This document shows, piece by piece, positions 1 to 64,000 of a stretch of DNA of 64,000 nucleotides. The position numbers and the translations under genes were made by a program. The notes under the pieces were generated by a model. It had not been told where the DNA came from. It searched no databases and worked only from the letters and a program-made list of their open reading frames with translations. Every line of letters begins with the position of its first letter. Position 1 is the first letter of the stretch. The stretch is from Devosia sp. Root413D1. GTDB taxonomy: Bacteria > Pseudomonadota > Alphaproteobacteria > Rhizobiales > Devosiaceae. The stretch spans positions 124,001 through 188,000 of the forward strand of contig NZ_LMEA01000013.1 of assembly GCF_001425235.1 (NCBI RefSeq), in the 5' to 3' direction.

Positions 1-174
1 CCAGAGCGCCGCCTTGCCGCCGAGCCGCACGATGCTCGCCGCCTGCGCCGCCGCCATGCCCTCGGCGACTTCGACCGCATCGAGCGGTATGATCTTGCCC
101 GGCCCATCCGGCAGGCGGTCCAGCCGGAAAATGGTGTCCATGGTCAGGGCACCGACGCAGAGAATCCGGCGCAT
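1..174 (-). CDS. PfkB/ribokinase-fold sugar kinase, N-terminal fragment
   Basis: Only the first 58 codons are present; the gene leaves the window on the left. The ATG lies 5 bases after the tlpA stop, so the two genes probably form one leftward operon. The opening VGALTMDTIFRLDRLP followed by a Gly-rich turn is the first strand and loop of PfkB-family kinases, which phosphorylate sugars or nucleosides using ATP. The diagnostic GAGD motif near the C-terminus would be outside the window, so the substrate cannot be named. The family call rests on the N-terminal pattern alone. Confidence 0.65.
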   Translation of the reverse strand, partial: MRRILCVGALTMDTIFRLDRLPDGPGKIIPLDAVEVAEGMAAAQAASIVRLGGKAALW

Positions 175-179
175 GCGGG

Positions 180-839
180 TCAGGTTCCGATCAGCGCGTC
201 GATGACGTTGTGGCCGTCAGGCGAATCCCACTCGGCCGGCCCCTGCAGCACCGCCAGTTCGCAGCCCTTTTCGTCGAGCAGCAGCGTTGCCGGCAGCCCG
301 ATCGCCACCGCCTGCTGCTGCAGCCGCTTGAACGCATCGAAGGTTGAATCCGCATAGAGCGGCAGGTTCTTGAGCCCCTCGTCGGCGAGGAATTTCTTCG
401 CCTTCTCGAGCCCGCTCTCGCCGACATCGAGGTTGATCGGCAGCACCATGAACTGCTCTGAATTGTACTTGGTCGCGATGGCGTCGAGCGCGGGCATTTC
501 CTCGCGGCACGGCACGCACCAGCTGGCCCAGAAATTCACCAGCAGCTTCTTGCCGGCAAAGCTGCCGATGGTGGTCGGCGCACCCGCTGCATCCTTGAAC
601 GCCATGTCGGCATAGCCGCGCCCTTCGCCGGTGCCGTTGAGCGCTGCCAGCATGCCGATCGCCGCCGCGTCGATCTTCTGCCCCTTGATCACCTGCGGAT
701 CGCACTGCGTCGCCTGCGCCGGCATGAAGTTGCCAACCACGAGGGTAAGGACTAGTGCTACCGCCGCACTGATCAGGGCGACGAGCAGCACCCGCCTGGG
801 GCGCAATCTCCGGGTCGGGGCGGGGCTTTGGTCGGTCAT
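180..839 (-). CDS. tlpA: TlpA-like membrane-anchored thiol:disulfide reductase
   Basis: A 219-residue protein with a basic N-terminus, one membrane anchor at about residues 17-37 and a periplasmic thioredoxin fold. The redox motif WCVPC (C108, C111) follows the LLVNFWAS strand, and [12 protein letters not shown] carries the cis-proline loop. TlpA and CcmG proteins keep periplasmic cysteines reduced, for example during cytochrome c or oxidase assembly. The ATG at 839 was chosen because upstream codons run into argH and do not look coding. It is divergent from argH with only 21 bases between the starts, so the two promoters must overlap the opposite genes. The tlpA/argH pairing is common in Hyphomicrobiales. 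Confidence 0.88.
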
Positions 840-860
840 AGGTCTACCGTTGGAGTTGAG

Positions 861-2303
861 ATGAGCAATCGCATGTGGGGCGGCCGTTTTGCGACCGGGC
901 CCGACGCCATCATGGAAGAGATCAACGCCTCCATCGGCTTCGATCAGCGACTCTACAAGCAGGACATCGCCGGCTCTATCGCACACGCCACCATGCTGGC
1001 GGAAGTGGGCATCCTGACCCAGGCGGATCGCGACGCGATCATCACCGGCCTAAAGACCGTGCTCGACGAGATCGAGACAAACAAATTCACGTTCTCGCGT
1101 TCGCTCGAGGACATTCACATGAATGTCGAGAGCCGCCTGAAGGACGTGATCGGCGATGCCGCGGGGCGCCTCCACACCGCCCGCTCGCGTAACGACCAGG
1201 TAGCCACCGATTTCCGCCTCTATGTCCGCGACGCCATCGACACGCTGCTGGCGCAGGTCAAAACCCTGCAGCTGGCACTGGTGAAGCGGGCCGAGGAAGA
1301 AGTCGCGACCATCATGCCCGGCTTCACCCACCTGCAGAACGCCCAGCCGGTGACGTTCGGCCATCACCTGCTTGCCTATGTGGAAATGCTCGGCCGCGAC
1401 TACGGCCGCTTCGAGGATGCGCGCAAGCGCCTCAACGAGAGCCCGCTCGGCTCGGCCGCCCTCGCCGGCACCCCCTACCCGATCGATCGCGACATGACCG
1501 CCAGGGCGCTCGGCTTCGATCGCCCCACCGCCAACTCGCTCGACGCCGTTTCCGATCGCGATTTCATCCTCGAAACGCTCTCGGCCGCCAGCCTCTGCGC
1601 CATGCACCTCAGCCGCTTCGCCGAGGAACTGGTGATCTGGTCGTCGTCGCAGTTCGGCTTCGTCAAGCTCAGTGACAAGTTCACCACCGGCTCCTCGATC
1701 ATGCCGCAGAAGCGCAACCCCGACGCGGCCGAGCTGATCCGCGCCAAGGTCGGCCGCATCATGGGCGCGCTGACCTCGCTGCTGATCGTCATGAAGGGCC
1801 TGCCGCTCGCTTATTCCAAGGACATGCAGGAAGACAAGGAAGTCGCCTTCGACGCGCTCGACTCGCTGTCGCTGTCGCTCGCCGCGATGACCGGCATGGT
1901 CGAGGATCTGAAGGCCAACCGCGAGAAGATGCGCGCCTCGGCCAATGCCGGCTTCTCCACCGCCACCGATATCGCCGACTGGCTGGTCAAGCAGGCCAAT
2001 ATCCCGTTCCGCGAGGCCCATCATATCACCGGGCAGATCGTGGCGCTGGCCGAGCAGAAGGGCATGACGCTGGATGGCCTCACCATCGAGGATTTCAAGT
2101 TCATCGACCACCGCATCGACAGCCGCATCCATAAGGTGCTGAGCGTCGAAAGCTCGGTCGCGGCCCGCAAGAGTTATGGCGGCACCGCGCCGGAAAACGT
2201 CGCGCTGCAGGCCGCCCGCTGGAAGGAAATCCTCGCCGGCGTGAAGTCCGAACCGGTCAGTGTGAAGAAATCGGGGGGTCACGGCGATGGCGGAGTGGAG
2301 TAG
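861..2303 (+). CDS. argH: Argininosuccinate lyase
   Basis: A 480-residue enzyme that splits argininosuccinate into arginine and fumarate, the last step of arginine synthesis. It opens with SNRMWGGRF, typical for ArgH, and carries the superfamily signature [12 protein letters not shown], whose flexible loop holds the catalytic serine. [12 protein letters not shown] and [10 protein letters not shown] are the other conserved blocks. Length matches the family. The ATG at 861 is preceded by GGAG; an in-frame start 33 bases earlier would overlap the tlpA start and lacks family similarity. The last residues (about [15 protein letters not shown]) form a short polar tail beyond the usual end. Confidence 0.97.
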
Positions 2304-2312
2304 GCTCCGGCA

Positions 2313-3041
2313 ATGCCGCGCCAGCCACGCCCCCTGCACCTCACCGCTGACCATGTCGCCCGCATCCCGGTGATCGAGGATCCGGGCCAGCCGACCTACC
2401 CGGGCATTCGCCCAGCGACCGAGGTCGACTACGATGCGGAAGTCGCGCGCATCATCGACACGGCGCCGGAAGGCGAGTTCTGGATCTTCGCGCTGAGCTC
2501 GCTGATCTGGAACCCGGCCACCGAGTTCGACCAACAGCGTATCGCCGTCGCCAGCGGCTGGCCCCGCAGCTTTTGCCTGTTCGACCAGCGCTGGCGAGGC
2601 AACCCCAAACAGCCGGGCCTGATGATGTGCCTTGATCGCGGCGGCAGCTGCCGCAGCGTTGCCTTCCGCATTCCGGCCGGTACCATCAAAGCCAACATGG
2701 ACAAGCTGGTGCGCCGCGAAATGAGCATGGTGCCTAACGCCTTCCCTGGCCGCTGGATCAAGGTCGCCACCGCCGAAGGTCCGCTCACCGCCCTCGCCTT
2801 TGCCATCAACCGCAACAGCACCCGCTATGTCGGCGGCCTCACCTTGGCGGAGCGTGCCGACCGGCTGGCGCAGGCGCATGGCTGGAAGGGCTCGATGGCC
2901 GAGTATGTGCTCTCGACAGTGCAGAAGCTCGCCGAATACGGCATCCACGACCGCAACCTGTGGGCCCTGCAGCGGCTGATCGCAGAACGGATCGACCACC
3001 ACTGGCCCGCGCCGGCCGGTGCGGCGCATCGCGCTTCTTGA
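2313..3041 (+). CDS. ChaC-like gamma-glutamylcyclotransferase, variant substrate loop
   Basis: A 242-residue protein starting 9 bases after argH, probably cotranscribed. The C-terminal two thirds match the ChaC family, which degrades glutathione to 5-oxoproline and Cys-Gly: RGGSCRSVAFRI, a candidate catalytic Glu in LVRREM, and AEYVLSTVQKLAEYGI. The N-terminal glycine-rich loop, normally F-x-Y-G-S-L-I-W, reads FALSSLIWNP here, so the Tyr and Gly are replaced by Leu and Ser. It also has about 45 extra N-terminal residues. A canonical paralog lies at 12134-12688. Activity could therefore be altered or lost; family membership is fairly secure. Confidence 0.75.
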   Translation: MPRQPRPLHLTADHVARIPVIEDPGQPTYPGIRPATEVDYDAEVARIIDTAPEGEFWIFALSSLIWNPATEFDQQRIAVASGWPRSFCLFDQRWRGNPKQPGLMMCLDRGGSCRSVAFRIPAGTIKANMDKLVRREMSMVPNAFPGRWIKVATAEGPLTALAFAINRNSTRYVGGLTLAERADRLAQAHGWKGSMAEYVLSTVQKLAEYGIHDRNLWALQRLIAERIDHHWPAPAGAAHRAS

Positions 3042-3124
3042 TCGGCCCTGTAGAGAAGTCTCGCTTCCGCTGCCCGGTGTTTTCGCCTAGAGCTTCCGCC
3101 CGGATTTCGTAGGGGCGCAAGACC

Positions 3125-4384
3125 TTGGTGCATCACTTCCAGTATCGCGACGACCGGCTGTTCGCCGAGGAGGTCGACCTCACCGCCCTCGCCGGCAAGG
3201 TGGGCACGCCGTTCTATGTCTATTCGGCCGCGACGCTCCGTCGCCACGTGCAGGTGATGCGCGATGCCTTCAAGGGCATCGACACGCTGGTCGCCTATGC
3301 CATGAAGGCGAACTCCAACCAGGCGGTGATCAAGCTCATCGCCAAGGAGGGCGCCGGCGCCGACGTGGTCTCGGGCGGCGAACTCGAGCGCGCCATTGCC
3401 GCCGGAGTGCCGGCCAACCGCATCGTTTTCTCCGGCGTCGGCAAGACCTTCGCCGAGATGCGCCGGGCACTGGAAGTCGGCATCAAGTGCTTCAACCTCG
3501 AGAGCGAACCTGAGCTCGAGCGGCTGAGCGATGTCGCCGTCTCCATGGGGATGACGGCGCCCGTTTCGGTGCGCATCAACCCCGATGTCGATGCCGGCAC
3601 GCACAAGAAGATCTCGACCGGCAAGGCCGAAAACAAGTTCGGTATCCCGTTCGCGCGGGCCCGCGAGGTCTATGCCCGCATCGCCGCGCTGCCGGGCGTG
3701 CGCGCCGTCGGCGTCGATATGCATATCGGCAGCCAGATCACCGACATGACGCCGTTCGATAACGCCTTCGCGCTGCTCGCCGAACTGGTGCGCAACCTGA
3801 AGGCCGCCGGCCACGATATCCGCCATGCCGATGTCGGCGGCGGCCTCGGCATCCCCTACCACCACGACGAAGACGCCCCGCCGGCCCCGCCCGCCTATGC
3901 CGAGATCGTCAGGAAGCATATCGGCCCGCTCGGCGTGTCGCTGGTGCTGGAGCCCGGCCGGCTGATCGTTGGCAATGCCGGCATCCTCGTCACCAAGGTC
4001 GAGTACGTGAAGGAAGGCGGCAAGACCTTCGTCATCGTCGATGCGGCGATGAACGATCTGATCCGCCCCACCCTCTATGAGGCGCATCACGACATCCAGC
4101 CGGTGGTGCATTCCAACCTGGCGCAGATCACCGCCGATGTGGTCGGCCCGGTCTGCGAAACCGGCGATTTCATCGCCCAGGATAGGAAGATGGAGGGCGT
4201 CAAGGAAGGCGACCTGCTCGCTGTGATGTCGGCCGGCGCCTATGGCGCGGTGATGGCCTCGACCTACAATTCGCGCCCGCTGGTGCCCGAAGTGCTGGTC
4301 GACGGCGACAAGTGGCACGTCATCCGCCCACGCAAGTCGATCGCCGAACTGATCGCCCTGGACAGCGTCCCCGACTGGGTGTGA
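3125..4384 (+). CDS. lysA: Diaminopimelate decarboxylase
   Basis: A 419-residue PLP enzyme that decarboxylates meso-diaminopimelate to lysine. The PLP lysine is K61 in AYAMKANSN; other family blocks are DVVSGGEL, GVDMHIGSQI, the glycine loop DVGGGLGIPY, LEPGRLIVG, and the C-terminal CETGDF and GAYGAVMAS motifs. The first codon is TTG at 3125, followed directly by GTG at 3128; either could start, since AGGGGCG lies 7 or 10 bases upstream. It follows the ChaC-like gene by 83 bases in the same direction, and its 3-prime side is closed by a long palindromic repeat. Confidence 0.96.
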   Translation: MVHHFQYRDDRLFAEEVDLTALAGKVGTPFYVYSAATLRRHVQVMRDAFKGIDTLVAYAMKANSNQAVIKLIAKEGAGADVVSGGELERAIAAGVPANRIVFSGVGKTFAEMRRALEVGIKCFNLESEPELERLSDVAVSMGMTAPVSVRINPDVDAGTHKKISTGKAENKFGIPFARAREVYARIAALPGVRAVGVDMHIGSQITDMTPFDNAFALLAELVRNLKAAGHDIRHADVGGGLGIPYHHDEDAPPAPPAYAEIVRKHIGPLGVSLVLEPGRLIVGNAGILVTKVEYVKEGGKTFVIVDAAMNDLIRPTLYEAHHDIQPVVHSNLAQITADVVGPVCETGDFIAQDRKMEGVKEGDLLAVMSAGAYGAVMASTYNSRPLVPEVLVDGDKWHVIRPRKSIAELIALDSVPDWV

Positions 4385-4433
4385 GCCCCGGGGGCGCTGC
4401 CCGATCGGGTTGCACCGTTTTCTCCACCCACTC

Positions 4434-4517
4434 GGTGTCATCCCAGCGAAAGCTGGGACCCAACTCACAGCCCGCGCCAGCGGATGGATGGATCCGAGCT
4501 TTCGCTGGGATGACACC
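4434..4517. repeat. Palindromic intergenic repeat, family A, copy 1
   Basis: Perfect 21-bp inverted arms (4434-4454 and 4497-4517) containing TGTCATCCCAGCGAAAGCT flank a 42-base centre. The element sits between the convergent lysA and lrgB ends and could fold into a hairpin that ends transcripts from both sides. Related copies lie at 47831-47910 and 62231-62334. Confidence 0.85.
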
Positions 4518-4548
4518 CGGTGAGGGAGGCAAGACCCCGGGCCAGTAG

Positions 4549-5265
4549 CTAAACCAGCCACGCCGCCAGTATCGGCGCCAGCACCGAGGTCAACACGGCG
4601 TTGAGCCCCATGGCGATGCCTGCAAACGTGCCCGCCACCGGATCGACCGCAAAGGCGCGCGCCGTGCCGATGCCGTGCGAGGCGAGCCCGACCGAAAAGC
4701 CGCGCGCCGCGTAGTCGGTGATCTCTAGGGCGTTCATGATCGGCGTCACCAGCACGGCGCCGGTGACCCCGGTCAGTACCACCAGCACGGCGGTGAGCGA
4801 GGGTGAGCCGCCGATCTGCTCGGCAATGCCCATGGCGACGCCTGCCGTCACCGATTTCGGTACCATGGCCAGCAGCACATCCGGCGGCAGCCCGAACAGC
4901 CGGCCCAGGAGTACGACCGAGACGATCGCCGTTACCGAGCCTGCCAGCAGCGCGCCGAGCAGCGGCAACAGGTTCTCCATCACGATCTTGCGGTTGGTGA
5001 CCAGCGGTACGGCGATGGCGACGATCGCCGGGCCGAGCAGGAAATGCACGAACTGCGCGCCCTCGAAATAGCGCCCATACGGCGTGCCGGTGGCGAGCAA
5101 CACGGCGCCGACCGCGATGATCGACAGCAGCACCGGATTGACCAGCGGGTTGCGGCCCGATTTCAGCGCCAGCCAATCCGCCCCGACCCAGACGCAGAGC
5201 GTCACCGTCAGCCACAGCAGCGGCGTCGAGCTGAGATAGACCCAGAGCGCGAACGGATCGTTCAT
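4549..5265 (-). CDS. lrgB: LrgB/CidB-family membrane protein
   Basis: A 238-residue integral membrane protein with about seven hydrophobic segments. The family signature is present: LGPAIVAIAVPL, VPKSVTAGVAMGIAEQIGG and SHGIGTARAF. LrgB acts with LrgA; the pair is linked to control of murein hydrolase activity and to pyruvate or small-acid transport. The ATG at 5265 overlaps the lrgA stop by 4 bases (ATGA), which implies translational coupling and sets the start. The downstream side meets family A repeat copy 1. Confidence 0.93.
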   Translation of the reverse strand: MNDPFALWVYLSSTPLLWLTVTLCVWVGADWLALKSGRNPLVNPVLLSIIAVGAVLLATGTPYGRYFEGAQFVHFLLGPAIVAIAVPLVTNRKIVMENLLPLLGALLAGSVTAIVSVVLLGRLFGLPPDVLLAMVPKSVTAGVAMGIAEQIGGSPSLTAVLVVLTGVTGAVLVTPIMNALEITDYAARGFSVGLASHGIGTARAFAVDPVAGTFAGIAMGLNAVLTSVLAPILAAWLV

Positions 5266-5627
5266 GGCCGCTTCCCGGTCCAGTGCTTTACCGCGAGGAA
5301 CGCCCCGACCGTCGCCAGCATGGTGAGCACCGCCGAGATGATCAGCGTCAGGACGATCCCCACGCCATAGTCGCCGAGCAGCCCCAATTGCTGCACCACG
5401 CCGACACCGGTTGGCACGAACAGCAGCCCCAGCCCCCCAACGAGGAAAGTGGTGACCTTGTCGAGCAGCGTGCCCTTGAGGTCGGGCCGCCGCTGTACCC
5501 ACGCCAGCAGCACGATGGCGAGGAGGATCAGCCCGACCACCGGGCCCGGCATCGGCAGAGCCAGCGAGCGCGCCAGGATTTCACCGGCCAATTGGCAGGC
5601 GAGCAGCAATGCGAGAATGGCAATCAT
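5262..5627 (-). CDS. lrgA: LrgA/CidA-family membrane protein
   Basis: About 121 residues with four transmembrane helices and the CidA/LrgA core motif LPMPGPVVGLILL, followed by FVPTGVGVVQ. The family resembles phage holins and partners with LrgB, whose gene overlaps its stop. I prefer the ATG at 5627; a TTG at 5663 would add 12 residues (HRQASAPIVAG). It is divergent from the AlkZ-like gene that starts about 100 bases away at 5725. Confidence 0.9.
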   Translation of the reverse strand: MIAILALLLACQLAGEILARSLALPMPGPVVGLILLAIVLLAWVQRRPDLKGTLLDKVTTFLVGGLGLLFVPTGVGVVQQLGLLGDYGVGIVLTLIISAVLTMLATVGAFLAVKHWTGKRP

Positions 5628-5724
5628 GCCCGCGACTATCGGAGCGCTCGCCTGCCGGTGCAAGCTGCTGACAAGCCCTGTCAGTACGCTCCGGCTAGTT
5701 TATGCCCATACCGAGGAGGTGCAG

Positions 5725-6828
5725 ATGACGAACGCCCTGACCGACCGCCAGCTCAACCGCGCCACCCTGGCGCGTCAGATGCTGCTCGAGCGCAGCGACA
5801 TGGGTATCACCGACACCATTGCCTGGCTGCTCGGCATGCAGGCGCAGCAGACCCACGATCCCTATATCGGGCTGTGGTCGCGGCTCGAGGGCTTTACCCA
5901 CCAGGCGCTGACCGCGCTGATCGTCGATCGCACCCTGGCCCGCGCCACCACCATGCGCGGCACGCTCCATCTCCACACCGTCGACGACCTGATCGGCATC
6001 CGGGCAGAGATGCAGCCTTTCCTCCGCTCCGTCTGGCTCAGCAATTTCAAGAAGCGTTTCGGCGGCAATAACGAAGCCGCGGTACTGGAGCTGGCGCGAA
6101 AACTGCTCGACGCCGAGCCGATGACCGCCGGCCAGCTCGGCAAGCGCCTCAGCGAGCGCTTCCCCGTTGGCGAACCGCTGGCCATGACCATGCTGCTGCA
6201 ATCGACCGACACGCTGATCCAGATCCCGCCAACCCGCATCTGGGGCTCCGGCCATTCGCCGGTCATCACCCGCATCGGCAACTGGCTGCCGGCGCCCTAT
6301 GAGCGCCCGATCGCCCGCGAAGCGCTGGTCCGCCGCTACCTCGCCGCCTATGGGCCGGCCAGCGTCGCCGACATGCAGGGCTGGTCGCGCCTCACCAAGC
6401 TCGGCGAAGTGTTCGAAGCGCTGCGCCCCGAGCTGGTCAGCTTCACCGCCCCCGATGGCCGCGAACTGTTCGACCTGCCCGACGCGCCGCGTCCTGATGC
6501 CGATACCCTCGCCCCGGTTCGCTTCCTGCCGCTCTACGAAAACGCTATCCTCGGCTACGACAACCGCCGCCGCTTCCTCGTCGCAGGCGACGAACTGCGC
6601 GGCGATTTCGTCAACAACGTCAAGCCGGGCGTCTTGGTCGACGGCCTGATGTCGGCCGGCTGGTCAATCGACAGCAAGAAGGGCGCGGCGGTGCTCACCG
6701 TCACGCCCTACCACCAGCTCAGGAAAAAGGATGTCGCCGAGATCGAGCGCGAGGGCCTGAAGTTCCTGCACTTCATGGAGGAGAAGGCGGAGACGTTCGA
6801 CGTCCGGGTGCTGGAACTCGCGGACTAA
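5725..6828 (+). CDS. AlkZ-like winged-helix DNA glycosylase (HTH_42 family)
   Basis: A 367-residue protein of the winged-helix family that includes Streptomyces AlkZ and E. coli YcaQ, monofunctional glycosylases acting on interstrand crosslinks and bulky adducts. The motif LLGMQAQQTHDPY contains the Q-x-Q catalytic pair typical of the AlkZ branch, whereas the YcaQ/AlkX branch has Q-x-D. Further family blocks are MRGTLHLH, RRYLAAYGPASVADMQGW and FLPLYENAILGYDNRRR. The ATG at 5725 follows the strong ribosome site GAGGAGGT. It stands alone between lrgAB and a convergent DUF3592 gene and overlaps that gene by 4 bases. Confidence 0.85.
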   Translation: MTNALTDRQLNRATLARQMLLERSDMGITDTIAWLLGMQAQQTHDPYIGLWSRLEGFTHQALTALIVDRTLARATTMRGTLHLHTVDDLIGIRAEMQPFLRSVWLSNFKKRFGGNNEAAVLELARKLLDAEPMTAGQLGKRLSERFPVGEPLAMTMLLQSTDTLIQIPPTRIWGSGHSPVITRIGNWLPAPYERPIAREALVRRYLAAYGPASVADMQGWSRLTKLGEVFEALRPELVSFTAPDGRELFDLPDAPRPDADTLAPVRFLPLYENAILGYDNRRRFLVAGDELRGDFVNNVKPGVLVDGLMSAGWSIDSKKGAAVLTVTPYHQLRKKDVAEIEREGLKFLHFMEEKAETFDVRVLELAD

Positions 6829-7310
6829 AGCCCCAGCAATCGCGGCCGAAACACTGCCGAGGCCAGCACACCAACTCCGATCAGCGTGCCGAAACCACCA
6901 AACACAAGTGCGCGGAAGCTCGACGCACCTGTGTGGCCGAACTCGACCTCGCTGCGTTTCGGATTGTCGGCGAGATAGCGCACCGGAGTGGTGGCGCCAA
7001 TCGCGGTTCGAGTGAAGAACGTCGGCGATACGCCGGTCTCGATGAAATATGCGGCACCGTCGCTCGCCGTGAACCGGTAGGTCACGAAGTAATCGGGCCG
7101 GTACTCAGGCTGGCCGCTCTTGGTACCGGCCCTGACCGAGCGAACGTCCTTCGCGACAATCGTCGCCGACGCCGTCGACGCTTCGGTCTCAAGTCGGTGG
7201 CCGAGCTGTGCCGAGTTCCAGCCGAGTACGGCGAATGTGCCGAAGATGGCCGTTATCGCGAGGCCGCCGAGAACCGCGAGACTCCTTTTGGCCCAGCGCG
7301 GCTTCGCCAA
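6825..7310 (-). CDS. DUF3592 membrane protein
   Basis: A 161-residue protein with two membrane helices (about residues 12-30 and 135-155) around an extracytoplasmic domain. The central part, a YFVTYRFTASDGAAYFIETG strand pair and later VRYLADNPKRSEVEF, is typical of DUF3592. No enzymatic role is known for the family. The start is TTG at 7310, 4 bases past the cpdR stop and preceded by GGGGTG, so it is likely translated from the cpdR message. Its end overlaps the convergent glycosylase gene. Confidence 0.75.
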   Translation of the reverse strand: MAKPRWAKRSLAVLGGLAITAIFGTFAVLGWNSAQLGHRLETEASTASATIVAKDVRSVRAGTKSGQPEYRPDYFVTYRFTASDGAAYFIETGVSPTFFTRTAIGATTPVRYLADNPKRSEVEFGHTGASSFRALVFGGFGTLIGVGVLASAVFRPRLLGL

Positions 7311-7314
7311 AAAT

Positions 7315-7725
7315 TCACCCCATCATCGCCTGACGTGCCAAAGAGATAATCTCCGGCGGCCGGCCGGCAAGGGCGTCGTCGACTTTTTCGAGCACCTGCG
7401 CCAGCGTGAACGGCTTTGGGATCACGTCGTAGATCAGCTGGTCGAGACCGTGCGCGCGCTCGCGCTGGTCGGCAAAGCCGGTCATCAGCATGATGGTGAC
7501 CTCGGGCCAGGCCGAGGCGACGTTAAGCGCCAGCGCGATCCCATCCATCACCGGCATCTTGATGTCGGAGAGCAACAGGTCGAAGCGCCCCTGCTCTTCC
7601 TGCATGACCTCGGCGGCGAGGCCGCCATCCTCGGCTTCCACCACATCGTGGCCCATGTGAGCGAGGGCGCGCGAGACGAACGCCCGCACTCCGTCATCGT
7701 CTTCGGCAAGCAGGATTCTGGCCAT
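7315..7725 (-). CDS. cpdR: CpdR-type single-domain response regulator
   Basis: A 136-residue receiver domain with no output domain. Acidic pocket E8-D9-D10, phospho-acceptor D54 (LLLSDIKMPVMDG), T82 and K104 (PKPF) are all present. The opening ARILLAEDD and the position beside the MJ0042 zinc-finger gene and ftsEX match alphaproteobacterial CpdR, which when unphosphorylated primes ClpXP for cell-cycle proteolysis. The start overlaps the preceding stop (TGATG), so translation is coupled. The CpdR call rests on similarity and context; a generic receiver is the alternative. Confidence 0.82.
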   Translation of the reverse strand: MARILLAEDDDGVRAFVSRALAHMGHDVVEAEDGGLAAEVMQEEQGRFDLLLSDIKMPVMDGIALALNVASAWPEVTIMLMTGFADQRERAHGLDQLIYDVIPKPFTLAQVLEKVDDALAGRPPEIISLARQAMMG

Positions 7726-8669
7726 CAGTGTACCGTCTCTTCAATAATTTCCTTGGTCGCCACGGGCGGGATCGCCGCGACGTTCTGCCGGCTCGAGGCA
7801 AAGCCCAGGCGCAGCTGCGTCGCGCCTTTGGGCGGCGACGCCAGTTCGGCGGAAAAGGCCACGGCCTCGCCCGGCTCGACATCCGGAGCCGGTGGCGTGA
7901 CGCTCCACTGGTAGAGCGGCGCGCCATGCGCATCGAGTAGGCTTACCACCACCGGCGGCACCACCACGCCGCGCGCTTCGACGCCGCGGATAGTGGCGGT
8001 GACGCTGATCACGTCACTGTCGCCGCGCCGGCTCATCACCGTCGAGACGTCTGAAAACTCCAGGCCGACCACGTTCACGCCCATGCCGAGCGCCGAGTAG
8101 ACCCCGGCCATCGACGGCGCCAGCCTGACGATCTCGGTCCGGAACAGCAGCCCACCGGCGAGAACCGCCACCAGCAGGCAGACCGCGCCGATGCGGATCA
8201 TCCGGAACAACTTCGCCGCCGGCAGCCGGCGCGCCACTGCGCGCTGCCGCTTCTCCAGTTTGCCGTTGGCCGCCCGTTCGGCCGCCGTGGGCTTTGCTGC
8301 AGGTTCGGGGGCCGGAGTTGGTTCGCCCGCTTTCGGGGCGATGGCAGCTTTGATCTCGGCGATCGAGCGCACCACTTCGGGCGGCGGCGCTCCATCCGGC
8401 ATCACGCCACGCAGCGAAGCGGGGATTTCGGCGATGCCGGTGCGATGCTCGATCGCCTTGAACTCGCGGTCGAGCGCCTCTTCCTCGGTCGGGGTGAACA
8501 GCTTGTCGTCGTCGGGCGGCGCCATCTGGGCTTCCGCCATCCAGGCCTTGCCGCAATGCGCGCAGCTGACCTGCCGGCCGCGCGGCCCGAGCGTCTCGGG
8601 CGGCACCTGGTAACGCGTGCCGCAATGCGGGCAGGCGATGACGACCGTCGCTGGCTGGGGTGAACGCAT
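7725..8669 (-). CDS. MJ0042-type zinc-finger, single-pass membrane protein
   Basis: A 314-residue protein. At the N-terminus, CPHCGTRYQVP and CAHCGKAW supply two Cys pairs that bind zinc in the MJ0042 finger. A Pro/Ala-rich linker follows (about 60-145), then a basic patch KRQRAVARR, one membrane helix (about 165-185) and an extracytoplasmic beta domain of the DUF3426 type, with TIRGVEARGVVVPPV. Its function is unknown. It is divergent from ftsE across 169 bases and heads a three-gene leftward operon with cpdR and the DUF3592 gene. The arrangement recurs in Hyphomicrobiales. Confidence 0.85.
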   Translation of the reverse strand: MRSPQPATVVIACPHCGTRYQVPPETLGPRGRQVSCAHCGKAWMAEAQMAPPDDDKLFTPTEEEALDREFKAIEHRTGIAEIPASLRGVMPDGAPPPEVVRSIAEIKAAIAPKAGEPTPAPEPAAKPTAAERAANGKLEKRQRAVARRLPAAKLFRMIRIGAVCLLVAVLAGGLLFRTEIVRLAPSMAGVYSALGMGVNVVGLEFSDVSTVMSRRGDSDVISVTATIRGVEARGVVVPPVVVSLLDAHGAPLYQWSVTPPAPDVEPGEAVAFSAELASPPKGATQLRLGFASSRQNVAAIPPVATKEIIEETVH

Positions 8670-8838
8670 GGACGAAAGCTAGCGGCGCCGGGTTAAGTTT
8701 CCTCAAACCCGAACGTCGAAACTGCCGCGGCCGAGGCTTCGGCCGACCAAGATTTGGGCTGAATTATGGGTGAGAACCCCGCCCCGGCGGGATGCCGCTG
8801 TTATGATGCCTCTCAACTGATTCGGAGCGGATGGCCCG

Positions 8839-9498
8839 GTGATCGAGTTCTCCAATGTCGGCCTGCGCTATGGGCAGGGGCCCGAGATCCTCCGCGATCT
8901 CAATTTCCGCATAGAACCCGGCACGTTCCATTTCCTCACCGGCCCCTCAGGGTCGGGCAAGACCTCGCTGCTGAAACTGCTGCTGTTGTCACTGCGGCCG
9001 ACCCGCGGGCGGGTCACCCTGTTCGGCAAGGACACCTCCTCGCTCGACCAGGATGCGCTCTTACAGATGCGCCGCCATATCGGCATCGTGTTTCAGGAAT
9101 TCCGCCTGCTCGACCACCTCACCACCTTCGAGAACGTGGCGCTGCCGCTGCGCGTGCTCGGCGAACCCGAGGCGAGCTACCGCGCCAACGTCACCGAGCT
9201 GCTCGAGTGGGTCGGCCTCGGCCAGCGCCTCGATGCGCTGCCGGCGGTGCTGTCGGGCGGCGAGAAGCAGCGCGCCGCCATCGCCCGTGCGGTGATCGGC
9301 CGCCCGGACATCCTTCTCGCCGACGAGCCCACCGGTAACGTCGACCCTGAACTGTCCTTGCGGCTGGTGCGGCTGTTCGCCGAACTCAACAAGATGGGAA
9401 CGACCATCATCCTCGCCACGCACGAGCTGCCGCTGCTCGATGCCTTCCCCTTTCCGCGTATGATCCTCAACGAGGGGGAGATCGTCTTTGCCGATTGA
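8839..9498 (+). CDS. ftsE: Cell division ABC ATPase FtsE
   Basis: A 219-residue ABC ATPase with Walker [10 protein letters not shown]-loop [11 protein letters not shown], signature LSGGEKQR, Walker [10 protein letters not shown] and switch histidine in ATHE. FtsE with FtsX couples ATP hydrolysis at the divisome to activation of periplasmic murein hydrolases. The start is GTG at 8839 behind GGAGCGGA. Its last 11 bases overlap ftsX. Confidence 0.95.
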
Positions 9499-10429
9499 GC
9501 TGAAGCTCCCCCGTTTCGTCGGGATCGAGAACCGCGAACGCGCTGCCGCCATTGTGCCGGAGCGCTCGGTCTCCGGCCGCACCCTGGTGCTGCTGATCGC
9601 CATCATGACGTTCCTGTCGGGGGTGACGCTCGGCGGCGTGGTGCTGGTGCAGAAATCCGCCATCGCCTGGTCCTCCGATGTCGGCCGCGAGATGACCATC
9701 CAGATCCGCCCGGTCGAGGGCGAGGTGATGGATTCGAACCTCCGCACTGCGGTGGCGCTGGCCGAAGCCACGCCCGGTGTCGCCTCGGCGCGCGCCTTGA
9801 CGCTCGAAGAGAGCCAGAAACTGCTCGAGCCCTGGCTCGGCGCCGGCCTCGATCTCACCGCCATCGATATCCCCCGGCTGGTCGTCGTGCAGCTTGCCGA
9901 CCCCGCCGAGGCCGACGTGGACAAGCTGCAGCGCGACCTCTCCGCGGTGAAAGGCGCCAGCCTCGATACCCACGCCGCCTGGCGCCAGCAGCTCAATGTC
10001 ATGGCCGGCACCATCGTCGCATCGGGCCTCCTGGTGCTGACGCTGATCGTCGTCGCCACGGTGCTCGCCATCATCTTCGCCACGCGCGGCACCATGGCGT
10101 CGAACCGCGAGATCGTCGACGTGCTGCACTTCATCGGCGCCTCGAACAGCTTTATCGCCGGCGAGTTCCAGGGCCGCTTCCTCACCATCGGCTTCCGCGG
10201 CGGCATCTTCGGCGGCCTCGCAGCGTTACTGTTCTTCCTGCTGGTCGGCGTCGCCGCCGGCTCGATGGTGCCGCAGGAGGCCGGCCAGCAACTGGGCATC
10301 CTGTTCGGCCGCTTTGCGCTGGGCATCGACGGCATGTTCGGCATCCTCGCCGTGGTGCCGGTGATCGCCGCGCTGACCGCCATCACCTCGCGCATGACGG
10401 TGCGCCGCTTCCTGCAGAAGACATCCTGA
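9488..10429 (+). CDS. ftsX: Cell division protein FtsX
   Basis: A 313-residue permease-like protein with four membrane helices: about 30-50, then after a periplasmic domain near 175-198, 220-245 and 280-305. [20 protein letters not shown] is the conserved FtsX cytoplasmic loop. It starts with TTG at 9488, overlapping the ftsE end, so translation is coupled. It forms the membrane part of the FtsEX complex. Confidence 0.93.
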
Positions 10430-10444
10430 GCCTGGTGGCTGCTG

Positions 10445-10541
10445 CCACCCCCACCCTCAGTCCCTCCCCACAAGGGGGAGGGAGGCGATAGCTGCAGGTA
10501 TAGGGTGAGAGTGTCTGGGGAGGGATCAAGGGTGGGGGTGG
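10445..10541. repeat. CTCCCC/GGGGAG palindromic repeat, family B, copy 1
   Basis: Outer arms CCACCCCCACCCT and AGGGTGGGGGTGG (10445-10457 and 10529-10541) enclose a second pair, TCCCTCCCC and GGGGAGGGA. The element separates ftsX from the acyltransferase gene and could act as a terminator or mRNA-stabilising stem. Confidence 0.8.
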
Positions 10542-10617
10542 CCCCACGCGCCGATTTCTCGCTTGTTCGCCAGCGTCGTAGCAGGCACCCTCCGGCGCAA
10601 AACGGGGAGGATCGACT

Positions 10618-11439
10618 TTGCTCGGCCAGGCGTTGCGCTCGCTGCTGTTCTACGCGGTGTTCTACCTGCAGACCGTGGTGCTGGCGATCGTCGTCGGCAT
10701 CAGCGCGCTCTGGGGCCGCACCAGGTTTGGCTGGACGCTGGCGCTCTACTGGATCCACTCGCACATCCTGGCCTTGCGGCTCATCGCCGGCATCAAGACC
10801 GACGTTGAAGGAATCGAGAACATCCCCGATGGGCCCTGCATTATTGCCAGTAAGCACATGAGCGACTGGGACATCTTCGCGCTCTTGCCTGGTGCGCGGC
10901 GCCCCGCCTTCATTGCCAAGAAGGAGCTGATCGACATCCCGTTCTTCGGCCAGGCGGCAATGGCCTTCGACACCATCCGCGTCGATCGCTCGAAAGGCGG
11001 CGACGCCATCCCGCTGATGCTCTCCGACGCCCGCCGCTCGCTCGCCAACGGCGCCCGCATCATCATCTTCCCCGAAGGCACGCGCAAAGCGCCGCTCGAG
11101 CCCTACGATTATCGCTACGGCGTGGTCCGGCTCTATGAGGGCCTGAACATTCCGGTGGTGCCGGTGGCGCTCAACTCCGGCCTGTTCTGGGGCCGCAACA
11201 GCGTGCTGCTCTGGCCCGGCACCGCCCGGGCCCGGTTCCTCCCCGCCATCCCGCCCGGCCTCGCGGTCGAGGAGTTTCGCGGCCGCCTGATCGCGGCAAT
11301 CGAAGGCGAAACCAACCGCTTGATCCTTCAGGCCTATGATGAGGGCCTGAGCCGCCCGATCAGCCCCGAGCTGCGCGACCGGCTCGAGAAGCTGAAGCAA
11401 GGGATAGCGCCCGGACCACTCGAGACCACTACATCTTGA
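10618..11439 (+). CDS. 1-acyl-sn-glycerol-3-phosphate acyltransferase (PlsC family)
   Basis: A 273-residue membrane-bound acyltransferase that adds the second acyl chain in phosphatidate synthesis. The catalytic H-x4-D motif is KHMSDWD, and the substrate-binding block is FPEGTR. PVVPVALNSGLFWGR is the usual fourth block. Hydrophobic segments at about 5-30 anchor it in the inner membrane. The start is TTG at 10618, 7 bases behind GGGGAGG. The ftsEX-plsC order is typical of Hyphomicrobiales. Exact acyl specificity cannot be read. Confidence 0.88.
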   Translation: MLGQALRSLLFYAVFYLQTVVLAIVVGISALWGRTRFGWTLALYWIHSHILALRLIAGIKTDVEGIENIPDGPCIIASKHMSDWDIFALLPGARRPAFIAKKELIDIPFFGQAAMAFDTIRVDRSKGGDAIPLMLSDARRSLANGARIIIFPEGTRKAPLEPYDYRYGVVRLYEGLNIPVVPVALNSGLFWGRNSVLLWPGTARARFLPAIPPGLAVEEFRGRLIAAIEGETNRLILQAYDEGLSRPISPELRDRLEKLKQGIAPGPLETTTS

Positions 11440-11488
11440 CGGAATCAGCGACGCAGCCCATAGGTGTAGATGTCACGCCGGGCGGTGC

Positions 11489-11523
11489 TTGACATTTAGC
11501 TCAAATTTGTTCTATATTCGTTC
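11489..11523 (+). promoter_or_regulatory. Sigma-70-like promoter with overlapping LexA-type box
   Basis: TTGACA at 11489-11494 and TATATT at 11513-11518 are separated by 18 bases. A GTTC-N7-GTTC sequence (11509-11523), the alphaproteobacterial LexA operator form, covers the -10 element exactly. This arrangement would let LexA block polymerase until DNA damage. Both are direct sequence matches; LexA binding is inferred. Confidence 0.72.
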
Positions 11524-11554
11524 TCTTTCGCCTTGTATCGAAGGAGCCGGGGGC

Positions 11555-11899
11555 ATGGTGCCGACACTCGATCGTACGCTGCTGCAGCATGCCACCGCGC
11601 ATCCGGTGAACTGGCGCGGCCGCTCAGGCCGTTTCTACGCGCTCGAGCCGCTGCGCTTCGACGATTTCAGCTTCAAGGCCGATGAGCTCTACCTGATCGC
11701 GCTCGGCCCGCACGTCATGTGGGCGGGCGGCGCTGCCGATCTCGTCGAAGACCCGGTAAGCCGCGCCCGCTTCCGCCTCGCCATGGATTGCGCCGACCGC
11801 GTCTTCCACGTCGAAACCAGCGCCGACGCCATCGAACGGCTCACCGTGGTGTGGGATCTCGAAGGCGCCGAACCGATCATCGGGCTAAGCGCCGCCTGA
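11555..11899 (+). CDS. Small orphan protein, putative SOS-regulated
   Basis: A 114-residue soluble protein I do not recognise. The ATG at 11555 lies 8 bases after AAGGAG. It begins VPTLDRTLLQHATAHPVNW and contains GRFYALEPLRFDDF and the stretch CADRVFHVETS; there is no membrane segment, signal peptide or clear catalytic motif. Codon use and GC resemble its neighbours, so it looks native. The upstream LexA-type box suggests a role in DNA damage response or damage checkpoint, but nothing in the protein itself proves this. Family B repeat copy 2 follows the stop. Confidence 0.75.
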   Translation: MVPTLDRTLLQHATAHPVNWRGRSGRFYALEPLRFDDFSFKADELYLIALGPHVMWAGGAADLVEDPVSRARFRLAMDCADRVFHVETSADAIERLTVVWDLEGAEPIIGLSAA

Positions 11900-11912
11900 G
11901 GACAACCGAGAG

Positions 11913-12119
11913 AGACGGCCCCGTCCCATCCTCCCCCATGAAGGGGGAGGTGCCGCACCTGTGCGTGGGGCACGATTTCGTCGAAAGCACCAACCTTCCT
12001 TCACCTCCCCCTTTATGGGGAACTTCGAGCCGTCCCGAAGGGTAAATCGCTCCGGTGGAGCGATTTGAGGGGAGAAGGCCATGAGAGCTACGCTCGAATG
12101 GCGAGGGAGGGGGCCGTCT
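11913..12119. repeat. CTCCCC/GGGGAG palindromic repeat, family B, copy 2
   Basis: Outer arms AGACGGCCCC (11913-11922) and GGGGCCGTCT (12110-12119) enclose several CTCCCCC/GGGGGAG hairpins, plus an inner stem AAATCGCTCC/GGAGCGATTT near 12045-12068. The element fills the gap between the small SOS-like gene and the convergent ChaC gene. Confidence 0.78.
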
Positions 12120-12133
12120 GCTGCAGTCAGCCC

Positions 12134-12688
12134 CTAGACCCCCGCCACCACCGGCACATCCGTGCCGTTCAGCGCCGCCACCACCTCGTCGAGATAGCGG
12201 TCGCTGATCCCGAGCTCATGCAGCTTGCGTGCTGTTTCCAGCACATATTCCGGGTTGGCGCCGGACTCGCCCACCCCGGCGCGCACGATCCGCACCTGCT
12301 CGGCAATGGCGAGCTTGCCCGCATATTGCAGGTGCCGCGTGTCAGCGAGGAAGGCCAGCGACGGCACCAGGTCGCCATCGGCGAGTTCGATCTGCCGCGT
12401 CGCCTCGCGGTAGACGCCGCGATCCATCTCGCGCTCGCTGAGATAGGCGTGCACCCCGTCCCACTCCGCATCATCAACCTCGAACGCCATGCCACGGCAC
12501 GAGCCGCCCGGCATCAGTCCGAACACCAGCCCCGGCTGCGCCTCGGTGCCGCGATGCCGGTAGGAGTAGACGCAGAGCCGGCGATGCACGCCGCGCAGCA
12601 GCGCCGGCATCTGCCGGAGGAAGGCAAAGCCCGGCCGCCAGATCAACGAGCCATAGCCGAACACCCAATGCGTTGAATTCTGCTGCAC
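12134..12688 (-). CDS. Gamma-glutamylcyclotransferase, ChaC family
   Basis: A 184-residue cytosolic enzyme predicted to cleave glutathione into 5-oxoproline and Cys-Gly. It has the canonical loop VFGYGSLIWRPG, then GGSCRGMAFEV, the Glu-bearing GVYREAT and the C-terminal NPEYVLETARKLHELGI. The start is GTG at 12688. It is divergent from the DUF2125 gene across 72 bases. A degenerate paralog lies at 2313-3041. Confidence 0.88.
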   Translation of the reverse strand: MQQNSTHWVFGYGSLIWRPGFAFLRQMPALLRGVHRRLCVYSYRHRGTEAQPGLVFGLMPGGSCRGMAFEVDDAEWDGVHAYLSEREMDRGVYREATRQIELADGDLVPSLAFLADTRHLQYAGKLAIAEQVRIVRAGVGESGANPEYVLETARKLHELGISDRYLDEVVAALNGTDVPVVAGV

Positions 12689-12760
12689 GAAACGTCCACT
12701 CGCCTTGCCGCGGTCACGTTCCTACCGATACGGTCCGCGCCGCGCAATCGGTGCGCCGGA

Positions 12761-13783
12761 ATGGGAGACCTGACGTTGCGGAAGTTCATGTGGCTCGCCA
12801 TCGCGGTGGTCGTCCTGGTCGGGCTGTGGACCGCCGGTTGGCTCTGGGCCGCCGGTGAGGCAACGCGGCAAGTCAGGCTCCTGGCTGAAGCCGACGGCGA
12901 AACCGCGCCGAAGCTCACCTGCGGCACCTTTGACGTCTCCGGCTTCCCGTTCCGCTTCGACCTCGAATGCCTCGACGCTACCCTGGTCGATCGGGACCTC
13001 ACGGCCAGTTTCGCCGGTCTCAAGGGTTCGGTGCTGGTCTACGCGCCATCGCACCTGATCTTCTCGGCAAAGGCGCCGTTCAGCCTTGCCGACGCCTTTT
13101 CGGGCAGCCAGCGCCGGCTCGATTTCGGCGCCATGGAAGGCAGCCTGCGGCTCACCTCAACCGACCTGATGCGCGGCCTCAGCGGCGAAGGCTGGCGCAT
13201 CGCCCGCTTCTCACTGGTGGCCGATGATCTGGTGCTGACCGATACCGTCGCCGGCGAGATCGTCGAGGCGCGCAGCAAGCACCTCGAAGCGCACCTGCTC
13301 GATGTCCCCGAACTGCACGACAAGGCCGCCGGCACTGCAGCGCTCCGCGGCTACCTCTCGACCACGGCGCTGGACCTGCCAGGGCTGCAGGTCGCAGCCG
13401 CCGACACCAGCGCCGAAGTCGAGCTCACCGCCATACCTGACGATCTTCGCGCCTTCGGTGAGCCCGACGCGCTGCGTCGCTGGCAAGCGGCCGGCGGGGC
13501 GCTGACTCTGACCAAACTGGCCGGCAGCCAGCCACAGCCCGACGAGCGCTTCGAGATCTCAGGCACGCTGAAGCTCAATGGCGGCGGCTACCCGGAGGGC
13601 GAGATCAGCTACACCACCAAGGGTGTGCTCGATCGCTTCGCCCAGTTCCTGCCGGTGATGCAACTCGCCATGCTGCGCGGCGCCCCCAATGCCGATGGCA
13701 GCTTCCACAACAGCCTCACCATCACCGATGGCCAGGTGAAACTGCTCGCCGTGCCTTTTGCACAGTTGCTGCCGCTGTTCTGA
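12761..13783 (+). CDS. DUF2125 envelope protein
   Basis: A 340-residue protein with an N-terminal signal-anchor (FMWLAIAVVVLVGLW) and a long periplasmic beta-rich domain. CGTFDVSGFPFRFDLEC is the hallmark stretch of DUF2125; the fold resembles AsmA-like lipid-binding repeats. The ATG at 12761 is used here, but a TTG at 12776 lies 8 bases behind GGGAG and would give a cleaner signal sequence. Gene order ChaC/DUF2125/tyrC/hisC is conserved in Hyphomicrobiales. No biochemical role is established. Confidence 0.82.
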   Translation: MGDLTLRKFMWLAIAVVVLVGLWTAGWLWAAGEATRQVRLLAEADGETAPKLTCGTFDVSGFPFRFDLECLDATLVDRDLTASFAGLKGSVLVYAPSHLIFSAKAPFSLADAFSGSQRRLDFGAMEGSLRLTSTDLMRGLSGEGWRIARFSLVADDLVLTDTVAGEIVEARSKHLEAHLLDVPELHDKAAGTAALRGYLSTTALDLPGLQVAAADTSAEVELTAIPDDLRAFGEPDALRRWQAAGGALTLTKLAGSQPQPDERFEISGTLKLNGGGYPEGEISYTTKGVLDRFAQFLPVMQLAMLRGAPNADGSFHNSLTITDGQVKLLAVPFAQLLPLF

Positions 13784-13805
13784 CGCCTTGCGTCATCGCG
13801 CCTGC

Positions 13806-13932
13806 GGCCCCACCCCCTCCCAGCCTCCCCCATCAAGGGGGAGGTGCGGGCCGGTGGATTTTCCCTGGATCTCGCCCCAAGCACCGAACGGCACCTCCCC
13901 CTTGATGGGGGAGGATGGGAGGGGGCGGGGCC
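13806..13932. repeat. CTCCCC/GGGGAG palindromic repeat, family B, copy 3
   Basis: Long inverted arms: GGCCCCACCCCCTCCCAGCC at the left and the near-complement ending GGGGCGGGGCC at the right. Inner CCTCCCCCATCAAGGGGGAGG and CCTCCCCCTTGATGGGGGAGG hairpins are themselves palindromic. It separates the convergent DUF2125 and tyrC genes. Confidence 0.82.
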
Positions 13933-13974
13933 AAGAGCACAAACCTCAGAAACTAGGCTGCAGTGGCGGAAGCA

Positions 13975-14958
13975 TCAGGCGTCCTCGCCGCCGCCATGCT
14001 CGCGCACCATCACTGGCGACACGTCGGTCGGCGGGACCACGGCCGCTTCCGGCGTGCCGTGCGGGCGGCCGAAATCGGGGGCCGCGGTTTCCTGGCCGGC
14101 GGTGATGATCGAGCGACGGATCGCGCGGGTGCGGGTGAACAGCGCCTGCATGCCTTCGCCATCGCCGACCCGCACCATGCGCTGCAGGCTCGATAGATCC
14201 TCGAGGAAACGCCCGAGCATTTCCAGCACCGCCTCGCGGTTGGTGAGGAACACGTCGCGCCACATCACCGGGTCACTGGCGGCAATACGGGTGAAATCTC
14301 TGAATCCCGAGGCCGAGAACTTGATCACCTCTGATTGCGTTGCCGCCTCCAGATCCGCGACCGTGCCGACAATATTGTAGGCGATGAGGTGCGGCACATG
14401 GCTGGTGATCGCCAGCACCAGGTCGTGGTGCGCGGCATCCATCACTTCGACGTTCGAGCCGAGCGCGCCCCAGAACGACACCAGCCGGTCGACCGCCACC
14501 GCATCCACCTCCGGCTTCGGAGTCAGCACGCACCAGCGCCCGACGAACAGGTCGGGGAAGCCGGCCGATGGGCCGGAATGCTCGGTACCGGCAATGGGGT
14601 GGCCGGGGATGAAGTGCACGCCCGCCGGAACCATCGGCTCCAGCGCCTTCATCACCTGGCCCTTAACCGAACCGACATCGGAGAGGATGGCGCCTGGCGC
14701 CAGGCGCCCGCTGATCTGCTGCATCACATCGGCATAGACGCCGACCGGAGTGCACAGGATGACGAGATCGGCGCCCTCGACCGCCTCGGCGGCGTCGAGC
14801 GTATAGATGTCGCCCAGCCCCAGCGCCCGCGCCTCCTCGAGCGTCGCCGACTTGCGCGTGGTGATGGCGATGGTTTTGGCGAGGCCCTTGAGCTTCACCG
14901 CCCGGGCGATGGACGAGCCGATCAGGCCGATGCCGATAAGCGTCAGTTTTTCGAACAT
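13975..14958 (-). CDS. tyrC: Prephenate/arogenate dehydrogenase
   Basis: A 327-residue NAD(P)-dependent dehydrogenase of tyrosine synthesis. The Rossmann motif GIGLIGSSIARAV is at the N-terminus, followed by DLVILCTPVG, DVGSVKG and the substrate-site GHPIAGTEHSGP. No chorismate mutase domain is fused. It overlaps the hisC stop by one base (TGATG). HisC-type transaminases can aminate prephenate, so the pair fits a tyrosine module; cyclohexadienyl breadth cannot be decided from sequence. Confidence 0.9.
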   Translation of the reverse strand: MFEKLTLIGIGLIGSSIARAVKLKGLAKTIAITTRKSATLEEARALGLGDIYTLDAAEAVEGADLVILCTPVGVYADVMQQISGRLAPGAILSDVGSVKGQVMKALEPMVPAGVHFIPGHPIAGTEHSGPSAGFPDLFVGRWCVLTPKPEVDAVAVDRLVSFWGALGSNVEVMDAAHHDLVLAITSHVPHLIAYNIVGTVADLEAATQSEVIKFSASGFRDFTRIAASDPVMWRDVFLTNREAVLEMLGRFLEDLSSLQRMVRVGDGEGMQALFTRTRAIRRSIITAGQETAAPDFGRPHGTPEAAVVPPTDVSPVMVREHGGGEDA

Positions 14959-16064
14959 CAGTTGCTTGCCCCCGGCGCCCCGAACGCCTTCAGAATTTCC
15001 ACCACGGCGCGCATATGCTCCTCGAGCCCGATGGAGATGCGTAAGCCGTCGGGTATGCCATAGCCATGCATTTCGCGCACCAACAGGCCCTTATCGCGCA
15101 GCGCGGCGAACGCCGCCTTCGCCGTCGCCACGTCTTCGAACAGCGCCAGAATGAAGTTGCCCTGGCTCGGCGGCACCCGGATGGCGTTCGACTGGAGCGC
15201 CCCGGTGAGCCAGCTGCGCCAGCGTGCATTATGTTCGCGCAGCCTGGCGGTGAACGCGACATCGCGCGCCGCGGCGGCGGCCGCCGCTTGTCCCGACAGC
15301 GACACGTTGAACGGCCCGCGGATGCGGTTGACCGCGTCGACGACGTGATCGGGTCCATACATCCAGCCCACCCGCTCGCCGGCAATGCCCATCTTCGAGA
15401 AGGTGCGCACCATCACCACATTGTCCGAGGCGTTCACCAGGTCGATGCCTTCAGCGTAATCCTCGGCGGTGACGTATTCCGCATAGGCGCTGTCGAGGAC
15501 GAACAGGATGTCCGGCCGGAGCCCGCGCTGCAGCCGCTCGACTTCCGCTGCCGGCAGGTAGCTGCCGGTCGGGTTGTTCGGGTTGGCGAGGAACAGCATG
15601 CGGGTGCGCGGCGTCACCGCGGCAAGCAGCGCGTCGACATCGGCCCGGTAGTCGGTCTCGGGCACCATGATGATCTCGGCCGAGGCGCCGCGGGTGATGA
15701 TCGGGTAGACGTTGAAGCCATACTGGCTCATCACCGCTTCGTCGCCCTCGCCGAGATAGACCTGGGCGAGGAGGTGGAGGATGTCGTCCGAGCCAAAACC
15801 GCAGACGATGCGGTCCGGCGCCAGCCCGTGCACCTCGCCCAGCGCCATGCGCAGATCGCGCGACGAGCCTTCCGGGTAAATCTCGATCCGACCAGCCGCC
15901 TCGCGCACCGCTTCGATCGCCTTGGGGCTGGCCCCCAGCGGCGACTCGTTGGCCGAGAGCTTGACCAGCTTGACGCCGGCGGGCGTGTCGGAACGGCCCG
16001 GGACATAGGGCGCGATCTTCAGGATGCCGGGCTGCGGGACGGGGCGTTTGGGCGTGTCGGTCAT
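14958..16064 (-). CDS. hisC: Histidinol-phosphate / aromatic aminotransferase
   Basis: A 368-residue fold-type I PLP aminotransferase. LSANESPLG, NPNNPTGSYLP and the PLP-lysine block TFSKMGIAGERVGW (S-K with the downstream Arg) identify the HisC family, and RISIGLEEHM closes the protein. It is coupled to tyrC, so it may act on phenylpyruvate or prephenate as well as imidazole acetol phosphate. The ATG at 16064 begins TDTPKRPVPQPGI; longer in-frame extensions run back into the divergent monooxygenase gene region. Confidence 0.9.
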   Translation of the reverse strand: MTDTPKRPVPQPGILKIAPYVPGRSDTPAGVKLVKLSANESPLGASPKAIEAVREAAGRIEIYPEGSSRDLRMALGEVHGLAPDRIVCGFGSDDILHLLAQVYLGEGDEAVMSQYGFNVYPIITRGASAEIIMVPETDYRADVDALLAAVTPRTRMLFLANPNNPTGSYLPAAEVERLQRGLRPDILFVLDSAYAEYVTAEDYAEGIDLVNASDNVVMVRTFSKMGIAGERVGWMYGPDHVVDAVNRIRGPFNVSLSGQAAAAAAARDVAFTARLREHNARWRSWLTGALQSNAIRVPPSQGNFILALFEDVATAKAAFAALRDKGLLVREMHGYGIPDGLRISIGLEEHMRAVVEILKAFGAPGASN

Positions 16065-16203
16065 GTCTGAGGGGGAAGCCGGGTCAAAAATCGGCCGGAC
16101 CATAGGGGATGGCGCCCACGCTTGCAAAGGAATCCCGGCCCCAGTTGCCCCGACATCTGCTAGGATAGGGCGCGGCGTACTTGTCGAGACGGAGGAGGAT
16201 CCG

Positions 16204-16530
16204 ATGACGGCAATGAACATCGTGCATATGCGGGTAAAGCCCGGCCGCGAGGAGGAGTTCATCGCCCTCCACCGCGATATCGTCAGCTCGGACATGGCGG
16301 GCCTCCGCAATTTCTGGGTGGTCAAGACCGGTGAGCGCGACTTCTGTGTCGTCGGCGACTGGGCGGAGATGAGCAATCTGGTGCAGTCCCGGCCCCAGAT
16401 GATCGCCATGCTCGACCGCTTCCGCGGGCTGCTCGAGGACCTTGGCGGCGGCCGAGGCGTCACCGAGCCCTGGTCGGGCGAGGTCGCGGTCCATCTGAGG
16501 CCGGAAATGAACGTCGAGAGCGCGCTCTAG
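16204..16530 (+). CDS. Antibiotic biosynthesis monooxygenase-like dimeric barrel protein
   Basis: A 108-residue protein of the ferredoxin-like ABM fold: NIVHMRVKPGREEEFIALH at the start, then a central strand ending NFWVVKT. These small dimers include quinol monooxygenases and many of unknown function. The ATG at 16204 follows GGAGGAGGA. It is divergent from hisC and ends 22 bases before the convergent methyltransferase gene. No substrate can be named. Confidence 0.7.
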   Translation: MTAMNIVHMRVKPGREEEFIALHRDIVSSDMAGLRNFWVVKTGERDFCVVGDWAEMSNLVQSRPQMIAMLDRFRGLLEDLGGGRGVTEPWSGEVAVHLRPEMNVESAL

Positions 16531-16552
16531 GCCAACGCAAGAATGCGCCTCG

Positions 16553-17296
16553 TCAGCGCTCTCGCGGCAGCTTCATCGCCGCCTGCGGCGCGAGGGCCGG
16601 CACCTTGATCAGCCGCTCGGCTTTCTTTCGCCGCGGCACCGCCGGGAACAGCTCCTTGCGGGCCAGCACGCAGTGGACGCCTGCAAAGGTTGGCCCGAAC
16701 ATCCGGCCGGCCCGCTCGAAAAAGCGCGTCGATTTGAGCACCAGCGCGTGCTGCGACGGCGGCACATAGAGCGCGTCGCGCCATTGCTCGGGCACGAAGC
16801 TGTGGTCGCGCAGCAACCGCTCCAGCTGCCCGCGCGAGAACGGGTGTCCGTCGCCGAAGGGCGTCGTGTCGATCGACGACCAGGTGCCGCGGCGTTTCGG
16901 CACCACGACGATCAGCCGCGCATTGGGCGCCGAAACCCGCCACAGCTCGCGCATCAGTTCTTCAGTGTCGCTCACATGCTCGAAGGCATGCACCGCAATG
17001 ATCAGGTCGACGGCGGCATCGGTGAGCGGCAGTTCCAGCGGGTCGCAGAGTACGGTATGCGACGGGCCCTCGCGCGGCCAGGCCGAAGCGCCCTGCCGGG
17101 CCGGCATCACAGCGATCACCCGTTCGGCCTTTTCCAGGGTGAAGCGCATATAGGGCGTGGCAAAGCCCAGCCCGAGCACCCGCAAGCCCCGCACATTGCC
17201 GGCAAAGCGCAGCACCTCCTCGCGCAGCAGGGCGCGGGAGATCTTTCCCAGGGGCGACTTGTAGAAGCCGATCAGCCGCTCGACATGCGAGGTCAT
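16553..17296 (-). CDS. Class I SAM-dependent methyltransferase
   Basis: A 247-residue methyltransferase. VLGLGFATPYMRF takes the place of the glycine-rich SAM motif I, and DLIIAVHAFEHVSD is the methyltransferase type 11 core. The C-terminus (about 210-247) is basic and proline-rich. It is divergent from gloB, a pairing seen widely in Hyphomicrobiales, but the substrate is not known. Confidence 0.85.
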   Translation of the reverse strand: MTSHVERLIGFYKSPLGKISRALLREEVLRFAGNVRGLRVLGLGFATPYMRFTLEKAERVIAVMPARQGASAWPREGPSHTVLCDPLELPLTDAAVDLIIAVHAFEHVSDTEELMRELWRVSAPNARLIVVVPKRRGTWSSIDTTPFGDGHPFSRGQLERLLRDHSFVPEQWRDALYVPPSQHALVLKSTRFFERAGRMFGPTFAGVHCVLARKELFPAVPRRKKAERLIKVPALAPQAAMKLPRER

Positions 17297-17387
17297 GGCG
17301 TTGTCCGAAAACCTTCTCTAGTTTCTGTCATGCTTCGCTGCCGCATGCCACCCGCGCGGCGCGCGCCTGACCCGGAGACTCCCCCAC

Positions 17388-18164
17388 GTGCCCCTCTTGA
17401 TCGACACCTTCCTCTGCCGTTCCGACAATTTCGGCTACCTCGTCCACGATGTCGCCAGCGGCCGCACCGCCGCGATCGACGCGCCGGACGCCAAGGCCAT
17501 CAAGGAAGCGCTGCAGCGCCGCGGCTGGAAGCTGACCGACCTGTTCATCACCCATCACCACACCGACCACGTCGAAGGCATTCCGGCCCTCAAGCGTGAA
17601 TATGGGGTGCGCGTCGTCGGTCCCAAGGCCGAGGCTTCGAAGATCCTCGGGCTCGAGGTGCTGGTCTCGGCCAGCGATACCGTGTCGCTTGGCGATACCG
17701 ACTTCATCGTCATCGAGACCCCGGGCCATACGCTGGGACACATCGTCTATTACGACCCGTCCGGCCGGCACCTGTTCTCCGCCGATGCACTGTTCTCGCT
17801 CGGCGTCGGCCGCATGTTCGAGGGCAAGCCCGGCCCGATGTGGAACGGCCTCGAGGAGTTGCGCGCCCTGCCCGACGATACGCTGGTCTATCCGGGCCAC
17901 GAATACACCGCCTCGAACGCCGCCTTTGCCCTGAGCGTCGACCCGAAGAACCCGGCGCTCAACATCCGCGCCGCCGAGGTCAAGCGCATGGTCGAGGCCG
18001 GCAAGTACACCATTCCGGTGACGCTGGGGCTCGAAAAGGCCAGCAACCCGTTCCTCCGCGCCGATCAGCCGGTACTGGCCAAGGCCATGGGGCTTGCCGC
18101 CGATGCGGAACCCGCCAAGGTGTTCGCCGCTTTACGCAAGGCCAAGGACGAATTCAAAGGGTAG
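17388..18164 (+). CDS. gloB: Hydroxyacylglutathione hydrolase (glyoxalase II)
   Basis: A 258-residue metallo-beta-lactamase-fold enzyme that hydrolyses S-lactoylglutathione, the second step of methylglyoxal detoxification. Metal ligands are in THHHTDH, PGHTLGH and FSADALFSLGVGR, and GHEYTASN is the GloB-specific block. The C-terminal domain binds glutathione. The start is GTG at 17388. The window also holds mgsA, which makes methylglyoxal, and two ChaC genes that consume glutathione. Confidence 0.93.
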   Translation: MPLLIDTFLCRSDNFGYLVHDVASGRTAAIDAPDAKAIKEALQRRGWKLTDLFITHHHTDHVEGIPALKREYGVRVVGPKAEASKILGLEVLVSASDTVSLGDTDFIVIETPGHTLGHIVYYDPSGRHLFSADALFSLGVGRMFEGKPGPMWNGLEELRALPDDTLVYPGHEYTASNAAFALSVDPKNPALNIRAAEVKRMVEAGKYTIPVTLGLEKASNPFLRADQPVLAKAMGLAADAEPAKVFAALRKAKDEFKG

Positions 18165-18167
18165 CGG

Positions 18168-18716
18168 ATGCCCGACAAGCTGGCCTTCAAGCCGGTCACC
18201 CGGTCAACGGCCAAGGATTTCGAAACGCTGTTTGCCGGCCCGGGCGGGCCGAAACCCTGCTGGTGCATGACCTGGCGGGCCACGCCCGAGGAGATCAAGG
18301 ACAACCAGGGGCCGGCGCGGCGCCGGCAGATCCTCGGCCGCATCGAGGACGGCGTGCCGGTCGGGCTGCTCGGCTATGCCGATGGCGAGCCGGTCGCCTG
18401 GGTGTCGATCGCGCCGCGGGACAGCTTCCGCAACCTCGGCGGCCCTGACCAACAGGCGGGCGAAGCGATCTGGTCGCTCACCTGCATGTATGTCCGCCGG
18501 CAGTTCCGCGGTGAAGGGCTCGGCCGCCAGCTCATTGCCGCCGCCATTGCCCATGCGCGGAAGCGCAAGGCCGACATCCTAGAAGCCTACCCTGTCGCCC
18601 CTTCGTCCCCCAGCTATCGTTTCATGGGGTTTGTCCCTGCCTTCGAGGGTTTGGGCTTCGTCGAGGTGGGGAAAGCCGGTACCCGCCGGCACGTGATGCG
18701 GTTAACCCTTTCTTGA
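18168..18716 (+). CDS. GNAT-family N-acetyltransferase
   Basis: A 182-residue protein, 3 bases after gloB and so probably cotranscribed. The acetyl-CoA binding motif RRQFRGEGLGRQLIAAAIAH (Q/R-x-x-G-x-G/A) is clear, followed by ILEAYPV and YRFMGF. The N-terminal CWCMTWRATPEEIKDN is typical of a GNAT subgroup found beside diverse metabolic genes. The acceptor is unknown. Confidence 0.85.
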   Translation: MPDKLAFKPVTRSTAKDFETLFAGPGGPKPCWCMTWRATPEEIKDNQGPARRRQILGRIEDGVPVGLLGYADGEPVAWVSIAPRDSFRNLGGPDQQAGEAIWSLTCMYVRRQFRGEGLGRQLIAAAIAHARKRKADILEAYPVAPSSPSYRFMGFVPAFEGLGFVEVGKAGTRRHVMRLTLS

Positions 18717-18840
18717 TGAAACACGGGAAACTGCCAACGAAACATTGCAACCTCTCCCGGTCATGGCGACGTTACTCCCATGGTCCGAGCGAGGCAGCCT
18801 AACGAGGCCGTCGCGCCGGACCGACACCAGGTCCGAGGCG

Positions 18841-19098
18841 ATGGACGACAACGGGACGACAAAGCAGGTGTTCACGCTGCCGGTGGTGCAGGAAGCACCA
18901 CGTGAGCGGCTGATGCTCGTCCACACCCCCGCGCACGCCGATTTCCTCAGCCAGCTGATCGCCGCCCGCCAGCACCTCGCGCCACAGCGCGAGCGCCGCC
19001 GGGCCCCGGTTGGGCAGGCGGTCGACGCTTATGCCAATGGCAGCAAGATCACGGTCCGGCGCATGCCCGCCGGCTACCGCAAAACCATCGTCACCTGA
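18841..19098 (+). CDS. Small conserved hypothetical protein
   Basis: An 85-residue protein, basic in its C-terminal half: HADFLSQLIAARQHL, then RERRRAPVGQAVDAYANG and RRMPAGYRKTIVT. I recall similar short proteins in Hyphomicrobiales, but no function. The ATG at 18841 is chosen; a TTG at 18745 would add 32 residues of low-complexity sequence. Ends 52 bases before a convergent membrane protein gene, across two GC hairpins. Confidence 0.6.
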   Translation: MDDNGTTKQVFTLPVVQEAPRERLMLVHTPAHADFLSQLIAARQHLAPQRERRRAPVGQAVDAYANGSKITVRRMPAGYRKTIVT

Positions 19099-19109
19099 AG
19101 CGCTGAGTT

Positions 19110-19160
19110 GGGCGGTCTCAGCCGCCCGCCACCCTGAAGTGTGGGCGGCCTCAGCCGCCC
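19110..19160. terminator. Paired GC hairpins between convergent genes
   Basis: Two near-identical 18-base palindromes, GGGCGGTCTCAGCCGCCC (19110-19127) and GGGCGGCCTCAGCCGCCC (19143-19160). The second overlaps the last codons of the leftward membrane protein gene. They have no long T tract, so a bidirectional barrier rather than a classic intrinsic terminator is likely. Confidence 0.55.
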
Positions 19161-19606
19161 ATGGTCACGTCGCGGCCGGCGCCGGTGATCGAGACGGTAA
19201 AGCCCGCCACCACATCGACGATCGCCATCATCATCAGGATGAAGAACACCGAGCTCGCCGCCGCCCCGACGAGCAGGAATTCGACGAGGAAGATCACGAA
19301 CACCACCACCGAGAGCATGTGCTCGATCACCGAGTTGCGTCCGGTATTGGTGGATTTCAGCACCTCGAAGAACAGGCAGACGAGGCCCACCACGAGGATC
19401 AGGTCGCCGGCCGTCAGCGACCACGAGACGCCCGAGACCATCGGAATGGTCAACAGCTGCTGGCTCCAGCCCGCCGGATTGCCGCCCATGAACAGGAAGG
19501 CAAAGAAGTTATAGGCGATCAGCGGGATCAGCAGCAGCGGCGGAATGAAGGCGCCGTTGCGCGCGGCGCGGCCACCCTGGGGGATGAATACCGTATTGTC
19601 GGACAT
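19151..19606 (-). CDS. Four-helix membrane protein of unknown function
   Basis: A 151-residue protein with about four transmembrane segments, the last ones VVFVIFLVEFLLVGAA and FFILMMMAIVDVVAG. The N-terminus is polar with GGRAARNGAF. It lies downstream of fumC by about 108 bases in the same direction. I know of similar proteins near fumC in related genomes, without a defined role. Its final Gly-Gly codons are part of a GC hairpin. Confidence 0.75.
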   Translation of the reverse strand: MSDNTVFIPQGGRAARNGAFIPPLLLIPLIAYNFFAFLFMGGNPAGWSQQLLTIPMVSGVSWSLTAGDLILVVGLVCLFFEVLKSTNTGRNSVIEHMLSVVVFVIFLVEFLLVGAAASSVFFILMMMAIVDVVAGFTVSITGAGRDVTMGG

Positions 19607-19714
19607 GGCGCGTTCCCTGATCGGTTAGTGCGGGGCACAATGCCAAAGCCGGGCCGCCCCCGCCAGCCCCGCCGTGCGCTTTCGCACTGATGTGCTAAGA
19701 GCCCTGCCCCTGGA

Positions 19715-21109
19715 TCAGAGCTTGAGCGGGCCGACCATCTGCTCGGGTTTCACTTCGGCGTCGAATTCCTCGCCGGTGAGGAGGCCCAGTTCGATGGCGC
19801 TCTCGCGCAGCGTCGAACGCTTCTTGTGCGCATGCTTGGCGATCTTGGCCGCATTATCATAGCCGATCTTGCGGTTCAGCGCCGTCACCAGCATCAGCGA
19901 CTGATCGACCAGTTGCTTGATCCGGTCACGGTCCGGCTCGATCCCCACCGCGCAGTGATCGTTGAAACTCTTGGCCGCATCGGCAAGCAGCCGTACCGAC
20001 TGCAGGAAGTTGTAGGCGATTACCGGCTTGAACACGTTGAGCTCGAAATTGCCCTGGCTCGCCGCAATGCCGATCGCCGCGTCATTGCCCATCACCTGCA
20101 CCGCGACCATGGTGGTCGCCTCGGCCTGCGTCGGGTTGACCTTGCCCGGCATGATCGACGAGCCCGGCTCATTTTCCGGAATGGTGATCTCGCCCAGGCC
20201 CGAGCGCGGGCCGGAGGCCAGCCAGCGCACGTCGTTGGCGATCTTCATCAGCGCCGCCGCCAGCTGCTTCAGCGCCCCGGACGACCCGACAAATGCATCG
20301 TGACCGGCCATCACCGCGAACTTGTTCGGCGCGGTGACGAATGGCTGCCCGGTGAGCGTCGCGATCTCCGCCGCGACCGTCTCGCCGTATTTCGGATGCG
20401 CATTGAGCCCGGTGCCGACCGCGGTGCCGCCCAGCGCCAGCTCATAGAGCTGCGGTAGCGTGGCACGGATCGCCTTCAGCGCCAGGTCGAGCTGCGCCAC
20501 CCAGCCGGAAATCTCCTGGCCGAGGGTCAGCGGCGTCGCATCCTGCAGGTGCGTGCGGCCGATCTTCACCACGCCCATGAACTCGGTCGCTTTGGCGTCG
20601 AGCGTATTCCTGAGCAGCATGACCCGGTCGACCAGGTAGTTCTCGATCGCCTCGACCGCCGCGATATGCATCGCCGTCGGATAGGTATCGTTCGACGACT
20701 GGCTCATGTTGACGTGGTCGTTCGGGTGCACCGGCTTCTTCGAGCCCATCACGCCACCGGCCATCTCGATGGCGCGGTTCGAGATCACCTCGTTGACGTT
20801 CATGTTCGACTGGGTGCCCGAGCCGGTCTGCCACACCACCAGCGGGAAGTGCTCGGCGAGCTTGCCGGCGATCACCTCGTCGGCAGCCGCGACCACCAGG
20901 TCGCGCGTCGCCTGGTCCATCAGCCCCAGCTTGTGGTTGGCGAGCGCCGCTGCCTTCTTGAGGATGCCGAAGGCCCGGATGATCTCGGTCGGCATCTTCT
21001 CGCCGCCGATGTCGAAATTGGCCAGCGAGCGGGCGGTCTGCGCCCCGTAGTACTTTTCCGACGGCACGTTGATCGTGCCCATGGAATCCGATTCGACGCG
21101 CGTGCCCAT
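19715..21109 (-). CDS. fumC: Fumarate hydratase, class II
   Basis: A 464-residue iron-independent fumarase that converts fumarate to malate in the TCA cycle. Signature [13 protein letters not shown] and the active-site blocks [29 protein letters not shown] and [13 protein letters not shown] are all intact. Length matches the family. It belongs to the same superfamily as the ArgH encoded at 861-2303. A strong hairpin upstream isolates it from rpmF. Confidence 0.97.
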
Positions 21110-21139
21110 AGCCGGAAAAACCTCTGGAACAAATGGAAA

Positions 21140-21169
21140 CGGCCGGCTCCCTGATCTGGGAGCCGGCCG
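21140..21169 (-). terminator. Intrinsic terminator after rpmF
   Basis: A perfect 12-bp stem (CGGCCGGCTCCC with its complement) and 6-base loop. On the minus strand it is followed by TTTCCATTTGTTCC, so it suits the end of the rpmF message before fumC. Confidence 0.75.
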
Positions 21170-21215
21170 CGAAATATCTATCGTTTGGTGCGCAAGGGAG
21201 CGCCGGCCCGAAGGC

Positions 21216-21398
21216 TTACGAGCTCTTGGGCTGCAGAATCTGCCGGCCGCGATACATGCCGGTCTTCAGATCGACGTGGTGCGGACGACGCAGCTCACCC
21301 GAGTCCTTGTCTTCGACATAGGCCGGGGTGGCCAGCGCATCGGCGGAGCGGCGGAACCCGCGCTTCATCGGCGAGGTCTTGCGCTTTGGCACTGCCAT
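21216..21398 (-). CDS. rpmF: 50S ribosomal protein L32
   Basis: A 60-residue basic protein of the large ribosomal subunit. [17 protein letters not shown] is the invariant L32 start, and [15 protein letters not shown] the family end. The four-Cys zinc site found in some L32 proteins is absent, as in many alphaproteobacteria. It is followed by a strong terminator and is divergent from ispA. Confidence 0.97.
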
Positions 21399-21601
21399 GG
21401 TTGTTACTCCTGGATCAATAGCGTTTCGCCGAAGGCGTTCCGGCGTCTAACAGACAGGGTCTGTCGGGAATTGGGGGCGTCTATAGAGCACAATCGCACG
21501 GATGGGAAGGGGCGAAATTGGCTCATGTGCGGGTTTGCGGCGCAGTTCCTGCACCAGTGCAAATCCGCTACAAGCGCTCGACCCTCCCGGACGCTCCAAC
21601 C

Positions 21602-22507
21602 GTGACCTACAGCTTTCCCGACGAACTCGCCAGCACTGCCAGCGATATCGAGCAGGCGCTCGACGCTCTGCTCACTGCCCCTGCCCTTTCTGGCCCCGGT
21701 ATCCCGGCCGACCGCCTGATCGCGGCGATGCGCCACGGCAGTCTCAACGGCGGCAAACGCCTCCGTCCCCTGCTGGTTCGCCAAGCCGCCGGCGTCTTCG
21801 GCACCGCGCCTGCCACGACCATCCCTGCCGGCCTCGCCGTCGAGATGATCCACTGCTACTCGCTGGTGCACGACGACCTGCCGGCGATGGACGACGACGA
21901 TCTGCGCCGCGGCCAGCCCACTGTCCACAAAGCCTATGACGATGCCACCGCCATCCTCGCCGGCGATGCGCTGTTGACCCACGCCTTCGCCCTGCTCGCC
22001 GATGAGGCCACCCATCCCGATCCCGCCATTCGTGTTCGTCTCGTCACCGAGCTCGCGACCTGCGCCGGAGCCGGCGGCATGGTCGGCGGCCAGATGCGCG
22101 ACATCGAGGGCGAGACGAGTTTCCTCACCGAGCGCGCCATCGCCCAGATGCAGGCGATGAAGACCGGCGCCCTGATCCGCGCCGCCGTGCGGATCGGGGC
22201 CATCCTCGGTGGCGCCTCGAACGCCGACCTCGCCCACCTCACCAGCTACGCCGAAGCTGCCGGCCGCGCCTTCCAGCTCGCCGATGACATCCTCGACGTC
22301 ACCGCCTCCGCCGAAGCGCTGGGCAAGGCCACCGGCAAGGACGCCGAAAAGGGCAAGCAGACCATCGTCGCCCGCATCGGCGTCGAAGCCGCCCAGCGCC
22401 AGCTCGGCGAGGTCATCCACGACGCGCTCACCGCACTGCTCCCCTTCGACCACCGCGCCGACGGCCTCCGCGCCACCGCCCGGTTCTTCGCCGAACGGGA
22501 GAGCTAG
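21602..22507 (+). CDS. ispA: Farnesyl diphosphate synthase (polyprenyl synthetase)
   Basis: A 301-residue trans-prenyltransferase. First Asp-rich motif HDDLPAMDDDD and second DDILD are present; the first has the DDx4D spacing of short-chain synthases. GGKRLRPLL and GGQMRDI are further family blocks. It supplies farnesyl diphosphate for undecaprenol and quinone synthesis. I chose GTG at 21602 (TYSFPDELAS follows); a start at 21518 would add 28 residues without family similarity. IspG, upstream in isoprenoid synthesis, is encoded nearby. Confidence 0.93.
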   Translation: MTYSFPDELASTASDIEQALDALLTAPALSGPGIPADRLIAAMRHGSLNGGKRLRPLLVRQAAGVFGTAPATTIPAGLAVEMIHCYSLVHDDLPAMDDDDLRRGQPTVHKAYDDATAILAGDALLTHAFALLADEATHPDPAIRVRLVTELATCAGAGGMVGGQMRDIEGETSFLTERAIAQMQAMKTGALIRAAVRIGAILGGASNADLAHLTSYAEAAGRAFQLADDILDVTASAEALGKATGKDAEKGKQTIVARIGVEAAQRQLGEVIHDALTALLPFDHRADGLRATARFFAERES

Positions 22508-22537
22508 CGGGCTGACCGCTGCCACCGGTGGCTGCGG

Positions 22538-22669
22538 CCCCCCACCCCTGTCCCCTCCCCCTCTAGGGGACGCGTAGCGCCCCGGAATGGGGAGGGAGAG
22601 CCTCACTCTGAGTTCGCCGTTTGTCGTCTCCCTCCCCCTGTTTGAGGGGGAAGGGACAGGGGTGGGGGT
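22538..22669. repeat. CTCCCC/GGGGAG palindromic repeat, family B, copy 4
   Basis: CCCCCCACCCCTGTCCCCTC at the left is mirrored by GGGACAGGGGTGGGGG at the right. Inner stems CTCCCCCTCTAGGGG and CCCTCCCCCTGTTTGAGGGG also fold. It separates convergent ispA and the monooxygenase-like gene. Confidence 0.8.
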
Positions 22670-22684
22670 CATCCCGCACTGGCG

Positions 22685-23041
22685 CTAGAGATGTTCTAGG
22701 TCATGGGCCCTCTCCCGCCCATCAAACCCATAAGCCCGCTGCACCAGCGCGATGCGGATCTGGTAACCCGCATACCATTCGGCCCGTCCGCGCCGCTGCG
22801 CCTCGTCGTGCTCGACTACGGCCTTCCAGTTGCGGATGGCATCCTCATCGGTCCAGAACGAATTGAGGATGCCGAAGCCGCTGGCGTCGCGGCAGCTCTC
22901 AAAACCGAGAAAGCCCGGCTGTCGGCGCGCCAGCTCGAGCATCGCGGCGCCCATCTCGTGGTGCCCGTTGTCGCCGGGGGTTCGCTGCGAGGCGAAGCTG
23001 ACCATGTAATAGGGCGGCTCGGGCAGAGTTGGGCTCGGCAT
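22685..23041 (-). CDS. ABM-fold (antibiotic monooxygenase-like) protein
   Basis: A 118-residue protein with a ferredoxin-like ABM fold: YYMVSFASQRTPGDNGHHEM, then LARRQPGFLGFESCRD and ILNSFWTDEDAIRNWKAVVEH. The W-K-x-x-x-E-H block is seen in heme-degrading or YqjZ/HmoA-like relatives, but no haem function can be claimed. The ATG at 23041 is used; a TTG at 23083 is possible. It is one of three ABM-like genes in the window. Confidence 0.75.
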   Translation of the reverse strand: MPSPTLPEPPYYMVSFASQRTPGDNGHHEMGAAMLELARRQPGFLGFESCRDASGFGILNSFWTDEDAIRNWKAVVEHDEAQRRGRAEWYAGYQIRIALVQRAYGFDGRERAHDLEHL

Positions 23042-23100
23042 TTTGAGGCCTTCGGCGCGATTCTGACGCCGGGAGCATAGCAAGCTGGCGCCGGTGGCCC

Positions 23101-23223
23101 CTACTGCTGCCTGAGGTTACCCGTCAGCCACAGCACGACGAGCAGCACGGCCAGCACCCCGAGCCACAGCCAGCGCCGTCGCGCCGCTTCGCCGGTGAAC
23201 AGCCAGTCGCGCAGGCGGCTCAT
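23101..23223 (-). CDS. 40-residue single-pass membrane protein coupled to ispG
   Basis: A 40-codon gene whose ATG overlaps the ispG stop by four bases (ATGA, 23220-23223). The protein has a basic head, [17 protein letters not shown], and one hydrophobic helix, [15 protein letters not shown], ending NLRQQ. The positive-inside rule puts the N-terminus in the cytoplasm. I do not recognise it. The tight overlap, sensible start and membrane helix argue that it is real; a role in holding or regulating the isoprenoid enzyme is speculative. Confidence 0.6.
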
Positions 23224-24458
23224 TCGGCTGCGGTCTTTTCGGCCGTGCCGAAGCGCTTCTCGATATAGTCGGCGACCATCACCTTGAACTGCTCGGCGAC
23301 GTCGGCGCCGCGCAGCGTGGCGACCTTCTGGCCATCCACGAACACCGGCGCCGCCGGGGTTTCGCCGGTGCCGGGGAGCGAGATGCCGATATTGGCGTGC
23401 TTGGATTCCCCCGGGCCGTTGACGATGCAGCCCATCACCGCCACCGACAGGCTTTCGACGCCCGGATAGCGTTCCTTCCATTCCGGCATCGACGCACTCA
23501 GGTGGTCCTGGATTTCCTTGGCCAGCACCTGGAAAGTCTGCGACGTGGTGCGCCCGCAGCCCGGGCAGGCCGCGACCACCGGCAGGAACTGCCGGAAGCC
23601 CATGGTCTGCAGCAGCTCCTGCGCCACCCGCACTTCCTGCGTGCGGTCGCCGCCCGGCTCGGGCGTCAGCGACACGCGAATAGTGTCGCCGATCCCCTGC
23701 TGCAACAGGATGCCCATGGCCGCCGAGGAGGCGACGATGCCCTTCGAGCCCATGCCGGCCTCGGTCAGACCCAGGTGCAGCGCATAATCGCAGCGCGCCC
23801 CGAGGTCCTGATACACCGCGATCAGGTGCTGGACGTCCGACACCTTGGTCGAGAGGATGATCTTGTCGCGCCCGAGCCCGAGCTCCTCCGCCCGCTGCGC
23901 CGAGAGCAGCGCCGACTGGATGATCGCCTCGCGCTGCACCGCGGCCGCCGAAACCGGCGTCGCCGAGGCGGAATTCTCGTCCATCAGCCGGGTCAGCAGC
24001 TCTTCGTCGAGCGACCCCCAGTTCACCCCGATGCGCACTGGCTTGTCGTACTTCATCGCCAGCTCGATCAACGTCGCGAACTGCGTGTCGCGCTTCGCCT
24101 TGAAGCCGACATTGCCCGGGTTGATCCGGTATTTGGCCAGTGCTTCCGCCGCCGCCGGATGGTCGGTCAGGAGCTTATGGCCGATATAGTGGAAATCGCC
24201 GACGATCGGCACAGTGATGCCGCGCGCTGCCAGCCGGTCGCGGATATGCGGCACGGCTGCCGCGGCCTCATCGCGATCGACGGTGATGCGGACGATCTCG
24301 GAGCCGGCGCGCCACAGCTGCGCCACCTGGCGCACTGTCGCCTCGATATCGGCGGTATCGGTATTGGTCATCGACTGCACGACGATCGGCGCGCCGCCGC
24401 CCACCATCACGCCACCGACATTGACGCCGACCGACTGCCGACGGGGAGAAATGCTCAT
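23220..24458 (-). CDS. ispG: 4-hydroxy-3-methylbut-2-enyl diphosphate synthase
   Basis: A 412-residue iron-sulfur enzyme of the MEP isoprenoid pathway, converting methylerythritol cyclodiphosphate to HMBPP. The TIM-barrel part carries [16 protein letters not shown] and INPGNVG; the 4Fe-4S cysteines are in CPGCGRT and [11 protein letters not shown]. The ATG at 24458 begins [16 protein letters not shown] short imperfect palindrome of family C lies immediately upstream. The stop overlaps a 40-codon membrane protein gene. Confidence 0.96.
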
Positions 24459-24470
24459 CGAAAACCCCTG

Positions 24471-24520
24471 GAGCGCTTCAGCGAGAGTTGCAGTCGCTTC
24501 CCGCTCGAAGCGCGACAATC
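24471..24520. repeat. Short imperfect palindrome, family C, copy 1
   Basis: GAGCGCTTCAGCGAGAGTTG continues to CGCTCGAAGCGCGACAATC, giving imperfect arms around AGTTGCAGTCGCTTCC. It begins 12 bases upstream of the ispG start. It resembles rhizobial RIME-type intergenic palindromes. Related copies lie at 34120-34170 and 59051-59100. Confidence 0.6.
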
Positions 24521-24603
24521 ATGGACTTGCCGCCTCAGCAAATAGGCCTTTGAGGTTGAGGGCGCAATGTTACGAATGCGTGACCGATTGAAGCGAGCCG
24601 CTC

Positions 24604-24813
24604 ATGACCTTCCAAGCCTATCTCGACAATATCGAGAAGCAGACCGGCGTCACGCCGGACCAGTGGATCAGCCTTGCAACCACCAAGGGCTTCACCAAAC
24701 CCGGCACCAAGGCCACACAAATCACCGATTGGCTGAAGGCCGACTACCAACTCGGCCACGGCCACGCCATGGCGATCGTCAAGCTGCTGAGGGATCGCGC
24801 CGGACTGAAGTAG
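24604..24813 (+). CDS. DUF4287 small protein
   Basis: A 69-residue protein: FQAYLDNIEKQTGVTP, then TKATQITDWLKADYQLGHGH and AIVKLLRDRAGLK. This pattern is the DUF4287 family, small soluble alpha-helical proteins of unknown function, often found alone or fused to DUF5655. The ATG at 24604 is clear. It is divergent from ispG and convergent with a RidA-like gene 7 bases beyond its stop. Confidence 0.85.
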   Translation: MTFQAYLDNIEKQTGVTPDQWISLATTKGFTKPGTKATQITDWLKADYQLGHGHAMAIVKLLRDRAGLK

Positions 24814-24820
24814 CACCGCT

Positions 24821-25201
24821 TCAGTCGACGGCTATCGCCTCGATCTCGACCAGCAGTGGTGGCGCAGCGAGGGCCTTCACCACCAGCAGCGTCGTCGCCG
24901 GTGGCGGTGACGGCAAGCCGCCGCCGGCCGCCTGCATGAAACCGGGGATCAGGCTGTCGTCGGTGAGGTAAATCGTCACCTTGGCGAGGTTGGCCGGGGT
25001 CATTCCCGCTTCCGCCAGCACGGCATTGAGGTTGGCGACGGCGATCTGCGCCTGCTCGCCGATATCGGCGCCCATCCGACCGGCTGCGTCGACGCCAACC
25101 TGCCCCGAAATGTAGAGCGTGCGCGTGGCGTTGGTGGCAAGCGCGCCGTGACTGTACGGAGCCTGCGGGGCATTGCCGCCGGGGTTGAGCATTGTCAGCA
25201 T
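24821..25201 (-). CDS. RidA/YjgF-family protein
   Basis: A 126-residue trimeric-fold protein: NAPQAPYSHGA, TLYISGQVGVDAAGRM, NLNAVLAEAGMTPANLAKVT and the C-terminal PPLLVEIEAIAVD. RidA proteins hydrolyse reactive 2-aminoacrylate and other imines. The usual catalytic Arg falls near the position occupied by GFMQAA and is not obvious here, so this may be a divergent subgroup. The ATG at 25201 follows GAGAGGA. It lies 11 bases after a TetR gene and is probably in its operon. Confidence 0.82.
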   Translation of the reverse strand: MLTMLNPGGNAPQAPYSHGALATNATRTLYISGQVGVDAAGRMGADIGEQAQIAVANLNAVLAEAGMTPANLAKVTIYLTDDSLIPGFMQAAGGGLPSPPPATTLLVVKALAAPPLLVEIEAIAVD

Positions 25202-25212
25202 GGTGGATCCTC

Positions 25213-25800
25213 TCACTGCTTCTTGTTGTGTTGGGCACGGCTGGCATGCAGCCGCTCGAACGTGGCGCTGACCGCCCCTCGCATCGCTTCGAGGCTGGTG
25301 CCACTGCGCGAAAGCGTCAGCACGCCATGGTAGAGCAGCACCAGTTGCATGACCTCGCGTTCGGCGCCGACCGAGCCGATCTCGCGGGCCAGCACGCTCG
25401 CAATCCCCTCGCGCACCAGCGTCAGCGTTTCGGCAATGCCATCCGACGCGATGCCCGGTGCAGTGCCGAACTCGATGATCGAATTGTTGACGAGGCAGCC
25501 GTAGCCATCCGACAGCGGCGGTTCCAGTACCGAAAGATACAGCTGCTCCAGCTCTTCGAGCCCCGCATCCGCCCCGGCGAACGCGGCGACCCGTTGGCGC
25601 ACGAAGCCGTGCACGTAGTGCTCGAGCGCCGCCCGGAACAACCCGGCCTTGTCCCCGAACGCATTATAGATGCTGCCCGACACGAGCCCGGTTGCCCGCT
25701 CCAGCTCGGCGATCGAGGCATCGCGATAGCCATGCTGCCGGAAGGCATTGCCGGCGGCTGCAAGGACGGCGTCGCGATCGAAGCTGCGTGTTCTAGCCAT
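25213..25800 (-). CDS. TetR-family transcriptional regulator
   Basis: A 195-residue repressor. The N-terminal helix-turn-helix is typical: AFRQHGYRDASIAELERATG, then SGSIYNAFGDKAGLF. The C-terminal ligand domain contains YGCLVNNSIIEFG, seen in TetR_C_6-like regulators. It precedes the RidA-like gene in a two-gene operon, which it probably autoregulates through the palindromes just upstream. The inducer is unknown. Confidence 0.88.
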   Translation of the reverse strand: MARTRSFDRDAVLAAAGNAFRQHGYRDASIAELERATGLVSGSIYNAFGDKAGLFRAALEHYVHGFVRQRVAAFAGADAGLEELEQLYLSVLEPPLSDGYGCLVNNSIIEFGTAPGIASDGIAETLTLVREGIASVLAREIGSVGAEREVMQLVLLYHGVLTLSRSGTSLEAMRGAVSATFERLHASRAQHNKKQ

Positions 25801-25809
25801 GGCAGAATT

Positions 25810-25848
25810 GTAGAACGTACATTTTAGAATGCAAGTTCTAAAATCTAC
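25810..25848. promoter_or_regulatory. Candidate TetR operator (overlapping palindromes)
   Basis: TTTTAGAA (25822-25829) and TTCTAAAA (25836-25843) are perfect arms around TGCAAG, and TAGAAC/GTTCTA (25811-25816 and 25835-25840) form a second overlapping palindrome. The segment lies just upstream of the TetR start and is AT-rich against its surroundings. Confidence 0.6.
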
Positions 25849-25912
25849 ACCGAGTCTGCGACCGTCTGCAGCACCCCTTGAAGCCGTCATGGGCCGAGAC
25901 CATTTCTACGGC

Positions 25913-26221
25913 ATGAACAGGTTCTCGCTCCTCGCCCGCTTCCTCACCTTCCGCAAGGAACTCATCACGCTCTGGCGGGCCTTCGTCTCCGCCGAGACGC
26001 CGGTGCACCTGAAGGCGCTGATGCTGCTGGTGCCGGCCTACCTGTTGAGCCCGATCGACCTGATCCCCGACATGATCCCGCTGCTCGGCTGGGTCGACGA
26101 TTTCATCGTCGTGCCGCTGCTGGTCAGCCTGATCGTGAAGCTGCTGCCGCAGAAGGCGCCGATCTACCGGCGTACGGCCGACGGCGCCAAGGAGATCGAC
26201 GGCACCTATCGCCGGCGCTGA
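25913..26221 (+). CDS. DUF1232 (YkvA-like) membrane protein
   Basis: About 102 residues: LARFLTFRKELITLWRAF, then the DUF1232 core LLVPAYLLSPIDLIPDMIPL followed by GWVDDFIVVPLL. The family is made of small membrane proteins of unknown role. I place the start at ATG 25913; an ATG at 25889 would add GRDHFYG. It is divergent from the TetR gene and is followed after two bases by a 34-codon reading frame. Confidence 0.8.
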   Translation: MNRFSLLARFLTFRKELITLWRAFVSAETPVHLKALMLLVPAYLLSPIDLIPDMIPLLGWVDDFIVVPLLVSLIVKLLPQKAPIYRRTADGAKEIDGTYRRR

Positions 26222-26223
26222 CC

Positions 26224-26328
26224 ATGGCGCTCAGCTCAGAACAGTATGGCCGCGACAAACCCCAGTCGCTGAAACACTGGCTGGCGAGCTTCCTCGACGG
26301 GCTGCTGGACCGATTGCCAGTCCTCTAG
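26224..26328 (+). CDS. Possible 34-residue peptide coupled to the DUF1232 gene
   Basis: An ATG two bases after the DUF1232 stop (TGACCATGG) opens a 34-codon frame: ALSSEQYGRDKPQSLKHW then LASFLDGLLDRLPVL and TAG. It has an amphipathic-looking C-terminal half. Stop-start proximity and codon use are compatible with translation, but there is no independent support. Confidence 0.35.
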   Translation: MALSSEQYGRDKPQSLKHWLASFLDGLLDRLPVL

Positions 26329-26356
26329 CTAGATCGTTTCACGGTTGAGTCGTACT

Positions 26357-26390
26357 GCCCCTTACCCCAACCCTCTCCCAGGGGGACCGT
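26357..26390. repeat. Truncated family B repeat fragment
   Basis: CCCCTTACCCCAACCCTCTCCC followed by AGGGGG matches one arm of the CTCCCC/GGGGAG elements, but the mirrored outer arm is missing. It lies at the boundary of the patch that holds the tRNA-like gene and the XRE regulator. Confidence 0.45.
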
Positions 26391-26460
26391 GGTTGTAGCA
26401 ATGTGGACGGAAGGCCGCGCCGTCGCGGCGACCGCACTAGTTTGGCTTGTTCGATAGTGG

Positions 26461-26567
26461 GCGCAACGGCAGGACTTGAACCTGCGACCTCCCCGCCCAT
26501 AATGGGTCTTGCTACAGAATCCCAAAGTGTCGAAAACGGGGTGCTCTTCCGGCTGAGCTACGTTGCG
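26461..26567 (-). tRNA. tRNA-shaped gene with 41-nt anticodon loop
   Basis: On the minus strand the tRNA body is complete: 7-bp acceptor stem CGCAACG/CGTTGCG, T8-A9, D stem GCTC/GAGC with an 8-nt loop AGCCGGAA, anticodon stem CCCCG/CGGGG, 5-nt variable loop AGGTC, and T stem GCAGG/CCTGC with loop TTCAAGT. The discriminator is C and CCA follows in the genome (26460-26458). Removing 34 bases would leave the standard 73 nt. The loop between the anticodon stem strands is 41 nt instead of 7 and contains further short stems (GGG...CCC, CCCA-TTA-TGGG). It begins with TTTTCGA, which as a normal loop would give anticodon TTC. No identity is assigned. It starts 4 bases after the XRE gene stop. Confidence 0.6.
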
Positions 26568-26571
26568 AAAC

Positions 26572-27351
26572 TTAGAAAGTAACCTCTTCATCCGCCGCTG
26601 ACGAGGTCGTCTCCTCAGCTGGGCTTTCAAAACCGCCGCTCTCGAACGCCGGTGCGGTGGGGGGCACGTAGATGTTGTTTGCCTTCACCGTGATACGGTC
26701 GCCGCTCGAAAGCGGAGCCACGATCACCACGAAATTCGTGACAAGCTCGTACCGCGAACGGTTGGTGATATACATTTCGCCAGTGTCATAGTCTTGCCGC
26801 GGAATCTGGCTGCTGGCGGTGTAGGTTCCGGCGTAGAAAGCCACGCCCATGTCCTGAAGGACCTTAATCTGCTCACCAATCTTGACCGCTGCCCGCAGCC
26901 TATCTGACAGCGTGAGCGTGATGTTGTCCTGGGCTCGACGCCACGGGTCAGGCATAAGCTCTTCGAGCTTGCTGATGACGCTCGTGAGCGCTTCGATATT
27001 CTCGGGGGTGGGCTCTGCTTCGCAGGCGATCTTGCCGTCAAAGCTGTCGCGCACAACGTTGAGCAGCGCTATTCCAGACTGGACTCGGTTGAGGACAACA
27101 AGGCTCTTCGCCGTGAGTTCGTCGAGCTCTTCTGTCTGCGTCTCTACCGAAATGATCTGCGAAACAGGGACGTTGAGCGCCGCTGCAAGGCTCGAGAGCG
27201 TCTCCATCTGCAGCCGGGTTCCCTGCTCGGCCCGCTGCACGGTTCGACGATCGACCTTGCTCATAATGGCGAGCTTTTCCTGAGTCATGCCGGCGCTCTC
27301 GCGGAGCTCCCGCACTCTTTCGCCGTTTGACACTGTCATCTGCTTTTCCAT
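26572..27351 (-). CDS. XRE-family helix-turn-helix regulator with unknown C-terminal domain
   Basis: A 259-residue protein. Residues about 10-60 form an XRE/Cro helix-turn-helix: GERVRELRESAGMTQEKLAI followed by SKVDRRTVQRAEQG. The rest, about 200 residues, has a helical middle and a beta-rich end with FVVIVAPLSSGDRITVKANN and an acidic Ser/Thr-rich tail. I do not recognise this part. Alternative starts are ATG 27351 and ATG 27339. Base composition is lower in GC (about 57-60% in lines counted by hand) than most neighbours, and with the tRNA-like gene it looks like acquired DNA. Confidence 0.8.
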   Translation of the reverse strand: MEKQMTVSNGERVRELRESAGMTQEKLAIMSKVDRRTVQRAEQGTRLQMETLSSLAAALNVPVSQIISVETQTEELDELTAKSLVVLNRVQSGIALLNVVRDSFDGKIACEAEPTPENIEALTSVISKLEELMPDPWRRAQDNITLTLSDRLRAAVKIGEQIKVLQDMGVAFYAGTYTASSQIPRQDYDTGEMYITNRSRYELVTNFVVIVAPLSSGDRITVKANNIYVPPTAPAFESGGFESPAEETTSSAADEEVTF

Positions 27352-27609
27352 GACCCTGCTATAGCCGACATTCAGGCGACAGCAACACGTCATGCACGCG
27401 GCACACGCGCTGTCAGACCACGGATAGATACGAAATAGGTGCGGCTAACCCTTCGTCGTCGGCGCCGTAAAGCGGCACAAGTTCGGAGGGATGCGCAACG
27501 GGAAGCGGCAGCGAGCTTCATCCGGCTTCCAGGCTGCGCCTTGGGCGATGGACGGCAAGCGCCATTCTGTGCTCACCACTGCCGAAAACTGACAGTTACC
27601 CGGTCCAGG

Positions 27610-27629
27610 GTCTCCGCGATGACGGAGAC
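27610..27629 (+). promoter_or_regulatory. Hairpin covering the ribosome site of the EVE gene
   Basis: GTCTCCG (27610-27616) and CGGAGAC (27623-27629) form a perfect 7-bp stem with a 6-base loop. The GGAG in the second arm is the only plausible ribosome site for the ATG at 27635, so the hairpin could limit translation. Confidence 0.5.
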
Positions 27630-27634
27630 CGACC

Positions 27635-28054
27635 ATGACCAAGTACTGGATCGCAGTGGCCTCAGCCGAACACGCCCGTCGCGGGCGCGCCGGCTTCATG
27701 CAGGTCAACCACGGCAAGAAAGCCCCGCTCCAGCGCATCCGCGCCGGCGATGGGGTCACCTACTACTCGCCGGCCGAGACCATCGGCGGCAAGGACCGGC
27801 TGCAAAGCTTCACCACCATCGGCCGGGTGCGCGACGAAGCGCTCTACCAGGGCGTGATGGGCGGCGACTTCACACCCTGGCGACGCAATGTCGATTACGT
27901 CGAGGCAGTCGAAGCCCCGATCGCACCACTGCTCGAGCGGCTCGAGTTCACCCGTGGCAAGGCCAACTGGGGTTACCAGATGCGCTTCGGCCTGTTCGAG
28001 ATCAGTGAGAGCGACTTCCGCACCATCGCCACGGCAATGGGTGCGGAAGTCTGA
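27635..28054 (+). CDS. EVE-domain (PUA-like) protein
   Basis: A 139-residue single-domain protein: [16 protein letters not shown], then [20 protein letters not shown] and [15 protein letters not shown]. This is the EVE/UPF0310 fold, related to PUA and YTH domains that bind modified bases in RNA or DNA. Stand-alone EVE proteins occur near modification-dependent defence systems, but none is visible here. The ATG at 27635 lies just past a hairpin. Convergent with pyc, 3 bases apart. Confidence 0.87.
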
Positions 28055-28057
28055 GGC

Positions 28058-31000
28058 TTATTCGAACCGGACCAGGAGGTCCTTGGCGTCGATCTGGTCG
28101 CCTGGCTTCACCGTGACCTCGGCGACAATGCCGTCGGCTTCGGCGTGGATGGCGGTTTCCATCTTCATCGCTTCGATCGACAGCAGCACGTCGCCGGCCA
28201 CCACCTTGTCGCCGACCTTGATGCCGAGCGACGAGATCACGCCCGGCATCGGCGCGCCGATCTGCTGGGCGTCGCCCAGGGCCGCCTTGGCCCGGACCTT
28301 CACCTCGCCGACCTTCAGCCGGTCCGGCACGGTGATGGTGCGCGGCTGGCCGTTGAGGTCGAAGAAGACGCGCACTTCACCCTTTTCGTTGGTCTCGGTA
28401 CGGCCCTGGTAGGTCAGCACCAGGGTCTTGCCCTTCTCGAGGTCGAGGAACACTTCCTCGCCCTCCTTGAGACCATAGAAATAGATCGGCGTCGGCAGCA
28501 CCTCGGTGGGGCCGTACTTGTCCTGCGTCTTGACGAAGTCCGCATACACCTTGGGATACATCAGGTACGAGGCGAGCCGCTTGTCATCGACCTCACCGCC
28601 GATGTCCTTGACTACCTTCTTGCGCTCGGCCTCGAGATCGACGTCTTTGAGGTATGAGCCCGGCCGTTGGGTCAGCGGCTTCTTGCCCTTCAGCACCTTC
28701 TTCTGCAGGGCGGCGGGGAACCCACCCGGCGGCTGGCCCAGGTCGCCAGCAAAGAACCCGACCACCGAATCCGGGAAGGCGATATCGCGCTGCGGGTCCT
28801 CGACATCGGCGCGGGTCAGCCCGGCCGACACCATGGCCAGCGCCATATCGCCCACCACCTTGCTCGACGGCGTCACCTTCACGATGTCGCCGAACATCTG
28901 GTTCACGTCGGCATAGGTCTGCGCCACCTGGTGCCAACGGCTTTCCAGACCAAGGGAACGGGCCTGCTCCTTAAGGTTGGTGAACTGCCCGCCCGGCATT
29001 TCATGCAGGTACACTTCCGAGGCGCCGCCCTTCAGGTCGCTCTCGAAGGCGCGATACTGGTTACGCACCGCTTCCCAGTAGAACGAGATCTCGCGGATCA
29101 CCTTCTGGTCGAGCCCGGGGGCACGAGGCCCATCCTTCAGCGCCGCGACGAGCGAGCCGAGCGTCGGCTGCGACGTCGTGCCCGACAGCGCGTCCATTGC
29201 CGCATCGACCGCATCGACGCCGGCATCCACCGCCGCCATGATCGTCGCGGAAGCCGCGCCCGAGGTGTCGTGCGTGTGCAGATGGATCGGCAGGCCGATT
29301 TCCTGCTTCAGTGTCTCGATCAGTTTCTTGGCCGCGGCGGGCTTCAGCAGCCCCGCCATATCCTTGAGCCCCAGCACATGCGCGCCGGCGGCTTCGAGCT
29401 CCTTGGCCAGCCCGACATAATATTTGAGGTCGTACTTGGCCCGATCGGGGTCGAGCAGGTCGCCGGTATAGCAGATGGCGCCTTCGGCCACCTTGTCGGC
29501 CTCGATCACCGCGTCGATCGAGACGCGCATGTTCTCTACCCAGTTGAGGCAGTCGAACACCCGGAACACGTCGACCCCGCCCTTCGCCGCCTGCGAGACG
29601 AAGAACTTCACCACGTTATCGGGGTAGTTAGTGTAGCCGACGCCGTTCGAACCGCGCAGCAGCATCTGCGTCAGGATATTGGGCGCGCCCTCGCGCACTG
29701 CCGCAAGCCGCTCCCAAGGGTCCTCGTTGAGGAAGCGCATCGACACGTCGAAGGTCGCGCCACCCCAGCATTCGAGCGAGAACAGGTTCGGCAGCCCGCG
29801 GCTATAGGCCCGGGCGATACGCGTGATATCGAACGAGCGCATGCGGGTGGCGAGCAGCGACTGGTGCGCATCGCGCATCGTCGTGTCGGTGAACAGCACC
29901 TGTTCCTGCGCCTTCATCCAGCGCGCCAGGCCCTTGGGCCCGTCACGGTCGAGAATCTGCTTTGATCCCTCGACGACGATCAGCGGCTCGTATTCGGGCA
30001 CCACCGGCGCCGCGGCGTCGGCCGGCGGCCGCGGCCGGTCGCGCACTTCCGGGTGGCCGTTGACGGTGACGTCGGCGATATAGGTGAGGAGCTTGGTCGC
30101 CCGGTCCTGCCGCTGCTTGAAATCGAACAGCGCCGGCGTCGTGTCGATGAACCGCGTGGTGTAGCGGTTCTCGATGAAATCCGGGTGAGTGATGATGTTC
30201 TCGAGGAACGCCAGGTTGGTCGCGACGCCGCGGATGCGGAACTCGCGCAGCGCCCGGTGCATGCGGGCGATCGCCTCGTCAGCGCTCGGCGCCCAGCAGG
30301 TGATCTTTTCGAGCAGCGGATCGTAGAACCGGGTGACCACCGCACCGGCATAGGCGGTGCCGCCATCGAGGCGTACGCCGAACCCGGTCGCCTCGCGATA
30401 GGCGGTGATGCGGCCATAGTCCGGAATGAAGTTGTGCTCCGGATCCTCGGTGGTGACGCGGCACTGGATGGCATTGCCATTGAGCCGGATGTCTTCCTGC
30501 TTCGGCACGCCGGATTCGGGCGTGCCGATCACCGCGCCCTCGAGCAGCCGGATCTGCGCCTTCACGATATCGATGCCGGTGACCACTTCGGTCACCGTGT
30601 GCTCGACCTGGATGCGCGGGTTCACTTCGATGAAGTAGAATTTGTCGGTATCGGCATCGAGCAGGAACTCGACCGTGCCAGCGCCCCGGTAGTTCGCCGC
30701 CTGGCCCAGCCGGATCGCCGCGCCGGTGAGGTCGTCGCGCACCTGTTGGCTGAGATACGGCGCCGGCGCGCGCTCCACCACCTTCTGGTTGCGCCGCTGC
30801 ACCGAGCAATCGCGCTCGAACAGGTGCACTAGGTTCCCGTGGTCGTCGCCGATCAGCTGCACCTCGACGTGGCGGGCCCGCTCGATCAGCTTTTCGAGGT
30901 ACATCTCGTCCTTGCCGAACGCCGCCTTGGCTTCGCGCTTGCCCTCGGAGACTTCGTGGACCAGCGTCGACTCGTCCATGATCCGGCGCATGCCGCGACC

Positions 31001-31498
31001 GCCGCCGCCCCAGCTCGCTTTCAGCATCAGCGGATAGCCGATCGCGGCGGCCATGCGCTTGACTTCATTCATGTCGTCGGGGAGCGCCTCGGTCGCCGGC
31101 ACCACCGGCACCTCGGAGGCGATCGCCATGTTGCGCGCCGCCACCTTGTTGCCGAGGTCGCGCATCGTCTGGGCCCGCGGCCCGATGAAGATGATCCCTG
31201 CATCCTCGCAGGCGTCGGCGAACTCAGGGCTCTCCGAGAGCAGGCCATAGCCCGGGTGGATCGCGTCGGCGCCCGAGATGCGGGCGATGCGGATATATTC
31301 GTCGATCTGCAGATAGGCTTCGACCGGGCCCTTGCCCTTGCCGATCAGGTACGCTTCGTCGGCCTTGAACCGGTGCAGCGCCAGCTTGTCCTCTTCGGCA
31401 TAGCAGGCGACCGTCTTGATGTTCAGTTCGTTGGCGGCGCGAAACACCCGGATGGCGATTTCGCTACGGTTGGCGACAAGGATTTTCTTGATCGGCAT
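28058..31498 (-). CDS. pyc: Pyruvate carboxylase
   Basis: A 1146-residue biotin enzyme that carboxylates pyruvate to oxaloacetate. Domains in order: biotin carboxylase (about 1-455, with KASWGGGGRGMR ATP loop and EVNPRIQVEHTVTE), carboxyltransferase (about 530-810, with DTTMRDAHQSLLATRMR), PYC_OADA/central allosteric region, and C-terminal biotinyl domain with EAMKMETA, whose Lys takes biotin. Length fits the single-chain alpha4 family. ATG at 31498. It replenishes oxaloacetate for the TCA cycle, in which fumC also acts. Confidence 0.97.
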   Translation of the reverse strand: MPIKKILVANRSEIAIRVFRAANELNIKTVACYAEEDKLALHRFKADEAYLIGKGKGPVEAYLQIDEYIRIARISGADAIHPGYGLLSESPEFADACEDAGIIFIGPRAQTMRDLGNKVAARNMAIASEVPVVPATEALPDDMNEVKRMAAAIGYPLMLKASWGGGGRGMRRIMDESTLVHEVSEGKREAKAAFGKDEMYLEKLIERARHVEVQLIGDDHGNLVHLFERDCSVQRRNQKVVERAPAPYLSQQVRDDLTGAAIRLGQAANYRGAGTVEFLLDADTDKFYFIEVNPRIQVEHTVTEVVTGIDIVKAQIRLLEGAVIGTPESGVPKQEDIRLNGNAIQCRVTTEDPEHNFIPDYGRITAYREATGFGVRLDGGTAYAGAVVTRFYDPLLEKITCWAPSADEAIARMHRALREFRIRGVATNLAFLENIITHPDFIENRYTTRFIDTTPALFDFKQRQDRATKLLTYIADVTVNGHPEVRDRPRPPADAAAPVVPEYEPLIVVEGSKQILDRDGPKGLARWMKAQEQVLFTDTTMRDAHQSLLATRMRSFDITRIARAYSRGLPNLFSLECWGGATFDVSMRFLNEDPWERLAAVREGAPNILTQMLLRGSNGVGYTNYPDNVVKFFVSQAAKGGVDVFRVFDCLNWVENMRVSIDAVIEADKVAEGAICYTGDLLDPDRAKYDLKYYVGLAKELEAAGAHVLGLKDMAGLLKPAAAKKLIETLKQEIGLPIHLHTHDTSGAASATIMAAVDAGVDAVDAAMDALSGTTSQPTLGSLVAALKDGPRAPGLDQKVIREISFYWEAVRNQYRAFESDLKGGASEVYLHEMPGGQFTNLKEQARSLGLESRWHQVAQTYADVNQMFGDIVKVTPSSKVVGDMALAMVSAGLTRADVEDPQRDIAFPDSVVGFFAGDLGQPPGGFPAALQKKVLKGKKPLTQRPGSYLKDVDLEAERKKVVKDIGGEVDDKRLASYLMYPKVYADFVKTQDKYGPTEVLPTPIYFYGLKEGEEVFLDLEKGKTLVLTYQGRTETNEKGEVRVFFDLNGQPRTITVPDRLKVGEVKVRAKAALGDAQQIGAPMPGVISSLGIKVGDKVVAGDVLLSIEAMKMETAIHAEADGIVAEVTVKPGDQIDAKDLLVRFE

Positions 31499-31580
31499 CG
31501 ATTTAACCCGAGCAGGAGGGGGCGAGGCACGCGAGTGCCGGCAAGGGAGACGAGGGCCGCGGCCCGAGGGGCCGCTGCCC

Positions 31581-31997
31581 CTATTTCTGGCTCAGATGTC
31601 CCGCGAGGTGGGACATGTCGTAACCCGCATTCGCTGCCGCCGAGATGATCTCGGAGGCCGGCGCCTTGCCGGCCTGGCTCAACGCCCACAGGGTCGTCGA
31701 GCGGGTGCCGGAACGGCAGTAGCAGAACACGGGGCCGGTGCTCCCCTCGAGCACCTGTTTGGTCTCCTCGACCATCTGGGCGCTGATGCCCTCGCGGCCG
31801 AGCGGAATGTAGTGATAGGCGAGGCCGGCGTCGTGCGCCGCTTGCTCGATCGTCGCGCCGGAAGGCTGGTCCGGGGATTCCCCGTCCGGCCGGTTATTGA
31901 TGATAGCGACGAAACCCTGGGCCTTGATGGCGGCCACATCCTCGGGGCTGATCTGCGGGGACACGCTCACGTGGTCGTTGATCCGCTTCACGTCCAA
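31581..31997 (-). CDS. TIGR01244-family phosphatase-like / sulfur transferase protein
   Basis: A 138-residue protein with a dual-specificity phosphatase-like fold. VSVSPQISPEDVAAIKAQGF and the P-loop CYCRSGTRSTTLWAL (C-x5-R) are the TIGR01244 pattern; relatives include the N-terminal domain of Blh sulfide-metabolism proteins. I start it at TTG 31997 (DVKRINDHVSVSP follows), 8 bases behind GGAG, because this is where family similarity starts; upstream residues look unlike the family. Lies 82 bases upstream of pyc in the same direction. Confidence 0.8.
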   Translation of the reverse strand: MDVKRINDHVSVSPQISPEDVAAIKAQGFVAIINNRPDGESPDQPSGATIEQAAHDAGLAYHYIPLGREGISAQMVEETKQVLEGSTGPVFCYCRSGTRSTTLWALSQAGKAPASEIISAAANAGYDMSHLAGHLSQK

Positions 31998-32107
31998 ATC
32001 ACATACTCCGATAGATATGCCTGGGTCTTCCCGGAAGCCTTTATAGACATCGGCCTCGTCGGGAGGCAAGGCGCGCCAGCGCCAGCCCTAAGTCTCACGA
32101 CTTTGGA

Positions 32108-32578
32108 TTAGGTCTCGTGCAACGGCTTCCGCATATAAACCGCCTTGCCGTTGAGGAAATCCTCGATCCGGTCCACGACGAACCCGATCCGCGTGTACAG
32201 CGCGACATTGCTCTCGAACGCTCCGTTGGTGACGAGCCGCAGTTCGGGATGACCGGCCGCGATCGCTCGCTGCTCGGTAGAGGCCAGCAGCATGCGCCCA
32301 ATGCCACGGCCCTGCGCCACCGGCGCCACCGCGACATTGTCGATCCACAGGTGGTCGGGGTGCGGCACCGTCGCGATCAGCCCGAGAATGGTCTCTCCCT
32401 CGACCGCCAGGTCGAACCGGTGCTCGCGCACCGCCTTCTCGTAGTCGACCCGCATCGGCATCGGCTCGCGTCCGATCAGCGGCACCCATTTGGCATAGGC
32501 TGCCACCACGATGGCAGCGATGGCCCCCGCCTCATGCGGCTCGGCGATGCGGATCTTGATGGGGTCTTGGGTGATCAT
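32108..32578 (-). CDS. GNAT-family N-acetyltransferase
   Basis: A 156-residue acetyltransferase. Acetyl-CoA motif AVAPVAQGRGIGRMLLAS and the C-terminal YTRIGFVVDRIE are clear. PLIGREPMPMRVDYEKAV is typical of a subgroup of unknown substrate. It starts 17 bases downstream of the GGDEF-EAL stop and may share its message. Confidence 0.87.
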   Translation of the reverse strand: MITQDPIKIRIAEPHEAGAIAAIVVAAYAKWVPLIGREPMPMRVDYEKAVREHRFDLAVEGETILGLIATVPHPDHLWIDNVAVAPVAQGRGIGRMLLASTEQRAIAAGHPELRLVTNGAFESNVALYTRIGFVVDRIEDFLNGKAVYMRKPLHET

Positions 32579-32595
32579 GGCCTAGAGCTACGCCC

Positions 32596-34095
32596 TCAGG
32601 CGGCGGAAGCAAAGCGCGACCGCAGCGGTTCCGGCCGGGCCAGCAAATAGCCCTGCAGCGCCGTTACCCCGGCTTGTTGCAGGAACTGCAGCTGCTCGGC
32701 GGTCTCCACCCCCTCGGCGATCACCTCAACCTGCATCGACTGCGCGATCTTGGCGATCGAGGTGACGATCAGCCCGTCGATCCGGCTGCCCGGCAGGTTG
32801 GCGACGTATGAGCGGTCGATCTTGATGATGTCGAACGGAAAGCCCCTGAGATATTCGAGGCTGGCGAAACCGCTGCCGAAATCGTCGATCGCCACCCGCA
32901 CCCCAAGCGCCCGCAGCGCCTCGATATTGCTCAGTTCCACCGTCCCGGATTTGAGCGGCAGCGACTCGGTGATCTCGATGACGATCTGGCTGCCGCTGAT
33001 TCCGGCCTCCATCAGGATATCGGCAAAGCGCTCGGCGAAATCGCCGCGCCGCAACTGCACCACCGAAACATTGATGCCGACATGCGGCGTTCCGAGCGCC
33101 GCGAGATCGGCCGCGGCGCGCCGCAATACCCAGTCGCCCAGCTTGTCGATCAGGTCGGACTGCTCGGCAATGCCGATGAAATCGCCGGGCGGCACCTGTC
33201 CGCGCACCGGATGCTGCCAGCGCACCAGCGCCTCATGGCTGACGAGCGTCGTGCCGTCGACGGCAAAGATCGGCTGGTAGTGCAGCTCGAGCTCGTTGAG
33301 CAGGATCGCCGCGCGCAGGTCGCGCTCGACGAAGCGCTTGTGCCGCTCGTCGGCCATCAGCTCACTCTCGAACGCCACGGTCGCGGCCCGGCCTTCCTTC
33401 TTGCCCTTGTAGAGCGCCAGGTCCGCCTTGGAGATCAGCTCATCCAGCTCGGCCGCGTCCTGCGGCCACAGCGCCACCCCGATGGTGGCCGAGAGCCGGA
33501 TCGGCCGCCCCTCAATGCTGATCGGCTGGCCCAGCGTGGCAAGAATTTGGTCGCCCAGCCGTACCAGCGCCGGCCTGCTGTCCTGGCCGATGAGCGCAAT
33601 GCCGAACTCGTCGCCACCGAGCCGGCCGATCAGCGCATCAGGCAGCAGGGTCTTCAGCGTCTTCACCAGGTGCACCAGCGCCGCGTCGCCGGCGCCATGG
33701 CCGTGCGAGTCGTTGAGCACCTTGAGCTTGTCCATGTCGATCTGCAGGTAGGCGACCGGCCGGTCGTTGCCATAGAGGCTCTGCTTCAGCGCGCTGAAGA
33801 AGTACGAACGCGTGTGCGCCCCGGTCAGCGCGTCGCGATAGGCGAGATCGAGCAGTTGCCGCTGTTCCTCGGCAGCACTCGCCAGCTCCTGCCGCAGCCG
33901 CACATAGCCCCAGCGCAGCAGCAGCAACAGGCTGGCGCCGGCCAGCACCCGCACCACCACCATCTCGATGGCGCGGGGATCGGTGAAATAGCCGATGAGC
34001 GCGATCACGCCCGTCACCACGATCAGCGCCGCAACCCCGGCGAACACCAGCCGGTAGGTCCTGATGACATGCTGCAGTGAGGCTTGGCGTTGCAA
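32596..34095 (-). CDS. GGDEF-EAL cyclic-di-GMP enzyme, membrane anchored
   Basis: A 499-residue protein with two N-terminal helices (about 12-34 and 44-62), a GGDEF domain (motif GGDEF at 160-164) and an EAL domain (EAL at 288-290, with DDFGSGF and EGVET loops). Both motifs are intact, so synthesis and breakdown of c-di-GMP are both possible. No RxxD inhibitory site precedes GGDEF. The start is TTG 34095, chosen because AGGAGG lies exactly 8 bases upstream; an earlier TTG at 34203 is less likely. A family C palindrome lies just upstream. Confidence 0.92.
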   Translation of the reverse strand: MQRQASLQHVIRTYRLVFAGVAALIVVTGVIALIGYFTDPRAIEMVVVRVLAGASLLLLLRWGYVRLRQELASAAEEQRQLLDLAYRDALTGAHTRSYFFSALKQSLYGNDRPVAYLQIDMDKLKVLNDSHGHGAGDAALVHLVKTLKTLLPDALIGRLGGDEFGIALIGQDSRPALVRLGDQILATLGQPISIEGRPIRLSATIGVALWPQDAAELDELISKADLALYKGKKEGRAATVAFESELMADERHKRFVERDLRAAILLNELELHYQPIFAVDGTTLVSHEALVRWQHPVRGQVPPGDFIGIAEQSDLIDKLGDWVLRRAAADLAALGTPHVGINVSVVQLRRGDFAERFADILMEAGISGSQIVIEITESLPLKSGTVELSNIEALRALGVRVAIDDFGSGFASLEYLRGFPFDIIKIDRSYVANLPGSRIDGLIVTSIAKIAQSMQVEVIAEGVETAEQLQFLQQAGVTALQGYLLARPEPLRSRFASAA

Positions 34096-34119
34096 CGAAA
34101 GGGCCTCCTGGCTCCGCCG

Positions 34120-34170
34120 GAGCGCTTTCAGGGAAAGTTGAGAGACTTTTCCCTCTCGAAAGCGCGACAA
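34120..34170. repeat. Short imperfect palindrome, family C, copy 2
   Basis: AGCGCTTTCAGGGAAAGTTG is mirrored by CTTTTCCCTCTCGAAAGCGC, followed by GACAA. It lies 25 bases upstream of the chosen start of the GGDEF-EAL gene and would be in its leader. Confidence 0.65.
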
Positions 34171-34376
34171 AACAATCGATGACACGCGGCCTGCCGCGCA
34201 CAATCGTGCGGCAGCCTCCTCCCAGAAGCTTTCGGAAGGCCTAACGACGAAGAATTATGACAACGAATACAAGCGCCTAGGGCGATGGCGCCGAATGATC
34301 GGCCAAGCAGGCTAGCCAGGCTTCATGACAGTGCAGCAACTGTCGCCCTGGTGCCGCAAGCGTGGCTAATGAAGCG

Positions 34377-35447
34377 TTACTGCGGCGGCGGCTCGGCCGG
34401 CGGCTCCAGTGGCGGCAACCCGACCCACGGTCGCCAGATTTCGCTGCGTTCGGCGATAAACCGGTCGGCCACGGTTTCCACCGTCGCTCCTGCCTCGCCC
34501 AGTTGCTGCAACATCAGGTTCATTTCGGCGAACGGCATGCGCGCCCGGCCGAAATAGGCCGCGACCTGCGGCGCGTCGAGATAGACCCACTCGGCCAGCG
34601 CCACCACGACCGGGTCAGGGGCAAAGCCGGTCGGCGTCGGGGAAGCGCAGGTGGTGCGCCCCATGCACAGGAACGCATCGCGGTCATAGGCGGCGAGCGT
34701 CACCGGCTTGAAGGCGAACTGCGCCAGCACCGCATTGGGCTGCCAGTAATAGAACAGGATCGGCTCGTTCCGTCCTACCGCCTCGGCGATCAGCGTATCG
34801 AGTTCGAACCTATTGGCCGGCTCGACGATATCGAACAACTGGTCGAGCCCGTAGGCGCGCAGCATGTTGCGGTTCACCACGGCGCAGCCCCAGTCGACCG
34901 GACAGGAGATGAACTTGCCGCGCCCATTGCCGTCGCCGAAATCGGCGGCATGCGCCTTGAGCCCCTCGATCGTCGTCACCTCCGGCCACTGGGTCGCGGC
35001 GTATTCGGGCACGAACCAGCCTTCGAAGGTGATATCGGCATAGGGCGCTCCGGCCTGCCGCACCTTCTGACCCTTCATCGCGGCGTTCCAGATATCGGCG
35101 ATCCGCCCGATCCACAGCTCCGGCGCCACCGCGGGCTGGCCGGTGGCGCCCATCGACGAGCCCGTGGCGGCCAGGTCGCCTTCCTGTACCGCGACGTTGC
35201 AGAAATAGTTGGCGGTGAGGAGCCGCGAATGCACCTCGGCCAATAGCGCCGAGGATGGCCAGGCCATGCGCGCGATGGCCAGTTGCTGCGTGCCGCAGGG
35301 CGGCGGAGGCGGCGCCTCGCCGATCGCCGGATCGGCCGCCGCGCCCCCGGCGGGCGGGTCGAGGGTTTGCACGGACTCCTGCGCCACGGCGCTCTCAAGC
35401 GACAGAGCCAGTACGAGAATGAAGAGGCAGCGCAGCAGCTTTGTCAT
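34377..35447 (-). CDS. Glycine betaine/choline-type periplasmic binding protein (OpuAC-like)
   Basis: A 356-residue secreted protein with signal peptide KLLRCLFILVLALSLESAVA. A Pro-rich stretch precedes the OpuAC-like domain: LAIARMAWPSSALLAEVHS, PYADITFEGWFVPEYAA and EPILFYYWQPN. No permease or ATPase gene adjoins it, so it is an orphan binding protein or works with transporters encoded elsewhere. The ATG at 35447 gives a clean signal peptide. Divergent from the branched-chain amino acid binding protein. Confidence 0.8.
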   Translation of the reverse strand: MTKLLRCLFILVLALSLESAVAQESVQTLDPPAGGAAADPAIGEAPPPPPCGTQQLAIARMAWPSSALLAEVHSRLLTANYFCNVAVQEGDLAATGSSMGATGQPAVAPELWIGRIADIWNAAMKGQKVRQAGAPYADITFEGWFVPEYAATQWPEVTTIEGLKAHAADFGDGNGRGKFISCPVDWGCAVVNRNMLRAYGLDQLFDIVEPANRFELDTLIAEAVGRNEPILFYYWQPNAVLAQFAFKPVTLAAYDRDAFLCMGRTTCASPTPTGFAPDPVVVALAEWVYLDAPQVAAYFGRARMPFAEMNLMLQQLGEAGATVETVADRFIAERSEIWRPWVGLPPLEPPAEPPPQ

Positions 35448-35584
35448 CGGACCGGGCACAAGGAACGGATCAGAGGGGAACTTATAGGGCCGGAACCCCT
35501 TAAGACAAATGTCCGGCGGGACTTTTACCACTTGATCAAAAGCGGATGACTCGCCTTCGCAATTTATGCAATATCGCCCGCAGC

Positions 35585-35603
35585 GGGGCACGGGTTGTGC
35601 CCC
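35585..35603 (+). promoter_or_regulatory. Leader hairpin upstream of the Liv-type binding protein
   Basis: GGGGCAC-GGGTT-GTGCCCC forms a 7-bp stem in the 228-base region between two divergent binding protein genes. It could stabilise the message or mark a regulator site. No known riboswitch was recognised. Confidence 0.35.
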
Positions 35604-35675
35604 CGTTGATTGTTGCTTCGGTGGAGACGGCGGTAAACAACGCCGCACGGCGGAGCGACGTTGCAGAGGGACATC

Positions 35676-36884
35676 ATGAACAAATCCAGTATCCTTGGCC
35701 TCGCCGTTGCCGCGACCGTGCTCGGTCTCGCAGTTCCGGCGCTCGCCGAAGACGTCAAGATCGGCATTCTTGGCGATCTGACCGGGCCGATCGAAAGCCT
35801 GGCGCCGCCGATCGTCGCCGGCGCCCAGCTGGCCTTCGACCAGGTCAACGCCCAGGGCGGCATCCTCGGCGGCGGCAAGATCGTCTCCGTCACCGGTGAT
35901 AGCGCCTGCGATCCGTCCGTGGCCGGCCCGGCCGCCGACAAGCTCGTCAACACCGACCAGGTGACCGCCATTGTCGGCGCCTTCTGCACCGGCGCCACCA
36001 TCGGCGCTGCCACTGCTGCCGGCATCCCGGGCGGCGTCGTGCAGATCTCGCCGTCGGCTTCGGCGCCGGCGCTCACCACGCTCGAAGACAATGACCTGGT
36101 CTTCCGCACCACTCCGTCGGACGCCTTCCAGGGCGTCAAGCTTGCTGACCTCTTGACCCAGAAGGGCATCAAGGACGTTGCCGTCACCTACGTGAACAAC
36201 GACTACGGCAAGGGTCTCGCCGACGTGTTCGTCGCCCAGTTCACCGCCAATGGCGGCACTGTGTCGGCCAACATCGCGCATGAAGACGGCAAGGCCGACT
36301 ATCGCGCCGAGCTCGGCCAGCTGTCCTCGGGCGGCTCGCAGAACCTCGTCATCCTCGCCTACGCTTCGGGCTCGGGCAAGACTGTGCTGCAGCAGGCCAT
36401 CGAAGGCGGCGAATTCACCGCATTCGTCGGCGGCGACGGCATGATCGGCGACGACCTGGTGACCGGCCTCGATCCGGCTGCCGTCAACGGCAAGATCATC
36501 GCCACCCGCGCCGGTGCCTATACCGGTGCCTCGGCCGACACCTACATCAAGCTGGCGACCGATGCCGGCCAGGACCCGGCGGCGACCTATGCGCCGCAGG
36601 CTTACGACGCTGCGTTCCTCCTCGCCCTCGCGATCGAGAAGAACGGTTCGGCCAAGCGCGAAGGCCTTTCGGCCGCTCTGCGTGAAGTCGCTTCGGCTCC
36701 GGGCGAGAAGATCCTGCCCGGCGAGTGGGCCAAGGCGCTCGAGTTGATCAAGGCCGGCACCGACATCGACTATGATGGCGCTGGTGGTCCGGCGGACTTC
36801 GACAAGGCCGGCGACGTCGACGGCATCATCGTCGAGGTTGGCGTCACCGACGGCAAGTTCGTCGAAGTCGGCCCGGTGAAGTAA
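35676..36884 (+). CDS. livJ: Branched-chain amino acid ABC transporter, periplasmic binding protein
   Basis: A 402-residue secreted protein: signal peptide ending VPALAE, then VKIGILGDLTGPIESLAPP and AFDQVNAQGGILGG, the start of Leu/Ile/Val binding proteins. YVNNDYGKGLADVF and GDGMIGDDLV are further lobe motifs. Start ATG 35676 behind AGAGGG. It is followed by a strong terminator, so it is a single-gene transcript. The matching membrane and ATPase genes livMHFG lie about 3 kb away on the other strand; pairing with them is inferred. Confidence 0.9.
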   Translation: MNKSSILGLAVAATVLGLAVPALAEDVKIGILGDLTGPIESLAPPIVAGAQLAFDQVNAQGGILGGGKIVSVTGDSACDPSVAGPAADKLVNTDQVTAIVGAFCTGATIGAATAAGIPGGVVQISPSASAPALTTLEDNDLVFRTTPSDAFQGVKLADLLTQKGIKDVAVTYVNNDYGKGLADVFVAQFTANGGTVSANIAHEDGKADYRAELGQLSSGGSQNLVILAYASGSGKTVLQQAIEGGEFTAFVGGDGMIGDDLVTGLDPAAVNGKIIATRAGAYTGASADTYIKLATDAGQDPAATYAPQAYDAAFLLALAIEKNGSAKREGLSAALREVASAPGEKILPGEWAKALELIKAGTDIDYDGAGGPADFDKAGDVDGIIVEVGVTDGKFVEVGPVK

Positions 36885-36920
36885 GCACCTTCCCGAGGCC
36901 TCAGGCCTGCACCAATTCCG

Positions 36921-36955
36921 AGGCCCGGGAGCGATCCCGGGCCTTTTTCTTTTGC
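36921..36955 (+). terminator. Intrinsic terminator after livJ
   Basis: Ten-bp stem AGGCCCGGGA/TCCCGGGCCT with GCGA loop, followed by a T-rich run (TTTTTCTTTT). A textbook Rho-independent terminator. Confidence 0.92.
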
Positions 36956-36969
36956 CGCCTCTTGCAAGC

Positions 36970-37008
36970 AGACCGTTGGTCTCTTAATTACAGACCATCG
37001 TTCTCTTA
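36970..37008. promoter_or_regulatory. Tandem operator upstream of the SDR gene
   Basis: Two 17-bp direct repeats 22 bp apart: AGACCGTTGGTCTCTTA (36970-36986) and AGACCATCGTTCTCTTA (36992-37008). Each contains an AGACC-N3-GGTCT type inverted repeat, perfect in the first. Probable sites for the TetR regulator encoded downstream. Confidence 0.62.
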
Positions 37009-37021
37009 TTGAGGTGCAGCC

Positions 37022-37957
37022 ATGAGCTGGTCGACCAAGGACATTCCGGATCAATCGGGCAAGCTTGCCCTCATCACCGGCGCTACCGGTGGGTTAGGTT
37101 ATGAAACCGCACTGGCGTTGGCGCGTGCCGGCGCCGACGTGGTGCTGACCGGCCGCAATGCCGATAAGGGCGCCGCCGCCCTCGCCCGCATCCGCGCCGA
37201 AGTGCCGCGTGCAAAGGTGTCGTATGAGAGTCTCGATCTCGCCGCTCTCGCCAATGTCGCCGCCTTCGCCGAGCGCTTCACCAGCGCGCACGACCATCTC
37301 GACATCCTCGTCAACAATGCCGGCGTCATGGCGCCACCGCAGCGCGAGCTGACCGCCGACGGGCTCGAGCTGCAGTTTGCCACCAACTACCTGTCCCACT
37401 TCGCGCTGACCGGCCTGCTGTTGCCGCTTCTGGTGGCGGCAGCAGCACCCAGGGTCGTCTCGCTCGCCAGCGTAGCAGCCCGAGGGGGCAGGATCGATTT
37501 CGCCAACCTGCAGTCCGAGCATGACTACAAGCCGATGGTTGCCTACAGCCAGACCAAGTTGGCTTGCCTGATGTTCGGCTTCGAGCTGCAGCGGCGCAGC
37601 GACGCTGATGGCTGGGGGATTGCGAGTATGGTTGCGCATCCCGGAGTGGCGCGAACCGAGCTGATCGTCAACGGCATGGGTGACTCGAGCCCAGCCGGCT
37701 TGGCCCGTCGCTATCTCTCCATGCTGTTCCAGCCGGTGCCGCAAGGCGCGCTGCCAACCCTGATGGCAGCTACCGACATCCATGCCAGACCTGGCGGCTA
37801 CTATGGCCCGCGGGGGCTATTCGAGATCCGGGGATACCCGGGCGAAGCCTCGATCCCAGCCCAGTCGACCGACCTCGAGGTTGCCCGCAGGCTGTGGCAG
37901 GCCTCCGAGCAGCTGACCGGTATCCGCTTCCCCGATCGCGCCAGCGTTGCGGCTTGA
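37022..37957 (+). CDS. Short-chain dehydrogenase/reductase
   Basis: A 311-residue classical SDR. The cofactor loop is TGATGGLGYETALALARAGA, NNAGVMAPP is the NNAG block, and the catalytic Y-x3-K is in YSQTKLACL. The subgroup resembles retinol/protochlorophyllide reductase-like enzymes of light-dependent name but broad function. It is followed 33 bases later by a TetR gene and preceded by its likely operators, so the pair forms a self-regulated unit. Substrate unknown. Confidence 0.9.
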   Translation: MSWSTKDIPDQSGKLALITGATGGLGYETALALARAGADVVLTGRNADKGAAALARIRAEVPRAKVSYESLDLAALANVAAFAERFTSAHDHLDILVNNAGVMAPPQRELTADGLELQFATNYLSHFALTGLLLPLLVAAAAPRVVSLASVAARGGRIDFANLQSEHDYKPMVAYSQTKLACLMFGFELQRRSDADGWGIASMVAHPGVARTELIVNGMGDSSPAGLARRYLSMLFQPVPQGALPTLMAATDIHARPGGYYGPRGLFEIRGYPGEASIPAQSTDLEVARRLWQASEQLTGIRFPDRASVAA

Positions 37958-37990
37958 CAGTGGTCGCGGCGCGCCGCACCACAGCATCCG

Positions 37991-38638
37991 ATGACCACGA
38001 CGACATTCCAGCGGGCCCGAAAGCCCGAGGAGATCAGCGCACGCCGCGAGACCCTGCTCGCGGCGGCGGCTGAGTTGTTCGATGCCGAGGGCCCACTCGG
38101 CGCCGGCCTCAACGCTATTGCCGCCCGGGCCGGCTTTACCAAGTCCAATGTCTACCGTTACTTCGAGAGCCGCGAAGAGGTATTGCTGAGCCTGTTCCTC
38201 GCCGAGATGGAACACCTGGTTCCGGCGCTCTCGGCCGCTCTCGCCGCAACGCCCACAGGCGACCTCGACGCGCTGGCACGCTGCCTCACCGAGCAGTTCA
38301 TCTCCCGGCCCCGGTTTGCGCACCTCGCTTCGATCCTCTCCAGCACGCTCGAGGCCAACGTCTCGGAGGACACCATCGTCATGGTGAAGCGCACCATGGG
38401 CGGCATGACCGCTGAGATGGCCGCGGCACTCCGCACCCGATTGCCAAAAGCGTCGACCGAGGATGCACTGTGGGCCATGGCCATGATCGGCTCGCTGGTC
38501 GTCGGCATGTGGCCGGGCGCCCATCCAGCGCCCGCCGCCGAGCGCGTGCTGTCCCGCCCGGAATTCGCCCGGCACCGCCCCAACATCGAACGCGACCTGC
38601 CCCGCGCGGTGCGGGCGATCCTTGCCAGTATTGCTTAG
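37991..38638 (+). CDS. TetR/AcrR-family transcriptional regulator
   Basis: A 215-residue regulator. The helix-turn-helix is AIAARAGFTKSNVYRYFESR, followed by REEVLLSLFLAEMEHL. The C-terminal domain resembles TetR_C of the YcdC/RutR-like group. It is cotranscribed with the SDR gene and probably represses both through the tandem sites at 36970-37008. Confidence 0.9.
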   Translation: MTTTTFQRARKPEEISARRETLLAAAAELFDAEGPLGAGLNAIAARAGFTKSNVYRYFESREEVLLSLFLAEMEHLVPALSAALAATPTGDLDALARCLTEQFISRPRFAHLASILSSTLEANVSEDTIVMVKRTMGGMTAEMAAALRTRLPKASTEDALWAMAMIGSLVVGMWPGAHPAPAAERVLSRPEFARHRPNIERDLPRAVRAILASIA

Positions 38639-38668
38639 CGGGTAGGTTGCTGCCGCCGGTGGCTGTGG

Positions 38669-38771
38669 CCCCCCACCCTTGATCCCTCCCCGCAAGGGGG
38701 AGGAAGACGCAAACTGAGGGGGTAGTGTTAGGGTCTCCCTCCCCCTTGCGGGGAGGGGACAGGGGTGGGGG
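38669..38771. repeat. CTCCCC/GGGGAG palindromic repeat, family B, copy 5
   Basis: CCCCCCACCCTTGATCCCTC on the left and its mirrored GAGGGGACAGGGGTGGGGG on the right enclose stems CCCCGCAAGGGGG and CCCCCTTGCGGGG. It separates the convergent TetR and RES toxin genes. Confidence 0.8.
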
Positions 38772-38794
38772 TCAGCCCGCACCGGCACCAGAGA

Positions 38795-39448
38795 TCACGC
38801 CCCCAGCCGCCTCGCCTCGATCCGCTTCTCTTGGGCGCTGACCGTCACCTCCAGATGCTCCGCCTGCGCCACGTCGAGCACCTGGCTCGGCCGATAGGCG
38901 CAGACATTGCTGCCGCCGCGGTGGCGCACGCTGTCATAGAGCACGCCGTCTTCTCCAGCAGCCCGCAGGCCTTCGCCGAACGCCTGCCCCGCCGCATAGC
39001 TGTCGGAGGCATGCAGCTCCGGTTCGCTCCCGCGGATATCGCGATAGCTGCCCGCGAGCCGCGCCGTATAGCTGCGGAAGGTGCGCTGCAGCGTCTCCGT
39101 GCCGCGGGCCAGCGCTTCGCGCCTCAGATGATGCCCGACCTCGGCGATCGCAGTGACCAGCGCCGCCGCGGCGTACCAGGCGCCGAGCTCCGGCCCGTTG
39201 AAGCGCGAACCGCCCGGCGCTGCATGCAGGAACGCCGCCATGACGATGCTGGAATTGGCCCGGCCGAACACCCACTCGTGCTGCGGCAGGCGCGCCAGCC
39301 GCTGCCTGACCAGCCGGTCATTGGTCCAGCCGGCGAGCTCCATCACCGCCTCGGCATCGGCGGTGGTGGCGACAGTGTCGAACAGCCCGATCGGTGGAAA
39401 TCGCGACGGGATCAGCCGATGGCTCGGCTGCGGGGCGGGCGCCTGCAT
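38795..39448 (-). CDS. RES-domain toxin (NAD+ phosphorylase family)
   Basis: A 217-residue RES protein: HRLIPSRFPPIGLFDT, the nucleotide-site RFNGPELGAWYAA and the final block VLYDSVRHRGGSNVCAYRP. RES toxins (MbcT, ParT) deplete NAD+ or modify Prs when unneutralised. The start overlaps the antitoxin stop by one base (TGATG), which fixes the pairing and the translational coupling. All typical Arg, Tyr and Ser positions appear present. Confidence 0.9.
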   Translation of the reverse strand: MQAPAPQPSHRLIPSRFPPIGLFDTVATTADAEAVMELAGWTNDRLVRQRLARLPQHEWVFGRANSSIVMAAFLHAAPGGSRFNGPELGAWYAAAALVTAIAEVGHHLRREALARGTETLQRTFRSYTARLAGSYRDIRGSEPELHASDSYAAGQAFGEGLRAAGEDGVLYDSVRHRGGSNVCAYRPSQVLDVAQAEHLEVTVSAQEKRIEARRLGA

Positions 39449-39987
39449 CAGCGGATGACGATGTCGCTGTCTTCGTACGGGGTGAACGCCGCATCCAGCG
39501 CATTGGGTGGCATGTAAAGCCCACCGCGCGCCGCATCGAGGAAGCGCCGCACCGCCATCAGCCCGTCCTGCGTGCCCGAAGTGACCAGCGCCAGTGGCGG
39601 CTGCCCACCAAACAGCGGCGCCAGATGCGGCCCCTTGAGCCAGCGCACCCCTGCGGCCTCGTCGGCAAACAGCACACCCAGCGCCTGATGGATGCCGAAC
39701 ACCGCCGAGATGCGCAGCAGCGCATCGAGATCGAGCGTGAACGGCTGCAGCTCCCGCGCCAGCTTGGCCCAATGATGGTAGGTCGAGCGCGAGGGATAAC
39801 CGAGCACCAGCCGCCGCTGCTCCTCATTGAGGCCCCAGAGCTCGGCGATGTTGAGGAACGTCCGGAGCGCCGGCCCGCTCAGCCGGCGCCGGTTGGGCGC
39901 CGTGAACCGGCCGAAATCGACGATGTCGTCGCTGCCATTCGCCGGTACGAACGCCGCCTGCGGCTTTTCACGGAACCCGAACTGCAT
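39448..39987 (-). CDS. Xre/MbcA/ParS-type antitoxin (DUF2384)
   Basis: A 179-residue antitoxin. The N-terminal half holds a degenerate helix-turn-helix (NEEQRRLVLGYPSRSTYHHW) and the C-terminal DUF2384 part carries GIHQALGVLFADEAAGVRWL, which normally blocks the RES active site. The ATG at 39987 sits beside an operator at 39998-40032. It is the first gene of the pair, usual for Xre-RES modules. Confidence 0.9.
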   Translation of the reverse strand: MQFGFREKPQAAFVPANGSDDIVDFGRFTAPNRRRLSGPALRTFLNIAELWGLNEEQRRLVLGYPSRSTYHHWAKLARELQPFTLDLDALLRISAVFGIHQALGVLFADEAAGVRWLKGPHLAPLFGGQPPLALVTSGTQDGLMAVRRFLDAARGGLYMPPNALDAAFTPYEDSDIVIR

Positions 39988-39997
39988 GATACGCTCC

Positions 39998-40032
39998 TTG
40001 TCCGGATCAAGACATAGTCCAAATCCAGACAA
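39998..40032. promoter_or_regulatory. Operator of the Xre-RES module
   Basis: TTGTCCGGAT (39998-40007) and ATCCAGACAA (40023-40032) are inverted arms with one mismatch, separated by 15 bases. It lies just upstream of the antitoxin start, in the place where Xre/RES complexes autoregulate. Confidence 0.7.
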
Positions 40033-40071
40033 TTTACAAGCACACCCTCCAGATCTGGCCCGAGCCTGTCG

Positions 40072-41361
40072 CTACGCCTCGCGCCGCACCACTTCCGGGA
40101 TCAAGCCACGCGGCGCGTAGCGGAGCGCGATGGTGATCACCACGCCGAGCACGAACACTCGCATCTGGCTGGCGCGCGACTGGATTTCTGGGATCGCGCC
40201 CCAGCCCATATCGGTCGACCAGTTCGAGATGTTGTTGAACAGCCACTGCGACACCGGATCGGAGATCATCCAGGTGATGTAGATCAGCAGCGCCCCGAAC
40301 ACCGCACCCCAGTTATTGCCCGCCCCGCCGACGATCACCATCACCCAGATCAGGAAGGTGTGGTTGATCGGCTGATAGGCGCCCGGATCGTAGATCTGCT
40401 GGAAGCTCACCAGCATGGCGCCGCCGATGCCCATCAGCACCGAACCGAGCACGAAGATCTCGAGCTGCCGCCGGGTGACGTTCTTGCCCATCGAGGCCGC
40501 GGCGATGTGGTTGTCGCGGATCGCCCGCATCATCCGGCCCCATGGCCCGCCATAGGCGCGCTGCACCAGGAAGAAGGCAACGGCGAGCACGATGATCACG
40601 AGGCCCAGGAAGCCCAGCCGCGCATAGATGAACGACTCCGAGATCGACACGCCCTGCGCCTGCAGGTCCTGCGGGATCGGTGTTGGCCACGGGATCGGCG
40701 ACACGGTCAGCGTGCCGCGGGTCAGCCAGTCCATGTTCTTCAGCAGCGCGCGGATGATCTCCGAGATGCCAATGGTGGCGATGGCGAGGTAGTCGGTGCG
40801 GAGCCCCAGGCAGATCTTGCCCACCACATAGGCGACACCGGCTGCCAGCACCCCGCCGAACAGCCAGCCGAGCACCGGATGGAGACCGAGCCCACCGACC
40901 CAGCCGCCGCCGGAAGTCTCGATATAGGCCGCCGCCGGATCGATCTGGCTGCGATAGACGGTGTAGGCGACGATCCAGGCAAGAACGGTGACGACGCTCT
41001 TCCACCGCCCCTTGATGCCGATGCGATCGGCGTGCCGCGCCCCCCAGACCAGCAGGAACCCGGCGAGGAACGCCAGCAGCGCCTTGCCCAGCATCAGCGG
41101 CCCTTCCGAGCCCCAGAACTGCGCGTTGACCGGATAGGAGATGAAGGTGACGGCCGCGCCGCCCAGCATCAGCATGCCCATGATGCCGAAGTTGAACAGC
41201 CCGCCATAGCCCCACTGGATATTGAGGCCGAGCGCGATCAGTGCATAGGCAAAGCTCTGCACCAGGAGCAGCGAGATATTGGCGGCGCCGAGGAACCAGC
41301 CGATCACCGTGAACAGCACGAACAGGCCGGCGAACATCACGAGGGAGCGACGCGCGATCAT
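40072..41361 (-). CDS. livM: Branched-chain amino acid ABC transporter permease LivM
   Basis: A 429-residue permease with about ten hydrophobic segments, larger than many LivM proteins owing to an insert near residues 90-150. LGLNIQWGYGGLFNFG and GLRTDYLAIATIGISEI are LivM blocks; GRMMRAIRDNHIAAASMGKN is the ATPase-coupling loop. Start overlaps the livH stop (ATGA). It imports Leu, Ile, Val or related solutes with LivH, LivF and LivG. Confidence 0.93.
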   Translation of the reverse strand: MIARRSLVMFAGLFVLFTVIGWFLGAANISLLLVQSFAYALIALGLNIQWGYGGLFNFGIMGMLMLGGAAVTFISYPVNAQFWGSEGPLMLGKALLAFLAGFLLVWGARHADRIGIKGRWKSVVTVLAWIVAYTVYRSQIDPAAAYIETSGGGWVGGLGLHPVLGWLFGGVLAAGVAYVVGKICLGLRTDYLAIATIGISEIIRALLKNMDWLTRGTLTVSPIPWPTPIPQDLQAQGVSISESFIYARLGFLGLVIIVLAVAFFLVQRAYGGPWGRMMRAIRDNHIAAASMGKNVTRRQLEIFVLGSVLMGIGGAMLVSFQQIYDPGAYQPINHTFLIWVMVIVGGAGNNWGAVFGALLIYITWMISDPVSQWLFNNISNWSTDMGWGAIPEIQSRASQMRVFVLGVVITIALRYAPRGLIPEVVRREA

Positions 41362-42359
41362 GTCGAGGCTCCCTTGAAGATACCAGTCGGGCGCCACAGC
41401 AGCACCACCACGAGGATCACGAAGGCCACCGTCAGCTTGTACTCGGTCGGCACGATTGCCAGCGTCGCCGGCAGCTCGAACGGCAGTGAGCCGGCCACAG
41501 GCCTGAGCAGCACCGACCAGTTGAAGATCGCCAGCGTCTCGGCAAAGCCGATCAGGAAACCGCCGGCGATGGCGCCGTAGGATTGCCCCAGCCCACCGAC
41601 GATTGCCGCCGCGAAGATCGGCAGGACGATGTTGAACGCCAGGTCCGGCTTCAGGTTGACGTCGAGCGCCAGCATGGTGCCGGCCATCGCCGCGAGCGAG
41701 CCGGCAATGATCCAGGTTACCCGCACCACCAGCTTGGTGTTGATGCCCGAAACCTGCGCCAGGTCGGCATTGTCAGCCATGGCGCGCATCGCCTTGCCGA
41801 GCCGCGAACGGGTGAGGAAGAAGTGCAGCGCCAGCACCGCCACCGCGGTGCAGAGCACCATCAGCAATTGCGGCTGGGTGAAGTTGATGGTGCGGGTGAC
41901 GCCCTCGAGCGGCACCGGGATGCGCACCAGCTGCTTCTGCTCGGTCTCGAAGAACGAGTAGGTGCCCGAACCGAAGAACAGCCGGATCATCCCCTGGATG
42001 ATCAGCGTCACGCCGATCGAGGCGATCAGCATGGTCACCGGTCGTGCCCCGCGTTTGCGCAGCGGCGCGTAGAACCCCTTGTCGAGCCCCAGCGCGATGA
42101 TCGCGGCGAGGATCATCGCCAGCGGCAGCACCAGAAAGCCGGTCGGCACCACCGGGGTGGTGATGCCCAGCGCCGTTGCCGCCATGGCGAGCAGGAACGC
42201 GATGAACGCCCCCATGGTCATCATGTCGCCATGGGCGAAATGCGCGAAGCGCAGGATCCCGAAGATCAGCGTCACGCCGATGGCGCCGACCGCATAGATC
42301 GAGCCCAGCACCACGCCGGCGACGACGACGTTGTTGAAAAAGAAGATCAGTTCATTCAT
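41358..42359 (-). CDS. livH: Branched-chain amino acid ABC transporter permease LivH
   Basis: A 333-residue permease. GSIYAVGAIGVTLIFGILRF and AHFAHGDMMTMGAF are the LivH start, and GKAMRAMADNADLAQVSGIN is the coupling loop. AAIVGGLGQSYGAIAGGF is the usual C-terminal block. Lies between livF and livM in a leftward operon. Confidence 0.94.
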   Translation of the reverse strand: MNELIFFFNNVVVAGVVLGSIYAVGAIGVTLIFGILRFAHFAHGDMMTMGAFIAFLLAMAATALGITTPVVPTGFLVLPLAMILAAIIALGLDKGFYAPLRKRGARPVTMLIASIGVTLIIQGMIRLFFGSGTYSFFETEQKQLVRIPVPLEGVTRTINFTQPQLLMVLCTAVAVLALHFFLTRSRLGKAMRAMADNADLAQVSGINTKLVVRVTWIIAGSLAAMAGTMLALDVNLKPDLAFNIVLPIFAAAIVGGLGQSYGAIAGGFLIGFAETLAIFNWSVLLRPVAGSLPFELPATLAIVPTEYKLTVAFVILVVVLLWRPTGIFKGAST

Positions 42360-42364
42360 TGCCG

Positions 42365-43069
42365 TCAGCCCCCCAAGAAGCTCTTGGCGACTTCGGGATC
42401 GGCGATGAGCTCGGCGCCCGTGCCGGTGAAGCGGTTCTTGCCGGTGGCGAGCACGAACCCGCGCGAGGCAAAGGCCAGCGCCTGCCGCGCGTTCTGTTCG
42501 ACCATCAGGATGGCGACCCCCGCCTTGTTGACCTTGACGATCTGCTCGAAGATTTCGAGCACGTAACGGGGGCTGAGGCCTGCCGACGGTTCGTCGAGTA
42601 AGAGGAGCTTGGGCTGGCTCATCAGCGCCCGGCCCATCGCCACCATCTGGCGCTGTCCGCCAGAAAGCTCACCCGCCGGCTGCCGGCGCTTTTCGCGCAG
42701 CACCGGGAACATGTCGTAGACCCATTCCATCGTCGGCTTGAAGTCGTCGGTCCGGGTGAACGCCCCCATCTCGAGGTTCTCTTCAACGCTCATCGAGGTG
42801 AAGACGTTCTTTTCCTGCGGCACGAAGCTCAGCCCCTTGGGCACCAGCCGGTCCGGCAGCGAGTTCTGGATCGCTTCGCCATGAAAGCTGATCGAGCCTT
42901 CGGTGACTTTTAAGAGCCCGAAGATCGCCTTCAGCGTCGTCGACTTGCCGGCCCCGTTCGGGCCGACGATCACGCCGATATCGGACTGTTCGATCGCGAG
43001 GTTAACGCCATTGAGGATCGGCGCGCCGCCGTATCCGCCGACGACGTCCTTGATGTCGAGCAGTGCCAT
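42365..43069 (-). CDS. livF: Branched-chain amino acid ABC ATPase LivF
   Basis: A 234-residue ATPase. Walker A GPNGAGKST, signature LSGGQRQM, Walker B LLLLDEPSAGLSP and switch VEQNARQAL are LivF-like. The start overlaps the livG stop (TAATG). It powers the LivHM channel together with LivG. Confidence 0.95.
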   Translation of the reverse strand: MALLDIKDVVGGYGGAPILNGVNLAIEQSDIGVIVGPNGAGKSTTLKAIFGLLKVTEGSISFHGEAIQNSLPDRLVPKGLSFVPQEKNVFTSMSVEENLEMGAFTRTDDFKPTMEWVYDMFPVLREKRRQPAGELSGGQRQMVAMGRALMSQPKLLLLDEPSAGLSPRYVLEIFEQIVKVNKAGVAILMVEQNARQALAFASRGFVLATGKNRFTGTGAELIADPEVAKSFLGG

Positions 43070-43851
43070 TACGCGGCCTCCACCGGAGAGCCGAAATAGG
43101 CCTCGATAATCTCGGGGTTGGCACGGATCTCGCTCATCGGACCCTCGGCGATCTTCTCGCCCTGCGCCATGACGATCACCGGGTCGCACAGCCGCCCGAT
43201 CAGATCCATGTCGTGCTCGATGACGAAGAAGGTGTAGCCGAGCTCCTGGTTCATCCGCTCGATATTGGCGGCCAGATCCTGCAGCAGCGTGCGGTTGACG
43301 CCGGCCGCCACCTCGTCGAGCAGCACCACCTTGGCGTCGACCATCATGGTGCGGCCGAGCTCCAGGAGCTTTTTCTGCCCACCCGAGAGGTTCCCAGCGA
43401 GCTCGTGCTTCACATGCCCGAGCTTCAGGAAATCGATGACGTCGAGCGCCTTCTGCCGCACCGAGCGCTCGGCCTGCTTGATGGCGCCGGGCATCAGCCA
43501 GGTCTTGACCAGGCTCTCGCCCGGCTGGCCCGAGGGCACCATCATCAGGTTCTCCAGCGCCGTCATGTTGGAGAATTCATGCGCGATCTGGAAGGTGCGC
43601 AGCATGCCGCGGTGAAACAGCTGATGCGGTTTCAGCCCGGTAACATCCTGGCCATCAAAGACAATCTGCCCGCTATCGGGCACGATATTGCCCGCGACCA
43701 GGTTGAACAGCGTCGATTTACCGGCGCCGTTCGGCCCGATCAGCCCGGTGATCGAGCCGCGCTCGACCCGAAGCGAACAATCGTTGACTGCGCGCAAGCC
43801 GCCAAAGCGCTTGCTGACGTTCTTCACGTCGATGACTGCGTCGAAGGACAC
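43069..43851 (-). CDS. livG: Branched-chain amino acid ABC ATPase LivG
   Basis: A 260-residue ATPase. Walker A GPNGAGKST, signature LSGGQKKLLE, Walker B VVLLDEVAAGVN and switch VIEHDMD. The LivG-specific RTFQIAHEFSNMTALEN is present. I chose GTG 43851 (SFDAVIDVKNVSKRFGG), behind AGGACGGGGG; the upstream residues look non-coding. It is first of the livGFHM operon, with the promoter in the 150 bases before mgsA. Confidence 0.94.
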   Translation of the reverse strand: MSFDAVIDVKNVSKRFGGLRAVNDCSLRVERGSITGLIGPNGAGKSTLFNLVAGNIVPDSGQIVFDGQDVTGLKPHQLFHRGMLRTFQIAHEFSNMTALENLMMVPSGQPGESLVKTWLMPGAIKQAERSVRQKALDVIDFLKLGHVKHELAGNLSGGQKKLLELGRTMMVDAKVVLLDEVAAGVNRTLLQDLAANIERMNQELGYTFFVIEHDMDLIGRLCDPVIVMAQGEKIAEGPMSEIRANPEIIEAYFGSPVEAA

Positions 43852-43999
43852 CCCGCCCCCGTCCTGATGAAATCGTTCTTCTTCGCGGCTTATGCCGGTT
43901 TTGCGGTCATCTGCGCATATGCACAAACACCGGTCAACCAAGCACCGCGTTTCGATTGGGGGCGGCTATTATAGGGTTGTGGAGACTTTGACCAGACGG

Positions 44000-44362
44000 T
44001 CAAAGCGCCGCGAGCACTGCGTCGGCCGTTCTGTGGTTTGGCGCCAACAGAATGTTGTAGAGCGTCGCCAGCCGCGTCAGCGACTTGATATCGACGTCAT
44101 GCGGCATGGCGGTCAGCGGATCCTGGAAGAACACCAGCGCATCGAGCCGGCCCTCGGCGATCATTGCGCCCAGCTGCGCATCGCCGCCCAGCGGCCCGCT
44201 GAGCAGCCGCGTCACCGGCAACCCGGTGCCGTCGGTCACCCGTCCACCGCTGGTGCCGGTGCCCCACAGCTCATGCAAGGCGAGCTTGTCCCGGTTGAGC
44301 TTCGCCCAGGCGACCAGTTCGTCCTTCTTGTCGTCGTGCGCCACGAGCCCGATCCGCGCCAT
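44000..44362 (-). CDS. mgsA: Methylglyoxal synthase
   Basis: A 120-residue enzyme that turns dihydroxyacetone phosphate into methylglyoxal and phosphate. RIGLVAHDDKKDELVAWA, WGTGTSGGRV, LLSGPLGGDAQLGA and FFQDPLTA are the conserved blocks; the catalytic Asp and His are in place. ATG 44362 behind GGAG; its start is 43 bases past the stop of the DUF1801 gene. The window also carries gloB, the last step of methylglyoxal detoxification. Confidence 0.95.
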   Translation of the reverse strand: MARIGLVAHDDKKDELVAWAKLNRDKLALHELWGTGTSGGRVTDGTGLPVTRLLSGPLGGDAQLGAMIAEGRLDALVFFQDPLTAMPHDVDIKSLTRLATLYNILLAPNHRTADAVLAAL

Positions 44363-44404
44363 GGGAAATCTCCGGAGGTAGTCGTCGGAGGTTTTCTGCA
44401 CGGC

Positions 44405-44782
44405 TCACGCCTTGAGCGCAATGGCCTCGGCAAGCAGGATTGCGATCTCGTCCTCGGGGATCGGCGTGCCCGGTTCGAACCGGATGAAGCGCACCTGCTT
44501 GCCGTCGCCCTCGAGCAAAGGCGAACTCAGCAGCCGCCCATGCTCGAACACCAGCGAGACATGATCCTCCATCGGGAAGATGGCGCAGACGAACCCGGCG
44601 GTGGGGTGCCGGTAGTTGACCGAGCCCCAGCCGAGCCGAGCCTTGGCGTCGAGGTCTGGCCGCACCGAGAGCAGCGTCAGCGCCAGGTTCTGCGCGAGAT
44701 CCGCGACGGGTTGCGGGAAGGACCGTACGATTTGCAGGAGGTCGGCGACCATTTCAGTCGACCGAGAGTCGGATTGTGCCAT
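44405..44782 (-). CDS. DUF1801 domain protein
   Basis: A 125-residue soluble protein: LSVRPDLDAKARLGWGSVNY and FCVAIF-like central strand read here as FVCAIFPMEDHVSLVFEHG. This is the DUF1801/YdhG-like fold. The ATG at 44782 overlaps the upstream gene by 29 bases; an ATG at 44752 lies one base past that gene's stop and may be the true start. Function unknown. Confidence 0.7.
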   Translation of the reverse strand: MAQSDSRSTEMVADLLQIVRSFPQPVADLAQNLALTLLSVRPDLDAKARLGWGSVNYRHPTAGFVCAIFPMEDHVSLVFEHGRLLSSPLLEGDGKQVRFIRFEPGTPIPEDEIAILLAEAIALKA

Positions 44783-45053
44783 GGCTCATCTCGAGGCCCA
44801 TTGGATCGATCATGGTCATGGCCTCGCTCTGGGCCATCTCTTCCATCATTTTGCCGCTGGCCGCCAGTGCGGCTTCGTGCGTCTGCCAGAACACGATGTC
44901 GACATAGCTGCCGTCATCCCGCTCGGCCAGGTGGCGCGACACGAACCCCGGCTGCCGCTTCAGCCAGTCGCTGATCGCCGCATTGGCATCGATGAACTGC
45001 TGGCCGCTGCCGCGGGCCAGCCGAAAGGTGACGAGCTCGAGTGTCTGGGTCAT
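44754..45053 (-). CDS. ABM-fold protein
   Basis: A 99-residue protein: TLELVTFRLARGSGQQFIDA, KRQPGFVSRHLAERDDGSYV and DIVFWQTHEAALAASGKM. This is an ABM/dimeric barrel pattern similar to the other two small proteins at 16204 and 22685. Substrate unknown. ATG at 45053. Two perfect palindromes lie upstream. Confidence 0.75.
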   Translation of the reverse strand: MTQTLELVTFRLARGSGQQFIDANAAISDWLKRQPGFVSRHLAERDDGSYVDIVFWQTHEAALAASGKMMEEMAQSEAMTMIDPMGLEMSHGTIRLSVD

Positions 45054-45103
45054 GAACAAAACCCTCTCCGTTGTAACGCGGATGAGGGTTTCGCATGCAT
45101 CAC

Positions 45104-45153
45104 CTGACACCGAGTGTCAGGGTTATCGCTGGCGGCTCACAATTGTGAGCCGC
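45104..45153. promoter_or_regulatory. Two perfect palindromes between MCP1 and the ABM gene
   Basis: CTGACAC-CGA-GTGTCAG (45104-45120) and the 22-bp palindrome GCGGCTCAC-AATT-GTGAGCCGC (45132-45153). No T tract follows, so they could be regulator sites for the ABM gene, barriers after the receptor gene, or both. Confidence 0.5.
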
Positions 45154-45184
45154 TCAGCATTTGTCGAAGCAGAATCCGGGCGGA

Positions 45185-47605
45185 TCAGAACTCCGCCCAG
45201 TCCTTGTCGATCGCGGCATTGCCCTGGCTCAGATACGAGCTCGCGGCCTTTTTCACCCGCTCCTGCAGGCCCTTGATGCCGCGGGCCGGCGGCGCCACCT
45301 GCACCACGCGCTGCGGCGCGGCGCCCGAGATGGTGAAGATATCGACGATCCGGTCGAGCTCGTTCACCTGCCCGTCGGTCTGCTCGATCGCCGCATTGGT
45401 CTCCTCGACCAGCGCCGCATTGTGCTGCGTCATCTCGTCGAGCTGGCGCACCGCGGTGTTCACCTCTTCGATCGCCGAGGCCTGCTCGCGGCTGTCGCGC
45501 GCGATGCCGTCCATCAGCAGGTTGCTCGAGCGCGCCGCCTCCAGCATGGCGACGAGCCGCGCTGCCGCGTCCGCCACCAGCTTCGAGCCGGTTTTCACTT
45601 CGGTGCCCGACTGCTCGATCAGCGCCTTCACTTCGCTCGAGGCGCTGGCGGCCGACTGTGCCAGCCGCCGCACTTCCACCGCCACCACCGCAAAGCCCTT
45701 GCCGGCATCACCGGCGCGCGCCGCTTCCACCGAGGCGTTAAGCGCCAACAGGTTGGTCTGGAAGGCGATGTCGTCGATCAGCCCGATAATGTTCGAAATC
45801 TTGGCCGAAGACTGGGTGATCCGCTCCATCGCCGCATTGGCGTCGCCCATCACCTGGCCGCCCTCTTCGGCCGTGCGGGTAACGGTGCTCGCCACTTCGC
45901 TCGCCTCGCGGGCCCGCTCGGCATTCTGCAGCACCGTGGTCGAAAGCTGCTCCATCGCCGCCGAGGTTTCCTCGATCGTCGCCGCCTGCTTGGTGGTGCG
46001 TTCGCTGAGGTCGTTGGCGCCCGAGAGGATTTCGCCGGTCGCCGTCTTCAGCGAGCGCGAGGTTTCCTTGAGCTGCCCGACGATGTGGCTGAGCTTGTCG
46101 CCCACCGCATTGGTGTCGTCGCGCAACCGGGCGAAGGCGCCCTCGTAATGGCCTTCCATCCGCTTGGTGAGGTTGGTATCGGCCAAAGCCGCCAGCACTT
46201 CACCGGTCTCGCCGAGGCCGCGATCGACGGTCGCGACGAGGTTGTTGATCGAGCCGGCAATGGCGTTGAGCTCGGCATCAGGGAATTCGGTTTCCACCCG
46301 GCGCGAGAAATCGCCGGCCACCGCCGCATCGACCACCTGGCCGAACGCCTTCTGCAGCTCGGCCATCATGGCGCTGCGCGCCTGTTGGTCGCGGATGATC
46401 CGCGCCGCATCCGCTTCGGTCATCTCGGCGACCTTCAGGCCGTTGGCGCGGAACACCTCGACGGCTTTCGACATGTCGCCGATCTCGTTGCGCATCGCGC
46501 CGAACGGCACTTCGACGCCGTAGTCGCCATCGGCGATCTGGCGCATCACCCCGGTCATCCGGCTGATCGGCTTGGCGATTGCCGTACCGAGCCAGGCGAA
46601 CGCCAGAAGGCCGAGCGCAAAGATCACCACGCCGCCGATCAGGAGGTTCAGGAGCTGCGCTTCGGAGTCGGCGAGCAGCGTCGACTGCGGCACGGCGACG
46701 ACCACCGTCCAGGCCGCATCGGCGCCCGGCAGGTCGACCTTGCGGGCATTCATCTTCCAGGTCTGGCCAGCGGCTTCGCCGGTCGACGAGAATGTCTCGG
46801 ACGAGGCCATGGCTTTCAGCGCCTCGAGCGCCCACGGCTCGGTCACTTCCGTGCCGATCAGCTTGGGATCGGGGTTCAGCACCCAGACATTGCGCTGGTT
46901 GATGATGCCCATGAAGCCGTTGCCCATCGGCGGCTCGCTGCCGAGCTTGGCGGCCAGCACCGCCGAATCGAAGGCGACGCCACTCATCCCGACGGCCTTG
47001 TCCGACGGATCTTTGATGATGTTGGTGAAGCTGGTGTAGAGCTTGCCCTCGATATTGTCGGGGCCCGAGATCGCGGCGACACCCGCCTTCAGCGGTCCGG
47101 TGAACCAGCTGTCAAAGCCCGCCGGACTGTCGAGCGAACCATAACCCACCGTGCCGTCCGCCTTGTTCTCGGCGAGAATGCCGACATGGTTGCCGCTGAT
47201 CAGGAAGTGCGAGCCGGCAAAGGTCGGGCGCGCATAGAGCGCCGAGTCGGGCGAGAACATCATGTAGACGCCCAGCGCCCCCGGCAGGCTTGCCAGCTGC
47301 TTGGTAACGATCGTGCCATAGGTGGTCGGCGACGTATCGTGGTTGGCGAGCAGCGCCTCGGCGGTGCGCGCCGTCGAATCGGCCGCCACCGCAAAGCCGG
47401 TCAGGAACGTCTTGATCGACTCGGCTTGCGTCTCGGCCAGCCCGCCGACCACTTCGTCGGCCTGCGCCAGGTCCTGGGCGCGGTTGCTGGAGACCACGTA
47501 ATAGAGCGATGCGCCGATCGCGACCGTGAAGATGGCGGCGGCGGCAAGAATGATTGAGCCCCGAAGCTTCAGCGACGGCAGCTTGAATTTGGTCTTGGCG
47601 GGCAT
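45185..47605 (-). CDS. Methyl-accepting chemotaxis protein MCP1
   Basis: An 806-residue receptor. TM1 (about 16-38), a periplasmic Cache-like domain, TM2 (about 318-340), HAMP, a helical region and the kinase-control tip [20 protein letters not shown]. It ends in DKDWAEF, whose last five residues fit the x-aromatic-x-x-aromatic CheR/CheB tether. The periplasmic domain (with NHVGILAEN and FDSWFTGPL) binds an unknown ligand. ATG 47605. Paired palindromes follow at 45104-45153. Confidence 0.93.
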
Positions 47606-48014
47606 GGAGGGGTCGTAGTCCTTCTGGAGTGTCGACGAGCTGAAATGCGTCCTGCGTCTCGACGACAATGACAGCATGGCATCGTTAACATCGCGTCAAA
47701 CGGCGACGTTTCAGGCGGGAATCGAAGGGCTTGCGAATGCAATATAACGGGCTTGGGCCAGGTGTCTCTCCATCGCCACCATGTCACCCCGGACTTCGCC
47801 CATATGCGCTAAGTTGCCTCAAACACCGGCTGTCATCCCAGCGAAAGCTGGGACCCAACTCGCAGCTGGCGCCAGCGGATGAATGGGTCCCAGCTTTCGC
47901 TGGGATGACACCGAGTTTAAGGCCCTTCTGGTGGCAAGCTCACCGATGGCGCTGGGTGCATGGCTCTAGGACAGTTGGAGTGTGCTCACCCGCGACAGCG
48001 CCGCGGCGAGACTG
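47606..48014. other. Intergenic region between MCP1 and MCP2
   Basis: A 409-base gap. It holds the MCP1 leader (47606-47760), the family A repeat copy 2 (47831-47910) and about 100 bases before the MCP2 stop. I see no further gene. Confidence 0.7.
47831..47910. repeat. Palindromic intergenic repeat, family A, copy 2
   Basis: Perfect 27-bp arms (47831-47857 and 47884-47910) starting TGTCATCCCAGCGAAAGCT, around a 26-base centre with CGCCAGCGGAT, also seen in copy 1. It may end the MCP2 transcript. Confidence 0.88.
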
Positions 48015-50939
48015 TCAAGCCGCTCGGGAGGCCCGCCTGGCATCACCGGCATTCACGGTGAAGATGTCGGCGATGCCGTCGACTTCGCTGGCCTGTGCCT
48101 CGGTCTGCTCGATCGCCGCATTGATCTCTTCGACCAGCGCCGCATTGTGCTGCGTCATCTCGTCGAGCTGCCGCACCGCGGCGTTGACCTCGTCGATCGA
48201 GCCCGCCTGCTGCCGGCTGTCGTCGGCGATCGCCGCCATCAGTGCATTGGAGCGGCGCGCCGATGTCAGCATGGCTTCGAGCTTGTCGGCCGCCTCGGCC
48301 ACCAGCTTGGTGCCACCGCGCACTTCGGTGCCCGATTGCTCGATCAGCACCTTCACTTCGCTCGAGGCCTGCGCTGCCGATTGCGCCAGCCGCCGCACCT
48401 CGACTGCCACCACGGCAAAGCCCTTGCCGGCCTCGCCCGCCCGCGCTGCTTCGACCGAGGCGTTGAGCGCCAGCAGGTTAGTCTGGAAGGCGATGTCGTC
48501 GATCATGCCGATGATGTTGGAGATCTTCGCCGATGACTGGGTGATCCGCTCCATCGCCACATTGGCCTGCTGCATCACAGCGCCGCCCGCTTCCGCAGTG
48601 CGGCTGACGTCCTCGGCGACATGCCGTGCGTCCTCGGCCTTCTCGGCATTGGCCCGCACCGTGTCGGCCAGCAGCGTCATCGCCGCGCTGGTCTCCTCGA
48701 TCGTCGCTGCCTGCCGCGTCGTCCGCTCCGAGAGATCGTTGGCGCCCGAGAGGATCTCGCCCGTCGCCGTCTTCAACGAGCGCGAGGTCTGCTTCAGCGT
48801 CAAGACGATGTGGCTGAGCTTTTCCGCCACCTCGTTGGTATCGTCGCGCAACTGCCCAAGGGCGCCCTCATAGCTGCCCTCGATGCGGTGCGTCAGGTCG
48901 GTATCGGCCAGTGCCGCCAGCGCCGCGCCGGTATCGCCGATGATCCGCTCCACCGTCCCGACCAGCGTGTTGACGCTTCCGGCCAGCCGGTTCAACTCCT
49001 CGTCGGCAAAGCGGGTGGCCACCCGCCGCGAGAAATCGCCTGAGGTCGCGGCATCCACCACGTCGCCAAAGCTCTGCTGCAGCGACTGCATCATCTCGGC
49101 CCGCTCGGCCCGGCGCTGCTCCAGCGCCAGGCGCTCGTCCTCGGTCAGCTCCTGCACCTTCAGTGCATTGGCGCGGAACACCTCGACATTGCGCGCCATC
49201 TCGCCGATTTCGTTGCGGAGGCCCGTATAGGGAATTGCCGTTTCGAGCGCGCCGCCGGCCACCAGCCGCATGCTTTTCGACAGCACCGGTACCGGCCGCA
49301 TCAGCCGCGACGCCGCAAACACCGAGAGCGCTCCGATTACCAGCACCGCCACCGCACCAACCAGCGCCAGCAGCTGCAGCCCCTCACTGGCCGTCGCATC
49401 GATCTCCGCCTTCGGAATGCCGACATAGATGAGCCCGATCACCTCGTTGTTGAGGTTCTGGATCGGCCGGTAGATGGCATAATAGGGAACGCCCAATACG
49501 TTGGCCTCGCCCTGGTAGGTGCCGCCGGCAAGCACCACCGGATAGGCCGCGCCGTCGCGCGCCAGCGGCGTCTCGAGGATCCGCTCGCCCTTGTCGTCGA
49601 GGATGGTGGTCGACTTGCGTGTGAAATCCTGGGTTTCCGCGTCGAACACGAACAGCGTCGCCGTATCGCCGGTCACTCGCCCGATCGTGTCGATCAGGTC
49701 GTGGTTGCGGAATTTCGGCATCGCCTTGGCTTCGATCTTCTCGAGCTCGCCCGCCTCGTTCCAGAAGATGTCGGAGTTCGGCAGGTTCACCTCGAGGATC
49801 GCCGCGGCAATCCTGAGGTCTGCCGCAAGCCGCTCGTTGGCGGTGTCTCGCGTATTGGCGGCAAGCATCGTCCACACGGCGAACAGCACGGTCGCGATGG
49901 CCACGGTGACCGCGAGGAACACCATTGCCGAAATCGTCGTGGTGAGCGTCAGCCCGCCCAGAGTCTTCGAATTGATTGTGCTCTGCGAAGAGGTCGTGGC
50001 CATTCTAGCCCCCATGTCGCCGTGGCTTTCGTGCCCGGCATCCCCGCTCATCCCCATCACCGACGATAGGGAAGCTTCCTTAATCGCCGGTTGACCCAAC
50101 CGCCCCAACCCGAACCAGGCCGCAAATCCCGCGAACAGCGCCAGGATCGCGCTGATCCCGCCGATCCAGGTGAGCCGCGCGCCCGCCTCGGCGATCCGCT
50201 GCTCCAGTGCCTGCCGCATATCGGCGCCCGAGGCGCGGCCCAGCGCCAGCGCCGCATCCTGGAACGCGTCATGCGCCGCATCGAGCCCGGCCCAGTCAAA
50301 AGCCGATCGCGCCCTGGCATCGGGGATCGCCGCAATACCCGCCGCCACCCGCTCTGCCAGCGCCGTCGCCGCCGCGGTGTATGCCTTGCCCTCTGCGGTA
50401 ATCCCGCCGCCGGCGGTCGCTGCGCGGAACTCGGCCAAGACCTCTTCAAGCCGCGCCACCTCGGCCGGCTGCACCGCGACCGCATAGCGGGTGGCCTGCA
50501 CCAGTGCCGGCGACAGCGGCGCCGCATTGGCCGCCTGCGGCACCTCGATCAGTTGCTCTGCACCCGGATCTTCACTGAGCCCGGAGCTGTCATGGATACG
50601 CTGCACCAGCATCGCCGCGGCATTGCGCGCCGCCGCCGGATGCGCCCCGGCGGCCAGTTCAGCCTTCAACGCGTCGTAGGCCCGCGACAGCGAGGCCGTG
50701 CCGAATTGCGCATCGCCGCTCCGCGCCGCCTCGGCGAGCGCCGGATCGGCCGCCGGCAGCGCGCCGTCCCGGGCGAGCCCGACCAGTTCCGGCAGCACCA
50801 GCCCGGCATAGCGCACCCCATCGGCCTCGCGTTGCGCCGCCTCGATCTGGGCCGTCGTTTGCCACCCCAGATAGAGCCCGCCGGCAAGCGGCAGGGCCCC
50901 GATGACGAGAGCGGCTATGGTCCGGGTGAGTTTGCGCAT
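48015..50939 (-). CDS. Methyl-accepting chemotaxis protein MCP2 with two sensor modules
   Basis: A 974-residue receptor, about 300 longer than usual. Residues 1-312: TM1 (about 7-26), a helical periplasmic domain and TM2 (about 257-279). Residues 313-974: TM3 (about 331-358), a Cache-type domain (FVFDAETQDFTRKSTTI, then YPVVLAGGTYQGEANVLG), TM4 (about 535-555), HAMP and the signalling tip. ATG 313 (at 50003) has GGGGG 8 bases upstream, so a conventional receptor could be made from inside. It ends in RRASRAA, without the DWAEF tether. Confidence 0.88.
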   Translation of the reverse strand: MRKLTRTIAALVIGALPLAGGLYLGWQTTAQIEAAQREADGVRYAGLVLPELVGLARDGALPAADPALAEAARSGDAQFGTASLSRAYDALKAELAAGAHPAAARNAAAMLVQRIHDSSGLSEDPGAEQLIEVPQAANAAPLSPALVQATRYAVAVQPAEVARLEEVLAEFRAATAGGGITAEGKAYTAAATALAERVAAGIAAIPDARARSAFDWAGLDAAHDAFQDAALALGRASGADMRQALEQRIAEAGARLTWIGGISAILALFAGFAAWFGLGRLGQPAIKEASLSSVMGMSGDAGHESHGDMGARMATTSSQSTINSKTLGGLTLTTTISAMVFLAVTVAIATVLFAVWTMLAANTRDTANERLAADLRIAAAILEVNLPNSDIFWNEAGELEKIEAKAMPKFRNHDLIDTIGRVTGDTATLFVFDAETQDFTRKSTTILDDKGERILETPLARDGAAYPVVLAGGTYQGEANVLGVPYYAIYRPIQNLNNEVIGLIYVGIPKAEIDATASEGLQLLALVGAVAVLVIGALSVFAASRLMRPVPVLSKSMRLVAGGALETAIPYTGLRNEIGEMARNVEVFRANALKVQELTEDERLALEQRRAERAEMMQSLQQSFGDVVDAATSGDFSRRVATRFADEELNRLAGSVNTLVGTVERIIGDTGAALAALADTDLTHRIEGSYEGALGQLRDDTNEVAEKLSHIVLTLKQTSRSLKTATGEILSGANDLSERTTRQAATIEETSAAMTLLADTVRANAEKAEDARHVAEDVSRTAEAGGAVMQQANVAMERITQSSAKISNIIGMIDDIAFQTNLLALNASVEAARAGEAGKGFAVVAVEVRRLAQSAAQASSEVKVLIEQSGTEVRGGTKLVAEAADKLEAMLTSARRSNALMAAIADDSRQQAGSIDEVNAAVRQLDEMTQHNAALVEEINAAIEQTEAQASEVDGIADIFTVNAGDARRASRAA

Positions 50940-50984
50940 TGTTGTCCCTTCTGGACGTTTCGCGAGGACCGTCAGGTTTTGCGG

Positions 50985-53498
50985 TTAGAACTCCGCCCAG
51001 TCCTTGTCGACCGCGGCATTGCCATGGCTCAGGTATGACTTGGCGGCGGTGCGCACCTTATCCTGCAACGCCCGGATACCCTTGGCCGGCGCTTCCGCGG
51101 CGCGCGCCGGCGCCGCCTGCGCTTCGATGCGGAACACCTCGACGATCCGGTCGAGTTCCGTGGCTTGTGCCTCGGTCTGCTCGATCGCCGCGTTGGTTTC
51201 TTCGACCAGCGCCGCGTTGTGCTGGGTCATCTCGTCCATGGTGCGAACCGCGGCGTTGACCTCTTCGATCGCCGACGCCTGCTCCTGGCTGGCCCGCGCG
51301 ATCGAATCCATCAATTCGTTCGACGAGCGCGCCGCCACCAGCATGGCTTCGAGCTTGGCCGCGGCTTCCGCCACCAGCTTCGAGCCGCCCCGGACTTCCG
51401 TCCCCGACTGCTCGATCAGTGCCTTCACCTCGCTCGAGGCACCGGCGGCCGACTGCGCCAGGCGCCGCACTTCCACCGCCACCACGGCAAAGCCCTTGCC
51501 GGCATCGCCAGCCCGCGCCGCTTCCACCGACGCGTTGAGCGCCAGGAGGTTGGTCTGGAAGGCGATGTCGTCGATCATCCCGATAATGTTCGAGATCTTG
51601 CCCGAGGACGCGGTGATCCGCTCCATCGCTTCGGTCGCCTGATGCATCACCTGGCCACCGTCTTCGGCAGTCCGCGTCACCGTCGCCGCAACATTGGAGG
51701 CATCCTTGGCCCGTTCGGCATTGGCGAGCACTGTGCCGGACAGCTGCTCCATCGCGGCCGAGGTTTCCTCGATCGTCGCCGCCTGCTTGGTGGTCCGCTC
51801 GCTCAGATCGTTGGCGCCTGAGAGGATCTCGCCCGTCGCCGTCTTCAGCGACCGCGAGGTGCCCTTGAGCTGGCCGACGATCTCGGTCAGCCGTTCGGCC
51901 ACCGCATTGGTGTCGTCTTTCAGCCGCGCAAAGGCGCCGCCATACTGGCCGTTCACCCGCTGCGTCAGGTCGGTCTGCGCTAGCGCCGACAGCACGTCAC
52001 CGGTTTCGATCAGCCCGCGATCGACGGTCGCGACCAGTTCGTTGACGCCATGCGCCAGTGCGTTCAGTTCCTGATCCGGAAACTCCGCCTCGACGCGCTT
52101 ACTGAAATCGCCCGAGATCGCCGCATCGACCACTTCGCCGAACGCCTTCTGCAACTCCTGCATCATCGCCGTGCGCTCGACGCGTCGCTGCACCGAGGCC
52201 GTCCGCTCCCCTTCGGTCATCTCGGTGACCTTCAGTGCGTTCTCCTTGAACACTTGCACGGCCTTGGCCATGTCGCCGATCTCGTCGCGGCGGCCGGCGC
52301 CCTTCACCTCGGTGTCGAGCTTGCCGTCGGCCAGCGCCTCCATCGTCTCGGTCAGCCGGCTGATCGGCTTTGAAATGCTGCGCGAGAACAGCACGCCCGC
52401 CACGGCGGCCAGCGCCAGCAGCCCCGCGCCGATCGCCAGCATGGTGTTCCTCAACTGCGCCACCGGCGCAAACGCCTCGTCCTCGGCAATGGTGGTGACC
52501 ATCGCCCAGGTGGTGCCGTTGAAGGTAACCGGCGTGGCGTTGGCCAGCATCCGCATACCGCGATAGTCGGTGGTGACGCCGTTGGCGGCGTTCCCCGCCA
52601 GCGCCGCCTCGACCACTGGATTGTCATAGACGGCGCTCAGTGTGTCGTCGCCTTCGGAGAACACCGAGTCCGAGCGCATCAGCTTGTCGGCGCCGACATA
52701 GAAGCTCTCGCCGGTCTGGCCGAGCTGGGTGTTTTCCTGCAGCATCTGGTTGATCGGGGCGACTGGCATCTGGATCGCCATCACCCCCATCAGCTTGCCG
52801 CGCACGTCGATCACCGGCGTCGCGATGAAGCTCGCCGGCGAGCCGGCGATCGCATAGACCGAGGCGTCTTCGTAGGCCACCTGCCCGCGCTCGGTCAGCG
52901 CCAGTGCCTTGCGGTAGACCCGCCCCAACCCGCTATCGGCCAGGTCGCCGCCCTCGGCGAAGTTCGACGTGAAGTCGTCGTTCTTCATCACCGAGTAAAC
53001 GAGGTTGCCCGCCGTATCGAACATGTAGAAATCGCGGTAGCCGCGCAGCTCCAGCTGCCGACGGAATGTCGCCTGCACCTTGTCGTGCGTGGTGTCGTAA
53101 TTGGTCCGGCCCTTGTCGTTGATATCGAGCAGCTGCCGCTGCCCGGCCGGGTGCGGGTTGTTGGTGATGAACGCCTCGCGCAGCACCACGATCGGGTCAC
53201 CCGGCGGCGTTGCCTTGGCGAAGCTCTTCCACGCGATGGCGAAGTCGCGCACCGCGTTCACCGCGCTGTCGGTGGCGGCGCTGTTCACCAGGTCCGCTTC
53301 GATGGTCTTCAGATAGGTGGAGAACTTGTCGGCGTGGCTCGAGGCCACCGTCTGCATCTGCCGCGCGCTCATATCGGCGACGATGCCCGAGCCGATCACG
53401 TAGCTTCCGAGCCCCACGCCGACACTGACCAGCAGCGCCGAGCCCACCATTGCCAATGGCAGCTTCTGGGCAATCTTGAATTTCGGAAGCCAACCCAT
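50985..53498 (-). CDS. Methyl-accepting chemotaxis protein MCP3
   Basis: An 837-residue receptor: TM1 (about 13-36), double-Cache-like periplasmic domain ([16 protein letters not shown]-type strand reading [14 protein letters not shown]), TM2 (about 352-372), HAMP, and the signalling domain with [20 protein letters not shown]. It ends in DKDWAEF. The ATG at 53498 gives [15 protein letters not shown], also shared by MCP4. Its nearest relative in the window is the neighbouring MCP4, so a tandem duplication is likely. Confidence 0.94.
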
Positions 53499-53595
53499 GC
53501 TAAAATATCCCCCCAGTATTGGCCGTCCGGGGGAGCGGCAATCCTGCCGCAGCGAAACGGAAGCATCCTGCTTCCGCTGTTCACGCCGCCTCATC

Positions 53596-53667
53596 CCCCA
53601 AGGCCCGTGCACAACCTGGCGGAGACTAGGCATCGCGCCTTAATTTCTGATTACGGAACGACACGTA
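53596..53667 (-). promoter_or_regulatory. Conserved MCP3 upstream element
   Basis: CCCCCAAGGCCCGTGCAC (53596-53613) and TTAATTTC..TTACGGAACGA..CGTAG (53640-53667), written on the plus strand, recur almost unchanged upstream of MCP4 at 56429-56446 and 56475-56503. The pair marks a duplicated promoter; the sigma factor is not identified. Confidence 0.6.
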
Positions 53668-53706
53668 GTGCGCTCAGCACTTGCGGGCGAATAGCCGGCG
53701 GTCTGC

Positions 53707-53745
53707 GCAAAGAAGAGGCGGCTAGTAAACGCCCTTCTTCTTTGC
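53707..53745 (-). terminator. Terminator-like hairpin after MCP4
   Basis: GCAAAGAAGA (53707-53716) pairs with TCTTCTTTGC (53736-53745), with an inner GGCG/CGCC stem. It lies between the MCP4 stop and the MCP3 promoter. Confidence 0.6.
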
Positions 53746-53824
53746 CGACAATCAACCACCACAGCTTCACCAAACTCGGTGTAGCGGGACGCTCGGTTAC
53801 TACTCTCCCCCTGGAGGGCGCCGC

Positions 53825-56347
53825 CTAGAACTCGGCCCAATCCTTGTCGACCGCCGCGTTGCCGCGGCTGAGATACGACTTGGCCGCTACGCGCACCTTG
53901 TCCTGCAGCGCCCGGATGCCCTTGGCCGGCGGCTCCATCGCCCGCACCGGCGCGGCGTCGCCGATGCGGAACACCTCGACGATCCGGTCAAGCTCCGTCG
54001 CCTGCGCTTCGGTCTGCTCGATCGCCGCGTTGGTTTCCTCGACCAGCGCGGCGTTGTGCTGGGTCATCTCGTCCATGGTGCGGACAGCCGCATTCACTTC
54101 CTCGATTGCCGAGGCCTGTTCCTGGCTGGCCCGGGCGATCGAATCCATCAATTCGTTCGACGAGCGCGCCGCCACCAGCATCGCCTCGAGCTTGGCGGCC
54201 GCCTCGGCCACCAGCTTCGAGCCGCCCTTCACCTCGCTGCCCGACTGCTCGATCAATACCTTCACCTCGCTCGACGCGCTGGCCGCCGACTGCGCCAGCC
54301 GCCGTACTTCCACGGCCACCACGGCAAAGCCCTTACCGGCATCGCCGGCCCGCGCCGCTTCCACCGAAGCGTTGAGCGCCAGAAGGTTGGTCTGGAAGGC
54401 GATGTCGTCGATCATCCCGATAATGTTCGAAATCTTGCCCGACGAGTGGGTGATCCGCTCCATCGCCTCGGTCGCCCGGTGCATCACCTGGCCGCCGTCT
54501 TCGGCGGTCCGCGTCACCGTTGCCGCGACATTCGACGCGTCCTTGGCCCGCTCGGCATTGGCGAGCACCGTGCCCGACAGCTGCTCCATCGCTGCCGAGG
54601 TCTCCTCGATCGTCGCCGCCTGCTTGGTGGTGCGTTCCGAGAGATCATTGGCGCCCGACAGGATCTCGCCCGTCGCGGTCTTCAACGAGCGCGAGGTCTG
54701 CTTCAGCCCCATGACGATTTCGCCGAGCTTTTCGGCCACCGCATTGGTGTCGGTCTTGAGCCTGAGGAAGGCGCCCTGGTAGTCGCCGCGCACTCGGTGG
54801 GTGAGGTCGGTATGGGCCAGGGCCGCCAGCACCTCGGCCGTCTCGCTCATGCCACGATCGACGGTTGCCACCAGCTCGTTGACCCCATGCGCCAGCGCAT
54901 TGAGCTCCTGGTCGGGGAACTCCGCCTCGACGCGCTTGGTGAAATCGCCCGATATCGCCGCATCCACCACTTCGCCGAATGCCCGCTGCAGCGTCTGCAT
55001 CATCTCAGTCCGGTCGGCCCGGCGCTGGATCGAGGCAGCGCGCTCGCCTTCGGTCATCTCGGTGACCTTCAGCGCATTCTCCTTGAACACCTGCACCGCC
55101 TTGGCCATATCGCCGATTTCGTCGCTGCGGCCGGCGCCCTGCACTTCCGTATCGAGCTTGCCCTCGGCCAGCGCGCCCATCGTCTCGGTCAACCGGCTGA
55201 TCGGTTTCGAGATGCTGCGCGAGAACAGCAGGCCCACCACCGCTGCCACTGCCAGCAGGCCCGCGCCGACCAGCAGCATCATGTTGCGCATCTCGGCCAC
55301 CGGCGCGAAGGCTTCGTCTTCGCTCATCGTGGTGACCATCGCCCACTTGGCGCCGTTGAACTCCACCGGCAGCGCCGTGGCGATCATCCGCATGCCGCGA
55401 TAATCCGTGGTGACGCCATCCGCCCGATTGCCCGCCAGGGCCGCATCGACCACCGGATAGTCGTAGCTGGCGCTCAGCGTGTCATTGTCCGTGGAGAACA
55501 CCGAGTCCGACCGCATCAGCTTGTCAGCGCCGACGAGGATGCTCTCGCCGGTCTGCCCCAGATTGGCATTGTCCTGCAGCATCAGGTTGATCGGCCCGAT
55601 CGGCATTTCGATCGCCATCACCCCGATCAGCTTGTTGCGCGCGTCGAACACGGGTGTTGCGAGAAAGCTCGCCGGCATGCCGGCCACCGCATAAAGGCTC
55701 AGGTCCTCGAACGCCACCTTGCCCGGCTCGGTGAACGCCGCGGCACTGCGGAAGGCCCGGCCCAGCCCGCTATCGGCGAGCTCGCCGCCCTCGGCGAAGT
55801 TCCGCGCGAAATCGTCGTTCTTCATCACCGAGTAGACGAGGTTGCCCTTGGGATCGAACAGGAACAGGTCCGAATAGCCACGCGCCTCGAGCTGGCGGCG
55901 GAAGTTCGGGTGCACCTTGGAGTGGAGGAAATCGTAGTTCCACTTCTTGGCGCCCGGCGCCTGCTGCGGCGTATCAAGCGCCTGCCGTGCACCGGCCGCG
56001 TTGGGGTTGTTGTCGATGTAATTGCCACGCAACGTGGCGATGGGGTCAGCGGCGGGCTTGGAGGTGGCGAACTGGCCCCAGCCGATGGCGAAATCGCGCA
56101 GCGTCGTCTGCACGCTTTCCGCCGCCGCCTGGTTCACCAGGTCTGCCTCGATGGTTTCGAGATAGGTCTCGAACGACTTCACCCGGTCGCCGGCCGCCAT
56201 CTGCATCTGCCGGATGCTCATCTGGTCGACGGTGCTCGAGCCGATCAGGTAGCTGGCGATACCGACGCCGGCGCTGACCAGCAGCGCCGAACCGACCAGT
56301 GCGAGCGGCAGCTTCTGCGCGATCTTGAATTTTGGGAACCAACCCAT
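53825..56347 (-). CDS. Methyl-accepting chemotaxis protein MCP4
   Basis: An 840-residue receptor closely similar to MCP3 throughout: [20 protein letters not shown], a double-Cache-like domain, TM2 near 355-375, [24 protein letters not shown] and DKDWAEF at the C-terminus. It differs mainly in the membrane-distal ligand part, for example the insert TPQQAPGAKKW. ATG 56347. Same-direction cheY lies upstream, beyond its own promoter and a terminator. Confidence 0.94.
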   Translation of the reverse strand: MGWFPKFKIAQKLPLALVGSALLVSAGVGIASYLIGSSTVDQMSIRQMQMAAGDRVKSFETYLETIEADLVNQAAAESVQTTLRDFAIGWGQFATSKPAADPIATLRGNYIDNNPNAAGARQALDTPQQAPGAKKWNYDFLHSKVHPNFRRQLEARGYSDLFLFDPKGNLVYSVMKNDDFARNFAEGGELADSGLGRAFRSAAAFTEPGKVAFEDLSLYAVAGMPASFLATPVFDARNKLIGVMAIEMPIGPINLMLQDNANLGQTGESILVGADKLMRSDSVFSTDNDTLSASYDYPVVDAALAGNRADGVTTDYRGMRMIATALPVEFNGAKWAMVTTMSEDEAFAPVAEMRNMMLLVGAGLLAVAAVVGLLFSRSISKPISRLTETMGALAEGKLDTEVQGAGRSDEIGDMAKAVQVFKENALKVTEMTEGERAASIQRRADRTEMMQTLQRAFGEVVDAAISGDFTKRVEAEFPDQELNALAHGVNELVATVDRGMSETAEVLAALAHTDLTHRVRGDYQGAFLRLKTDTNAVAEKLGEIVMGLKQTSRSLKTATGEILSGANDLSERTTKQAATIEETSAAMEQLSGTVLANAERAKDASNVAATVTRTAEDGGQVMHRATEAMERITHSSGKISNIIGMIDDIAFQTNLLALNASVEAARAGDAGKGFAVVAVEVRRLAQSAASASSEVKVLIEQSGSEVKGGSKLVAEAAAKLEAMLVAARSSNELMDSIARASQEQASAIEEVNAAVRTMDEMTQHNAALVEETNAAIEQTEAQATELDRIVEVFRIGDAAPVRAMEPPAKGIRALQDKVRVAAKSYLSRGNAAVDKDWAEF

Positions 56348-56428
56348 CCCGTCTCTCCCCCTCCGATGGCATTGGGGAGAGGACGCCGAAGGTGCGCAGC
56401 AATCGCAGCGCCCGCATCACGTCGGCCC

Positions 56429-56503
56429 TCCCCCAAGGCCGTGCACGACTGCGGCAAAGACTGGCAGCGCCGGATTAATTTCGTGTTACGGAACGATGCG
56501 TAG
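56429..56503 (-). promoter_or_regulatory. Conserved MCP4 upstream element
   Basis: CCCCCAAGGCCGTGCAC (56429-56445) and TTAATTTC..TTACGGAACGA..CGTAG (56475-56503) are shared with the MCP3 upstream region at nearly the same spacing. Likely promoter and leader elements inherited with the gene duplication. Confidence 0.6.
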
Positions 56504-56586
56504 CAAACCCAGCATTTCCAGGCATGTAGTCGATTACATCCACCATCCGGAAAGGCCAGCAAAGGCAAGTGCTTGCCGGAAAAGCA

Positions 56587-56608
56587 AAGGCCGCCCGGAG
56601 GCGGCCTT
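56587..56608 (-). terminator. Intrinsic terminator after cheY
   Basis: Nine-bp stem AAGGCCGCC/GGCGGCCTT with a 4-base loop; on the minus strand it is followed by TGCTTTTCC. It separates cheY from MCP4. Confidence 0.78.
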
Positions 56609-56632
56609 GCTAGCTTCAGCAGGAGGCTGTGC

Positions 56633-57022
56633 TTACGACAGCACGCCGATCACCGCCTCGATACGCTTCTTCATGGTCGAAGCATCGAACGGCTTGATGA
56701 TGTAGTTGTTGACGCCCGACGAAATCGCTTCCTTCACCTGCTCCTTGTCGGAACGGCCGGTGGCCATGATGAAGGGCATGCCCTGCGTCTTGGGGTGCTT
56801 GCGGATGACGCGCAGCAGCGTCAGCCCGTCGATATCGTCCATGTTCCAGTCGGAGATGATCAGGTCGACGCTGCTCTTTTCGAGCTTGCCGAGCGCATCG
56901 CGTCCCGACTTCGCTTCGACGATGTTGGTGAACCCCAGCTGGGTGAGGATGTATTTACAGATGCCCCGCATGGACTGCTGGTCATCGACGATCATCACAC
57001 TGACTGCACTTGCCTTCGGCAT
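56633..57022 (-). CDS. cheY: Chemotaxis response regulator CheY
   Basis: A 129-residue single receiver domain. Acidic pair D13-D14, phospho-acceptor D58 (IISDWNMDDIDG), T88 (MATGR) and K110 (IKPFD) are present. The N-W-N pattern after D58 and SDKEQVKEAISSGVNNYI are CheY-like. Phosphorylated by CheA, whose gene is not in this window, it would set motor rotation. ATG 57022. Its own terminator follows. One of possibly several CheY proteins in the cell. Confidence 0.9.
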   Translation of the reverse strand: MPKASAVSVMIVDDQQSMRGICKYILTQLGFTNIVEAKSGRDALGKLEKSSVDLIISDWNMDDIDGLTLLRVIRKHPKTQGMPFIMATGRSDKEQVKEAISSGVNNYIIKPFDASTMKKRIEAVIGVLS

Positions 57023-57120
57023 CGTTACGCTGCGCCTTCTAGCTGCCCGAAATACGCCCGGGTTGCGTATCGTAAAACCCTAGGCACATTCCGTTACCAA
57101 ACCTTCAATCCGAACCCGCG

Positions 57121-58167
57121 TTATGCTGCGGATTTGAGCCGAGTGAGCGCTGCCGCGAGCCGCGCCGCGATGCCTTCGACCGGCGCCTGCTCGATCACCG
57201 CCCCCTCTTCGAAGGCCACCCGCGGCATGCCATAGACCAGCGCCGAAGCCTGGCTCTGCCCCACGGTGTAGGCTCCTGCCTCGCGCATCAGCTTGAGCCC
57301 CCGCGCCCCGTCGCGGCCCATGCCGGTGAGGATGGCGCCCACCGCCATCGGTCCGACAGTCTTGGCCACCGACTCGAACAGCACGTCGACGCTCGGCCGG
57401 TGCCCGGACATCAGTTCGTCCTGCGTCACTCGGCACTTGAGCTGGCCCGAGCTGCGCTCGACCCGCAAATGAAAATCGCCGCGCGCCACATAGGCGTGGC
57501 CGGCCAGCAGCGGCATCCGGTCTTCGGCTTCCACCACCTTCAGCTCGGTCAGCTCGTCGAGCCGCCCGGCGAAGCGGCTGGTGAACCCGGCCGGCATATG
57601 CTGCGCGATGACGATCGGCGGGCAATCGGGCGGCATCTGACTCAGCACCACGCGGATCGCCTCGACCCCGCCGGTCGATGCCCCGATGGCGATCAGCGCA
57701 CCGGTCGGCGCCGCCGCGGTGCGCACCGGCACCTTGGCTGTCGGCGCCTTCAAGGCACGGCCCTTCACGTCGGAATGGGCGGCCGCCCGCACCTTCTGGC
57801 GCAGGTTCTCGCCGAACGCATCGAGCCCGCCCGACAGCGACGCGTTGGGCTTGGCGACGAAATCCACTGCCCCCAGTTCCAGCGCCAGCAGCGTCTCGCT
57901 CGCCCCCTTGGTGGTCAGCGTCGAGACCATCACCACCGGCAGCGGATGGAGCCGCATCAGTTTATCGAGAAACTGCAGCCCGTTCATGTTGGGCATCTCG
58001 ATATCGAGCGTCACCACATCCGGGTTGAGATCCTTGACCTTGGAACGCGCGTCGATCGGATCCTCGGCCGTGCCGACGACGACGATATCGCCATCCTTGC
58101 CCAGCGTACGGCTCAGCACCTCGCGAATGAGTGCGGAATCATCGACGACCAGCACCTTGATGCTCAT
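57121..58167 (-). CDS. cheB: Chemotaxis methylesterase CheB
   Basis: A 348-residue two-domain enzyme. Receiver domain with D-D at 10-11 and VTLDIEMPNMNG, then methylesterase with the triad Ser in IGASTGG, His in IAQHM and Asp in LTGMGRDGA. It removes methyl groups from receptor glutamates. Starts inside the cheR stop (ATGA). The linker (about 140-155) is Ala/Lys-rich. Confidence 0.96.
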   Translation of the reverse strand: MSIKVLVVDDSALIREVLSRTLGKDGDIVVVGTAEDPIDARSKVKDLNPDVVTLDIEMPNMNGLQFLDKLMRLHPLPVVMVSTLTTKGASETLLALELGAVDFVAKPNASLSGGLDAFGENLRQKVRAAAHSDVKGRALKAPTAKVPVRTAAAPTGALIAIGASTGGVEAIRVVLSQMPPDCPPIVIAQHMPAGFTSRFAGRLDELTELKVVEAEDRMPLLAGHAYVARGDFHLRVERSSGQLKCRVTQDELMSGHRPSVDVLFESVAKTVGPMAVGAILTGMGRDGARGLKLMREAGAYTVGQSQASALVYGMPRVAFEEGAVIEQAPVEGIAARLAAALTRLKSAA

Positions 58168-59027
58168 GCTGCGTCCCTCGCCTTCTGCTGTGCGCGTGCC
58201 TGATAGATGGTCTTGCCGACCAGCCGGAAATTGGCGCCGCCAGCGCCCAGGTTTTCGGAGTGTCCGATATAGAGAAAGCCGTCCGGCACCAGGATCGCTC
58301 CCAGCCGCGCGAACAGTTCGCCCTGCGTCTTCTTGTCGAAATAGATGGCGACGTTCCGGCAGAATACCGCGTCGAACGGCCCCTTCATCGGCCAGGGGTT
58401 GTGCATCAGGTTGAGCGGCTTGAAGGCGATCAGCTCGCGCACCGCCATCGGGATCTGCACCTGGCCGGCGCCGGCGCGCTCGAACAGCGAGGCGCGCTCG
58501 CGCGACAACCCGTTGAGCTCGGCCTCCGGGTAAACCCCGCCCGCGGCCTTGGCGACGACATTGGTGTCGATATCGGTGGCAAGGATGCGGAAATCCCAGC
58601 GCTTCAGCTCGGGGAAGGCCGCAAGCAGGCTCAGCGCGATGGTATAGGGCTCCTGCCCGGTCGAGCAGCCGGCCGACCAGATCCGCAGTTTCGGCCGCCC
58701 GTTGGCGCCCATCCGCGGCCGCTGCGCCATCACCTGCCGCACATAGGTCTCGAGATGCTCGAAGTGATGGTCCTCGCGCCAGAACCGCGTCAGGTTGGTG
58801 GTCAGCGCGTTGATGAATTCCTGCGCGTCGGCGGGCGTGCCCTGCCGCTCGAGATAATCGAGATAGGCATCGAACGAGTTGAGCCTGAGCGCACGAACGA
58901 GCTTGCCCAGCCGCGACACCACCAGGGTGCGCTTGGCCTCCGACAGCGAGATTCCGGCTTCCTGATAGACGCGTGCCTTGACCCGATTGAACTCGCGGTC
59001 ACTGAGGGCAAATTCGCCCTGATCCAT
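58164..59027 (-). CDS. cheR: Chemotaxis methyltransferase CheR
   Basis: A 287-residue SAM-dependent enzyme that methylates receptor glutamates. N-terminal helical part with YQEAGISLSEAKRTLVVSRL, then SAM site IWSAGCSTGQEPYTIAL and the family blocks RILATDID and VFCRNVAIYFDKKTQ. Start ATG 59027; a family C palindrome lies immediately upstream. Overlaps cheB by four bases. It could bind receptors through the DWAEF tails found on three of them. Confidence 0.95.
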   Translation of the reverse strand: MDQGEFALSDREFNRVKARVYQEAGISLSEAKRTLVVSRLGKLVRALRLNSFDAYLDYLERQGTPADAQEFINALTTNLTRFWREDHHFEHLETYVRQVMAQRPRMGANGRPKLRIWSAGCSTGQEPYTIALSLLAAFPELKRWDFRILATDIDTNVVAKAAGGVYPEAELNGLSRERASLFERAGAGQVQIPMAVRELIAFKPLNLMHNPWPMKGPFDAVFCRNVAIYFDKKTQGELFARLGAILVPDGFLYIGHSENLGAGGANFRLVGKTIYQARAQQKARDAA

Positions 59028-59050
59028 ACTGCCCCCTATCGGCCCATTCC

Positions 59051-59100
59051 GGAGCGGGATCAGGAAAAGTTGCAGACTTTTCCGGTTCGATCCCGCGACC
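59051..59100. repeat. Short imperfect palindrome, family C, copy 3
   Basis: GGAGCGGGATCAGGAAAAGT is mirrored by CTTTTCCGGTTCGATCCCGC, with the shared core AGTTGCAGACTTTTCC. It lies 24 bases upstream of the cheR start and ends about 43 bases before the MCP5 stop. Confidence 0.65.
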
Positions 59101-59142
59101 ACCTAACAACCTGGAACGGGACACACTTAGGGGTGGCCCGTT

Positions 59143-60657
59143 CTAGGCCGAGCGTCTGCGCGCCGGGAGTTGCAGGGCTTTCGCCGCTTCCGAGCCGACC
59201 GCAGCAACGCTGCCGTCCAGCCGGGCGATGGCGCCGCTGCCCTCATCCAGTGCACCGGCGATCATGTCCGTCTCATTGCTTAGATTCTCTAAATGTCCGC
59301 CGAGCCCGGAGAGAATCTTTTTGAGCGATGCCGCTTCCTCGACCGAGGCGCTGGCCTCGCGCCGCGAGGTGCCGACCAGCGATTTGATCTCGCGCGCCGC
59401 CTTCTGCGTCGCCTGCGCCAGGGTGCGTACCTCGGCCGCCACCACCGCGAAGCCGGCGCCCTTCTCGCCGGCCCGCGCCGCTTCCACCGCCGCGTTGAGC
59501 GCCAACAGGTTAGTGCGGAAGCTCACGTCCTCGATGCTCGACACCATCCGGTCGATCTCGGCCGTGGTGTGCTCCACCCCGCCGACAGAGGCGCTGGTGC
59601 GCTGCACGGCGAGCGCCGCATCGGCCGCCAGCGCCACCGCCTGCCGCTCCAGCACCCGCACCGCCTGCGCCTTGGCACGCCCCTTCTCGATGGCGCGCGA
59701 CGCCACGGTGAGCCCCGCCCGGCTCTGGTCGGCGAGCTCGGCGAGACTGGTAACGCTGGCCCGGTAGCGGTCGATGGCCCTGAGGATCGCTTCCATCTTG
59801 GCCTCGAGATGAGCCCGCGCCATCAGCGCTTCCTCGCGCTCGACAAGGATGGCGTTGAGGTCCTGCTCGAACTGCCTGAGCTCCGGCGCCATTGCTCCGG
59901 CGCCCATCAGTAAGAGCGCATCGATCTCCTCGCCGCGCAGCAGCTGGCCGATGGCTTTGACCGATTTGTCGAACTGCTCGAGCGCCCCGCCCAGCGCCTT
60001 CAGCGCCGGCGAATGCTGCATGCCCCAGTCGTCGAAACGGAACCCGGTGCGGCCGTTGGAGAGCGCGGTGACGAAGGCATCGAAATCGTCGTCGGCGATA
60101 TGGTAGCCGGCCGGGGTAAACTCGAGGATCGAGCGCCCGCCGCCCAGTTCGCGCCGCTCGGCCACGAAGCGCCGGTCGCCGACGGTGACGATGCTCTCCT
60201 CCGCCATGTCCTCGAGCAGCACCCGGCCGCCCAGCACATCGGAGATCAGCCCACCTTCCTCGGCTTTCGGCTCAACCAGCACCAGGCCGGTGCTGACCCC
60301 CAGGATCTCGCCATCGGCATCGACCAGTGCCGCCGGCTGCCGCATGCTGCCGAACGCCGCCTTGAAGTTGTAGGCTCGATCCAGCCGCGTGCAGAGGCTC
60401 TGCACCACCGCCTCGAGGTTGGTCGCCTCTCCGGCCCGCACCCCGACTGCCTGGCCGATAGCAGTGAGCCGCTCCGAGAACGCCCGATCGGCGCGCAGCC
60501 CGACGATCACCGCGCCCGTCGCCGCCGCCGCGGCCGCAACACCCGCCAGCACCGCGCTCACCAGCCCGACGCCGAACAGCAGCACGCCGCCGGCCGCGAT
60601 CAGCAGAGCGGCAAGCCAGCATAGATTAGCGATGAGCGCCATGCGCAAGCGCTGCAC
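59143..60657 (-). CDS. MCP5, methyl-accepting protein with PAS-like region
   Basis: A 504-residue receptor with two close N-terminal helices (about 8-28 and 33-53) and almost no periplasm, so it probably senses inside the cell. A PAS-like segment (about 105-200: [18 protein letters not shown]) is followed by a helical region and the signalling tip [20 protein letters not shown]. No DWAEF tail. Start GTG 60657, or ATG 60642. It leads the cheR-cheB genes and is separated from cheD by a large palindrome. Confidence 0.87.
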
Positions 60658-61069
60658 GAATCACCGAGCCCCGGCGGGCCTCCCCAGGCCCTCGCCGCGA
60701 CCCTAAAACCGGAATGGTTAATCAAACCTATACTTGGGCTGCAGAGCGTAACGACTTGGTAAGGAGCCCCTGGATGTCGCCCTCACCACCGGGCGATCGC
60801 CTCCCTCCCCCTTTGGGGCAGGGCTATCGCATATGGCGGCGATGGGCACCTCTAGCCTTCTCCCCTTGTGGGAGAAGGTGCCCGAAGGGCGGATGAAGGG
60901 TCCGCGCAACGAAGTGTAGCGCGGCCGGAGCGAAGCGACGGACGATGAGTACGCGGAGAGAACCCCTCATCCGGCCTTCGGCCACCTTCTCCCACAAGGG
61001 GAGAAGGCCATCCAACTACTGTCAGTGCTCCATATGCGATAGCCCTGCCCTCAAGGGGGAGGGGAGCTT
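60658..61069. other. Intergenic region between cheD and MCP5
   Basis: A 412-base gap. Apart from about 140 bases of MCP5 leader it is filled by a nested palindrome (60801-61065). No gene seen. Confidence 0.75.
60801..61065. repeat. Large nested palindrome, family B, copy 6
   Basis: Outer arms CTCCCTCCCCC/GGGGGAGGGGAG enclose a perfect 19-bp inverted pair GCAGGGCTATCGCATATGG (60818-60836) and its complement (61030-61048). Within it, CTTCTCCCCTTGTGGGAGAAG (60858 on) and its mirror (60986-61009) form two more hairpins. The whole may fold as one cruciform-like structure. Confidence 0.82.
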
Positions 61070-61696
61070 TCAGAACAGCTCGATGTCGTCGACCACCGGC
61101 TTGGTGATGACGCTGCGGCGGCTCGCCGCCACTGCCAGCTCTTCCCTGGCGATCGAAGCGTTGGCGGTGTTGTCGAGCCGCTTGATGAAGGCGCGACCGG
61201 AATAGGGCTTGAACATCACCCGGCGCGCATAGGTGCCGCCGAGGTCTTCCTTGGCCATCTCGTAGCCTTCGTTGGCGAGGAACTCGCGCACGAACTCGAT
61301 GTTCTTGAGCCCGATATCGTCGAGCGCGCCGTTGATCTTGCCGCCACCGAACACCTTGATCTCAAGGTTGGCCTTGCGGCCGGTGCCGCGCGTCAGCACC
61401 TTGTTGATCAGCTGCTCCATGGCGAAGGCGCCATAACGTGCCGAAGCGCCATAGCGATCCGCCGCCGAGGCCGACTGCTCGGCGAGCAGGAAATGGTTCA
61501 TCCCGCCGACATTGGCGACCCGGTCGCGCACGCAGGCCGACACGCAACTGCCGAGCACTGTCGAGAAGGTCAGGTCCACCTCGTTCGACACCAGGCAATC
61601 CCCCTGATGTACGGTCGTCACCACACCACGATCGAACTCGGGAGGCAGTGAACTCGACATGACCATAGTGACGTGAGATCCAGGATAGAGCGGCAT
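61070..61696 (-). CDS. cheD: Chemoreceptor glutamine deamidase CheD
   Basis: A 208-residue deamidase that converts receptor Gln to Glu. LGSCVSACVRD supplies the catalytic Cys, GGMNHFLL the His, and VFGGGKINGALDDIGLKN is the CheD core. ATG 61696 is the longest start; 61666 and 61660 are alternatives that would lose PLYPGSHVTM. It leads the leftward chemotaxis genes and is divergent from a small gene with a CheZ-like motif. Confidence 0.95.
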   Translation of the reverse strand: MPLYPGSHVTMVMSSSLPPEFDRGVVTTVHQGDCLVSNEVDLTFSTVLGSCVSACVRDRVANVGGMNHFLLAEQSASAADRYGASARYGAFAMEQLINKVLTRGTGRKANLEIKVFGGGKINGALDDIGLKNIEFVREFLANEGYEMAKEDLGGTYARRVMFKPYSGRAFIKRLDNTANASIAREELAVAASRRSVITKPVVDDIELF

Positions 61697-61829
61697 GTCA
61701 TCGTTACCGTCAATTCGTTAGTGAAGCGCTAACCAAAAGCCTCGCGTCCACCCTGATGCCCTCGCATTCGCAAGGAGCCATTCAGAAATCCGCGCTAGGG
61801 TCCGCTGGCACTACGGGGGTTTTCTCTAC

Positions 61830-62183
61830 ATGTCTCTGCAAAGGCTCGCCCGCGAGCTCGATGAAACCGCGCGTCAGACCGCCGGCATGGTGGAAGGCGT
61901 CACACAGGCCCTCGAACTACTCGCCGACAAGTCGATCTCGGCCGACGAAGCGCGCCGCGAGGCCGCCCGGATCATCATCAACGCCCTGCAGGGCCAGGAC
62001 CGTATCGAGCAGCGCTGCCAGAACATGGCGCTCGCCGTCCGCCAGTTCGCCCTCCTGCCCCCCGATGCCCCGCAATCGGTCTATGACGAGATCTGGTCGA
62101 GCCTGGTGCTCGACGAGCTGCGCGTTCCCGCCCTCTCCGGCAGCGCCAGCTTTGGCGTGCACGGCGAAGCCGAGCTGTTCTGA
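61830..62183 (+). CDS. CheT/CheZ-like small protein (putative CheY-P phosphatase)
   Basis: A 117-residue, mostly helical soluble protein divergent from cheD. The stretch INALQGQDRIEQRCQNM has Q-D-x-x-x-Q, matching the D-x-x-x-Q phosphatase motif of CheZ (QDLTGQ) in spacing and in its place within a long helix. Rhizobial chemotaxis operons carry a similar small gene, cheT, near cheD. That it dephosphorylates CheY is an inference from the motif and position. ATG 61830. Confidence 0.62.
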   Translation: MSLQRLARELDETARQTAGMVEGVTQALELLADKSISADEARREAARIIINALQGQDRIEQRCQNMALAVRQFALLPPDAPQSVYDEIWSSLVLDELRVPALSGSASFGVHGEAELF

Positions 62184-62230
62184 AGCGCTTTCACGCTTGA
62201 GTTGGGCTCGCCCTGACCCCATCCACCGGC

Positions 62231-62334
62231 TGTCATCCCAGCGAAGCTGGGACCCCACGGCGAGGGCTCTGCCCTCGTCCGGCTCACAGCCCGTGCCAGC
62301 GGATAGTTGGATCCCAGCTTTCGCTGGGATGACA
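62231..62334. repeat. Palindromic intergenic repeat, family A, copy 3
   Basis: TGTCATCCCAGCGAAGCTGG (62231 on, one A shorter than the other copies) and its mirror ending at 62334 enclose a 59-base centre with an extra GAGGGCTCTGCCCTC hairpin. It lies between the convergent CheT-like and kynU genes. Confidence 0.85.
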
Positions 62335-62372
62335 CCGGGGGGTACTTGCTTCACCCCGAGCAATCGAAAGTC

Positions 62373-63593
62373 TCAAACCACCTTGGCGCGCACCTTGTAG
62401 CGCGGCCGGTCCCACGCTCCGGTCCGCATCATCTCGCCAAGGATTTCGGCGGCGCGCTTCACCTCGGCGAAGCTCAGGTAGAGCGGCGTCAGCCCGAAGC
62501 GCAGGATGTCGGGCTCGCGAAAATCCCCGATCACCCCACGCTCGATCAGCGCCTGCATCACCGCATAGGCCTCGGGATGCCTGAGCGACACCTGGGTGCC
62601 GCGGCGCGCCGCATCGCTTGGTGTCGCCAGTTGCAGTTCCGGCGCCAGCCGCCGCACCTCGCTGGTGAACAGCTCGAACAGCGCATCGGCCTTGGTCCGC
62701 AACGCCCCGAGGTCGACCCCGTCGAACACGTCGAGCGCCGCATCGAGCGCCGACATCGACAGCACCGGCGGCGTCCCCACCCGCATCGCGCCAATGCCCT
62801 CGGCCGGCCGATAGGCCTCGGCAAAGCTGAACGGCGTTGCATGCCCCAGCCAGCCGGTCAGCGGCTGCCGCAACCCCTCGAGGTGGCGCGGCGCGGCATA
62901 GACGAAGGCCGGCGCACCCGGCCCGCCATTGAGATATTTGTAGCCGCACCCGACGGCGAAATCGGCATCCGCTCCGCCGAGATCGACCGGAAACGCCCCG
63001 GCCGAATGGCAGAGATCCCAGATCGTCAGCACACCGGCCCGCTGCGCCGCCGCCGTCAGGCCAGCCATGTCGAGCCGCGCCCCGGTCCGGTAGTTCACCT
63101 CGGTCAGCAGCAGCACCGCGACATCCGCGCCGAGTGCCGCCTCGATCTCGCTGGCCTCCACCAGACGCAGCTCATGTCCCTGCCCCAGCAGTTCCGCGAC
63201 ACCCGCCGCGACATAGGCATCGGTCGGGAAGTTGCCGCGCTCCGAGACGATCACCTGGCGTCCCGGCCGCAGCCGCAGCGCCGTCACCAGCACCTTGAAC
63301 AGGTTCACCGAGGTGGAATCGGCCACCATCACCGTCTGCGGCGGCGCGCCGATCAGCCGCGCGATCCGGTCACCCACCCGCCCCGGCAGGTCGATCCAGT
63401 CATGCGTATTCCAGCTGCGGATCAGCCCCTCGCCCCACTGCGTCGCCACCACCTCGGCCATCCGCCCCTTCACCGCACGCGGCAACGCCCCGAGCGAATT
63501 GCCGTCGAGGTAGATGATGCCATCAGGCAGGTCGAACAGGGCTCGCGTACGGGCAAACGGGTCGGCGACGTCGAGGGCGGTGATGTCGGTCAT
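62373..63593 (-). CDS. kynU: Kynureninase
   Basis: A 406-residue PLP enzyme that cleaves kynurenine to anthranilate and alanine (tryptophan breakdown or NAD synthesis). IYLDGNSLGALPRAV, the catalytic-lysine block GCGYKYLNGGPG and WLGHATPFSF are the conserved blocks; the His/Asp region LTIWDLCHSAGAFPVDLGGA is intact. ATG 63593. No other kyn gene is in view. Confidence 0.95.
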   Translation of the reverse strand: MTDITALDVADPFARTRALFDLPDGIIYLDGNSLGALPRAVKGRMAEVVATQWGEGLIRSWNTHDWIDLPGRVGDRIARLIGAPPQTVMVADSTSVNLFKVLVTALRLRPGRQVIVSERGNFPTDAYVAAGVAELLGQGHELRLVEASEIEAALGADVAVLLLTEVNYRTGARLDMAGLTAAAQRAGVLTIWDLCHSAGAFPVDLGGADADFAVGCGYKYLNGGPGAPAFVYAAPRHLEGLRQPLTGWLGHATPFSFAEAYRPAEGIGAMRVGTPPVLSMSALDAALDVFDGVDLGALRTKADALFELFTSEVRRLAPELQLATPSDAARRGTQVSLRHPEAYAVMQALIERGVIGDFREPDILRFGLTPLYLSFAEVKRAAEILGEMMRTGAWDRPRYKVRAKVV

Positions 63594-63650
63594 GGCGTGA
63601 TCAATAGCGGGATGTCCGCTTGGCGCAAGCAGCGCCACCAACTCGATCCG

Positions 63651-63752
63651 CACCTCCCCCTCGACGGGGGAGGTTGGGAGGGGGTGTGGGGAGCCCCGAC
63701 GGCCCTGCGCGCGCTGCACACCCCACCCCAGCCCTCCCCGTCAAGGGGAGGG
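63651..63752. repeat. CTCCCC/GGGGAG palindromic repeat, family B, copy 7
   Basis: CACCTCCCCCTCGACGGGGG at the left and CTCCCCGTCAAGGGGAGGGTG at the right are hairpins, and GGGAGGGGGTGTGGGGAG is mirrored by CACCCCACCCCAGCCCTCCC. The element fills the gap between kynU and the ABC ATPase gene. Confidence 0.8.
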
Positions 63753-63781
63753 TGTCCGCCGGTGATCGTGGCAGCATGCGG

Positions 63782-64000
63782 TTACTCCGCCGCCACCGCC
63801 TCGTCTGCATGCCGGTGGATCGCACCCATCACCTTGCGGCTCATCGCTTCGTAGCTGCGATCATTGTCGAAGCCGTCGACCAGGCGGAACTCGTGCATGA
63901 CGAGGATACGGTCGGCCAAAGCCACCATTTCCGGCAGCTCCGACGAGATCAGCAGGATCGCCAGCCCATCATCCGCCAGCTTGCCGATCAGCTCGTGGAT
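63782..64000 (-). CDS. Sugar ABC transporter ATPase, C-terminal fragment
   Basis: The last 72 codons of a gene that enters from the right edge. LAILLISSELPEMVALADRI is the switch-region end of the second ATPase half in RbsA/MglA/XylG-type proteins; LVMHEFRLVDGF follows. The Walker motifs lie outside the window. It probably belongs to a carbohydrate import operon; the sugar cannot be told. Confidence 0.8.
   Translation of the reverse strand: MHELIGKLADDGLAILLISSELPEMVALADRILVMHEFRLVDGFDNDRSYEAMSRKVMGAIHRHADEAVAAE

Follow-up and report, generated by a model that had tools for sequence, protein, structure and literature searches.

An apparently undescribed family of tRNA-shaped RNAs encoded mostly behind regulator genes in proteobacteria

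A tRNA-like gene of Devosia with a greatly enlarged anticodon arm belongs to an apparently undescribed family of tRNA-shaped RNAs and is not a broken tRNA. Its relatives, which lie on plasmids and chromosomes of alpha-, beta- and gammaproteobacteria, have the same architecture: they share one conserved RNA fold, with compensatory changes and an intact tRNA core, and are linked to regulator genes. Judged from sequence, the RNA would be a tRNA-Arg mimic that is recognised by ArgRS and does not decode, a reading to which we give slightly less than an even chance, the exact wiring being less certain still.

A tRNA-Shaped Gene behind an XRE Gene

The gene lies in a 64,000-nt stretch of DNA from Devosia sp. 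Root413D1 (hereafter the window, whose numbering is used throughout) and forms a full tRNA cloverleaf on the minus strand, encoded CCA included (Table 1). An earlier note on this DNA had listed the constant elements of a tRNA (7-bp acceptor stem, T8, D arm with GG, 5-nt variable loop, TTCAAGT, and C followed by CCA), a CCCCG/CGGGG stem around 41 nt, and a start 4 nt past the stop codon of an XRE gene. All of these are present, on the minus strand, and two U-G wobbles lengthen the anticodon stem to 7 bp. The covariance-model search proposed in the same note matches the general tRNA family RF00005 at 26567..26461 with 54.4 bits against a gathering threshold of 29 (E 4.9e-10 in a 5-kb stretch), and the anticodon loop has 34 nt beyond that model. 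The Devosia genome yields 46 tRNA matches, namely the window RNA and 45 further ones, and both a nucleotide search and the family covariance model find the window RNA in single copy there. ARAGORN called none of the three family members on which it was tried, the window RNA among them.

Simple scans found no promoter-like site on the minus strand of 26100-27700 and no same-strand terminator-like site 3′ of the window RNA. Since no site was found 5′ of the XRE gene either, the promoter scan is neutral on joint transcription. Solved structures related to XRE proteins cover only their HTH part.

Table 1. Features of the window and tRNA-like genes of other loci
Feature	Position	Strand	Description
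tRNA-Arg-like RNA	26458..26567	-	110 nt with CCA, 107 without; Rfam RF00005 54.4 bits, R1 102.4 bits, R2 97 bits
5′ end of the RNA	26567	-	read from the sequence
Acceptor stem, 5′ strand, 7 bp	26561..26567	-	pairs with 26462-26468
D arm with G18 G19 A20	26543..26558	-	A20 = 26548, arginine identity base
Extended anticodon stem, 5′ strand CCCCGUU	26535..26541	-	pairs with 26491-26497 GGCGGGG
Conserved 5-nt bulge UUCGA	26530..26534	-	read as U33 U34 C35 G36 A37
Inner hairpin, 32 nt, between positions 37 and 38	26498..26529	-	covaries in relatives; weak in the window copy
T arm, TTCAAGT loop	26469..26485	-	sequence and RF00005 match
Base 73 (C); encoded CCA	26461; 26460-26458	-	sequence
XRE-family HTH regulator	26572..27393	-	Pfam HTH_3 1.2e-10; stop codon 4 nt before the RNA
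Insert holding XRE gene and RNA, ~1.2 kb	26361..27574		in 0/7 congener loci compared
IMG/VR tRNA-like	L163:1994-2096	-	
IMG/VR tRNA-like	L239:5739-5841	-	
IMG/VR tRNA-like	L242:1850-1953	+	
IMG/VR tRNA-like	L033:1472-1570	-	
IMG/VR tRNA-like	L213:5739-5847	+	
Herpetosiphon tRNA-like	L069:3080-3189	-	
Herpetosiphon tRNA-like	L079:6695-6804	-	
Herpetosiphon tRNA-like	L088:5141-5250	-	

Sporadic Occurrence across Proteobacteria

Relatives were reached by several routes. Plasmids searched by nucleotide sequence yielded relatives in Methylocaldum (a gammaproteobacterium) and Caulobacter, each directly 3′ of an HTH gene. The HTH proteins led, through 10 plasmid loci, to members in Methylosinus and Spongiibacter, and a further search to members on Xanthobacter and Acidisoma plasmids. 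A degenerate pattern run against 84,980 genomes, one for each species, hit 75 stretches, 38 of them with members (called at 66 bits or more with covariance model R1), from alpha-, beta- and gammaproteobacteria, unclassified proteobacteria, one “Parcubacteria” and one “Desulfurellaceae” bin. The motifs AGAGC, KTCKAC and GGTTCRAGTCC are uninformative as evidence in these members because the pattern itself fixes them. The other stretches held ordinary tRNA genes, an archaeal tRNA, Herpetosiphon RNA and apparent protein-coding matches. The archaeal tRNA, from Woesearchaeota (L106:664-741, minus strand), apparently has an ordinary archaeal anticodon-loop intron. Three Herpetosiphon species have in common a tRNA-like gene that does not encode CCA and whose anticodon region is longer by ~34 nt, a CCTCG-TTCG-CGAGG hairpin included (Table 1).

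With the bulge left free, R1 found five genomes besides the Devosia genome itself at 67 bits or more among 136 genomes of the bacterial family (G145, G146, G142, G007 and G102); all 136 match R1 at some level, since ordinary tRNAs reach ~65 bits. Covariance model R2 matched 5 of 385 genomes of the class at E 1e-15 and 4 of 398 genomes of the phylum, our own genome included in each case. An anticodon-free pattern matched 6 of 397 genomes of the order, 4 with members (L248 and L250 are not members), and it misses the window RNA, whose D loop is shorter by one base. The RNA family is thus sporadic, turning up in ~1% of the genomes drawn, which is what mobile DNA would lead one to expect.

A phage origin was considered and rejected: a phage collection searched with the window RNA and with the RNA of L030 gave no match, and the other tRNA-like genes of viral contigs lack the bulge, the exception being IMG/VR contig L030 itself, which holds one family member. 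A search of E. coli with the Alcanivorax RNA also gave no match. In the other viral tRNA-shaped genes, from IMG/VR, the anticodon arm continues as a long, nearly perfect hairpin that lacks the UUCKA bulge (Table 1); L213 has a 3-nt bulge and L242 folds otherwise. These genes are possibly another family of phage tRNA mimics.

One Fold with Compensatory Changes

Members have in common an anticodon stem of 6–7 bp, a bulge of 5 nt that usually reads UUCKA, and an inner hairpin that covaries. The first five, each folded alone, give the same arm, in which one or two wobble or Y-G pairs close the 6–7-bp anticodon stem and are followed by a one-sided 5′ bulge of 5 nt, the inner stem and the apical loop. 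Among 52 member rows folded singly, the minimum-energy fold has the 5-nt bulge in 34 and lacks it in 18, and it is also absent from the single fold of L254. Folded alone, the window copy is unremarkable (z -1.36 with CCA, -1.80 without), and its inner stem is among the family’s poorest (2 bp, an internal loop, then ~4 pairs), so the claim of structure rests on the relatives.

The comparison of homologues that the earlier note had called for speaks for a real structure, with the same architecture at dozens of loci and strong covariation. In an alignment of 6 sequences, 96.8% of cells are paired and 16/32 pairs show two-sided changes. When alignments were fitted to the covariance model, a procedure that favours the structure, 48 sequences gave 95.5% of cells paired, two-sided changes in 24/32 pairs (8/9 in the inner helix alone) and 248 two-sided cells as opposed to 66 under shuffled pairing, and a set of 20 sequences gave 94.9%, 26/32 pairs, and 126 cells as opposed to 33.5. 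Slid pairing, the second control beside shuffling, lowers the paired fraction to 36–56% across the three sets. Copies and near-copies (L112, L114, L082 and L084) and L047, which ends at a contig edge, were left out of the 48 rows. For the 20 sequences (window, L013-L015, L018, L254, L255, L113, L115-L117, L122-L127 and L251-L253) the bulge was not fixed in the search, and the set is partly biased toward it because the covariance models were trained on bulge-bearing sequences.

The family also has the tertiary set of the L-shape (8-14, 15-48, G18G19). U8-A14 and G18G19 are each found in 48/48 members, and the Levitt pair 15-48 covaries (G-C 32, A-U 13, other 3 of 48; G-C 10, A-U 9, other 1 in the 20-sequence set). 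On this pattern of substitutions, the tRNA core of the family is under selection too. Relatives score above the gathering threshold of RF00005 as well (L013 47.0, L014 47.9, L015 52.4 and L018 43.9 bits). Apical loops of the inner hairpins, judged by eye, are alike across members (UCGCA, UGACA, UAGCA, UGGCG), as if the tip were recognised by a protein or an RNA.

Arginine Identity Bases Are Constant and the Charging End Drifts

The native tRNA closest to the window RNA by end-to-end score is tRNA-Arg(UCU) (25.0, next 19.5; 30 of the 45 native loci compared). Among the 30 native tRNA loci compared, only the four Arg tRNAs have the A20 D arm GGATAGAGC; the automatic position-20 label for tRNA-Arg(UCU) is wrong owing to an extra G. 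In its passage on arginine identity, PMC9976931 gives A20 as the main determinant in E. coli, together with C35, base 36 and A/G73, base 36 being printed as U/C36 for the general set and, in the case of yeast, as G36 or U36, while an excerpt of PMC8318970 gives C35, U/G36 and A20.

A20 is invariant in the RNA family (48/48 and 20/20). When the bulge is numbered 33-37, counted from the stem, as the names C35 and U/G36 assume, its third base (35) is C in 20/20 and its fourth (36) is G in 10 and U in 10. The remaining bulge bases vary in the same 20 sequences: the first (33) is U in 14, G in 5 and C in 1, the second (34) is U in 16 and G in the other four (one of which, L125, has an extra base), and the fifth (37) is A in 17 and U in 3. 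The A20, C35 and U/G36 of an ArgRS ligand are therefore all found, and A/G73 is not. Base 73 is C in 22, U in 13, A in 11 and G in 2 of 48 members, CCA is encoded in 21/48, and pair 1-72 is unpaired in 13/48. This drift of base 73 and CCA is smaller in the 20-sequence set, where base 73 is C in 14/20 and CCA is encoded in 11/20. The family likewise lacks what a functional tRNA has, a 7-nt anticodon loop with U33 (the loop of the window RNA has 41 nt) and a constant discriminator with CCA.

Since position 33 is not a fixed U, the decoding loop is not the thing kept. Fixed recognition bases together with a freer charging end suggest that the RNA is kept for being recognised and not for being charged or read. 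A20, C35 and K36 could also be an inheritance from tRNA-Arg held by another constraint.

Most Family Members Follow Regulator Genes at Short Distance

Immediately upstream, in the same orientation, stands a gene of the HTH_36/DnaD_N type in 45/61 rows and an XRE gene in 4/61 (the window, L040, L113 and its near-copy L114). The 61 rows are not independent, as several Mesorhizobium rows are near-copies, like the pairs L062/L122, L067/L123 and L113/L114, and L043 and L075 each contribute an extra row for their second RNA. A stop codon lies 3–14 nt before the RNA in 40 of the 49 HTH_36- or XRE-led rows. Ten of the 61 rows have enough upstream sequence and neither gene, and L047 and L052, with too little sequence, stand outside this judgement. 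Among the ten, the RNA starts 6 nt after a DndB/DGQHR-type gene in L124 (Pfam; L124:364-1610, plus strand), 6 nt after an unnamed 211-aa frame in L098, and 28 nt after a frame in L041 that we take to be MerR-like; the remaining ones, for example L062/L122, L056 and L117, have no convincing upstream gene.

The HTH_36 protein matches the HTH_36 and DnaD_N domains. In an all-against-all comparison of the frames of 57 loci, the best 25 clusters include HTH_36 (42 loci), XRE and a recombinase (4 loci each) and a ParA-like ATPase (3 loci). If pairs and frames that overlap or run antisense are set aside, no further neighbour family in these clusters occurs in more than 4 of the 57 loci. Arrangements vary around this theme: in L043 and L075 a single gene is followed by two RNA copies, L070 has two gene-RNA units in tandem, and in Methylosinus a homologue of the window XRE gene (38% identical) lies upstream of an HTH_36-RNA pair. 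Relatives of the regulators also occur without the RNA, both for XRE (L016 and L017) and for HTH_36 (6 of 7 loci followed from the HTH proteins). The conserved spacing of 3–14 nt behind different regulators supports joint transcription, as the earlier note had suspected for the XRE gene. Such tight spacing can also be explained as plain operon packing.

A Chromosomal Insert in Devosia, and Defence Genes near Other Members

Comparison with congeners delimits the unit in Devosia. An EVE gene is present in 8/19 genomes of the genus, our own included, and in the other seven EVE loci the stretch before it (the DUF1232 side) and the EVE gene lie close together. The junction falls at 26221-26360 and 27571-27576 in L289-L293, and L294 and L295 also lack the insert. 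Its absence from all seven congener loci implies that the module arrived as ~1.2 kb (delimited against L290). At the insert ends, neither a target duplication nor a terminal inverted repeat was conspicuous. The window copy is flanked by ordinary chromosomal genes, and G007, from the same genus, carries a different unit, in which the gene is of the HTH_36 type (L116).

Some members have defence genes as neighbours. QatB, QatC and QatD lie near the RNA in Mesorhizobium (L073:426-3456, plus strand) and QatC and PD-Lambda-3 in Phenylobacterium (L075:679-3197, plus strand), and a localised scan of these two loci gave strong defence matches in 6/10 proteins. Sng in L065, PD-Lambda-1 in L060 and MzaA in L109 are further cases; of 10 proteins picked from other loci, a localised scan found 3 strong, 1 weak and 6 without a match. 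A pooled PADLOC search of 104 neighbours from 26 loci reached E <=1e-50 in 18 of the best 25 of 96 families, at least some of these families being one protein matched by several models; the test set comprised 104 of 169 called ORFs, plus 10 from L073/L075. In a control with unmatched taxa (101/111 ORFs from 18 other loci), 0/23 families reached E <=1e-50, the best having 6.7e-36. This neighbourhood says “mobile island” and does not say function.

A Possible ArgRS-Responsive Element and Its Alternatives

We propose that gene and RNA form a two-part mobile module, in which the gene of a DNA-binding regulator (XRE in the window, HTH_36/DnaD_N-like in most relatives) would be paired with a tRNA-Arg-derived RNA that carries a bulged hairpin for an anticodon loop and usually starts 3–14 nt behind the stop codon. 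Both would be made on one transcript, being 4 nt apart in the window. RNase P is established as cleaving tRNA-shaped substrates at the tRNA 5′ end; a cut at the 5′ end of this RNA would free a stable ~107-nt RNA and leave the regulator mRNA with a bare 3′ end and no 3′ hairpin. ArgRS, which normally acts on a 7-nt loop, would recognise the RNA through A20 and the bulge; charging would not be needed, and decoding would be impossible. Free ArgRS, which would be high when tRNA-Arg is scarce or damaged, could then bind the RNA and compete with RNase P, and the mobile element's regulator would be tuned by this competition. The acceptor stem would have its first bases covered by a ribosome that is terminating on the regulator gene.

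Because ArgRS could in this way compete with RNase P cleavage, an ArgRS-responsive regulator is the reading that we favour, and the RNA would most likely be used as an ArgRS-responsive element. It is conceivable, albeit doubtful, that the RNA represents a new regulatory class as a whole, in which a full tRNA-Arg body with a display bulge would serve a mobile element as a sensor of ArgRS and set the element’s own regulator through competition with RNase P. Of the three options raised in the earlier note (a pseudo-tRNA, a tRNA with a small novel insert, and a tRNA-mimic RNA that does not decode), the last fits best.

The RNA might instead act in trans, as a decoy that ties up ArgRS or an Arg-tRNA anticodon nuclease, with a toxin-like, defence or anti-defence effect and transcription controlled by the HTH protein. 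Regulators that are exchangeable (HTH_36, XRE) beside a constant RNA would be expected of such a decoy, the doubled RNA copies and tandem units agree with it, and so do the nearby Qat, PD-Lambda-3, Sng, PD-Lambda-1 and MzaA genes, for which the taxonomically unmatched control held no equally strong match. However, the distance at which the RNA follows the regulator gene points to coupling in cis, and a defence neighbourhood is general for mobile islands, so that we regard titration in trans as a possibility to be held with some doubt.

A second alternative is an intron-containing tRNA-Arg, whose hairpin at 37/38 would be removed by a bacterial splicing route to give a working tRNA-Arg(UCU/UCG). 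The insert does sit at the canonical 37/38 position, and most members, once rid of it, would have a 7-nt loop that contains U34 C35 K36. Yet the junction has 5 nt on one side and 0 on the other and forms no bulge-helix-bulge, position 33 is not U in 6/20 and position 34 not U in 4/20, and the inner stem, which splicing would discard, is kept by covariation. The small insert envisaged in the earlier note is disfavoured because U33, base 73 and CCA are not kept, although it still has a slim chance of being correct.

Equally, a replication-control or primer RNA, belonging to a plasmid type with the HTH_36/DnaD-like protein as its initiator, would be unlikely. It would account for the sole solved-structure match of the Methylocaldum HTH_36 protein, a weak one to the DnaD N-terminal structure 2vn2 (E 0.0016), for a weak RP-C match below the cut-off (E 0.0017), and for gene tables that name no replication protein in two plasmids (Spongiibacter and Methylosinus). 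Against it, the surroundings of the HTH_36 gene in 5 plasmids hold no iteron arrays but only two-copy repeats, these in 3/5, the unit also occurs alone in chromosomes, and XRE takes the place of HTH_36 in some members.

A broken or chance tRNA-like sequence, as the single copy in its own genome and the weak inner stem of the window copy might indicate, is extremely improbable and is ruled out by dozens of relatives that agree in fold, bulge and linkage, just as the pseudo-tRNA option of the earlier note is refuted by the existence of conserved relatives whose inner stem covaries.

If the ArgRS-responsive reading is true, mobile elements would sense the rise of free ArgRS that comes with depletion of tRNA-Arg, for example in infection or through anticodon nucleases, and tRNA biology and defence islands would possibly be linked in a new way. 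The fixed recognition bases and the freer charging end make it a testable claim that a mobile element uses a tRNA mimic outside translation, and the two-part module is compact enough for testing control of a regulator by synthetase availability.

Comparison with Known Systems

In Rfam 15, the general tRNA family is the only match for the window RNA and for those of L013, L014, L015 and L018, and none has a separate family; a structured RNA family has been absorbed there into “tRNA”. Among the papers listed by searches of open PMC full text, none describes such an RNA as far as its title and the opening of its abstract show. In 5/6 plasmids (Methylocaldum, Caulobacter, Methylosinus, Xanthobacter and Acidisoma), the gene table skips one locus tag where the RNA lies, so the original records may carry it there as an RNA gene.

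The nearest relative in form is tRNA-Arg(UCU/UCG) (RF00005), with which the family shares the cloverleaf, the L-shape contacts, A20, C35 and U/G36. In contrast to tRNA-Arg, it has a bulged stem and an inner hairpin for an anticodon loop, does not keep base 73 and CCA, and lies behind regulators. tmRNA is marked by G3-U70 and a tag region, whereas pair 3-70 of the family is CG in 42 and UA in 6 of 48, and tmRNA searches of the window stretch (ARAGORN; Rfam, 24001-29000) gave no match. The likeness to tmRNA (compare PMC3985003) is that of a tRNA-like bacterial RNA without decoding by an anticodon loop. Rfam gave no match to a group I or group II intron in 24001-29000, and the inner hairpin has only 32 nt. 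The catalytic core of such introns takes up hundreds of nucleotides. Archaeal and eukaryotic tRNA introns at position 37/38 resemble the inner hairpin in place and approximate size. They are bounded by a bulge-helix-bulge, two 3-nt bulges around a 4-bp helix, which the family lacks; its inner stem covaries instead, and a mature loop would often be without U33.

Two further systems are comparable in logic. Synthetase-binding tRNA mimics such as the thrS operator of E. coli and the viral tRNA-like structures keep the recognition bases of a synthetase, as the family does, and are not ordinary tRNAs; unlike them, the family keeps the whole tRNA body, lies 3′ of its gene and occurs on mobile elements. 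Type III toxin-antitoxin systems, in which an RNA repeat array precedes the toxin gene, are likewise sporadic modules of a small protein and an RNA on plasmids and chromosomes, whereas the protein of the family described here is a DNA-binding regulator and its RNA follows the gene in one or two copies, with no repeat array.
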